From NCBI RefSeq assembly GCF_020382885.2, contig NC_058513.1:10201774-10265773 (forward strand): a stretch of 64,000 nt of DNA, given 5' to 3'. Source of the DNA: Scatophagus argus (lineage: Eukaryota > Chordata > Actinopteri > Scatophagidae). Position 1 is the stretch's first letter, and each line of letters starts with the position of its first letter. Of this stretch, positions 1 through 64,000 are shown one piece after another. The translations under genes and the position numbers were made by a program. The notes beneath the pieces were generated by a model. The model was given only the letters and a program-made list of their open reading frames with translations. It had not been told where the DNA came from and did not search any database.

Positions 1-1532
<1,532 letters not shown>

Positions 1533-4431
1533 TCGCATCTGCAGATGTTTTTCTGCGGAAAAGGTGTAACGAAAGTGTGACAGCGGCCACATCGCTGAGG
1601 ACACGTGTGTTGATGTTGCTTTATTTTACGAAGTACCATTCCTTTCCTATACAGGTTTAAAATGATCTTATGAAAATTAATAATATTGAGAAAAAAAATG
1701 TCATACTCGTACACAATCAGTAGATATCCTTTATAGCTATTTGTTTTGGGTTTCTGGGCATAGTGACATTTGTAAATTGCAGCCTTTTTTTGTTGGTTTT
1801 GTCATTTTCTAATCCAAAGATGTATTTTTGCCAAACACAAGCGGGATAAACTGTGGAAGTCTAAAGGCAAGACTTACTCTTAACTCTATCTGAGATGGGA
1901 CTTGTTGGATGGCTGTCTCACTCTGACATTTTTAGTGTTTTCCCTCAAAGAAGCCAGGACACACACTTATTTCTCAATTTATTTAAGCTCTGACTGCAGT
2001 GTATCTTCTCTGTCCAAAATGATAAGAATCTGGTTCAACTAAGTCGGGGGGGGGAAACAAAACCCGCTTGTTGGATAAGTTTTTAGGTATTCAGAGATCT
2101 TTATTTGCAGTTCACCTTAAATGTTTTACCTAACTTGACCTTGCACCTGTTGCTGGTGTTCAAAGCATGACAAATCAGTTGGGTACTATTTACCTGATTT
2201 AAAGCAAAAGAAAAAAACAAAACAATGAAGTCACTTATTGATTGTTGTAGACTGAAGGGACATATTTCCAGTTGTTGGATTTTGGTAGCATCGGTACCTA
2301 AAGGCTTCAGTTCATGCTTTCCTGCTTTAAAAATCGTTCCAGAAGTTTTTCTTTTTGTCATCTTGTTTACTTGCAAAAAAAGAAAAGTAACTTTTGCATG
2401 TGCTAATGGATAAAAACCCATTTTTGGTTGATGTTCTACATGTGTGCTTGATGTCATGTTTATAGTTTTGAGGTTGCACAGCCTAGTTGACTACCTAACC
2501 AGTTTTAGTGGTGTAGATTTGTCATCTTTAATGTTTCTCTGAAGATGTTCTTTTTTTTTTTTTTGCTGACAAGTTGATGTTCAAATAGTTTTATTTCTGA
2601 TAGATGTTTGCACAAATTGAACTGCTACTTTTGAGTCTTATTTTTTTATATTCACTTTTGTACTTTAAGAGTAGTAATGTGTATTTTCTACATCTTTTCC
2701 AGTTACCTGCAACATAAGCTAAAAAAAAAAACCCTGTTACTTTTAGTTTTGTTCTGACAGTATAATTGAGGCAGATGTTACACAAGTTACTGTATCGGGT
2801 GGATTTTTATGCACTTCCAGGAGCGGGTTTTATATGGAAGAGGTGACATTTCTTCTGTACTTAAGTCCTGAGTTTATTTCCTCTGACAGAAGTTTTGTTC
2901 ATATGTGTGCACGTGGATGGAAAGTTAACTAGTCTAATTGTTTAACTTCTCCCAGTTTTAGTATCCTGGTGAAATACTGATGGACTGAAACAATGTCTTT
3001 TTTTGTTTTTTCTTTTTCCACATAAGCCTCAATTTCAATGTTTTCTGAATCTGTGTGGATACTGTGCTGTTATCTCAGGTTTTGTGTTCTGTCCACATAA
3101 ATATATGATAACGTCGTCTTTGTCATTTATTGAACTGGTCATAAGTCATCGTTTGTGACGTTCTGGTCTGAATTTCTAACGTCTGCCGAGCAGCGTAGTG
3201 CCTGTAGTCTAAAATTGGTTTGATTTAAGCCATTGTGAAACCAGAACATAAGCAAATAAACATGAAAACACGCACCAGATGTGCGTTTCCGTCCCGCCAC
3301 TATGACGGAGTGAGTGTGCAGGTTTGCTTTTTTTTTAAACCTTGAAATTTAATTTAAAATAGAATTTTAAATTCACTCCCTCTACTGTCAACTTTGCGTT
3401 GCTTCCAGGTTATCCAGATGTTAGCTGTCAAAACATTTTATCAGCTGAGCTGCCTTTCTGTGCTGTTGTGACAATACATGTTGTTTTTGATTTCCTGTTG
3501 CCCTTGCATCTGCGGTTTGTACATATTGTAGCGCAAACAATTTTTGTTAATTTTTCAAGCCAACTTCAGCTTCTTTAATGTGATGTTTTTTGTGTGTGAT
3601 TGTAAGCTAAATATCTTGAGGAATGTGCCTTTTGGTAGGGTAAAACCAACTGTTTCAATATGCCACCTTCAGGTCTGGGAAATTGTGATCAGCGTTTTAT
3701 TGACAAAATGGCAGACTGATGAAAATAATCTAATTAGCAGCACTGTTAAATTATTACACCTTCAAGCATTGCCACCTTACTGAAGCCTGCCATTTAAGAC
3801 TTATTCATCTGTTTTTAGCATGTTGATTTGTGCCATTTCAACAATTCATAGCTCCTGAGAGAATTGTGATTCCCTCTGGTCGTAGGTCAAGTTGGTGCAG
3901 TCCTGATGCACATTTTTCAGTGCTCTTCATTTATTTGAAAAGGAGCTCCATTTTTTTTAAGTGTTAAAAAAGTGAGAAGCATCAAGTCGTTCAGCATTTA
4001 AAATTCATTTGAGTTTGACCTTATGGAGTTAATATTCCTTCAATTGTTTTTTGTTTTTGCTTTTTTTTTTCATCTTTCAAACCAATATGGACACGAAGAA
4101 GTCATCTGCGGATGAAGATGGTTAAACGGTCCCTTATTGCACACTCTTGTTGTAAATACTGTTTGTTTTTTCAGGTTCATGAAGATGTTTGAACTTTAAG
4201 ACGATCTCTCACACACACACGCGCGCGCCGCACAGTGCGGCAGGGTACAGACGTACAGCTGTTGGCGTCGCATTGTGGGATTGGCTTACAGAGGAGGTGG
4301 TGGTGGTGCGCAGCCCAGTGCGCGTTCAGGCCTGTAGGAAACAGCACGAGACCTTCCGCAGAAGCGCGTGTTTTTGTCCGCAGATATTCTCTTTGAGGGA
4401 CTCCGTCAGTGGGAGGATTTTTGTGTCCGCC
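1533..4431. other. fam117a 3' UTR and fam117a-ndufa4 spacer
   Basis: This AT-rich stretch has no supportable coding exon. The first part should be the fam117a 3' UTR; the best poly(A) signal I see is AATAAA at 3255-3260, giving an inferred UTR of about 1.7 kb. The rest is spacer and the ndufa4 promoter/5' UTR. It includes an alternating CA/CG run at about 4207-4230 and GC-richer sequence just before the ndufa4 start. Short open frames here look like chance. Confidence 0.5.
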
Positions 4432-6135
4432 ATGTCGTCCAAGTTGGGTGTCGTCGCCAAACAGCTCAGGACTCACCCCTCTGTAAGTCCCGAGCATTAA
4501 ATATTGCGATAAAATATTGAACGACCGGGTGACATTGAAAGCGCCGCGGAGGACGCGGACCCGCGTCCCTCCCAAAGCAATCTCACCTTAATTATCTGAT
4601 GTGTTATGACCTGTTAATATTGTCTTTATTCACACACCTTCTCTCATGTAATGTTTGAGATGTTTTACAGCATACGAAAGGTTATTTTATCATAGGTCGA
4701 TAGTCGTGTCTAATTTCTCTCCAGGAAGGCAAGGTTACATTCAAATGTACGATAAAGAAACAAATCCACGTTTTAGTCTCACATTTCTATTGCTACTCCT
4801 TCCTCTCTCATCGTTATATTCCTCACATCACCCATAATCCTATAGGGGCTTATGTTATTGCTGTGTCACATTAAATCTTCGCGTCTGGATTATTTTTTTC
4901 CCTCTTTGACAGCTCTAGAAATGGATCCACCTGCTGCAGCTCGTCAGTATACATTACTAATACATGAGCCTTTGTTTAAATTCACTTGTTTAAAAAGGGG
5001 TGAAAGCTCTGCTGTGATGGGCCAAGAAAAAAACCCAGCGTTTCCATATTGTTTAGAGGATTTATGTGCACAGCCATGTATGGAGATCTCTGCAGCACGT
5101 ACAGTACGCACAGTACGGGGTGGTCTGCATACTGGCACTACTCAAGGCCGGAGCAAAGCACAGATACAGTGTGTTTCAGTGTGTTTATCCAAGGGCAACC
5201 ACTTTGCTTTACGGCAGCGTCCGTATTAATAGATCAGCAGGTTTCTGTTTCTGTCCGCTAGACCTACTAAGAAGTTCATTCTTCCCTTTGTGTTGAAATG
5301 ATTCATACTTGTCACTGCGGAGGAAACCGTTATGATGCAGTGATTATTCATAGGCTGAGCATTGCGCCGGTAATTTCCCTGTAATTCTGCCGCTGGAATG
5401 GAAAATTATTCTAAATTAAATTATTCTCAGACGTACCTTTACTCTTGGCACCTTTTTTCCAATTCATTACTGTGTTATTATTGTTATTATTATTTTACCT
5501 CAGAAACAGCTCAAATAAAACTTTTGGTGAACATGGGTCGAGGGGTCACAAGTGGAAAGTTTTTAGAGGTCTTAAGGCTCAAAAGCACCGGACCAAAGAG
5601 CAGCAATATGAACTGATAGGAACAACAGCAGGTTCTGTTTGTTGGCTATCTCGTATGAAACGTGAATTTTGATTCATTTATCTTGCTTTCCCCCACTAGC
5701 TCATCCCCCTCTTCGTCTTCATCGGTGGCGGGGCAGCCATGAGCATGCTGTACTTGGCTCGTCTGGCTCTGAAGAACCCTGATGTCTCGTAAGTCTCTCT
5801 CTCACATCTGAGAAAACTGACATAGGGATTTCATGTTGTGTAATGTGTGTTTCAGTAAAGTTTCATGAGGAAAAAATTCTGATGAAGTCACATTTTTTAA
5901 ATTACTTTGCACTCAGATGGGATCGCAGGAACAACCCTGAGCCCTGGAACAAAATAGAACCCAATCAACAGTACAAAGTATGAGAAAGAAAAAGCCATAT
6001 CTCTCCTGTTATCTGGCCTCAAAGTCCATATTGCCAGCCTGATACTGACTGTGTACATGTGTGTGTGTGTATTTCCAGCTTTTCACAGTTAACATGGACT
6101 ACTCCAAGCTGAAGAAGGACAGGCCCGATTTCTGA
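4432..6135 (+). CDS. ndufa4: NDUFA4-family subunit of cytochrome c oxidase (COXFA4-like)
   Basis: Four coding exons close in frame: 4432-4482, 5700-5788, 5917-5977 and 6079-6135 (258 nt, 85 aa plus TGA). The start codon follows TCCGCC, a good vertebrate context. The protein has a short N-terminal lead ([17 protein letters not shown]), one hydrophobic membrane segment at residues 18-41 ([20 protein letters not shown] and on) and the family's conserved tail: [19 protein letters not shown], then [12 protein letters not shown] at the very end. Human NDUFA4 has 81 residues. NDUFA4 is a small inner-membrane subunit now assigned to cytochrome c oxidase rather than complex I. The Cys of the usual DVCWDR motif is Ser here (DVSWDR). 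Family membership is secure. Whether this is the NDUFA4 orthologue or a separate fish paralogue cannot be settled from this window. Confidence 0.93.
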
Positions 6136-6354
6136 GTCGACGTGTCTTCATGCCTCTGTCTCTGACATTATTGTTGTTGTGAGGAGCCTTTGCACATTTT
6201 GCCAAAAACAAAACAAACTTGTGACACTTAACGATGGTTGAATCACACCCTGTGAGCTGTGAGCTGGGGGGGGATCATTCATTTATCAATGAATAAGACA
6301 GGCGCACATCTGTTTTACTAATTGATGAGTTTATTTTTGACTTGGTTGTAAATT

Positions 6355-6360
6355 ATTAAA
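6355..6360 (+). other. ndufa4 poly(A) signal (ATTAAA)
   Basis: An ATTAAA hexamer lies about 220 bp after the ndufa4 stop and is followed by GT-rich sequence. It is the most likely cleavage signal for the short ndufa4 transcript. Confidence 0.45.
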
Positions 6361-7756
6361 ACCACTTAAATCACACATTCCTCACTTCAGTGTGGTTTTT
6401 CCCCACTTTGACAAAGGACGACAATCAAGTTTAGGGTTTGGAAGCACAAGTTTTATTTTTAGTTATGATAATGACTGTAAAGAAATATTTAAATTTTAGT
6501 ATTCCCAGGCCATTATCGTAAGATCGAGTGGCATCCATAGCCTAATATTCTTAGTAAAGTTTGCTCAGAAACACCCTGGTTGAGTGTCTGCTGGTCCTCA
6601 GCTGTCAACTACATTTTGAAAGAAACCAGTTAGAACTTCTAAATCTTTATGTAAATTTTGTGGTTGCCATTGACACCTGACACTTGACTTTATACTAAAA
6701 CTTCAACATATTTTCCGAAAATCAAAGACTCCTTGGAGCTGTAGTCTTTGATTGCTTATAAAATGTGTTTTTTGGTGTCTTTGATAAATGAACATACCAT
6801 ATGAAATGCCTCAACATTCAGCACTCTTTAAGAAATTACCGTTAGCAGTGAGCTCATCACTTCGAGGAAATCCAGTCATTTCCCGTTATGTGCGGAGGTT
6901 TCAGTCCATGGAGAATAACACCCAAAGTGGAGATCATTCAATCAAAGTGGAACCTCCAGATAAAACACAAGAACCTTTGATTTACTGACAAGCATCTAAA
7001 GTGTTTTAAGGGAAATAAGATTACATGTTATATATTTAGATAGACCTAACCATGATTTTAAACTTCCTCAGTATCTGAAAATGGTTCTGTGTTTAGTCTG
7101 CTGACAAATCTTACGCAGTTTATTCTTAGTCCAGAATAAATTTCACATTTTTGTTTCAAGAACACATTTATTTACTTATTTGCCTTTAATGTTTTGTTGT
7201 TTGTACAGATTCTTAGAAAGTTGCTGTAACAAACTTGGTGAGACCCTCTTTTTGAAACCACAGAGATATGTAATCTTCTAAAAACCCATTTACCATGGAT
7301 TTATCTTGTTCACCCGCTGTCTTCTATTTACATGGTGATGATTCATCTAATTACATTCCCACCCGTCTTGGTGTCTAATTGTCTTAAAATTTCCTCTACT
7401 TGGACTTGTTATGCCCGTTTTGACCAGGAGGGTGTGCAGTTACTCTGCCAAATTGAAAAATATTCTGGAGAGAAATGCAATTATCCTACAGGGTCCCACT
7501 CAAAATAACATAATATCATGTTGTGTGCACATGTGTTTTCTGTATGTCGAAGAAGGAACAAACAGAGGGATATAGAGCTGACTAAAAAACGCTGTTGTCA
7601 AACAACTCAACAAATAATATCCTATTTAAAGTGCACTTTCATACTTTAGCAAAATACCAAACTCCGTGTTCTTCTTGAAATTCTCCAGTTGGTGGCGATA
7701 GCGCTCTTCTTGGTGGCAACCCACCATTTAACTAAAACAGAAGAAGGACCAGTCTT
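6361..7756. other. ndufa4-cenpt spacer
   Basis: AT-rich non-coding DNA. The 66-codon open frame at 6788-6988 has no recognisable family, no splice partners and no conserved motif, so I do not call it. I see no repeat with clear ends. Confidence 0.4.
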
Positions 7757-7766
7757 CTCGCGAGGT
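7757..7766 (+). promoter_or_regulatory. TCTCGCGAG-type core promoter element of cenpt
   Basis: TCTCGCGAGG differs by one base from the palindromic TCTCGCGAGA element found in many TATA-less vertebrate housekeeping promoters. It lies about 280 bp before the cenpt ATG. A probable non-coding exon follows, ending at the donor AATAAG/GTAAAT (7838), with a candidate acceptor TTTGTTAG just before 8001. No TATA box is visible, as expected for a ubiquitously expressed cell-division gene. Promoter use is inferred. Confidence 0.5.
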
Positions 7767-8044
7767 TTCACTTAAAAATAACGCGGGACGGTGTTAGAAG
7801 ATCATCCGTTGAAACAGACAGCATTGGCAGTTAATAAGGTAAATAATGTTTGACTGGTCAAAAACTAATGAATGACACTGTTTTCAGCTCTGCTCCCTTC
7901 ATCTCACTTAGTGATGTTCTATCGTTTATAAAGGTTTTTCGTTTTAAAAGGTTTATAAACACGGTTAACGTTTTTGTTTACCCTTCGCAAACGTTTGTTA
8001 GCTTCCATCAGCTCACCAGCTGAGTGTCGTTGCTCAGTTTCCAA

Positions 8045-11000
8045 ATGGATCCTACGGAGGACTTGTCTGCTCGGGTCCTGCTGAAACATATTCTCAACAC
8101 CGAGCCACCCAGGACACCAATCACCCGCAGGTACTTCAACAGCACCTTTACCTTTATTAAGTATTTCTAGGACAGAACAGTTAGCTAAGTCAATGCATTG
8201 TTCCTTCAGGCATTAAATGACTACCGTTAGCTAAGATAATGCTAACGTTATGCGTTCTTGCTTGGCCTTATGTTGAACGTATTACAGAGAAGCTCAACTT
8301 AAACAAATAAAAAATAAACTATGAAAAAAAATCCTCTCACGTCTATAAGCTCACACTTGACACAAGCGGTGCCAAGTTGCTACAAATAAACCTCAGTGCC
8401 TTTATTGTATGCAGTATTAATCTAATTATAAGCTGTCTTGTCTTTAGTGCCTCCAAAACACACAGTTCCAACGCGAGCAGGCGCAGCAGTAGACTGGGCA
8501 ACAAAGATGCTGGTGCCCAAACACCACAGGACATCCTGAGACGCAGCCTGAAGCATAAAATACGTGAGGTGGGGAAGACGAGCAGAAGTAATGATGATGG
8601 ACATAATGTTGAGCCTTTCAGTGTTCACCCATGTGCCTGCTTTTTTCAGAGTATAACCAGGAAATCCCTGCCAGCTACTAAAAGGAGGACTGCCTCATTT
8701 GTCAAAAAGACAAACACGCCTGCCCCAACCTCTATGTTGTTTGATGATGGGGAGACACCAAGGCACATACTCATGAACATCCTGCGGACAGGTATGTACA
8801 TGGGTCTGACTTTATTCAGAGATCATGCTGCAGCTGTTTTTGTTTGTTTGTTTGTTTGTTTTTTAAATCCTTTTAACTGTGTCATCTGGCATGTGATTCA
8901 GAGCCTGTAAGGTCCCCTGTGGTTCATAGTAAAGCTGATTCAGAAGAGCCACAGCCATCTTCAGCTAACTCCAGCATTACCAGCAAGCGTCAGAGGTGAG
9001 CTGCAAGTGTAACAGGATCTGCTCACATTTGCTGTGTCCATCCAAAAGCATTTTAAATAACAGAACTACTGTTTGTTGTTAGGTAGAATTGCTTTTTCTA
9101 TCATTGCTGGCCACCTGACTTGAGTTGTGTATGTATAACAGGTTTACATTTGCTTGAATTTCAGCACTGAATTGTCTGGGTTAGACTTGCCTGATATAAC
9201 TATTGGCACTGCTGTAAGTACTGCAAAGGGACTAAGCAGAAAGAGACCACGTCGGAGCCTTAATGTAACAGCTTTTGAAAATCGTCTTAAAGATGACGAT
9301 GGTAAGGTCAAAGCCACTATTGACAGGATTCAATGCTTTAATTTCATTTTGTTATATCGTGAGGATAGCTGTTGCTGTAAATACACGTATTTACATGGAT
9401 GCTTGTGCTCACAGATGTTGAAGAGGAAAATGAAGTATCAATAGGAAACCATTCATCAGTTCTCTCATCAAGGTAACCTGAATAAAAAACTATTAAATCG
9501 TGTAGTTCACATATAAAGATTTGGTGCTGATGAGGCAGTGATCCATGTCCTGTTCAATCTGTTTTTCAGTTCCACTTCTCTGAGTCTAAAAACTCCCTTT
9601 GTGGATCTCCGGACTGAGAAAAGGGGCCTGCAGAGGAGAGTTTCTAACCGTCGAAAAATCACAGAAGAAGAATTCGGCGCTGCAGTTAATAAAAGGCAGA
9701 TGGGAGGTGATTTTGTTGGTTAAAAATACTCTTTGTAATCTCCCAAAATTTTCCATTTTGGTGTGTGTGTGTGTGTGTGTTTGATCACATGTATAACAAG
9801 TCAATGAGAACATTGATTAATGAATTGTTTAGCTTTTCCTAGTAAGCAAAAAAAAGAAGATATGGATTTCTCACTGAGGCTGATCAGCAGCCACGGCGCA
9901 ACCTACTGATAGAAAACAAGGAAAAGGAAGCATTGCTGTAACACAAAAACAATTAACTGATCATAAAATTAAATATTTTTGACTAACTGATTCATAGACT
10001 AATGGGACCAGACCGGGCTATTTTAAGTTTAAAATTGTTCCTGTCATGTTTTCTGACCTGTTACAGAGTATCTTTTCCAGCCCAGCTACATAAGTGGTTG
10101 AAAGAAACAGATATAGTTGTTGCTTTTTAGAAGAGAGGAGAAAATAGTGTAGTATGTATGAAAATAATTTTGACTAATGTTCCCCTTTGGGTTTTTTATT
10201 TTCCTCTCGTTTTTTGTGACCCAGAAGCAACCAGCATCGTGGAGCAGGGTCCCAGTGAAACGGCCTACTCTGAGGGCTTCACTCTGGGCCTAAGCAAACT
10301 TGGCGAACCTGATGTCACAAGTGATATCATCCTCTGCAACACAGCTCTGTATGCCCAGTCTGATGCCATGACCTCCACCTTTTCAATTGTTGCAACTCAG
10401 GACAAACCCACAGTGATGGCGTCTCAGCTTCAGAGACAAATGATAGAGGCAGAGCAGGAGGAGCTGATGGAAGCAGAAGAGAACAGCTCGGAGAAAGAGA
10501 GATCACTGAATCTGTTCCTTACTGAAGAAGGGACTGATGCAGAAGCTCAATGTGAAGAAGGTTTTTCTCCGTCTCAGTCTGAGGATGTAAATGTTGCTGA
10601 ATCAGAAAAGGAGGAAGGGAAGAGTACAGCTGGTGGTCAAACTGAAGATGCCGTCGCCATGTTGATATCTGAGGAAGAGCAAGAGGAAGGCATAGCTGAA
10701 TTGCAGACTAGTGGAAGGGATGATACATCCAAGTCTGAAGAGGAGAACAGAGTGCAAGCTCAAACAGAAGAGGATGTTACAGCAGACTCGCAAAATAAAG
10801 AAGAAGATGGTGAAGAAGACGAGGAAGCAGTTGGAGTTGAGTCTCAGTCTGAAGAGGATGTTACAGCCAGGTCTCAGTCTGAGGAAGAGGAGGTTGCACC
10901 AGACAGTCAAACTGAAAGAGAAGAGGGTGCAGTCGACTCTCAAGATGAAGAATTAGCTGTTAATTCTCATTCTGAGGAAGAGGAGGATTTTGCAGAACAT

Positions 11001-14000
11001 CAAAGCAATCAAGAGAATCCCTCGGAGGGTTGTTTGGCTGATTCTCAAGCTGAAGATGAGCATGATGAGGAGGAAGATGGAGAAAAGGCATCAAAGCATC
11101 TGGAACGTGATTTGGAACATATCAGTCGCAGGGCACATCGTTCTGAAGGTGGAATCATACCTGTTACAGAAGCACATGGGGATTGGGCAGACACCACAGA
11201 AGGAGGTGAGTACGTCAAACAAACATAACCTTCATCTGTAACTAACAGATTATTTCATGATATGAAACTTATGCCTTAAAATATTATCTTTTCAGTACTA
11301 GTATGGCAAATGCAACGTTGTTTTAAAAGACACTGACTACATGCTATACATTGTACTTGTAGTTTTATAATTTTCACAGTCCCGTTGAGGTTTAGAATAT
11401 CATGTATATCTGGTTGATAATAAATCTGTTGGTCAGACTCATGTCAAGGTATTTTAAATTGAAAGTTCTTGCTTAACGACTGTGTGCTCTTGTTTGCATG
11501 TAGGGTTGTCTGATGGCAAGTTGAAGTCCAAAAGGATTTCTGAATTAGCTGAGACCTCAATCCAAGGACAGATAGCTGCTTCTCATACAGAGGCTGAGCC
11601 CGATACCGATAAAGAGAACTCCTTTCGTCTATCTATTGAAGACAGTGAGCACCTGAGTAACGATTCACCTGAGGAGGATGCTGCTCAGGACCCTGCTGAA
11701 GAGGAGGAAGGGTGTGAGGATGAAGAAGATGATGAAGACAGTGAAGGTCAGTCGCTCTTTGCATGTTTTGTTTTATTTATAAACAATAAGAATAAGGGTA
11801 AAACACACAATTTTCTTATTGAAATTCTTCAGATGTCCCCAGCAAGACTCCAGCATTTGTCAGAGAGAAAAGGACATTTTTTCAACCTGATCCTCTGGCC
11901 TCACCTTCTGTTCTTAAGAACGTTCAAGCCAGGCAAGTTGCATCTCAAACAGTTTAAAAAAAAAAGTCAGATGTCAAACATAGGATTAAAAAGTTAATAT
12001 TGTTTATATAGAATAGTTATTTATGTCTTTTATGTTACTGATAAGTTCTTCTAATGTCTGCTTTCCACCAGTAGCACAAGTGAAAGTTTGCCTGCACCTA
12101 AACCTAAGCCGATGAGAAAGAGGACAAAGCCAGCTCAAAGGGAGGGTGGCCTTCCTAAGACCTACCTTATGAAGATGTTCAAGCACTTTGCCAAAACAAA
12201 GGTCTCTGCAGATGTGTACCCTGTCCTAAAAGAAACGTAAGTACCTATGATTGTAGGTTTTGAGTTTAGAAACTGTTGAAACTACTTAAGCAAAAATTGG
12301 TTGCCTGTTTTGCACTATGGATGCACAAATGGATCTTACTACTTGTACTGTATGTACTGTTTATTCTGTTTATCCAACAGAATGGATAAATTCTTTGAGC
12401 GACTGGCAGAGGATTTGGAGACGTATGCTGTTCATGCAAAGAGAAAAACCATAGAGTTTGAAGACGCCGAACTTCTGTTGAAAAGGTAGCTGCGTGCAGT
12501 GTGCATCTACTTCTTGGATAGCATTAATGACTTTTTGATGAAGAGATTTTAAGAAGTAACTCATCCCTTGAAAATATTTTGCCATGTTTTGGAGCATTGA
12601 ACTAACATGAATGCTCGTTAACTTTGACTTCTTCATGCAGCACATGTAATAAAATATCATAACATGGCTCATTTCAACGTAAAACATTTACAGTCGTTGA
12701 TTATGTTTTTCCATACTGGACTTTTAGTCCCAACTTATCATTTAGGGTTGGACGAAATAAACAATCCTCTAACCTGCATTAAGACACTTTTTTGGCAATT
12801 GAGGGCAATTCAAGAAGCTATAAACAACAAGCTATAAACAACAGTGACATTTTATCACACCCGGCAGACACGGAGATCTGTAGTTGTGTTTCTGGCCAAG
12901 TGAACAGTGTTAAGTCCCATTTTCACTCTCCTTTTAGCCCTTTTTGGGTCTCCATCAACTCCTGGAAAACAAAAGATCTAGTTCTTCATCTGTTAAATAC
13001 TCCACTGTGTTCCCCAGGTAGTTTTTAATTTTCTCTGTCTGCTGTGAGGTAACATACAGTGAGTGTTTCAAGCTGACTGGTTGGACAAAACACTGATGAT
13101 AGTGATAAGAGTGAATGAGAACAGTAAAGCTGCAAAGCCATAAAATGCTAACACTGATGTAAAAGAAGCTATAAAACTTTTGTCAGCCTGAAGGGAAGTG
13201 CAGAGCCATTGAATTCTCTGAGTTTAATCCTACGAGCGACCTCTGTAACATTAAACGCAGGCATTTTACCCATTGTTAATATAACGTATTGGAACAGCTT
13301 TAACAAAGCAATATAATTAATGCATAGTAAAATAAAAAATACAAACTAATGCTTATGTGCCTCTACTTATATGATTGTTAAGCCCTTAACACAGACCTGA
13401 GACCTCAAGCATTAAATCACAATTGAAAACAGTAAGAATTACATTACATACATATTATGGCAAAACAGGCCAAACAAAACATGATTATACTGACCTTAGT
13501 GTAAAAAGCATCAGATCTCCAGTCAGTTTCATCCCAAGGCTGCACAGACATTAGCATTATTATAATAGTGCTGGGACAGTTACTTTTTCTGCACCAGCTG
13601 TGTGCAGGTTGACTGTTTTTGTTTGTTTGTTTTTTTGTTTTGTTTTTTTATAAATATTGTTACCCTAAGCAGTATTGAATCTTTTGAAGTCTTTAATTCT
13701 GGTAACCTGACAACCTTATACTGACCTCTAGATGGCAAGCTTGAGCTCCATGTTCATTTTCCTGAAAAATAGTAACAGGAGACAAGCTTAAAAAGGAAAT
13801 CCTGAAGTATCCCTCTAACATGCAGCTTTCATCTATGAGAGCAGACATCTTGCTAAAAGTATGGGTAAAAAAAATGTCTGTCATATTAGTTTTCTTACAT
13901 TTAACTTGTGTGTGTTTTTGCACTCTGCAGGCAGGGTTATGTGAATGACAAGGTGCCCGTTGAAGTGCTTATTGAAAAATATCTTCGCATGGACCAGCGT

Positions 14001-14060
14001 AAGCTCCTGATCCCCATTGCAACCAGCGGAAATGTTGTTGTCCCCAAGAAGCGGAGATGA
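8045..14060 (+). CDS. cenpt: Centromere protein T (inner kinetochore, histone-fold)
   Basis: Thirteen coding exons keep frame: 8045-8130, 8448-8568, 8650-8791, 8902-8995, 9165-9301, 9415-9472, 9570-9706, 10225-11205, 11504-11746, 11833-11932, 12072-12236, 12381-12485 and 13931-14060 (2,499 nt, 832 aa). CENP-T sits in the constitutive centromere network. Its N-terminus recruits NDC80, and its C-terminal histone fold pairs with CENP-W and binds DNA. Seen here: an N-terminus with CDK-type TP motifs near Leu-rich helices (PPRTPIT; TPQDILRRSLKHKI, about 55-67; TPRHILMNILRT, about 105-116). A long disordered Glu/Ser-rich linker lies mostly in the 981-nt exon 8. The C-terminal histone fold (about 735-832) includes TYLMKMFKHFAKTKVSADVY and MDKFFERLAEDLETYAVHAK and ends PKKRR. 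It is longer than human CENP-T (561 aa) because of the acidic linker. Intron 10 uses a GC donor (CCAG/GCAAGT, needed for frame). Exon 11 has tandem acceptors (CAGTAG). Confidence 0.93.
9761..9780 (+). repeat. (GT)10 microsatellite in a cenpt intron
   Basis: Ten perfect GT units lie shortly after cenpt exon 7. Simple repeat. Confidence 0.9.
10743..11078 (+). repeat. Acidic SQ-x-EE repeats inside cenpt exon 8
   Basis: This coding stretch encodes degenerate units of about 11-15 residues built on S-Q/H-x-E-E-E/D followed by a few hydrophobic or small residues. Visible units include VESQSEEDVTA, RSQSEEEEVAP, DSQTEREEGAV, DSQDEELAV and NSHSEEEEDFA. The DNA repeats the unit loosely, for example recurring TCTCAGTCTGA(A/G)GA. 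It probably arose by internal duplication in the unstructured linker between the NDC80-binding N-terminus and the histone fold. Confidence 0.75.
12486..13930 (+). other. Last cenpt intron (1.4 kb)
   Basis: An unusually long intron for this gene separates the last two histone-fold exons. It is AT-rich, with no repeat whose ends I can define and no coding signal. Confidence 0.5.
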
Positions 14061-14345
14061 GTGTCTTATTTACAGCTGCGTTTTTTTTTTATCTGGCTTC
14101 ATCTCTTGGACTGCTACACATTTAATTGTGTTTGATCTGGACAAGTTATGTCTCCATATAATTTTCTTAATCAATCAGATTATAAATCTGTGTAAATGTA
14201 AATATCAATGTATGTAACATGTAAGATTACCTGAGTGTGTGTCAGCTTTCTTTTTTTTTTTTTAGCCTTTTATGCATTCTTTTCTGATAATTTTGAAACA
14301 AAGGAATGTGTGTTCCTGTAGACTTGTAAAAATAACAAAACCTGA

Positions 14346-14351
14346 AATAAA
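14346..14351 (+). other. cenpt poly(A) signal (AATAAA)
   Basis: A canonical AATAAA lies about 290 bp after the cenpt stop and is followed by the T/GT-rich run GTTCTGTTTTGTTTTTCTG, a good downstream element. Confidence 0.65.
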
Positions 14352-14759
14352 GTTCTGTTTTGTTTTTCTGTCTGACCCAAGCAATCACCCTAAATGTACA
14401 TCAACTCATTTATCAGTTCCACAAATGAAAACTGGTGATAATGCAGCTTGATGTGCATCTGTGTTTTAATTAAATCAGTTAGTCTTGGCATGATCTCTTA
14501 ATAACCTTAGTGCAAGGCAATAGCTCAAACAGTCTGCTGATTAAATTAAGATAAACTGGCTCTCAGTGGTAGTGAAATTAAACACTGGCACTAGCCTTCA
14601 TGTGAATGATCTACAGACATAAACAGTGACAAACAGTTACTTCGCCTCTCATAAACAGGTAAGAAAGCGAAATTATTTAGATAGATAAATGAAATTAAAA
14701 AATAATAAACAATTGTTTAGAATCTATACCATAGTTTAATTTTTCATTTTATTCATTGT

Positions 14760-14895
14760 GAAATTACTCCGAGACGGCAGGGGGTGCTCAATGCGAGACT
14801 GTGCAAGTTTGCCAGTTTTACAAGCAGCTAGCCTGCTAGCAAACAACAACAGAAGATCCCGGATAACTAGCGTTATAATTCAGCCTAACACAAAG
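14760..14895 (+). other. spop: Probable spop 5' non-coding exon and promoter-proximal region
   Basis: The sequence around the tandem AGCTAGCCTGCTAGC motif ends in a strong donor, CACAAAG/GTAAGT at 14895/14896. The region is locally less AT-rich than its surroundings and has no TATA box. SPOP genes carry non-coding first exons well upstream of the coding exons, and no other gene start fits this donor. The transcription start is not defined; the left boundary is nominal. Confidence 0.5.
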
Positions 14896-17800
14896 GTAAG
14901 TCCGTCGGTAAATAAAACATAAATGGGTGATATACTGTATATAGATTTAAAATCACTCGGTGGGAGATGCAGTTTCATATTTTAAGCCGCAGTTTATGGG
15001 GCAGTTTCCCCGACCTTTTTGTTTGGCTTGGGTTAGCTGCTACATTAATAGGGCTAAGTAGCCAACTAGCTTCATCGCGTTAGCTCTCGTGCAATCGTCA
15101 GACTGACTGGATTATTTATAGTATTTATTTCATTTTGAATGTATCAGATCGGGATATGACTGCATGGGATTTTGTTATTATATTTGAGCTCACTGTTCTC
15201 GCCCAGCGAAAGTAAATCGACAAGTCAAAGTAAGATACAATCGATTATCTGTATTGTTAGCAGGTTACCTACCAGCTACTGTCACCACCTACATTTTCTG
15301 CTAAAGGTATAAGCTTTTATAGAAACACGTTTATTGCTACTAATCTTCGGGTCAAATGAATATAGTGTGTTTGTGGTTAACAAATAGGTATCAGGAATAA
15401 GATTTATGTCCTAGGCCTCCATCATACTTTTTCACTGAAACCATGTAATATTGGTTAAATACTGTAGTGGATATTATACAGGCGGTACAGCCCCTGATTT
15501 GCTCCTGTTGTTATGGTTTGTTTCCTTAAACTGTTTTTAAACCGGTTAGTTGACCAACTGTCATTTGCAGTTGTTGGGGTAGAAAGGGATGAGTGTAGAT
15601 CATGTGATCCTGAGGCAGTGCAGCATGAGCACTTGCATTTTGGCATGAGTATGAAGATTATAATGCAATTCTTACGTCTGTTCTAGAGAAGGGTTAAGCA
15701 ACATATAAAATGCTGTGGTCATAAATTTTGGTGTTGTAAGAGATATGTAAATATATTTTAAGTGAGATGTCCACTGGTTTGCTTTGGCCTGTGCATCTAG
15801 ACAATGTGGAGTGTCTGACAGCTATTCTTCCATCCAAGACAATGTAAGCTATATTTCAGATGTAATGTCACTATTTCATATCTAACTTAAATGCAATTTA
15901 AAGTGGGTTGATATCTTTTTTTTTTTATTATGATGATTTAGAGCATAAGTGTAACCTGTGAGGCAAGACGTTCTTGCCCTACTTGTGATCTTTAGTGATC
16001 TTTTTGCTGCCTTGAAATTTAAAGTGCTGCCACACAGCAGATTTCAAATGGTCTCCAATTTAAGGTTTTCCTGAGTCTATCTCTTTGCCTTCCAGATATA
16101 CTGAGTATACATAACTCACTTTAGCTGAGCTCGCCTTTAGTCTGATGACCCAAAGTAAAGTCCAATGCAATTGCCCTCTCCATTTTTCAAACTGTGTAAA
16201 AAAACAAAAAGAATAAAGAAATGTAATTTGGAAAATGATGAACTACGACTGAAGTCTCAAATCAGTTTTCAGCTCAGCAATGCATGTGATCAAATTTTCG
16301 TGTCATGAAACCAAGTCACAAACATTTGTTTCATCCCGAGAGTATTTTTAGATTTGTTCTTCTAATGGAGCTTGAGGCTAGATTTATCTTAAGTAGGTAA
16401 ATTGTGTAACTTTAAAAAACAGAAACCAAATGCCCAGTCTATCCTTTTCAGATATGAGGGATATGTTGACATAATGTGCTTGAATTTTCTGCAGTGTGGC
16501 TGACTGGTGTCAACGTGTTCTCGTTTTGATTTTGAGTAACAATTAAAATTTAACTGTACACAAGTGGCTTAGAGAAATTTGTAATAAATAGGCCCCTTGA
16601 TTAAAAACCTTTTAGAATTATAATTTGTTATACATGGTTCCTAAGGGTGTTTTGTTGATTTCTGGTGACATTTTGTGATATCATGTTTAATGAATTGGAG
16701 CTTTTTGTGATGTGGTCATTGATAGTCAGTTGTGAATTCCAGATAATGGCATGACTATTCCCCCCATTCATGACGTCTCACCACAACAGTGTCTGTCACA
16801 CTTTGTTGATTAAGGATTTGAATTGAAACATCATACAACTCTAGTCTGCAGTGAGTCATTTTTTGCCATTAAATTCTGCTGGCTACTATTCTAATAAATT
16901 CACCAAGTTAAAAAATATTAATGGCATAGCTCCACTGCTCCTCAGATACCTCTTAAACCCCCCTTTTAAAGCTCTAATCACTCAACTAGTTGCTACTACT
17001 GGCTGCTCTGCTGCCTGCAGGAGTGTCTGCCTTTTAGAGGTCAACCTGTCAAGTGTAACTGTTTGTGGTGGTATGAAAAAGGTGACTGGAGACATTATAT
17101 ATGCATTGAAGTCCCTCTCCCCTTTAACCCCCCATGCCTGGCCAAGAGAGGAGGGTTTTAGTGAGGAAGTACAGGCAGGAGGTGAAGCCTGGGTGCTAAT
17201 GCTTTTTTGCCCTGTCAAATCCCCTTCAATGTAATTGTGGGTCTACACAAAGTCAGGGATGAGAGCGATGCAAGCTGATCGCCGTAGCAAAATCAATAGT
17301 TCATACCTCTCTGAGATTGAGTTTTTAGGAAAGGAGGAGCACCGTGACCAAGGGCAGAATATGAAATCACTCCCACAGAGGCCTGACACGCGCTATGCAA
17401 TCGATCCCCGGTCCCTGTACCAATTATACTTTTAAGGTTTGTCTGTGGCTTAGTGCAGTCCTCAAAGACTCAAGCTTTGGAAATAGACATTGTGTTCACT
17501 GACACCTCGACAAGGGTTGCAGTTTTTTCATTCCCCTTGGATATTGCTGTCTGAAATGCCTCCATACCTTCAGTCTTTAATTTAGAACAGAGATTGATTT
17601 CTCCTTTTTCTCGGTCTGAGGAATGAAATGTGAGGGGCAAAAAAGCATTGTGGTTAGAACTGCAACCTTATGTATCATATCTCCACAGATGTATATTCTT
17701 CCATTTTCATGTTGTTTTTTTATATTTGCATGTCTAATTCTGTTGTTGTGGCCACAGATGTTGCCATATAAACACTGATGTAAGGTTCTCTCTGTTTGTC

Positions 17801-20800
17801 TTTGAAATATTAATGTGTGGAATAGTCAGAAAACTAACCTTACTTTCACTAAGATTGAAATCATTAAAATGATTGTTTTTCTTTTTTCTACCGTGCACTA
17901 GATTTTGAGTTGATATTTGCTTAGTATTTTTGCTGTCTGTGATGCAATGGATTTTGATTGCAGCCCTTAAAATGTAAAAAACCTTTTCATGTAGTCATAT
18001 TTGCTTTGATTATTGGACACAGATAATATACGTATATTGATGATAAGCGTATAGATTGTCTGGTTAAAGTTCAGTTGACACCTGTAAAAATTTATCTCCC
18101 TGCGCTTGACCTGGTGATAGTTCGTGTTTTTCTTTGAGAAACTTGTGTCTTGATCGACACGTCTTCCAGGTTTTGATTGGTGTCAGGTGTAACACATACA
18201 AACAAAGACTTGTTTTAGCAAAGAAGTCCACCAGTAATTACAACTGCAATCAGAATGTGTGCTGCTCATAGTGGCAGTAATTCTGCACACAACAGCAGGA
18301 CACAGTAAAGTTGATCACTCAGGAGTTGTGTGCCTGCTGCTGTAACTCTTTATCTAACAGCTTGCTGTGGCTGTAGCTTCTTGACTGCCTGTCTTTAAAT
18401 CCGGGTTTTGCTCACATCTGAGTCCATGGGTAGCTGAAAATGAAACTATAAAGCACAAAAAAGGTACGGCGACTGTTTCAATGCAGTGTGCATCTTCATC
18501 GGAATCCAACTGTCCAAGAACCTGGATTTGATTTTGCTCTCATACCTCTGTTTGATTTTGTTTCATCTCTATCTAACCACTTTTTTGTGGTAATTTATCT
18601 CTTTGAATGGTTCCAAAGATGGTAGCCCATCTTTCATTTGCCACTTGTTTTTTCATAGGGCTTCTCCTTCACTTTTCTTTTCATTTTCTTTCCCAGTACC
18701 CCATTCCTTTATCTTTGTCTCACTCTATCTTAGCAGTTACCAATGTGGAAGAATCAAGAAGATTGGTTAGTTCTTCATTCACTGGGTTTTTTTTTCAGAA
18801 CTGGGCAAGTTCAAGCTTCAGACAGATTGTTTTGTATTGGCCAGACTTAGTAATGTAATTACTGTGATGGATAACTTCAGTAACATGACAAATATCCCTC
18901 TTAGTCTACTGAAATCATATTAGACTAAATATCGGGACTTGAGTAAAGATACACATACTCAAAGTGGCTATGCTCTTAGTAACATTTTTTCCATTAACAT
19001 GCCGAATTGAGATTTTTCTTGACCATCTAGCGCACCTTTGACTGTAACTTAGTAGTATAGAGTTTTTAACAGAGTACTTGTGTTATGAACATCCTGTCCA
19101 GTCCAGAAAGGTTTAAATTGGGTACATGTCTGTTGTCTTCTGAGGTGTTCCTCAAGCCCTCTCACTGTTATTCGCAGTTTATATTTGTTTTGATGACGAC
19201 AGCCACAGACATCTGTGTGTATTCTGAATTTGGTTACTCCATCCATGAGTGTGACCGCTCTGCATACTGAAATTACAGTGAAATGGGTCTTTTGCACAGC
19301 AGACAATTTTACTTGTCGTAGTAGGAAGAGTACAGTGTCACTAATAACACTGAAGAGAGTAGATGAACTTTATTGATCCCACAGTGGGGTAATTCACTAG
19401 TCATGGCATTTAAAGTAGTTAAAATAACAAAATTATATCAAACAATGATTGATTGATTGATAGCTTTGTCTGTGTTTTACACAGTGACAGTGTAACTGTG
19501 ACTGAGCCAGCATGCACAATACCAAGACCTGGAAACTGAAGCAACTAAATGGCATTCAGCCATTGTTCATTTTATTTTCACTGTTCCTTTCCCATTGTGA
19601 CATGTTAAATCAGGGCATATTTGATTGTCAGTAGAGGAGAAGGGTAGAGCGAGGGGAGATTGTCCACTCGGTAAGTGATTGATTGATTGAGTCACTCTTT
19701 CAGATGGATTAAAAAAAAAAACTGCTGACCATTAATATACCTGAGTAGCCTGCCCAAGCAGAGTGTGTGTGTGTGGGATGCACATGGTGTGTTTGTGTGA
19801 GAGAGGGGGAGAGCAAGAGGAGGTTGCACAGATCCAAAAATAAAAAATTAATATGTGGTGGGGAGTGTTGAGATTGTGGTGGGCTGCTACAAATGAATGT
19901 ATGGGAAACCCTGGGATGGAGCCATTAGTGGCTCTGTAGAGCGAGAGAAAGGTAGAGACAGATGAAGGGTTAGGGGGATTGTGAAATAGAAAAAAGGATG
20001 TTGAAGAGTGGGAAAAAAATTGGCCGCAGATTAACAGCATGAGGGCCCAGAGAGAAACTGACTAGTATTATATGGGAGTGAAAAACATTGTGAAAAACAG
20101 CACCAGTTCAGCCACTGACCTTGCAGCAAGATGAAAAAGGCTTACACATTGGCTGATATTGTGTTAATGAGCGGGTCTCCGGTGCTGGGTAATTTGTCCT
20201 CTATAGGTATCAAAATGAGGGGCAATACAGTACCTGTATCAAATAATGAAGGACTGACCTGTATTCATGTTAAACATATATATATATATATATAAAATGC
20301 TAATTGTATGCTTTCTTTGTGGTTTTAGTTAACAGTTATGAGTTAAAAATATTCTTTTACGACTCCAAAGTTTATCTCTCAGCACTTTCAGATATTCCTA
20401 ACATGTTTTTTGTTTCCTACTGAAGCTTCAAAATGTTTTAAAAGGTCACAAATACAGGTTATCTTTTTTCTTTGTATTCTCTTCTATCTATTCTGTCTTA
20501 ATATTTTCAGTGTTGTGTGATGCTCAAGTGAATATTTACGGTGGCAGGACAATGTATGAGGGAATGACTCGCACATATCACCCAGCAGGACAGTGTGGCT
20601 CACTCTTGTGTTTTTCGTCATGTTTGGACAGCAATAGAGGTGTATGGTATGGAGGAGTAAGCTGTATCAGTCTTTGTCTTTTCTTGAAATTCGGTAACAT
20701 TAACAGTGATATAGAGTATAAACATACAATATGGCACTGGTTTTGTCCTTTAGTGTGTAGATGATGAGGTCTCAGTCATGATAGAAGATTTTAATGCCAA

Positions 20801-21756
20801 GTCTAAACCCTGACCAGGCTTGACAATCATCCCACCAACCCATCTGTGAAATGTAAACCTTTTCAAAAGGCCAACAGCCTAAACAGATCTGCCCACACTA
20901 GTGTTTGCTTTCAAAAATCTGTGTGAAAATGATGAAAGTCCCAGATTGAAATGCCTTGTGATTTTTATGTTGTTTGTTTTCGACTCTTGTAGCTCAGTGC
21001 TGTTTGATAAACAGGCAAAATCCTGTTGGTGTGCAGCTGAGTTTTTAAGGTATCTTTTTTACTGGTCTTGATAGTTAAGCTTCACATTATGGCATCTTCT
21101 ACAATTTTCATTTTGTGTATCTAAAAGAAGGAGAGAAAAGTCAGAATTTTATATAGTGGACAAAATATTTTGTAGCATTAAGCAGTCACTGTCAACTAGT
21201 TTAGGCTCTTGAAGAGAGCCAGGTGTCATGGTTGAAGTACCTCGATATGGTGATGCTGTTGAACGTTGTTAAAGGAGTGTGTGTGTGTTTTTGGAGGAAG
21301 GAAGTGTGAGTCACAAATCTGCACAATCTTCCTGTGTGACTTGATGGTAATTTGGGAACCTTAGACTTGGCCAATGGCTCTGGCTGACATCCTGTGAGGC
21401 AGCTTGTTTACTTACAGTTCATTTTTGAGACTTAATTGCAATTGCAGTGACTATTGATCTTAGAACAGGCATGGGCCATCGATCTCTTGCTGTCCCCTAA
21501 TGGCTCAGGGACAATTCATCTGGGCCTGACACCACAAACCTCAATAGCAGGCAGTGTGGCCACAAGAATTAAGTGATATTGAATCTTAACTGGATAAAAG
21601 AAAGAGGCAGTGCCTATATGTTGCATCACAATGAGCCGAGCTTGTCTTTAAAAAATGTTTTTTTTCCGTCTGGTTGCCTTTTCTTTAAGAAGAAAATGAG
21701 ATAGGATTTAAATTCTAGTGCGATCATTTAGTCACACTGACATTGTCTGTTCCTAG
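14896..21756 (+). other. spop first intron (about 6.9 kb)
   Basis: Long AT-rich intron with no convincing gene. It contains a (TA)n run at 20276-20294 and a motif at about 19365-19400 (ACTTTATTGATCCCACAGTG) like the 3' tails of several fish LINEs. Open frames such as 16851-17234 lack any recognisable domain. I could not establish a small RNA gene in it. Confidence 0.45.
20276..20294 (+). repeat. (TA)n microsatellite in spop intron 1
   Basis: About nine TA units following CA. Confidence 0.85.
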
Positions 21757-21810
21757 GGGGCAAACTGCTTCCATCTGGCGTGTACTGATGCAGATGGACG
21801 TCAGGACTGA

Positions 21811-26923
<5,113 letters not shown>

Positions 26924-29583
26924 CAGCCTCACAGCAAGGCGCTACACTCGTGCATTCACAGACACATGCATATACACACACATGAACACACAGACCCCCC
27001 CCTCCCCAAACACAGGGACAACTTTTCCCCTTGCTGTTACCTAACACACTACCTACAGCCTCCCCCGATTCTCCCCCTTCTGCCCCATCCAAACCTGCTG
27101 TATTTAGTCTCTTCTAAAGATGGAGGGAAGAAGAAGGAGGAGGAGGAGAAGGAGTTGGAAGAAAAGGGCAGGTGGGATCATGAAGTGGATGTTTACTTTG
27201 TCGTTTACAAAGAAACCACAACACCCCTCCCCTTGTCTCCTCCGCTCTGGCATAGTGAGGTCTGACATTGTGCTCTTTTCCGTGTGTGAAGTTAAATCCT
27301 TCGACATCCTGTTAGTTCCTACTTTGGAATCCGTTCGGGAGGAAAAGCTGGACACAACAACCCAACAAGAGCCAAATGTCTGGAAGGCTTAAAGAACAAA
27401 CGCAGATGAATAAAAGTCTTTAACTGTCTATTTTATCATAAGGCTTCTTTTTGCTCGGTTCTTAGCGTTTGGAGTAGCGCTGCAGAGAAGCACCCCAAAC
27501 TAATGGACACATGGACCTGTGAGGGACAGGAGAAGGAGATGAAGAAGTATGCCTGTTAGTTACAAACCAGAAGCCCCCTCCCACTGAGAGAGACAACCAA
27601 GGGCTAGTCAACAAAAAAGCAGATATGGGACAAATTCTTCAAAGTAATTCTCCCAAAGAAAGTTGGGAAAACATTGCACTAAAGTCACAGGTCACCCGTT
27701 GTCAAACCCTTACCAGCAGTAAAGTAGAAATACTTTAGGCAAGCACACATTGAAGCAAGCTTCATGGACTAAAGACCCAGCTGGACCACCAAGAACAAGT
27801 ACCCTTTAAGAAGATTAATCAGCAAGTGACAAAAACAGTACATGTACTCCCATATAGAACTCTGCTTTATCCGCGTCCGTTTTCATTTTTTAAATAGCTG
27901 GGGGGAAAAACAGTTTAGAGAGGATACAGAAAATAGCAACGCACAACTGGATGTCATTCTTGGGGAAATTGTATTTTGTGTATGGATCTGTCTTTGTAGC
28001 CCTTCAGGAGAAAATAAAATCCAAGGTGTCAACAGACAAACCGACCAGGAGACAACAAATGGAGGAGAAAAAAATACGCCAAGAAATGCTTTCAAAATAA
28101 CATTAGGATTTAATCAGGCATGTTAATGTTCTTTTATGACTTACTTGTTTTTCTCCTCAGAACTGTCATTTCTATTTTTTTCACAGGAATTTGTACAGAC
28201 ACCAGTGTTTTTGAAGCTGTGTAAACAAAAGCATTTTCAACCATGAAATTGAAAAAAAAAAGGATAAAAAAGACAGATGTTTTCTTTGCAGGCATGAAGA
28301 CTGAGGGGAAATGAAATTGAAATGAACACGTTTTAATGTTCAGAATAGACAGAATGTGAATAAATGCACCAAGGCAAACCACATGAAATACATTTGAAGT
28401 TATCATTTGAACCTGGTGGAAAATGGTAATGATAGAAGGAACCATTGTTGTTTCTTTCCTGTAGATATTGCTGGTTATAAGTGACACTTAGTTGTTGCCA
28501 TTTTTTGTTCCCAAAAGAATAAACCACAACTATTTTGTATTGAATGCAATGCAAACCTTGTCTGGGTATTTTTGTGTGAGTTATGTGTTTGTATTGAATT
28601 GGTTATTTTCAGACATCCCATAAAACAACAGGAGTTTCATTTGGAATTGATCATGAGACTTTACAGAAAAATCAAATCACACACAAAGAAAATGTATTTA
28701 ATGTAATGTATGGTCTGTTCTTGGTGTGTTCAGTATGTACATCATAAATGGTTTAGAACCCAATCCTGGTCCAGTATTCAGCATGCTCTCTCAACAAGCT
28801 GAAATAATAAGTTCTAATGGGAATAAGCTACAGTAAGCTACAGGCCTAAACCTACACATTTTGCTTCTAGCTCCCGTGAGTTCTGAACTAAAGAGTTTGC
28901 ATGAGCATCTTTCCTCGCATTTGTAAGGACTGATTGTACCTAATTCAGTTGAAGGAAATGAAAGACAAATGTAGAAAACAGGTTTTGTAAAGGTTATTTA
29001 TGAAGTGAGCCCATTAAATCTTCAGTGGCTCCAGAGATCATCCCTTGAATCACCTTTTTTAACCTGTCGGTCTTTGTTTTTTAATCATATTTGTTTCTTT
29101 ATTAGGCAACATGCAGTAAAGAGTGACATAAATATGACAAAAAAATGCACAGGGTAAAGGCAAGAGCATTACAAACAAAAGACAGTAGAGGATGATGATA
29201 AATTAACCTCTGCAAACCAAAATATGGATTACTTGATTATTCGATTTTTGATACAGAATTGATTGGCAACCATTTGAAAATCAGTTAATGTCACATCAGT
29301 CTTTTTAAAAGCCTTTATATTTCTTGTGCTGTAAACATATTTTTAAAAACAATCATCACATCAACTGATAATGAAAATAATCCTGATAGCTGCAGCCCTA
29401 ATTATATTCATTTCATATACAACAAGTCTACAACAAGCAAGATATTGCACTAAAAACATTTACAGCTTTTGTTCAGTTGTTGAAAAAAAAAGCATTCTAA
29501 ATAAATGATAAACTTTAGAATCCATTAAAAACCCTTTAAAAACCTCCTCTTACTGAAATAACGATTCTCCACTGTCATCCTGG
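26924..29583. other. spop 3' UTR and convergent gap to the neurexophilin gene
   Basis: The spop 3' UTR probably runs to AATAAA at 28518-28523; earlier alternative signals are AATAAA at 27409-27414 and one near 28013. Several open frames here, for instance in a GAAGGAGGAGG-rich patch near 27130, sit in UTR and show no family. Past 28,540 the sequence belongs to the 3' side of the minus-strand neurexophilin gene. A candidate minus-strand poly(A) signal is at 29098-29103 (TTTATT on this strand). Confidence 0.6.
28518..28523 (+). other. spop distal poly(A) signal (AATAAA)
   Basis: AATAAA is followed within 40 bp by TTGTCTGGGTATTTTTGTGTGAGT, a GT-rich downstream element. It lies about 1.6 kb past the spop stop. 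The proximal copy at 27409-27414 could give a shorter UTR of about 0.5 kb. Confidence 0.55.
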
Positions 29584-30912
<1,329 letters not shown>

Positions 30913-31122
30913 TCTGCATCAGTTCCTCTGTGAAGATCCCTCCACTGTCACCTGAACTTCATTCAGGCCTGGTTAACTGTCGGCAGTCCATGGTCAGTGT
31001 CTGCATCCACATTAAATGCAGAGAGAAACACTCAGTTGTACCATCAGCTTCCACTCACAGCACACACACTGGGAGGCTTTCTCAGATCTCCAGATTTTCA
31101 ACACTCTGTTTTGCGGTCTGCG

Positions 31123-31157
31123 CCCCCATCCACCACCCCCACCCCCACCGCCAGCCC
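31123..31157 (-). promoter_or_regulatory. G-quadruplex-capable G-run tract upstream of nxph3
   Basis: On the minus strand, the coding strand of nxph3, this tract has four runs of at least three G: GGG, GGGGG, GGGGG and GGGGG, separated by loops of 8, 1 and 8 bases. It lies 210-245 bp upstream of the nxph3 ATG, in the probable promoter or 5' UTR. Folding and function are inference only. Confidence 0.35.
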
Positions 31158-32800
31158 TGCACACCCTTTCACACACACCCTTTCCTTTAAGGACATGCAG
31201 TGTTAATAATATCACACTGTGATGAAAAATATCCTGCGTTGTGTTTTTGGTGATTAGTTTACTTCACACTTTTATGAGAATTTACTTTGATTCATGGTGT
31301 TAAGGGAGGGAAGCAATGTGATAGTGCCATCTTGTGGCCCCATAGCAAAGTGCAGTAACATTAGATGCAACTGTCTCATTACAACCTGCTTGATGATTAA
31401 ATCCCTAGAAAGCTTTGCAACAAATTTAGCTCTATATTGCTCTCAGTATCAATATTGATGACTACAGCAACAACAAAGTTTGAAAAAGAGTTTGTCTGCT
31501 TCACACCGTGATATGCTTCATTAATAATGATCTGCTCCATGTCAGACAGGTCAGAGCCTGCTGCTGCTTATTAGGGGATTTACTGTGATTTACTGATATG
31601 TATGAATGTTGTTTTGGCAGCCCTGACGACCGTCTTAGTGAGGGGAACAGTGGGACTAAATACCCAGGGCCCCAACATGGAAGCTGCCTCTGTTTTTATC
31701 AGCAACTTTGAAATGGTACAATTGTAGCAGCTTGAGTTAACTATTAATGCTGACTAAAATAAATAGTTTGATATATTATATATAATACTATTTTATCTAA
31801 AACAACATTAGAGTTTCTCAGTTGCAACTATTATCTACTAAGTAGTCTGTTTTATGGCTTCTACTGTACAATATTTTTCAAGAGTGCTTGTTTTTATTTT
31901 TGCATTCAAACACTACTGAAGCAAGTACACCTTCAGCCACGTCAGACAAGTTGAAAAACTTGTTAGTATTTATATTGAGAAATACTGAGAGTGACAACAG
32001 GTGCTCATCCCGTCTTTTCAGTTTACTGGGCCTGCTTTTCTGAATATATATGGATTTTATTTATGGATTTTAAAAAAAGTCTCTAAATTTATTCACCTTA
32101 ATTCTGCACATGAAACAAGGTTTGATGAAGTTTATTTGGTTGTCTTTTATTATGAATGTTGCGGCCTCTGAATGAGAGCCGCCTCTGAGCTAGTCAACAA
32201 AAAACAAAAGGCAGCTGCGGGTCCATGGATTAACTTAAAGATTTATTAACTGAAATTACAAACCCTTTTGGTTTCTTTCTATGAAAAACGGTAAACACAA
32301 ATCACTCTCCACACTCTGCCTTTGCAGTCAAAGGCATCATAACACAAGACATCACAAGGAACAAAGTGAAAACTGTAATTCATCTTAAATATAAAGATAA
32401 TTTGGCCCCAACAATGAACATTAATAAATCCCTTCTCAGCGCAGTTGCTAGAGTAAGGTGATTTTGTACTTGTTGTCACAGAGTGGGACAGATGATGTAT
32501 TATAAATGGAGGGTTTGTATATGAGCGCAGGTGTTTGTTCTTTGTCATGTTCACCAAACTTTCATCTTCTAATTCGTCTTCTTAATACATAGAAAGATAG
32601 ATACTTTATTTATTTATTCTTAAAACTGTCTTGGTGACATGGTAGGTTTGTGCCAACAGTGTTTTAGCAAACAAAAACAAATTTTGGCCTTATACCAACA
32701 GGAAGAACCTCCATAGCTACTGAATGTCCTATTTTGATGTTGAGCCTTGTGCAGGAAATGGAACATATGCAAGAAATGTTTACACACCCTTAATTTGCTT

Positions 32801-32836
32801 CCACAGAAGTAGTAATGGCCATCACTACTTCTGTGG
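32801..32836. repeat. 36-bp near-perfect palindrome
   Basis: CCACAGAAGTAGT (32801-32813) is matched by its exact complement ACTACTTCTGTGG (32824-32836). The centre ATGG/CCAT is itself palindromic, so the whole 36 bp is self-complementary except for one mismatched pair (A32814/C32823). It lies in spacer DNA, with no gene assignment. Confidence 0.8.
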
Positions 32837-33897
32837 TGGTGACCTACTAACGAGTTCTTAATTTCCTCATTAAGAAAAATGATTCTAATTAGCTGCACCT
32901 GGAGAAGGTTCCCCAGTCGGTCTTTGCTCATAACTCAGGTCATATTGTTAGTTTGGTTTTTCTTAGATTTAAATTTCTGGGTCAGATTTATGGCAATGAA
33001 TAAAATTCCCAAATCATCAAATGCCTCTTCCAAGCTTGACAGTGATCTGCACTCTCCTGTTGGCTCTCACTGAATGAGCCTAAAGCTGTTCACCTCAGAG
33101 CAACAAGCAGACATTTTGATTGGGCTTCCTGCAATGTTCCTGTTGAAACTGACAAATTTGTAATTTTACTGTGAAAAAATCATGTCAGTTTTTTCCCACT
33201 GATTACCATAAGGTTTCATGAAAATCCTCACATTTTATACAAACTCAAACATTATAAGCTTGATGCACGAGCCTGTAATACAGAGTAGAAAACAGAAACT
33301 CACTCAACCAGACTTGCAGCCTCACTACAAAAAGAAAGTAGGTTGCCATTACAACAACAACCATAACAATCAACAACTATATCAAAATAAGAAACTTTTT
33401 TTTAGTCTCCTGTTAAACATTGGCAGACATCAGCTTTTTACTGAAGGTAAACCACGCAGGATATGTTGGATGATATTTGCAAATGCAAACAATATGTGAT
33501 TGTGGAGAAAGATTGCTGACCCTCATTCCCATGTTTTGAAACTGCTGCCAGAATGACACTCAATAGTCAACTACCTTTGTTCAGAATCACTGACACCCAG
33601 AAATGTCCCGAGCTGAACACAATCATCAGAAAATGCGGTCAGAGGACAGGGTTTGAGCACATACTGCCACACTTACAGTGGTAAGATAATGACTTAAACA
33701 AGAAAAATTACATTTGATCTTATTCCAGAGCACTTTAATATTTTTTAATTTGAACAGACCATAAAAAATAGTAGACATATACAATAAATCCAATGAAATA
33801 CAAAGAACAAAGTTGTAACAAACCAAACTAAATTTTGACAACACAGTGATTGGAGATGTGTCAAACACTTCAGATGATGTCACTTTTTTGTTGGATG

Positions 33898-33917
33898 GTG
33901 TGTGTGTGTGTGTGTGT
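33898..33917 (+). repeat. (GT)10 microsatellite
   Basis: Ten GT units directly precede the LINE remnant that starts near 33935. Confidence 0.9.
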
Positions 33918-33934
33918 AGGTGCATATTGGATAG

Positions 33935-35403
33935 TTGTGGGGACAAAGGAAGGGGCCCGTCGGTGAGCGGCTGGTGGCTGGGCCTTTGCCCATGGGGCCC
34001 AGCTGGGCCCAGCCCAAAGCAAGGACATGGGTCTGTCCTCCAGTGGGCCCACCACCTGCAGGAGGAGTCAAAGGGGTCTGGTGCAGTATGGTGCTATTGT
34101 TTGTCCATAACTAACACCATGTTCAAACATAAGGGTGTCCACAGGTGCACCTGGCACCAGGACACCCTAGGTTACAGGTCGATGATCAACTTTGTAGTCG
34201 TATCAGCAGATCTGTGGCCGCATGTTCCGGACACTCGGGTGAAGAGAGGAGCAGAGCTGTCAACTGATCACCACCTGGTGGTGAGTTGGATCAGGTGGCG
34301 GGGAAGAAGCTGGATAGACCTGGCAGACCTAAACAAACAGTGAGGGTCTGCTGTGAACGTCTGGCTCAGGACCCGGTCAGAAACTCCCACCTAAGGCAGA
34401 GCTTCAACTGCATTGCAGAGGAGGCTGTTTGCAGCTGTGGTCAGAAAGTCTCTGGTACTAGTCATGGCGGCAATCCTCGAACCTGCTGGTGGATACCGGA
34501 GGGTGAAAGGTGTCGTCAAGCTGAAGAAGCTGACAGCTACTGGCAGGCCAGACGGTGCATGGCTTGGGCAGTCACGGAAGAAAAAACCTGCGTATGGGAG
34601 GAGCTCGGTGAGACCATGGAGAAAGACTTTCGGTTGGCCTCGAAGAAATTCTGGCAAACTGTCCGATGACTCAAGAAGGGGAAGCAGCACTTTGTTCACA
34701 CTATTTACAGTGGGACTGAAGAGCTGCTGTCCTACGATTGAGGATATAGTCGGGCGGTGGAAGGAATACTTCGAGTATCTGCTTAATTCCACCAACACAC
34801 ATCCTTGGTGGAAACAGAGCCGGGGGGCTCGGGGGAGGCTCTCCCATCACTGGGACGGAAGTTGCTGAGGTAGTTATACAACGCAGCGGCGGTGCCACGG
34901 GGTTGGATGAGATCCGTTCAGAGTACCTCATGCCTCTGGATGTTGTGGGGCTGTCATGGCTGTCATGCCTCTGCAACATTGCATGGTCATTGGGGACAGT
35001 GCCCTTGAAGTTGCAAACTGGGATGGTCCAACAACAGAGAGATCACACTCCTCAGCCTCCCTGGGAAAGTCTACGCCAAGGTACTGGAAAGGAGAGTCCA
35101 TCCGTTAGTTGAAACTCAGATCCAAGAGGAACCCCATCATGGAACACTGCTCTACACAGCTCTACAGCTTCGCAAGAGTGCTGGAGAGGTCGTGGAAGTT
35201 TGCCCAACCATGATGGAGGAATTATGTCTCTCGTCTGGCCTGGGAACACCTTGGCATCACCTGAGACAAGTTGGTGGAAGTGGCCAGGGAGAGGACAGTG
35301 TGGGCTTCCCTACTGAAGTTTCTTCCCCCACAACCCAGATTCGAATAAGCAGAGGAAGACAAGATGAGACAAGATGAGACAAGATGAGACGAGACGAGAC
35401 GAG
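33935..35403 (+). mobile_element. Degenerate LINE (non-LTR retrotransposon) with APE and RT remnants
   Basis: Broken frames on the plus strand carry LINE protein sequence. Endonuclease part at 34115-34345: HRCTWHQDTLGYRSMINFVV, then RVKRGAELSTDHHLVVSWIR. A linker follows, with NPRTCWW and EKDFRLASKKFWQTVR (about 34475-34668). Then comes the start of reverse transcriptase at 34900-35010: DEIRSEYLMPLDVVGLSWLS and LCNIAWSLGTVPL. The 5' segment (33940-34070) and 3' segment (35215-35350) match my memory of the untranslated ends of an abundant fish LINE, including a 3' end like GATAAGCGGAAGAAGATG (here AATAAGCAGAGGAAGACAAGATG). The element ends in a short tandem repeat of GATGAGACAA/GAGAC units (35360-35403). 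Most of RT is deleted, and stops and frameshifts abound; it is dead. I do not assign a clade. Confidence 0.8.
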
Positions 35404-36051
35404 GTGGTGGTTGCATACAGGTACCTTTTCTTATGTCAACAGTATTGGCATATTGTAGAAAACATTTCTACCACAGAGTAATATGAGAACATGCATTCAA
35501 GCTTGAAATCTGGTCTTGTTCAATACAAAGTGTTGGGCCAGCAAATGTTATAATAGCATTCAGCGTGTCAAGTGTCAGCTTTGAGATTAGTTTCCGTAAC
35601 ACCATACTGAGTCAGTGATAATAGTGATAATCCAAGTCACCATGGACAGCGAGCAGGATATAATTATATAAACATGTTAGATGTGTGCTGCACCTGTGCC
35701 ACCTGTCAATACAAAAGCTTAAATCCCATCAAAGTAAATTATGTACTCAGTTTACACATAATTAGATATGGCAAAATGTAAATAGTGGAAGTGTGTAATA
35801 AAACAGCAACTTTTTAAGAATAACCTGAAGTATATTGGGTAAATACTCATTCAGTTGAGTGGAAACTCAATGTTCATTCAAAATCTGATTTAGATTTACT
35901 TGACATGACATGTATAACATCTTAACTTGATTAACTCCACCAGAAACTTTTTGAGTTTATCTTGAATGTGTTTTTTGTCCAACCCATTTATGTGAATGCA
36001 TATCTCTGTGGAGTGCAATGCAGTTCAAACTGCAGCCTCCAAAATGATCAA
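35404..36051. other. Spacer between LINE and MITE-like element
   Basis: AT-rich sequence with no coding signal or delimited repeat. Confidence 0.4.
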
Positions 36052-36481
36052 ATCTGAAACCGAAAGAAAACGTTTCGCAACCCAAGTTTCAAGCTTTCAA
36101 AACTTTTTTGTAAACATGCACACGGCAGTTTTCAGATCTCATATTACAAGGTTTCATAAGTTTCTTGCAAACTGATGTGGTGGGACAACAATGCCATATT
36201 TGAAACTCTGAAAATGTATACTTAAAAACAGCAAGGGTACAACAAGAGGTTTGAATCTCTCAAAATGTGAGGCTGAAACTCTGTAATATGCATGTTGCAT
36301 TGATGAAAAATTGCATTGTAAAAATTCAAGTACAAAATTATGCTTGCAGAGATTCAAACATTTTTTTTCAGAGTTTCAAAATACTTTTGAAGGTTTCAAA
36401 ACTTATTTTCAGACTTGCAAAACTTTATTTCAGGTTTTAAATTTGACTGACTTTCAGGGTCGTTTTCTTTCGGTTTCAGAT
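36052..36481. mobile_element. 430-bp MITE-like element with perfect 21-bp terminal inverted repeats
   Basis: The left end 36052-36072 begins ATCTGAAACCGAAAG. The right end 36461-36481 is its exact reverse complement over all 21 bp. The interior does not code for a transposase. It is filled with short motifs of the form GTTTCAAAAC(T)TTT and its complement TTTGAAAC (for example at about 36089-36105, 36371-36380 and 36393-36402), as often seen in subterminal regions of non-autonomous DNA transposons. I could not identify an unambiguous target-site duplication, so the true ends may differ by a few bases and the superfamily is open. Confidence 0.6.
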
Positions 36482-36599
36482 AATGGCAGGATTCTAATCC
36501 CATAACCTATATAGCACGCAAGTACTAAGGAAGTATGGAAATACAGGCAGATATGGACAAGACCACTTCTAGGAGGTCACAAGTGATGATTGAAAGCAA

Positions 36600-37265
36600 T
36601 TACCTTTGTATGAGCATGTGGATATTGTGGAAATTTCAATGAAAATACAAATCATGAGTTCCACACCCCATTTGGAATGATAATCACAACTCCAAATAAG
36701 TGTGGCACAGCTTTGATTCATGGCAGGAAACCATACATGCAGGGTGTGGCTCCTCCTGCCCACAATGTGCCAGAGAGTTGCCTACCACGGCCAAGTATGA
36801 GGTTATTAAAACAGCTGACGTGCCCTTCAGGTTGTGCCGTGAGCAGATGGACCCACCTCCATATTATTTTCTGTGTGGGGCAATGCATTGTGTCTGCATG
36901 TTTTTCATTCAAACTTTAGTATAACAGCAACAACTTTGATTCCTTAGCTGCTTTGTGCCTTGTTTTGTGATACAGGGCCCCTAAGTGATTACCATCTGTG
37001 AGTGAGTCAGGATCAATCCATCAGTTCAACCCTGTGATGTTGTTCTTCTGAAGCAACACAGTCACCACAGAGTTCAGAGAGACGAATCCTACCATGACAC
37101 TTGCCAAGTAGCTACTCAGTATGTACATTTCTTTTTGTCTGTTCATAAGGTCTGTATATAGATAGATAGATTATGGTTTATAATTTGGTTGTTCTCTTGC
37201 AGACAAAATGATGAAGCCTCTTTGATAGCCCTGTTTGAGATTTTGCTGGCTGCAAAATATCAGGA
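36600..37265 (+). pseudogene. Relic of a third alpha-tectorin-like gene (3' part)
   Basis: Three stretches match exons of the tectorin-like genes downstream, in the same order and strand. (1) 36616-36880 matches exon 13 (47207-47480 in copy A): CATGTGGATATTGTGGAAAT, then a translated frame reading CGSSCPQC, KYEVIKTADVPFRLCREQMD and PPPYY. (2) 37060-37105 matches exon 23: GAGTTCAGAGAGACGAATCC against GAGTTCAGAGGGACGTATCC. (3) 37188-37262 matches the last intron end plus the GPI-signal exon: GGTTGTTCTCTTGCAG is identical and ATGATGAA follows, but TGA and TAG stops and a small deletion break it. Exons 14-22 and 24 are missing between. It is a decayed, internally deleted gene copy, not a processed pseudogene, because intron sequence is retained. 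Confidence 0.8.
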
Positions 37266-37837
37266 CAGTAGCTTTATCATGTCACTTTTCATCATAAATT
37301 ATAGTGTGTGAGTATTTTGCATATAACAAGATTTATGTAGGCCTCAATGTATCAATCTACATATTTCAGAAACTCAAAAGCCTTACAAACATAAAATAGA
37401 TAGAAATGAAAGAAAAAATAGAAGTAAAGCACCAGCCTGTGTATTGTTTGTCTGGACTGTGGTCCATCAGTGGGTGGAAGAATTTAAGTGTTTAATGTGG
37501 TAAAACAGTTCGTGTCAATAACTACTTGGTGAGGATTGCGTGCTTTATCTGTCTGTCACTATGGCATGTTTTTATTGTTTTTATCAGCTGTCACTTTTGA
37601 TTGATTCTTTCATTGTTGTTACATTAACACCACTCCTTCATTTGTCACATCGTCTCCACCTCTCACATTCTTTCAGTGCCTCTGCATTTTGTAGATTCTC
37701 TCTTTATAATACATTGTTTTTTTTAGCAAGGTACAGTTTCATTTTCATACTAAAACACGCCTACTTAAATAGTTTTAGATTTACCAGAAGGAAATGATTT
37801 GTTTAGGTGTAGCTTTGATGGAGAAATTTGCAAAAGT
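37266..37837. other. Spacer after the relic
   Basis: AT-rich sequence with a short GATA run at 37151-37170 just before it. No gene seen; the open frame 37540-37797 has no family resemblance. Confidence 0.35.
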
Positions 37838-38330
37838 CTAATTTTTATCTGTCCTATACAATTTTTTCTCCATTGCATTATACTGGGAGGTTGTGACTTT
37901 AATTAGGAAACTGTTATAATTTTTTTTACTTTTGCTATTAGAAGCAGGATTCTCAGGAAAAAAATTTGGATTTTTATCTGTCATACTGTCAAGAATTATA
38001 CCCAGAATGTAATGTGTTAGTTCCAAAGGGAAATTAATACCCAAAACCTGTTTGATCTCCTTAGTTGTAAACATTTATAAAGGTCATGAGCTGGTAAGTT
38101 AAATTCTTGCTGAAGCTGCATGAATGACTTCATAGTTTGTCCATTAAACACTTGTGCAATATATAATAACCTCTTGTTAGCCCACTTGTTGAATGGTAAT
38201 GCTCACTATTATTCATAATGAGAATAAAGTACAGTGTCTGGTAGGGTGTCCAAAAGTCTGGTTTGGTGCTGCCACTTTGATGTGAGAGCATGCCATTCAT
38301 CTGCATTGTACTGGGGAGGCAAACATCTCT
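37838..38330 (-). mobile_element. L1/Tx1-like LINE ORF2 C-terminal fragment
   Basis: Read on the minus strand, the broken frames include NGQTMKSFMQLQQEFNLPAH, then DLYKCLQLRR, then LGINFPLELTHYILGIILDS. This order (a 'F..L..E..LP...F.KYLQ.R' block followed by 'FPL....ILG') is the conserved region after reverse transcriptase in L1-type LINE ORF2 proteins. Frameshifts separate the blocks. It abuts the next LINE remnant on the same strand but belongs to a different family. Confidence 0.65.
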
Positions 38331-38369
38331 GAGATATCCCAGTAACTCATAATCACATGAGACTTCTTA

Positions 38370-39800
38370 AGATAACACACACAATCATACACAGTACAAT
38401 GTGCACTGAAATTCTCTTCTCCCTGCTACCAAAAATAGGCAAATAAAATGAGTAAGATTAAATATGATAAAATAGAAACCCTAAACCTAAAAATGTACAG
38501 TATTTACATCTAGTGCAGGTGGGGTGGCCTGGGGGAGGAAGCTTTTCCTCATCCTCTCAGTGTTGGTTCTCAGGCAGTGGAACCGACGGCCTGATGGCAG
38601 CAGGGAGAGGAGTGAGTGTCTGGGGTGATGGGGTTGCCTGAGGATCTTCTCAGCTCTCAACCTGCATTGTTTGGTGTAAATGTCCTGCAGGTTGGGTAGA
38701 GTTGTTCTGATCGTCCGCTCAGCTGAGCGGACTACCCTCCTAAGGACCGAGAGGTCCTGCTTTGTGCAGCTGCCCATCCATGTGGTGATGCTCCCACTCA
38801 AGATGCTCTCAGTGGTGCAGGTGTAAAAGTTCATGAGCACCTCGAGTGGGACCCTGAAGTCTCTGAGGTGTCTGAGGTGGAACAGACGCTTGCCTTCCTT
38901 CTTGACAGTCCTGTTAACGTGCTGAGACCAGGACAGGTCCTGTGTGATGGTCACACCGAGGTATTTAAAACTGTCCACCCTGTCCACCTCAGATGCACAG
39001 TGGACAGATGTCGCTCTGCTGCTTCCTCCTGTACTCCACAATCAGCTCCTTAGTTTTGTTGACGTTCAGCAGGAGGTTATTCTCCCAGAACCAGCTCTCC
39101 AGGTAGATGACCTCCTTCCTGTAGGGCTCCTCCTTGTCGTGGGAGATTAACCCCACCATGGCTGTGTCGGCTGCAAACTTTATGATGATGTTGCTGACTG
39201 ATGTGGACACACAGTCATGTACAGGGAGTACAGCAGGGGACTCAGCATGCAGCCTTGAGGGTATCCAGTGTTGAGGATGAGAGAGGATGAGCTATGGGTA
39301 CCCACTCGTACCACCTGTTGTCTGCAGGTTAGGATGCTGTGGATCCAACTGCACAGGGAGGAGTTCAGTCCAAGATCACACAGCTTAGTGACCAGCCTGG
39401 AGAGGACTATGGTGTTGAATGCTGAGCTGTAGTCCACAAACAGCACACATAGTTCACATAGTTCCCCATCCCAGTGTCCACGTGAGAAAGTGTCTTGTGC
39501 AGCATGAAGGTTATGGCGTCGTCAGTGGATCTGTCTGGGTGGTATACAAACTGAAGAGGGTCCAGGGTGGGGGGGCAGAGAGGAGGTGATGAATGTTTTG
39601 ACCAGCTTCTCAAAACATTTCATCACCACAGATGTGAGGGCTATGTGGTGATAATCATTAGGGTTACTGGGCTGGGCTGTCTTTGGGACAGGGACCACAA
39701 CAGACTTCTTAAAGCAGGTAAGAATCACACACTGTGAGAGGGAGAGGTTGAATATCATTAAAAAACATTGAAAAGTGTACAGTGCTGCAAAAAACAAGTT
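38370..39800 (-). mobile_element. Degenerate jockey/CR1/L2-like LINE, reverse-transcriptase part
   Basis: Minus-strand frames in the right order give a LINE reverse transcriptase: KKSVVVPVPKTAQPSNPNDY and [20 protein letters not shown] (39,400-39,700); [20 protein letters not shown] and the TGYPQGCMLSPLLYSLYM block (39,180-39,446); IIIKFAADTAMVGLISHDKE (about 39,180-39,130); then VDSFKYLGVTITQDLSWSQH and the C-terminal IRTTLPNLQDIYTKQCRLRA, LLPSGRRFHCLRTNTERMRK (38,487-39,041). The catalytic FADD box reads FAAD, so the enzyme is dead as well as frameshifted. The 3' tail near 38,370-38,450 is AT-rich. Clade assignment within the jockey superfamily is from memory and uncertain. Confidence 0.82.
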
Positions 39801-40192
39801 ATTGTTTTGTTTTGTTATTTTATCACATTTTATAAGAACATTACAAGATAGTTTTCTACAAGGTAGGGATTAGTCCTACTTCTATGGCAATGTAAATTAG
39901 CTAATGCTTTTCTACAACTGTGAGGAATATAATTAGGTGATGTAACGCACAATTAAATTCTTCTCTGGAACAGGTACCTTAACACTTTGACAGTATTCTA
40001 ACAATGCCTAAAGCCTTTGGTAGAATATCACACCTCCTATTTGTTTGTGCTGAATAGTGTTTGATAATCATCATTATTCTTCATCCACTGTGGAATGTTT
40101 ATTTCACTTGTTATGAGGAAGCAGTTGGCTTTAATCTGAATGCTCGTAACTGGTCAAACAACAGATTCACGGGACTGTGCCAAGTTTCGTGG
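39801..40192. other. Region upstream of tectorin-like gene A
   Basis: AT-rich sequence between the LINE and the TATA box of gene A; it should contain upstream regulatory DNA. No defined motif called. Confidence 0.35.
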
Positions 40193-40199
40193 TATAAAA
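40193..40199 (+). promoter_or_regulatory. TATA box of tectorin-like gene A (TATAAAA)
   Basis: TATAAAA in GGTATAAAACC is followed by a probable 5' non-coding exon ending at donor ATGAACAG/GTAATT (40268). A candidate acceptor TTTGGTCAG/CAG lies about 30 bp before the coding ATG at 40697. Copy B has a TATA box in a similar position, which supports the call. Confidence 0.55.
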
Positions 40200-40696
40200 C
40201 CTTCTTGGAAAAGCTTGTAGTTTCACACAAATGAAGGATACAAGAACAGATGATACACATATGAACAGGTAATTAAATTTTGCATTATTTTAGGACAGAT
40301 CTGCTGCATAATGGTAGTATTTACTAAAATAAATAACAAAATGACAAAAAAAACCTGCTGTTTATTTCCAACTTGAAGTTATTACAGGGAATATTGGAAA
40401 TGATTTGCACACTGCACTGACTGCTAAAATAAAATCTTAAAGTCACACATGTCATAGGCAGCAATAAATGTCATTATCAAAACTTTGTTTATTTTATCAT
40501 TATTACCCCAGACACGTAGGTGTCATCAGGAATGTAGTATGTAATTTGTTTGCCAGTTTGTAGGATAAACATATCCTATACTATTTAAACATGTTAATGA
40601 AATGTCGAAAAAATTAATGCTGAGCATATTTCCCCCGCTGGGAATTAATGAATTAATTGTATTTGGTCAGCAGCTTTGCACTTTGGGCTTTGGAGA

Positions 40697-43600
40697 ATGG
40701 CAAATCGAATCTTGTTGCCTGTGCTGCTTTTGGGGATGATAAGTAAGTATTCAGTTAAATCAAATTAAATTAAATTCACTCTTAGTTCTGTTGGTGCATT
40801 TACATAAAATAAATAAAGGATCTTTGTTTATTAACATTAGCAGTCTCTCCTGGCCAATTATATGTGTATGTTTGTTTTCATAGGTGGTGTGACTCCCCAG
40901 ATTTCAGGTAAGTTAACAAATAACAGTTGATGAAAAACATCTTAGTTCATTTACTGATTAATTTGACCAGGCCTGTCATGCAATAATTTAAAATAAAAGA
41001 AAAAAAAGCAGTTATTACTTACCACTGGGCTGCAAGTAATGCCACTGTTGCATTATAATATGTTTTTAACAGGAAGGAATAATTTTGAATAGAAGATGTT
41101 AGTTGCAACTTAGATCAAGTCAAATTTCAATGTGTTTATCCATTTTAAAGTTTTGTAAAAATAAATATATAAATAGTACCTGGAATGTGGTCCAAGGTTG
41201 ACTCAACCACACCTTTAACTACAGTAGTGTCATGTTTTACTGACACATAGTTGAAAAACAATAAGCCATTTCACAGCAGACATATTGCCTTTTAGAAGAA
41301 AAAGTAGAGGTGAAATAATTTCATAAATGATGTTCATTCTATCAAGTTTCATGGTAAGATATGACAGTGAGCCAGCATGCGCATATACAGGACACCTGCA
41401 TTAGCTCACCTAAATGGAATAAAGTCTTTTTGTTTGCAAAAAAAATCTGTGCCTTTCCTGCTATGACATGCCAAAATGTTGCTGTGAATAGTGTGTTTTG
41501 CTTGGTCAGTATGTTGGATTAGGTCATACACAAAGCATATTGTTGTACATGGGATCAAACATGGAAATTAAGTAATATGGATGATCATTCTATTTTTATT
41601 TAATATGTCATTTATTGTTCTTTTTAGTACTCTACCCAGTTGCTGGTACCACAAGCTCTCAATCAGATGATGGAAGTTCTCCCAGAATTACCCTGCAACG
41701 CAATTTTGTGTTCTTTGGACGTACCTATAACCAGATTTACGTATGTACACACCGTTTGAGCCAGCTGCCAAAACCATATCTTTTTAAAGGCTTTTAAAAA
41801 TTTTGGCATGTTTTGTGGAGGAATACAAATTTCAGTTCAGATAATATAAATGTATTGCAGTTATAGTGCAACATGATTATAAAACATTGTCGCAATAAAT
41901 ATTTTGATGGCATACAATTGTAAATGAATTTAGTTTGCGCATACTACTACTATTTATTGTTAATAAGAATTTGCTAATCTGTGTCCAGGTGAACCACAAT
42001 GGACACCTGACCTTTGACACGTCATGGAGTAGTTATGTACCTCAAATGTTTCCACTGCATGGATCCAGAGACATCATTGCTCCATTCTGGACAGATTTGG
42101 ATAACAGAGGAAATGGTCAGATTTACTACAATCAATACACCAGTGGCAGTGTCCTCCAACAGGCTACGCACGACATCAATCAGTACTTCCCAGGGCTGAA
42201 CTTCAATGCTAACTGGGTCTTTGTTGCAACATGGTATGAGGTGGCCTACTATCCAACCACTGGAACAGTAAGTCATCTGGTTCTAAATGTGAAAATACAT
42301 ATGATATGTATGTGTGTCTTACCTATTACAATTTTTACTATAAAAATCACGAAAGCAATTTTTTTCTTCCAGCGAACAACAGTCCAAGCGGTCCTGATCT
42401 CTGGTGGCCAGTACTCATTTGTGCTGATGAACTATGGGATAATAGCCGCGACTTCTCGCAATGTGCAGGTCAGTTACTGTTATATGTAGCTGCTGTGACT
42501 AAATACGACACGAAAACTGATAATGTTTTGTATATTTGAGAAACTCACAACCTTTTTCTAAATTAATGTTATTTATTTTTATTTTAGGCTGGCTATGACA
42601 CAATCAGCTCTGCTCACCATGTCACCATCCCTGGATCATTCTCTAGCTCTGCCACAGGCAGTAACTCAAATTTCCGTCTGAGCAGTAATGTCAATGTACC
42701 TGGCCGTTGGGCTTTCCGTGTGGACCATGGATCAACAGGCTGCAATTTCAATGGTAAGGCCAGACCAGAGGGTGGTCATCATGTTGAAGGGTAGCTTTCA
42801 CTTGCACTTGTGGTAAACTGTTGCCCACATCATTTCTGTGGTGCAGCGTGAGAACAGAGAGAAATCAATCCAGAGGGAGTAAAGTAACTGGTAGTATCTT
42901 GCCCAACACTGACCATAGGTACTTCTTTACAGTAATATTCATGTGTAACCACTACTCTATTGAGAGACCAACAAATCTGATGATAAATCTGTGATTGTTG
43001 CTGTACTATTAAATAATACAATTAAATAATGTTTTATATCTCAGCTACTAACAGCTCACTATGTTGTGAACTGAACAACTATTTAAAAAGAATTCTAAAA
43101 AGAATGGTAATGTTAAAGTAGTTATAGTTCTTATAAGTTGAAGTCATTCTATTATAAGGAATTTTACTTTTTTTCCTCAAAGGTCAAACAGTGCAGCTGG
43201 GTGACTCATTCTGGAGTGACAGTACATGTGCACAGAAGTGCACCTGTACCTCAGCAGGCCTGCAGTGCAACAACCAGCCCTGCTCCTTTTCCCAGATCTG
43301 TCGGCAAAGTACCTTTCAATTCTCCTGCCAGACTGTGCAGAGACGCACTTGCACCATAAGTGGTGATCCACATTACTACACCTTTGATGGCACAGTGTTT
43401 CACTTCCAGGGCACCTGCACTTATGTTCTCTCTGAGCAGTGTGGTAGAGGACTGCCTTACTACAGAGTAGAGGGAAAGAACGAGCACAGAGGCAGCACTC
43501 ATGTTTCCTGGACACGACTGGTCAAAGTGTTTGTCCATAATGAAACCATTGAGCTTGTCAAGGGACGTCGGGGTCAAGCTAAGGTTAGCAGTCATGACTA

Positions 43601-46600
43601 ATTTACTTTCCATTTACTGCAATATTTTTATTAAGTTAATATTTTTACAACTATGTCTTGCTTGCTGATGTGATGTCACAGGTTAACGGAAATTTTGCAG
43701 CCACTCCGATCTTCCTGAGCAATGGCACCATCCAGGTTTATGAGTCAGGTTTCTCGGTTATCATCACCACTGACTTTGGCTTGGAGGTGTCCTATGACAC
43801 AAATCATTATGTCAGGATCAGTGTGCCCTACACTTACCAGAATGCAACATGTGGCTTATGTGGAAACTTCAACAATCACCCTGAAGATGACTTCCGAACT
43901 CGTCAAGGCGAGCTTGTGAGCTCTGATGTGGTTTTTGCCAACAGCTGGCAAGCATCAGGGGACGATGAGCCTGGTTGTGGGACCCGATGTGGAGGTCTGG
44001 GGTGTGTTGCCTGCTCTGCGGTTCAGACAGCTTTATATAGCAATAATGCCCACTGTGGTATCCTCGGGAACAACACTGGACCTTTTGCTGCTTGCCATCA
44101 ACAACTTCCCCCACAGAACTTTGAGGACAGCTGTGTGTATGATCTGTGTGTAGCAGGAGGATACCAGCCAATTCTGTGCCAAGCACTGAATGCATATGCC
44201 AGTCAGTGTCAACAGAATGGTGTACAGCTGCCAAGTTGGAGGAGACAAGGCTTCTGTGGTATGTCTGACAACCAATGAACAATACTTAAACACAACATTT
44301 GGGTAAGAGGTCCATGATATCAAGGTCAGTGTTGTTTTCTGTTGTCTAGAAATTCCCTGCCCACCCAACAGCCACTTTGAGTCCCAAGGCACAGGATGTC
44401 CAGCTACCTGTGTCAATCCTAATTCTACCCAAAACTGCCCCCTCCCTACCCAGGAGAGCTGCATCTGCGATTCAGGCTACATTCTGAGTGCTGGAGTCTG
44501 CGTCCCTCTTGCTGACTGTGGCTGCAGCTTTGAGGGTCGCTACTACCGCTCTGGAGAAACTGTAATATTAGACGAGGACTGTGGGAGACGTTGCAGCTGC
44601 AGATATGGCTCCATGACCTGCCACTCCCATGGCTGTGGTCCACTTGAATCATGCAGTGTGGAGGAAGGAGAAAGAGGATGCAGGCCTAACAGCTATGCAA
44701 CTTGCTGGATAAGGGGCCCAGGGTCATATCACACATTTGATGGACTGACATACCAGTATCCTGGGGCTTGTCGATTGACCCTCGCCAGAGTGATGGGCTT
44801 GTCTAGTCATCCCCACTTTATGGTAACAGCAGAAAAAGTGCCCAGAGGCCAGCAGGGTTTTACCAGGTTGCTAAAGTTTGAGGCAGAGGGAACACAAATC
44901 TCCATTGAAATGGCAGGTAGTGGCATAGTTCAGGTAAGTGACTGAAAGTCTTTGAAAAGTTGATGTAACAAAAATAATCAAAGCTTTTGCTAAAAGTTAC
45001 AGTTATTTCTTGCATATCGCTTCTTTTCAATGACACATAAAAAAAAATTCTCCTCAAATAAAAAAAAATTCATGTTTGTGATAAAAACTGTAAATGTTGT
45101 CACTGAGTACATCTGAAATGACCTCTTTCAAATGCTCTTCAGGTTGATGGTCAGCGGATCAGACTACCATTCAGCTCAGCATCCAATCGAATCCAAATCT
45201 ACCACAGCAGCATTTACAGTATCATCCTTCGCACCTCTTTTGGTGTAACTGTGCAGACAGTTTGGCCTCACTTTGTGCGTGTCACTGCTCCTGGCATCTA
45301 CAATGGCTCACTAGGAGGACTCTGTGGTAATTACAACGGTCACCCACATGACGACTTCCGCACACCAAATGGTGTCCTGGTCAACAGCTCTCAGGCGTTT
45401 GGGGACAGCTGGCGAGATGGCTCCCTTGCTGCACACTGTGTAGAAAGTGTAAATCATAATTCTACAACAAATTACAACTCTACTGAGTACTGTGGCATTC
45501 TTGGCTCACCACATGGGCCATTTACCCAGTGTTGGGCCATGGTGGAGCCACAGCAGCATGTGGATACATGTGTGGAGATCATTAGAACTTCTAGAGATCC
45601 AGCATCAGCACTATGTGAGGCCCTACGAGATTATGCACTAATTTGTCAACAGATGGGCGTTGCCCTAGTAGACTGGAGGAATGCAACTCGTTGTGGTAAG
45701 CGGTTTATCTTGTTTTTTGGACTAAGTTTGGAATTGGTATTAAACTAGAGCAGCAACTGACCTAATCAACCTTCTTGTTTTTCTTTAGACCAAAACTGCC
45801 CTGCAAACAGCCATTATGAACTTTGTGAAAGCTCCTGTCCTTCTGCATGTCCAAGCCTCTCTTTCCCTTTCACCTGTGACACTGTGTGCCAGGAAGGTTG
45901 CCAGTGTAATGATGGTTTTATCCTAAATGGCAACCAGTGTGTAGCACCAACATCCTGTGGATGCTATCACCAAGGACGCTATCTGCAAAGTGGCGAACAA
46001 TTGTGGGATGGCGAAGAGTGTCAGAACTTGTGTACTTGTGATGGCAGAACTGGGGTAGTTCACTGTGTCCCCAACTCCTGTGGTCCCCAGGAGTCCTGTC
46101 GTGTGGTGGAGGGAGAGTTTGGCTGCCATCCCAGCCCTCATGGCACCTGCTCTGCCTCTGGAGACCCTCACTACCTCACCTTTGATGGCAAGGCCTATGA
46201 CTTCCAGGGAACCTGTCGCTATGTTCTGGCAACACTTTGTAACAGCACTGATGGTCTCCACCAATTTTCTGTGGAAGCTAAGAATGAGCCATGGAATGGG
46301 TCGCCAGTGTCAATCACAGCTGAGGTTTTCGTGAATGTGTGGGGCTATCAAGTGCATATGTCACGGGACAGCAGAGGTATGGTGCAGGTAAGTTGAACTG
46401 GCAGTGATATTCTTCATTCTGAGAAACGTTCGAATTCTTAAAAGGCCAGATTATGGGCTAAAAACAGTTTGTTTTGTATATTTATGTTTGTTCACTACAG
46501 AGTCAAAATACTGATTTTTCAAAAGTGAACTGTCCCGCTCTCGACATATCTGGGACCAAAATCTTGGTCTTTGTTCAAGGAATCCTCCTTCAAAATATAT

Positions 46601-49600
46601 CTATCTTATCAATCAGCATGCTGTGATAGGATTTATTAAGCTTTTAAATGTCATTTATCTGTCGCAAAAATGCATCAACAGTCAAATATAAAAAAAATAA
46701 ATGAAATGACTTGTTCTTTGTCTTTCGTTTTTCCAATGGTTAGGTAAATGGAATAACCAAAAATTTACCGTTTCTCCTAAACGGAGGTCACGTGTCTGTC
46801 TATGCAAGTGGATCTCGCACATTTGTCAGCACTGACTTTGGCCTGAGTGTCACATATGATGGATGGAGCACAGTGTCTATCTCCGTGCCTTCAAATTACA
46901 GGTTTAATTCAACTTGAAACCCAGTCACCCCTCTTCAGCCTGACTCTTGATTAGTTTCACTACCCTTTTTTTCAGTTATTTTTAATTGTATGATTTTTTC
47001 TTAATGTCATGTCATCTTTTATTTCTCATTGCATATCTTGTTTTCTTTTACATTTGTACTGTCTTATTATCAGCTTGTCAGTTATTCATAAATTGCACCA
47101 ACCTGTAGGAAAGTTCCAGTGCAAGTTTTGATTGATCGATTGACTGGGTGAACATAGAATTTCATCTGTGACACTGATTTTTTTCTCTAATTACTATTAT
47201 CAACAGTGGACAAACATGTGGACTTTGTGGAAACTTCAATGGAAATCAAAACGATGAGTTCCGCACCCCATCTGGAATGATAGTCACCACTCCCCATGAG
47301 TTTGGGGCAGCTTGGAAGGTAGCAGGAAACCATACATGCAGTGATGGGTGTGGCTCCTCCTGCCCACGATGTACCAATGAGCAGCCTGCTCGAGTCCAGT
47401 GTGGGGTGATTCAGGCAGCTGATGGGCCCTTCAGCTTCTGCCATGAGCAGGTGGATCCAGCTCCATATTTCAATGACTGCGTCTTTGACGTTTGTGTGTC
47501 GCAAAACAGAGGCCAAGATCTTCTGTGCAGAGCTCTTCAGGCGTATGTCAGTGCTTGTCAGTCTGCTAATGTTCGAATCTACCCTTGGAGGCAGAATACC
47601 ACCTGCAGTAAGTCAATGAGACAGTGCTGTTAAACTTTCCCACAAACATTTTTAAACAATAAAAGAGATAGTCTGAAATAAGTCTCTTATGTACATCCAT
47701 TATTTTTCTCATCTATGAAGGAATTGACTGTCCAGCCAATAGCCATTATGAGCTGTGTGGTACTGACTGTGGCCACACCTGTGCCAGCAGCATTGATGCC
47801 ACCTGTGAGCAGGTTTGCTCTGAGGGATGTTTCTGTGATGAAGGCTTTGTCAGAAGTGGGACAACATGTGTCCCTGTGGAAAGATGTGGCTGCCAGTATG
47901 ATGGATTCTACTACAATGTAAGTCATCTACCTGTAAATAAATAAAAAAACAGATTTATACATTTATACCTAAAAAAAATGATGTACCTCTTTTTCTTCCA
48001 TGCTCCAGGCTGGGGAGTCCTTCTGGACCGAGGGTTGTTCCCGGCGATGTGAATGCCATGCTCCCAATGACCTCCGCTGTTCTCATGCATCTTGCACTCC
48101 TGCACAAGAGTGCACCATCCAAAATGGCCAGCTTGGTTGTTATGATGCTATGTCCACTTGCACTGTTTGGGGGGACCCGCACTACATCACCTTTGATGGA
48201 GCACTGGCTCATTTCCAGGGCACATGTTCTTACATCATTACTGAGAGTGTGAGCCATGACACCAATGAGACCCAGTTTCAGGTAGTAGCCACCAATAATC
48301 ACCGTGGCAACAACCGTGTGTCATTTGTATCAGCAGTGGATATACACCTCTCAAATCAATCAGAGAGTACCTACATCAGGATTGGACAAAACAAGAGAGT
48401 AAAGGTAAGCTCTTAAATACTTTCCAGACTGATAAATTGCTATTTCTCTGGTGTAAACTTTGGAAACAACAAGTGCCTCCTCACCTCTTGACCTTCTCTC
48501 TCTCTAATCTCTCATACCTCCAGGTAAATGGAAACGAGGTATCTCTTCCGACCACTGTCGGAACCTTAGCTCAGATAGTGAGACAGGGAAGCTACATAGT
48601 GGTTAATGCCATTGACATGAGCGTCCAGTTTGATGGTCAGAGTACTTTGCTTATCAGAATGCACCAACATCGTCAAAACAGAATCACAGGGATGTGTGGA
48701 AACTTCAACAGTGACCCTACAGATGACAAAGTCTCGCCCAATGGCACACTGGCGCAAAATGACAATGACTTTGGACGCAGCTGGAAGGCACCCACAAGCC
48801 AACCAGGGTGAGCTGTCATGAAAAACAGTGTGGTTAATTTTATGGTTAAAGCAGCAGAGAGTAATGGCACCATGATATATCCTTTTCAGATGTGGATCCA
48901 CAGATGATGAGAGTGGTGGTGGATTGGACGGCTGTCCCTTCATTGAAGAATACTCTCAGCTCTGTAGTGTCATTACCAACTCTAGTGGTCCATTCAGTGC
49001 CTGTCACCTGCACTCTGACCCCCGGCCATTTTTCACTTCCTGTGTCTACGATCTCTGCCTCTACACCCCAGCCAATGGCATGCTGTGTTCTGCTGTCTCT
49101 GCCTACGAGAGAACCTGCTCTGTACTGGGGTTGAACGTCCCCGAATGGCGCTCGGCTCTGCTTTGCCGTAAGTTTGAACTGGGATAATTGATAACCAAGT
49201 TAATGAATAGTAAAATAACTCTTAACAGATTACACTTAACAGAACTTGCCACCTGTCATTATTGTGGAGACAAGCATTTTCAGTTACTTGTTTTGTTTCA
49301 CTTTCGTCAATTCCTGTCTCATCCTGTCCACACTATTTTCACAGCTGAGTCAGATCCTTGTGAGCCACTGGACTGCACAGAGTATGAGTGGTGTGGTGTG
49401 AAAGACGGTGTTCACGGCTGCTTCTGTGATGAACACCACCATCGGCCCAACAACGAGAGCTACGGTGAGGGCAGCTCACCTTAAAACATGGCTTTGTTTT
49501 GTAGATGACTGAAGTGACAATGGACACGTGTAAGATTATTGGTAGATGTAGCTTTTACACTAAAACAATTGGCAGGACAATAGGATCCTTTCAGAGTTTG

Positions 49601-52241
49601 GTTAGAGGAATCCTATGATTTGCATTTGTTTTCTTAGAAAATAAGAATTCATTTTTGAGCTGCTCTGAATGGCACCCCATGGCACCTGGCTCCTTCTTCA
49701 TAATAATTATGGCAAATGCTTCTTTTTGCCTTTACAAGCCTAAATATACACATACATATATTTTCTTTCACAGACTCGTCCATCACTTGTGTCAGTAGTT
49801 CAGGCACCATGTCAGTGTCGCGCTGCCAGCTTTTTGAAGCTGGCTTCCACCCCGGTGCCCTTCATCTCCGCGACGACTCCTGCAATGGAACTGTTCAGAA
49901 CGGACGACTGGTCTTCCGCTTCAATAATGACGAACACCTGTGTGGGACAGTTCTCACGGTACAGTCTACGGACTATCAACACAGTTGTAACAAGATTTCA
50001 AATGTAAATCTTCTCTTTAAGAATTTAATCAACTTACACCATTTTGTCACTTTAATTTTAAGAGCAATGGAACCCATTTCATCTATGAGAACACCATCCA
50101 GGGTGACGTGGATCCCCATGAAGGCCTAATCAGTCGCCAGAGGAACATTCATCTGCGTTTCTGCTGTGAATACCCCCTGGCCCAGGCTCTGTCCATGGCT
50201 GTGGGCATCAACCCTGTAGAGAGGTGACAGTAGCATCTCCCCTGCATGTTTTATTTGATTGATTTCTTGAATCAGGTGCTGCTAACCAAGTCAAAATGAC
50301 CACAGTCCTAAGTGATATGTGACTCTAGTTAGGTTTCAATGAAGACGTGCCAGTGAATTGTTCCTTTTCAACTGTATTGTTTGATTTTATTTATGGACAT
50401 AGAAGACAGCAAATCCAAGGAATAACATCTAAAAGTGAACACATACTTGTTTTCAGCATTGTCCCTGATGTCAGAAAAACAGTACAGAAGATCACACATA
50501 ACTTCCTAGTCACACTATGTATTGTCTATTTGCAGTATTGTGAGGAAGAAGCTTCCATCTGGCCAGGGACAGTATCATACGAGAATGATCCCCTACCAGG
50601 ACCCTGGCTTCCACTACCCCCTCACCAGTAACAGGAACGTAGATATGGAAATTGACGAGAGGCTTTATGTGGAGGTGCGGACAGATGGAGTCGATGAACG
50701 GCAGATCTCCACCATTCTGGACTCTTGTTGGGCCACGCCAGTCAACCTTGCTAACTACCCTGTTCGCTGGGATCTCATTATTGACGAGTAAAGAAGCTAT
50801 TGCACCTTGATTTTGCATACTGACTTCTTGTTCTTGATAAAAAAAAAATTACCTAGGGCCTCTCCATCCATCCTCTTTTTTTGTTTTTTGTTTACAACTC
50901 AACTGTTTTACCTTACTATATAGTCCATCTGATAATATTCAAACTTGTACAACTTCCCTTTCTTCCAGGTGTCCTAATACAGCAGATGGTACAGTACAGC
51001 TGATTCAGAATGGCATTTCCACTGTGGCCCGATTCTCATTCAGGATGTTCACCTTTACCAACTTTTCATCCATCTACCTGCACTGCCAGGTGCACCTGTG
51101 TCTCTTAAGACACAACAATTGTTCAGCTGTAAGTACTACTGTGTTTGTGTATGTAGCAAGATTACGTAGATTATCAATAGGTGCGTCAGCTAAGCCTCTA
51201 ATTTGTTTTATTGCAGCATTGCTACCCAGGTTACCACAGGCGAGTTCAGAGGGACGTATCCTACCATACCACAGACATCTCAATAGGACCAATAGCCCCA
51301 AGGCAACACAGCATGGGTAAACCTTCATTTTTTCATAATTTATGTACACAGAGCTTAATTAATATCAGAAGTTGCTCCACCAGATCTACCACTGCAAAAA
51401 ATGTCATGCTATGCCAGCTGCCACAATTTTGGAAAATCTAATTAAAAATATAGTAAAAATATGAAAAGGTGTGGCTGGCTGGGAATTTACAAGGGCAGTG
51501 TCGGAGTGCAAGTGAATGCAGCCAAGTCCCCTTATTATAACACTTTGGCTTGCTTCCTGTAAAGTAGCTTGCAAATATTGGCAATTTTTGGTTGTGGTTT
51601 TTTGGGCTTGTTTCTAAAGTGTAATTCCACCCCTACCTATATGTAGCTGTCTGCCAAACTTGAACCCTTTAAGAATGCTTGTACTGACGTATTTATTGAT
51701 CACTTTGAATGTTATTTCAGAAATCCATTGGGAAGCACCAAGTGGCAGGCATGATACAGAACTACCTAACTACAGTAAGTGTAAAACAACATACACTCAC
51801 TCAAACTTTCCTTAACATTCAGTGTTGAGTTGTACACCATTATTATAGTTTAGTGACCTGAACTGGCCCCATTAGGCTCCATGATGGACTTATGTTCGCT
51901 GAAAAAAGATGTAAATTTGGAAAAATGTCTGAAGATTTGGAAAGAATTTATAGTTTTCAAATGCCATAGTAATATCTATTCAATGCTTTACTTATATGCC
52001 ACAATAATGCAGTGTTTTCACTGTCACAGTGTCTTCATTTGAGGACAAAAACTGATGATTGATTGTGATAAGAATACATAAGTGATAAGTATATATTTCT
52101 GCAAGCCTTTAAGGTCTCTGGTTTGCACTTACACTTGGTTGTTCTCTTGCAGAAATGATGAAAGCAAGCAGTGCTTCAGCTCAGTTAACATCACTGGTGA
52201 CCCTGCTGGTCAGTTTGCTGATTGCCAAAATTCTGACCTAA
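40697..52241 (+). CDS. Alpha-tectorin-like protein, copy A (NIDO, 4x VWD-C8-TIL, ZP, GPI signal)
   Basis: Twenty-five coding exons close in frame (6,273 nt, 2,090 aa; human TECTA is 2,155): 40697-40742, 40884-40907, 41628-41740, 41989-42267, 42373-42468, 42588-42753, 43183-43583, 43682-44258, 44350-44933, 45143-45695, 45789-46387, 46744-46901, 47207-47607, 47721-47917, 48009-48404, 48524-48807, 48890-49167, 49345-49464, 49774-49958, 50063-50223, 50536-50787, 50969-51128, 51217-51316, 51721-51774 and 52153-52241. Domains: signal peptide 1-20; NIDO about 62-190 (APFWTDLD, FNANWVFVATWYEV); a small Cys-rich module about 239-285; VWD units starting near 298, 690, 1060 and 1440, each followed by C8 and, for the first three, TIL; ZP about 1760-2015; basic site RRVQR 2018-2022; C-terminal GPI signal LTSLVTLLVSLLIAKILT. 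This is the TECTA order, so a secreted, GPI-anchored, filament-forming apical matrix protein is likely. VWD2 lacks GDPH (CWIRGPGSYHTFDG) and the first Cys of CGLCGN. The site of expression is unknown, and it may be a TECTA-like paralogue rather than the orthologue. Confidence 0.92.
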
Positions 52242-53059
52242 AGAGACCAAAGACACAAATGTGCAAAATCAGTAAACAGCTAAATATAAACATATTACAC
52301 TACAACATTATCAGTCTGCAATAGTTCAATCACTTTGTATTGATTTAAGAATGCTTCATGAAGGTGGTTTTAGAAGGTTTGTGTTACTATAGGTGTAGCA
52401 GTATTTCTTAACATTAGAGGGCGGCATAAGATCAAATACTCATTTGGCCATGTGTTAATGAAACTGCCCATGCAAATTTTTTGAGTTGTATCCTCTAAGC
52501 TTTTGTAGTGGTATATATTAACATTAAATCAGTGTTTTAGCAGTGATAATCATTAATAATGAAGATGAAATTGATAAATGAAGTAATTTGTGTGTGAAAT
52601 ATTTATCTCCAAAAAAAATCACTCATTGCACGTTTACATTTTGATTGTTTTGTGTATATTTGAGGTCAGATAAAAAGTAGAAGTGCTTTGCAACAGTAGG
52701 AGACTCAACATATATAAGGTTTATCAGTTGTATTCTTAGTTTATGTGTGGTCATTGTTATTAATGTATAATGAAGGTTAAAAGTACAAATAAAGCATTTG
52801 TGTGTATGGTGTATGGTTTATCATTAAGCCTTTTGGTGTTTTATTTACTGTCTGCTCTAGCTTTTATAACTTTTTGCTCAGACATGGCACTAATAATATT
52901 GAAAAACTTCCTTGTGGGGTAGAAGCCCCGAACCCTTTGTCAAATATGTGCACCTAAGGGAAAACACTGCAATACAGTTAGCATCTTTAGAAAACAACAG
53001 AGTTAAGGACATTAAAAAATTAAGCCAGAATTGGAAAGAATTTAAGAGAAGCTAATAAA
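52242..53059. other. Gene A 3' UTR and start of the A-B spacer
   Basis: The 3' UTR probably ends after AATAAA at 52788-52793, which is followed by TTTGTGTGTATGGTGTATGG, a GT-rich downstream element. After that comes AT-rich spacer with no gene. Confidence 0.55.
52788..52793 (+). other. Poly(A) signal of tectorin-like gene A
   Basis: AATAAA about 550 bp past the stop, with a GT-rich element downstream. Confidence 0.65.
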
Positions 53060-53290
53060 ATAGTATAATGTATAATGTGTTTCCTAGATATTATTTTACT
53101 CCCGGTAAGTTAAAAAGAATGGGACTTGTAGATCATGATCTGTGTGGGAGATGTGTTGAACAGGAAGTGACATTGATGCATGCTTTGTGGGATTGTTTTG
53201 TTGTTGTTGCACATTTTGGGAGAGAACGTTGCGAGAACGAAGGACGAGTGTGGCACTCTCTGTCTCTCAGAAACCCAGGCTGTGCCTTTT
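53060..53290 (+). mobile_element. L1/Tx1-like LINE ORF2 scrap
   Basis: The frame starting at 53068 reads FPRYYFTPGKLKRMGLVDHD then LCGRCVEQEVTLMHALWDCF. The pattern 'YxTPxKLxxMGLxxxxLCxRCxxxxxTLxHxLWDC' is the zinc-knuckle-like segment that follows RT in L1/Tx1 LINEs. It is short and isolated, with no intact ends. Confidence 0.6.
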
Positions 53291-54183
53291 AAATGATGAG
53301 GATAAAGTTGGGGGAGGCGATGAGACTCAATTTAAAAGGGAAGGGAAAGGGAAAAAAACACTGAGAAAATTAAGTAAGCACATTAAAGTCATATTGGACA
53401 AACAGTAGGTGAACAGTTTATTATTATTCAACACCCAGTCATTCGTACATTAAATGACTTAGCAGCATGCAATTCGAGACACACCCTATCTTTTCATCAG
53501 TGTATGAAAGCAAATGAATGAACATATCAATGTACAAAAAAAGTCTCAAGAAATCACAGTGATATTAACAGGTACTGTTTCTCTAATTTCTTCAGCATTG
53601 ATTCAATGACTGTGTGTTTGCGTAGTCATCCACAGCATCCACTGATCATTGAGGGATACCAGAAAATAACTGGCCAAATCCTGTAACATGAATTCAAACA
53701 ATTAAGCAACTACTGCATTTTTTAAATTCACTGCAATACTTAAGAGGCCTCTTTGGACAAATAGTACACAACAGATATATTTTAGTGGAGCTGCTTTTTC
53801 TTGCAACAGCCATGGACCATTGATTTGTATTGAATGCATTTTTGAAATACGTGTTTGTGAACAATCTCCCCTTCTGTCCCCGCTTTTACTTGTGGCTCAG
53901 AGATCATTACAGATTCGTTTCTCTGTTAGATCAGGTTGGGTAGGGCCACATTCATCGTAAGGAAGGGATTATCAGGTGAACGCATCAGATGTCACTGTAG
54001 GGCTCAGACGCAGTCTGTACTGCTATAAAAAAACTAACCCAGACAAGTCTAGTCTTACTGCTGTAAATCAATTAACAAATTAGTTACTGTTTGAAATGCT
54101 GATTCAGATCATCCTAAAACCAAAGTTAGTGGAATAGCATAATTTCCTTCTCTGAGAGCTATCAACGACTGGCTCCGTTTCGT
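53291..54183. other. A-B spacer, middle part
   Basis: AT-rich; no gene or clear repeat seen. Confidence 0.35.
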
Positions 54184-54534
54184 TTATTCATTCATTCATT
54201 CATTTTCTATAACGCTTATCCATCACGAGGGATGGATCATCATCACGGCTGGAGCCTCTCCCAGCTGACTACGGGCAAGAGGCGGGGTGCACCCTGGACT
54301 GGTCGCCAGTCAATCGCAGGGCTGACACACAAAGACAGACGACCACACACACACGCACACACACACACACACCCTCACACCTAGGGGCAATGTAGAGCAG
54401 CCAGTTACCCTAATGTGCATGTTTTTGAGATTGTGAGAACATGCACAGAACTCCATACAGAAGGGCCCAGACTGGGATTCGAACCTGGAACCTATGAGGC
54501 GACAGTGCTAACCTCTGCACCACTGTGCCACCCC
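54184..54534 (-). mobile_element. tRNA-derived SINE
   Basis: Read on the minus strand it begins GGTGGCACAGTGGTGCAGAG with GGTTAGCACTG, an A-box-like tRNA head, and continues to the B box GGTTCGAATCCC (54474-54485, complement). The body runs towards the tail, which is an (ATGA)n tract (54185-54203). A (CA)n run (54343-54372) lies inside. The combination of tRNA head with both RNA polymerase III boxes, body and short-repeat tail is a SINE, and the body resembles a repeat very common in fish genomes. Confidence 0.75.
54343..54372 (+). repeat. (CA)n microsatellite inside the SINE
   Basis: About 15 CA units with one G interruption. Confidence 0.85.
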
Positions 54535-55033
54535 CCATTTCGTATATTTTTTATGTATTATTTTTCATGAACTGATATTGAGAGTACTGCTCACAGGAAC
54601 AGTGGAATGTTTACAACATAATGACTGTCTCCTTCTTTTGAATGTCAAAGACAGGGATTGGCTTTTGATGACATTAGCAAAACTATAAAATTCGTTCTTT
54701 TCTCTTCTAGTTTGTTCACTCCTTTTGCTCCTGTGCAATAAAGAACTTTTTATAGCTAGAAATCCAGGTTAGATCAGAGCCCTCATAAATGCCCCATGAT
54801 TGCACACAAGCACATCAAACATCTTTCAAAAGACTACTTCACTATCTTACCATAAAAAGTAAAAGTAATATGACAAAGATGACCATGAAAAGACTCTGAA
54901 AACAAAAAGACCATAAAATAACAAAACAATATAAACATCCACTACGAAACATTCAAGGACATGCAACAGATATTGCATAATACGAATAGACTACCATTGT
55001 CCCGAAAGCAGAGTACCAGTGATAACTGTAACT
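54535..55033. other. A-B spacer between SINE and Tc1 fragment
   Basis: AT-rich; nothing recognised. Confidence 0.35.
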
Positions 55034-55606
55034 GTGCCCAGAAAAAGTTTCCACCTATTGGCTATTTTCCCATTTTAATGATTTTATAAAGTGAATCATA
55101 GTCAATATAACCTTAATGTCAAAATGAAAATGAAACAAAATGAATTCAGTAATGTCAATTCATTAAAATGTATAATGTAATATAAGTGACTGACCTAAAT
55201 TAGCAGAGGTCCAGCCAGTTGGCGCAAGTAGTCTAACAATTAGATGCACAATCACCTGAGTTCTCACCTCACCAATGTTTCTCAAGTGACTGTAGTATAA
55301 AGATTCCTGTGTCTGGAAGGTCCAGTCACTGGTTCATCAGTATTCCTGGCTACAATTACACCATGAAGACAAAAGAACACTCCAAGCAACTCAGAGAAGG
55401 GTAACTGAAAACTATAACTGGATCCAAAAATTTTCCAAGACATTTAATATCTCCTGGACTTCAGTTAAATCCATCATTAAGAAATAGAAGAAATATATAG
55501 AAACGTGTAAATCTGCCTGGAGCTGGCTGTCCTCTCAAACTGAGTGACCTTGCAAGAAGGAGATGGGCGAGGGAGGCCACCAAGACACCTATGACGACTC
55601 TGAAGG
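55034..55606 (+). mobile_element. Tc1/mariner-like transposon, truncated 5' part
   Basis: The stretch follows the layout of a common fish Tc1-like element: an AT-rich 5' end, then GGAAGGTCCAGTCACTGG, then a transposase start ATGAAGACAAAAGAACACTC at 55363 reading MKTKEHSKQLREG. A frameshift and stop follow at once. Later out-of-frame pieces match the helix-turn-helix region: NLPGAG and KLSDLARRRWAREATKTPMT (about 55505-55605). The similarity stops abruptly near 55606, so the catalytic DDE part and the 3' terminal repeat are absent. It is non-functional. Confidence 0.75.
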
Positions 55607-56998
55607 CGCAGAAAAGTTCAGAAACTGAGAATAAGTATCAGAGTATCACAGTGCATAATCACAGTATATCCAAGCAATTAATTAAAATCTTTAAATTTAA
55701 GGCCATCAAGCATGTTCTTACTGGCCACTTTTAGGTTTCCATGTCAGACAGTCAAGCTGCCTCAAAATACAGCTTTTTGGTGGTTATTGTTGCCCAGAAT
55801 ATATATTTTTCCACCTGCATTGTCAGTCTCTCAGATGATGGATTAATAAATGATTATAAAAAAACTAGGAAATTAAGTTGTTGTGTTTTTAGAAATTTGT
55901 TTACAGGGGAAAGAACAACAATCGTGTAAAGAGGCACAATCTTTGCCCAGGTAAGAAATCTGACCATTAAGATGTTTAAATTAGGGATGTGTTAACCGAT
56001 CTAATTCCGAGTCCTTTAATATTTGTATCTTGACAGAGTCAGACCCAGTGTGAACAGATCTGATTTTGATCTGCTTTCTTTTAGTTGATACTAATGCATT
56101 AAACTATGGTCTGATCAGGCATGATACCATTTTTTGGGAATGACTTTTTGTGTTTATCTCCATTCTTGCTGCTTTGATAAGACAGAAACAATACTTGTTG
56201 TCTTGCAATAGGATTTCAATGTCTCTTATGTGAATTATTTCCCTATTACGTAAGCCAGTCTCTTCAGCAAACTGCAACACTCTCAATGACTAATCACATC
56301 CCAGTAACTTAATAAAGGTTGGTTGTCATTGTATGCTTAAATTTATCTTTTTACTTAAGTTCATAACAAAGAGGATCGTATTTATTTCAATAACAGTGGT
56401 TTTTACATGTTTTAGCTAACTCACTACAATTCCATTTAATATATAATATAGGTTACCATGTTGACTCTAATGGTTTACTTATTATGTCTCAAGCATGTTT
56501 CAGATCTCTACAAGTTAACTTATGATGCAGCACTGGAAAGAAAATTAGTGAATTGGCATGATACCCATAAGGAAGAACAATTTGTTCTCTTATCTCTCAT
56601 TTCCTGACAACCATTTGATAAGTTTCAGCAGTAAATCATTAGAGACAATTCAATATATCCCCTTTGTTTTGGCAGTAAGATTTACTGCAGGGCTATTAAA
56701 CACAAGAGATACTGAGGTCATTCTACTGTATTGTAAACTGGCTATGAGAAATACCCTTTTAAGAACGTGCTGCAGACCAAAGCATTTGGTGAGTATTCGA
56801 TTACATCTTCTTATGTGAATGCTGCACATTGTTTGATATTTTTTAATATTTATGAAACACAACAGCATTACTTTGTTGATTAGTTATGAAAGGACTGTTG
56901 ATTTTACTCATTTATACCCTTAAAAACACAAACACAAATGATAAAACAAATGAGTACTTCTGTAACTGGTAAATAAGGTTTATGACACCAGCTCTTGC
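55607..56998. other. A-B spacer upstream of gene B
   Basis: AT-rich sequence; open frames 55741-55929 and 56558-56818 show no family. The last few hundred bases should hold gene B control DNA. Confidence 0.35.
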
Positions 56999-57007
56999 TA
57001 TATAAAG
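56999..57007 (+). promoter_or_regulatory. TATA box of tectorin-like gene B (TATATAAAG)
   Basis: TATATAAAG lies 156 bp before the gene B start codon, followed by GC-richer sequence around the expected start of transcription (CCTCGTTTACGCCCTGCAGC). No 5' intron is needed here, unlike copy A. Confidence 0.55.
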
Positions 57008-57162
57008 CCTCGTTTACGCCCTGCAGCGTGAAATGGATGACAGACAAAAAGACAGAATATATAAAGAGGTTATTATTTCAAAGAAGGCTTTTCAGCTGAC
57101 TGTATTTAATTCAGTGCTTTGTATGTTTGATTAGCCAATTTAAAATTTGGAAGCCTAACAGA

Positions 57163-60100
57163 ATGGCAAGCCAAATCATGTTGTTCATGACTACTTTTGT
57201 ACTATTGGAGATGATAAGTAAGTACCTTTACTTTATTTTACTATAGCTTAGTGTAATTTTCAGTTCTCTCTAACTAATCATCCAATGGTGTTTGATTTCT
57301 TTGGAAATGAATGTTAATTTTCTGCTTATTTATTATTTATATATATCTGCTGTGTTTCATTTACAGGTGTGGTGACTTGTCAGGTTGTGAGTAAGTTCAG
57401 ATCTATTTGAAGATTCACATAAGCTCATAATATACTACTCAGACAGTCATTTATAGAATGCCTGTAAGATTAATTCTGTAATAATGATTAATTAAATTCT
57501 ATTACTACTACTACTAAATTAAATTCTGTCTTTGTTAAAGTTGTTTGTATTAATTTTTATTTAATTTATTTTTTAATTTTAACGTACAGTATGTGGATAC
57601 AAGGTTTGCAGAATATTGGCTTCTATCTAGCTCTGCTTTGGTCCAATACATGAGTTGTGTTCATTTTTTTGTGATGTACCCTTGCTTCCTAGGTCCCCTT
57701 TATCCAATATCTGGGACAGCAAGCTCCAAATCAGATGATGGAAGTTCACCACGGATTCCCCTGCAACGATCTTTTTACTATTTTGGACGAACATATAATC
57801 AGATTTATGTATGTTGAATTCAAAATAATGTGCATACTTTATATAGACTCTGAAAATGTTTAGCAGTCAATTTGTTATATCTACTTATTTATTTCCAGGT
57901 CAACCACAATGGACACTTGACATTTGACGGTCCACTGAGTTCACATTCACCTCAAAGGTTCCCACTAAATGGACCCATAGACTTCATTGCTCCATTCTGG
58001 ACAGATCTTGACAACAGACAAATGGGTCAGGTGTACTACAACCAATACACCAGTGGCAGTGTTCTTGAACAAGCTACTCGGGACATTAATGCCTACTTTC
58101 CGGCCATTAACTTCAATGCCAACTGGGTCTTTGTTGCAACATGGTATGAAGTGGCCTACTATCCAAATTCAGGAACAGTAAGTCATCTTGATCCAGTGTG
58201 ACAGAAAAATTGACCCCCTAAATAGTCAAAATTTTTAATACATACTGTATACCAATGTCTTACAAGTTCATTTAGTTTGAGGCAAAGAGTTTCTGAGTTG
58301 CAGTAGAGCTTAAAAATAGCAGTATACATAATTATGAAATAATCTTTTCCAGCGCACAACTGTCCAAGCTGTGTTGATCTCTGGAGGGCAGTACTCATTT
58401 GTGCTGATGAACTATGGGATAATAGCCGCGACTTCTCGCACTGTGCAGGTCAGTTACTGTTACATGTAGCTGCTGTGACTAAATACGACACGAAAACTGA
58501 TAATGTTTTGTATATTTGAGAAACTCACAACCTCTTTTTAAATTAATGTTATTTATTTTTATTTTAGGCTGGCTATGATACAATAAGCTCCATCCACTAT
58601 TTCACCATCCCTGGATCATTCTCTAGCTCTGCTACAGGCAGCAACTCAAATTTCCGTCTGAGCAGTAATGTCAATGTCCCAGGTCGCTGGGCCTTCCGCA
58701 CAGATCAAGCATCAAGAAGCTGCAATTTCAATGGTAAGATCCAGGTGATACTTCTTGTGTTCTTTTTCTGGAACTACATCACTACTGTGCCTTACAGTGT
58801 TGTGTTTCTGTGATTGAGTTTTGCAGTTTTGTGACCTAAAGCCAGCCCATTAGAGACCAAAACTTAACAAACATCACAATGTGCACATGGACAGAGTAGT
58901 TTGTGCTAGCAGGCCATGAATACTTCCCCCTAAAAATGAAGTGGTTACAATGTAATGGTGTCAGCCTGTTAAAATGTATTCCTTTAAGTGATATTTTCCT
59001 TTTATTCTTTTTAAGGTGAAGCAGTGCAACTGGGTGACTCATTCTGGAGTGACAGTACATGTGCACAGAAATGCACCTGCACTTCAGCAGGCCTGCAGTG
59101 TCACAACCAGCCCTGCTCCTTTTCCCAGATCTGCCAGCCAAGTGCCTTTCAGTTCTCTTGCCAGTCAGTGCAAAGAGGCACCTGCACCATAAGTGGTGAT
59201 CCACATTACTACACCTTTGATGACACAGTGTTTCACTTCCAGGGCACCTGCACTTATGTTCTCTCTGAGCAGTGTGGTAGAGGACTGCCTTACTACAGAG
59301 TAGAGGGAAAGAACGAGCACAGAGGCAGCACTCATGTTTCCTGGACAAGACTGGTCAAAGTGTTTGTCTATAATGAAACCATTGAGCTTGTCAAGGGACG
59401 TCGGGGTCAAGCTAAGGTTAGTAATTATGACTGGGCTTAAACTCAGCACTTTATGAATGAGACCAAATATGTCTTTGCCGCTCTTGACATACTTGCTGGT
59501 GTGCTTACAGGTTAATGGAAACTTTGCAGCCACTCCATTCTATCTCAACAATGCCACCGTCCAAGTTTATGAGTCGGGTTTTTCTGTGATTGTTAGCACT
59601 GACTTTGGCTTGGAGGTGTCCTATGACACAAATCATTATGTCAGGATCAGTGTGCCCTACACTTACCAGAATGCAACATGTGGCCTGTGTGGAAACTTTA
59701 ATGGCATTCGTCACGATGACTTCCAAACTCGTCAAGGCGAGCTTGTGAGCTCTGATGTGGATTTTGCCAACAGCTGGCAAGCATCAGGAGATGATGAGCC
59801 TGGTTGTGAGGTGCAGTGTGGTGGTCTGGAGTGTGCTCCATGTACTGAGGATCAAACAGCTTTATACAGCAGCACTGATCATTGTGGTATCCTCGGGAAC
59901 AGTTCTGGACCTTTTGCTGCTTGCCATCAACAACTTCCCCCACAGAACTTTGAGGACAGCTGTGTGTATGATCTGTGTGTAGCAGGAGGATACCAGCCAA
60001 TTCTGTGCCAAGCACTAAATGCATATGCCAGTCAGTGTCAACAGAATGGTGTACAGCTGCCAAGTTGGAGGAGACAAGGCTTCTGTGGTATGTCTGACAA

Positions 60101-63100
60101 CCAATGCACAATACTTAAACACAACATTTGGGTAAGAGGTCCATGATATCAAGGTCAGTGTTGTTTTCTTTTGTCTAGAAATTCCCTGCCCACCCAACAG
60201 CCACTTTGAGTCCCAAGGCACAGGATGTCCAGCTACCTGTGTCAATCCTAATTCTACCCAAAACTGCCCCCTCCCTACCCAGGAGAGCTGCATCTGCGAT
60301 TCAGGCTACATTCTGAGTGCTGGAGTCTGCGTCCCTCTTGCTGACTGTGGCTGCAGCTTTGAGGGTCGCTACTACCGCTCTGGAGAAACTGCAATATTAG
60401 ACGAGGACTGTGGGAGACGTTGCAGCTGCAGATATGGCTCCATGACCTGCCACTCCCATGGCTGTGGTCCACTTGAATCATGCAGTGTGGAGGAAGGAGA
60501 AAGAGGATGCAGGCCTAACAGCTATGCAACTTGCTGGATAAGGGGCCCAGGGTCATATCACACATTTGATGGACTGACATACCAGTATCCTGGGGCTTGT
60601 CGATTGACCCTCGCCAGAGTGATGGGCTTGTCTAGTCATCCCCACTTTATGGTAACAGCAGAAAAAGTGCCCAGAGGCCAGCAGGGTTTTACCAGGTTGC
60701 TAAAGTTTGAGGCAGAGGGAACACAAATCTCCATTGAAATGGCAGGTAGTGGCATAGTTCAGGTAAGTGACTGAAAGTCTTTGAAAAGTTGATGTAACAA
60801 AAATAATCAAAGCTTTTGCTAAAAGTTACAGTTATTTCTTGCATATCGCTTCTTTTGAATGACACATAAAAACATTCTCCTCAAATAAAAAAAAATTCAT
60901 GTTTGTGATAAAAACTGTAAATGTTGTCACTGAGTACATCTGAAATGACCTCTTTCAAATGCTCTTCAGGTTGATGGTCAGCGGATCAGACTACCATTCA
61001 GCTCAGCATCCAATCGAATCCAAATCTACCACAGCAGCATTTACAGTATCATCCTTCGCACCTCTTTTGGTGTAACTGTGCAGACAGTTTGGCCTCACTT
61101 TGTGCGTGTCACTGCTCCTGGCATCTACAATGGCTCACTAGGAGGACTCTGTGGTAATTACAACGGTCACCCACATGACGACTTCCGCACACCAAATGGT
61201 GTCCTGGTCAACAGCTCTCAGGCATTTGGGGACAGCTGGCGAGATGGCTCCCTTGCTGCACACTGTGTAGAAAGTGTAAATCATAATTCTACAACAAATT
61301 ATAACTCTACTGAGTACTGTGGCATTCTTGCCTCACCACATGGGCCATTTACCCAGTGTTGGGCCATGGTGGAGCCACAGCAGCATGTGGATACATGTGT
61401 GGAGATCATTAGAACTTCTAGAGATCCAGCATCAGCACTATGTGAGGCCCTACGAGATTATGCACTAATTTGTCAACAGATGGGTGTTGCCCTAGTAGAC
61501 TGGAGGAATGCAACTGGCTGTGGTAAGCAGTTTATCTTCTATTTTTTGGACTAAGTTTGGAATTGGTATTAAACTAAAGCAGCAATTGACCTAATCAACC
61601 TTCTTGTTTTTCTTTAGACCAAAACTGCCCTGCAAACAGCCATTATGAACTTTGTGGAAGCTCCTGTCCTTCTGCCTGCCCAAGCCTCTCTTTCCCTTTC
61701 ACCTGTGACACTGTGTGCCAGGAAGGTTGCCAGTGTAATGATGGTTTTATCCTAAATGGCAACCAGTGTGTAGCACCAACATCCTGTGGATGCTATCACC
61801 AAGGACGCTATCTGCAAAGTGGCGAACAATTGTGGGATGGCGAGGAGTGTCAGAACTTGTGTACTTGTGATGGCAGAACTGGGGTAGTTCACTGTGTCCC
61901 CAACTCCTGTGGTCCCCAGGAGTCCTGTCGTGTGGTGGAGGGAGAGTTTGGCTGCCATCCCAGCCCTCATGGCACCTGCTCTGCCTCTGGAGACCCTCAC
62001 TACCTCACCTTTGATGGCAAGGCCTATGACTTCCAGGGAACCTGTCGCTATGTTCTGGCAACACTTTGTAACAGCACTGATGGCCTCCACCAATTTTCTG
62101 TGGAAGCTAAGAATGAGCCATGGAATGGGTCGCCAGTGTCAATCACAGCTGAGGTTTTCGTGAATGTGTGGGGCTATCAAGTGCATATGTCACGGGAGAG
62201 AAATGGTGTGGTTAAAGTAAGTAATTAACATCATGTCTGACACTTCTCACCAGATCACTGCCATGCATAATTTAAATTATGATTAAATCTAATTGGCGAA
62301 GTCTTTGACAGTTCTAATTTTTTCCTTTTTTACCATGAGTAAGTGTATAATTAGAGAAAATACAGTACAATAAATACACCTCATCTTAATTTTATCAGAT
62401 TGTCAGAAGAACAGTATCAGAAAATGTACAGAGCACACCTGATTTTTCTTTGAACATTCTCTTTTAGGTGAATGGTGAAAGTAGAAATTTACCAGTTCTC
62501 TTGAATGGAGGTCAAGTGTCGATATATGCAAGTGGATCTCGTGTATTTGTCAGTGCTAATTTTGGTCTGAGTGTCACCTACGACGGATTTAGCACAGTGT
62601 TCATCTCTGTACCCTCAAACTACAGGTATCTGACATTCACTTCACTTAAGTTCAAACTGTATTGCTTTGATATGCTTGAAAATCACATTTTCAATTATGT
62701 AAAAAGTCCCTCAATAACAATCTGATTCATGACACTGAACTTAGTATTTAATTATCGTCAATAGCGGACAGACATGTGGACTTTGTGGAAACTTCAATGG
62801 AAATTCAAATGATGAGTTCCGCACCCCATCTGGAATGATAGTCACATCGCCAGATGAGTTTGGGAGAGCTTGGAAGGTGTCAGGCAACTACACCTGTAGT
62901 GATGGATGTGGCTCCTCCTGCCCACAGTGTACCAATGAGCAGCCTGCACGGGCCAAATGTGAGGTGATTCAGGCAGCTGACGGGCCCTTAAGCTTCTGCC
63001 ATGAGCAGGTGGACCCAGCTCCATATTTCAATGACTGCGTCTTTGATGTTTGCGTGTCGGGCAGTGAGGGCCAAGATCTTCTGTGCAGGGCCATTCAGGC

Positions 63101-64000
63101 GTATGTCAGTGCCTGCCAAGCAGCTAATGTTCCAATCTTCCCTTGGAGAGAGAACACTACCTGCAGTAAGTCAACCAGTCAAGTTATCATGTCTCTATGT
63201 AAATAATATTGAAATACTGTTTGACAAATAGATTTGTAGAGAAAAGTAATTTGTTTGCCATTTTTTCTTCACCCATTAAGGACTTGACTGTCCAGTCAAC
63301 AGCCATTATGAGCTGTGTGGTACGGACTGTGGTCACACCTGTGCCAGCAGCACAGATGCCACCTGTGAGCAGGTTTGCTCTGAGGGATGTTTCTGTGATG
63401 AAGGTTTCCTGAGAAGTGGGACAAGGTGTGTCCCCATAGAAAGGTGTGGCTGCCAGTATGATGGATTCTACTACAATGTAAGTCACTTACCTGCAAATAC
63501 TAAATAGTCTACTATGTGACAAAAATGATTGCCATTGTAGGAAGTTTCCAGAGCAGTTAAATTCTCCATCATAAGATTATAAACTGCTGTGAAATGTATG
63601 GTCAAGGTCATGTTCTGTGTCAAAAAGTTTACCATGGCAATAATTTTGAGTAGATTGCTGTCATGCTGACTACTGAGATGTTGTTTTTTCATGTAAGGCT
63701 GCAGCTGTCATTGTTTTCTCTGCATTCACACTGCATCCAGTAATGTTTGGTCAATTGTCAAAGTCTATGTGAGCATAGTTTGAATGGTTTGTATATTATC
63801 CATGTTAGAGACAGGGCAACTGACACTATCTAAGCATGCATTGTTTTCATCTGTGTATTTCCCATTGTATTATATCTGTTGTGGAAAAGGTCTATTGCTT
63901 GGTTTGGATTGACTATGTGATGTGTGTTTTTCTTCCATGCTCCAGGCTGGTGAGTCCTTCTGGACCGAGGGTTGTTCCCAGCGATGTGAATGTCATGCTC
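57163..64000 (+). CDS. Alpha-tectorin-like protein, copy B (3' end outside window)
   Basis: Fourteen complete coding exons and the start of a fifteenth match copy A exon for exon: 57163-57217, 57367-57390, 57693-57808, 57899-58177, 58353-58448, 58568-58733, 59016-59416, 59511-60087, 60179-60762, 60970-61522, 61618-62216, 62468-62625, 62765-63165, 63281-63477 and 63946-64000+. From exon 4 on, every complete exon has the same length as in A. The first 1,420 codons cover a signal peptide (MASQIMLFMTTFVLLEMI), NIDO, the small Cys-rich module, VWD units 1-3 with C8 and TIL, and the start of the module before VWD4. VWD2 has the same altered GPGSYHTFDG motif as A. VWD1 has TFDD in place of TFDG, a B-specific change. 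No frameshift or premature stop is visible, so it is probably functional. The missing part should encode VWD4, ZP and the GPI signal. Confidence 0.9.

Follow-up and report, generated by a model that had tools for sequence, protein, structure and literature searches.

The window, by which we mean the whole stretch of 64,000 nucleotides from Scatophagus argus that was analysed, contains a pair of tandem paralogues, gene A and gene B, which lie on the same strand at a spacing of 15.83 kb (Table 1). Copy B runs past the end of the window and was completed by adding 40 kb of downstream DNA, the first 100 bases of which overlap the window. Exon lengths agree between A and B for all 20 modelled exons, apart from a 3-base difference in the first of them, and both frames are open over 1986 aligned codons, with an amino-acid identity of 90.2%. 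Pairwise dN/dS is 0.18 over the 941 unconverted codons, i.e., those outside the homogenised stretches described below; to judge from the sequence, this value and the open frames fit what is expected for two genes retained under purifying selection. A relic of a third copy at 36617-36894 corresponds to the e12 region of both genes, with 49-66% protein identity, is composed of two pieces in different frames, and looks frame-shifted. The 103.9 kb examined hold two full copies and this one exon relic, and no further exons of a third copy were found there outside A and B at E 0.001. Also present on the minus strand of the window are a neurexophilin exon upstream of the pair (29584-30321; Pfam E 1.2e-95) and, at 38487-39869, overlapping open frames which, judged by eye, resemble a broken LINE reverse transcriptase. 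Two pieces of the spacer between A and B (54247-54424 and 55324-55496) match C23, from which one of the comparison loci below was taken, at 78-84% and are perhaps dispersed repeats.

Table 1. Coordinates of the gene pair and of the stretches of high similarity between its two copies (window numbering, continued into the added downstream DNA for copy B)
Feature	Copy A	Copy B	Strand	Evidence and remarks
Gene A	41628..51128		+	Exons e2-e21 modelled (20 in all; the gene's first and last lie outside the model); exon models and continuous frame
Gene B		57693..64000 in the window, on to extended coordinate 66973	+	Tandem paralogue with the same 20 exons
Main homogenised tract, copy A	44076..46368		+	Alignment, intron identity, permutation, HMM
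Main homogenised tract, copy B		59905..62197	+	Alignment, permutation/HMM segmentation
Substitution-dense interval within the tract	45658..45850		+	10/21 substitutions in 193 bp
Second young tract	48664..49136	64592-65064	+	Permutation score 25.3, 0/1000; intron identity
Short homogenised stretch (near)	43350..43588	59183-59421	+	HMM; 3 differences in 239 bp
Short homogenised stretch (far)	42409..42598	58389-58578	+	HMM and intron; 4 differences in 190 bp
Homogenised stretch, probably older	47990..48387	63927-64324	+	11 differences in 398 bp
Identical 88-bp stretch, only suggestive	43768..43855	59597-59684	+	HMM, without permutation support

Pfam domains were read in pieces of gene A, and gene B was matched to A by codon-by-codon alignment. 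Gene A carries a NIDO domain, four VWD-C8 modules with a TIL domain behind the first three, a TILa domain, and ZP-N plus ZP-C. The occurrence of NIDO, VWD and ZP in one chain is what we take to be the alpha-tectorin layout; the exon model of gene A joins NIDO, several VWD-C8 modules and ZP in this way, and the predicted products of A and B are alpha-tectorin-like in domain layout. Tandem VWD modules are common to A, B and alpha-tectorin (TECTA), and also to the fish zonadhesin-like (ZanL) genes described in PMC9275260. As defined in that paper, a true zonadhesin has MAM, then mucin, then tandem VWD domains and lies between Ephb4 and Epo; its section on fish genes gives no domain list (PMC9275260). 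Of these features A has the tandem VWD modules, with NIDO before and ZP after them, and there was no Pfam match to MAM or mucin in the pieces of A scanned from e3 onward; a MAM domain would lie upstream of e3. When the region between the midpoints of the second and third VWD was compared by sequence with solved structures, those of the IgG Fc-binding protein scored best. Two D-module pieces had zero matches in NCBIfam, as expected from a library of prokaryotic families.

A 2.3-kb segment of this pair is nearly identical between the two copies. The first-pass annotation had placed it at A 44072-46366 and B about 59901-62195; the tract is real and those edges are good to 4 bases. It is composed of most of the C8 and the TIL/TILa of module 1, the whole VWD-C8-TIL module 2 and, at its end, the first half of the third-module VWD, with three introns inside. 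The copies differ by 21 substitutions over 2291 aligned sites (0.92%) and by two 2-base indels, both intronic; the first-pass annotation had put the visible differences at 15-20. Nine of the coding changes are synonymous and four non-synonymous, and 14/21 substitutions are transitions; the synonymous bias, the transitions and the restriction of indels to introns look like real evolution after conversion. The introns inside the tract are 97.8%, 99.0% and 95.7% identical, in agreement with their description as almost identical introns 8, 9 and 10 (the exons are numbered e7-e10 here, which differs from the annotation, and the first exon is outside our model). Exon dS is 0.00 in e8, 0.03 in e9 and 0.045 in e10, the last figure including the divergent end past the edge, against 0.28 in e7 (mostly outside the tract, part inside) and 0.97 in e11.

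Alignment of A with B for local identity, the check that had been proposed, found a bounded tract and not uniform identity along the pair. On the left, the exon just upstream does differ at many sites (43/220 at A 43856-44075). On the right, the final 19 bases of the exon (46369-46387) hold 8 differences, and the intron after e10, intron 11 of the annotation, is indeed unrelated, at 45.7% identity versus 45.4% in shuffled controls. As first quoted, the right-edge sequence lacks the four bases that follow TCACGGGA in either copy, an omission that leaves the conclusion unaffected. The main tract edges were identical under all four HMM settings, with rates set by hand. When exonic differences were shuffled within codon-position classes, a scheme in which each codon position has a single rate throughout the gene, the tract scored 122.3 versus a maximum of 11.8 among 1000 permutations, and the longest identical exonic run was 624 versus a permutation maximum of 143. 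Chance is excluded as the cause of the tract.

The segment encodes a complete VWD-C8-TIL module, which would accord with its being held identical by strong purifying selection or by a conserved element embedded in it. Protein-level selection is nevertheless insufficient, because the introns and synonymous sites are homogeneous too: three consecutive introns almost equal the coding sites in similarity, and synonymous divergence rises in the neighbouring exons e7 (partly in the tract) and e11. Against an embedded element, Rfam gave no family at gathering score in 41600-64000, and we assign this explanation next to no probability.

The drop in similarity that had been claimed outside the tract holds at both edges but not elsewhere, as other homogenised stretches occur on both sides. 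Three of these have permutation support, and the HMM adds weaker ones. The second young tract has 2 substitutions in 473 bp and a fully identical 82-bp intron. For the short stretch nearer to the main tract, the exonic segment 43350-43686 reached a permutation fraction of 0.009 of 1000, and for the probably older stretch the segment 48143-48387 reached 0.022. This older stretch is labelled "old" under the three-state HMM, where it extends to 48526. The farther short stretch has a 119-bp intron that is 97.5% identical, its exonic part being below the permutation threshold. Weaker segments were A 48460-48526 (6/67 sites different) and 49419-49488 (2/70) under the two-state HMM, and 47718-47939 (20/222, at one of two switch rates only) and 49273-49488 (25/207) as three-state "old" segments. 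The density of differences in the probably older stretch (11/398) exceeds that in the left part of the main tract (9/1580; Fisher p 0.0006), and the farther short stretch (4/190) compares with that same part at p 0.04, these counts covering all site classes including amino-acid changes while the neutral-site confidence intervals overlap. The conversion events probably differ in age. In exon e14 (48009-48404) the copies differ by 3.5 synonymous versus 10.5 non-synonymous changes, a dN/dS of 0.90 from small numbers, versus 0.18 over the unconverted codons, possibly reflecting faster protein change following an older conversion.

Divergence outside the tract is also graded and not uniform. Nineteen introns were compared. 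Identity is 95.7-100% in five of them, of which three belong to the main tract and two to other stretches, and nine of the remaining 14 are within 0.10 of the shuffled control. The other five are 59%, 63%, 69%, 71% and 77% identical versus 42-45% in the control, i.e., 0.17-0.34 above it; four of them border or partly overlap an HMM stretch, and the e18-e19 intron does not. These intermediate introns are consistent with older or partial conversion, and uneven constraint is also possible.

Near-identical paralogous stretches are where assemblers err, and the reads of one copy filling part of the other would give a false tract of this kind. The assembly, however, comprises 570.7 Mb in 48 contigs and the window is without N, the 21 substitutions show a synonymous bias, and several stretches of differing divergence lie along the one pair. 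A 1-kb probe of tract DNA found two places in the fish's own genome, A and B (best candidates scored, 2 of 2), with no stray haplotig. An artefact is in our judgement quite unlikely.

The substitutions are unevenly spread within the main tract. When they were placed at random, ten of the 21 fell within a span no longer than the observed 193 bp in only 6 of 20,000 trials; the number ten was picked after the data were seen, which makes the true significance of the clustering weaker. Neutral divergence in this dense interval is 0.063 (95% CI 0.025-0.121), versus 0.012 (0.005-0.024) in the tract to its left, with no overlap of the intervals, and 0.017 (0.002-0.059) to its right, where the interval overlaps that of the middle. 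The dense interval probably dates from an earlier conversion than the segments on its two sides, and the main tract is probably composite. The tract had been taken as one event; the uneven spread and the other stretches point instead to several. A composite origin of the 2.3 kb is also favoured because most experimental estimates of conversion tract length lie between 50 and several hundred bp, according to the review PMC3924818, which cautions that overlapping events fuse into long apparent tracts.

The first-pass annotation had left the choice between recent conversion and unequal crossing-over. Tandem copies in the same orientation are a substrate for the latter, and the pair itself must stem from a duplication, so that a duplication followed by a deletion could be imagined as the source of the shared segment. 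When two tandem copies cross over unequally once, the junction is one-sided and the copy number changes. Here many paired events would be required to leave divergent flanks on both sides of several stretches, and the 103.9 kb examined hold only the two full copies and the exon relic. As the sole cause, crossing-over is not supported, given the divergent, copy-specific sequence on both sides of the tract and of the other stretches, and is very improbable; recent conversion is the better supported of the two.

Parts of related loci from C9, C17, C23, C14 and C13 (matches on C7 and C18 were left out) served as a limited control, using blastn with E up to 1e-8. The inverted related pair on C17, an imperfect control for a tandem pair, had 6/6 matching pieces at 74.8-81.1% identity; the C9 locus had two internal pieces at 76-81%, the C23 locus one 276-column piece at 84%, and the C14 locus no matching pieces under these settings. 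The exception was C13, with a 334-column repeat pair at 96.7% (12599676-12600009 and 12601321-12601651, inside or beside another D-module locus), one 206-column pair at 92.2% and, at 81-88%, a further four that are shorter; these may be exons, introns or plain repeats. The fetched loci thus showed no second tract that extends over kilobases, and in view of C13 shorter homogenised pieces may exist elsewhere in the family. A protein search of the genome with exon e8 gave a best match outside A and B of 42% identity, the match counts being lower bounds. Neither this search nor the 1-kb probe yielded a close copy beyond A and B by which the conversion might be polarised; the relic upstream matches the e12 region only, outside the main tract.

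The tract is a bounded segment with identity far above that of its flanks, its identity reaches into introns and synonymous sites, and copy-specific sequence is kept on both flanks, as in the absence of a crossover. On these sequence features, recent interlocus gene conversion is very probably the best explanation. Repeated non-crossover conversion between tandem paralogues on the same strand fits best because the homogenised patches have copy-specific flanks on both sides and both frames are open. There was no sign of GC-biased conversion, as tract GC3 (0.46) and intron GC (0.32) fall within the ranges of the background segments (0.39-0.60 and 0.29-0.40, respectively). A and B stem from an old tandem duplication. 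The mechanism of repair, and the number and order of events, that we infer would be as follows. Much later than the duplication, non-crossover recombination between misaligned copies would have used the neighbouring paralogue as a template for break repair, so that parts of one gene were copied into its neighbour. Most likely at least two young conversions, beside or across an older one, add up to the main tract, with smaller conversions, probably of differing age, on both sides of it. If rates are equal, the last conversions are a few percent as old as the duplication, because neutral divergence in the tract is 0.0205 (95% CI 0.012-0.032) versus a dS of 0.56 over the 941 unconverted codons.

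The process of conversion is already well known, and A/B is a new instance of it; a title search of the open-licence literature, with the terms used, found no conversion in a tecta-like or zonadhesin-like fish pair. Interlocus (ectopic) conversion between the duplicates GOT1p1 and GOT1p2 of Tigriopus californicus is read as ongoing in PMC3728101, and that pair resembles A/B in that strongly and weakly diverged regions persist side by side between the two duplicates, whereas the study compared several populations and A/B is known from a single genome. Human VWF, like A/B, is a gene with D modules that undergoes conversion, there with its pseudogene and in a limited region, the D3 and A1 domains (PMC3967998). 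The VWF conversions run from pseudogene to gene and cause disease, whereas A and B both have open frames; four of the six cases in PMC3967998 have tracts of 95-248 bases, and the A/B tract is at least nine times longer.

A more speculative and rather doubtful reading is that conversion between A and B is continuing and is filtered by selection. Modules in the interior, chiefly the second and a large part of the fourth, would be kept alike, and the start with NIDO, the last part of the third VWD and the ZP region would be held apart as islands in which each copy has a function of its own; the islands may instead simply be too divergent to recombine. The neutral differences of about 1-2% in the tract are low enough that some conversions may still be polymorphic in the population. 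As it stands, A/B offers a clean case from nature of concerted evolution that acts in patches along a pair of large multi-domain genes. The 2.3-kb segment is unfit for dating, for tree placement or for easy distinction of A from B by short reads: exons e8-e10 would imply a very recent duplication, whereas most of the remainder shows an old one.
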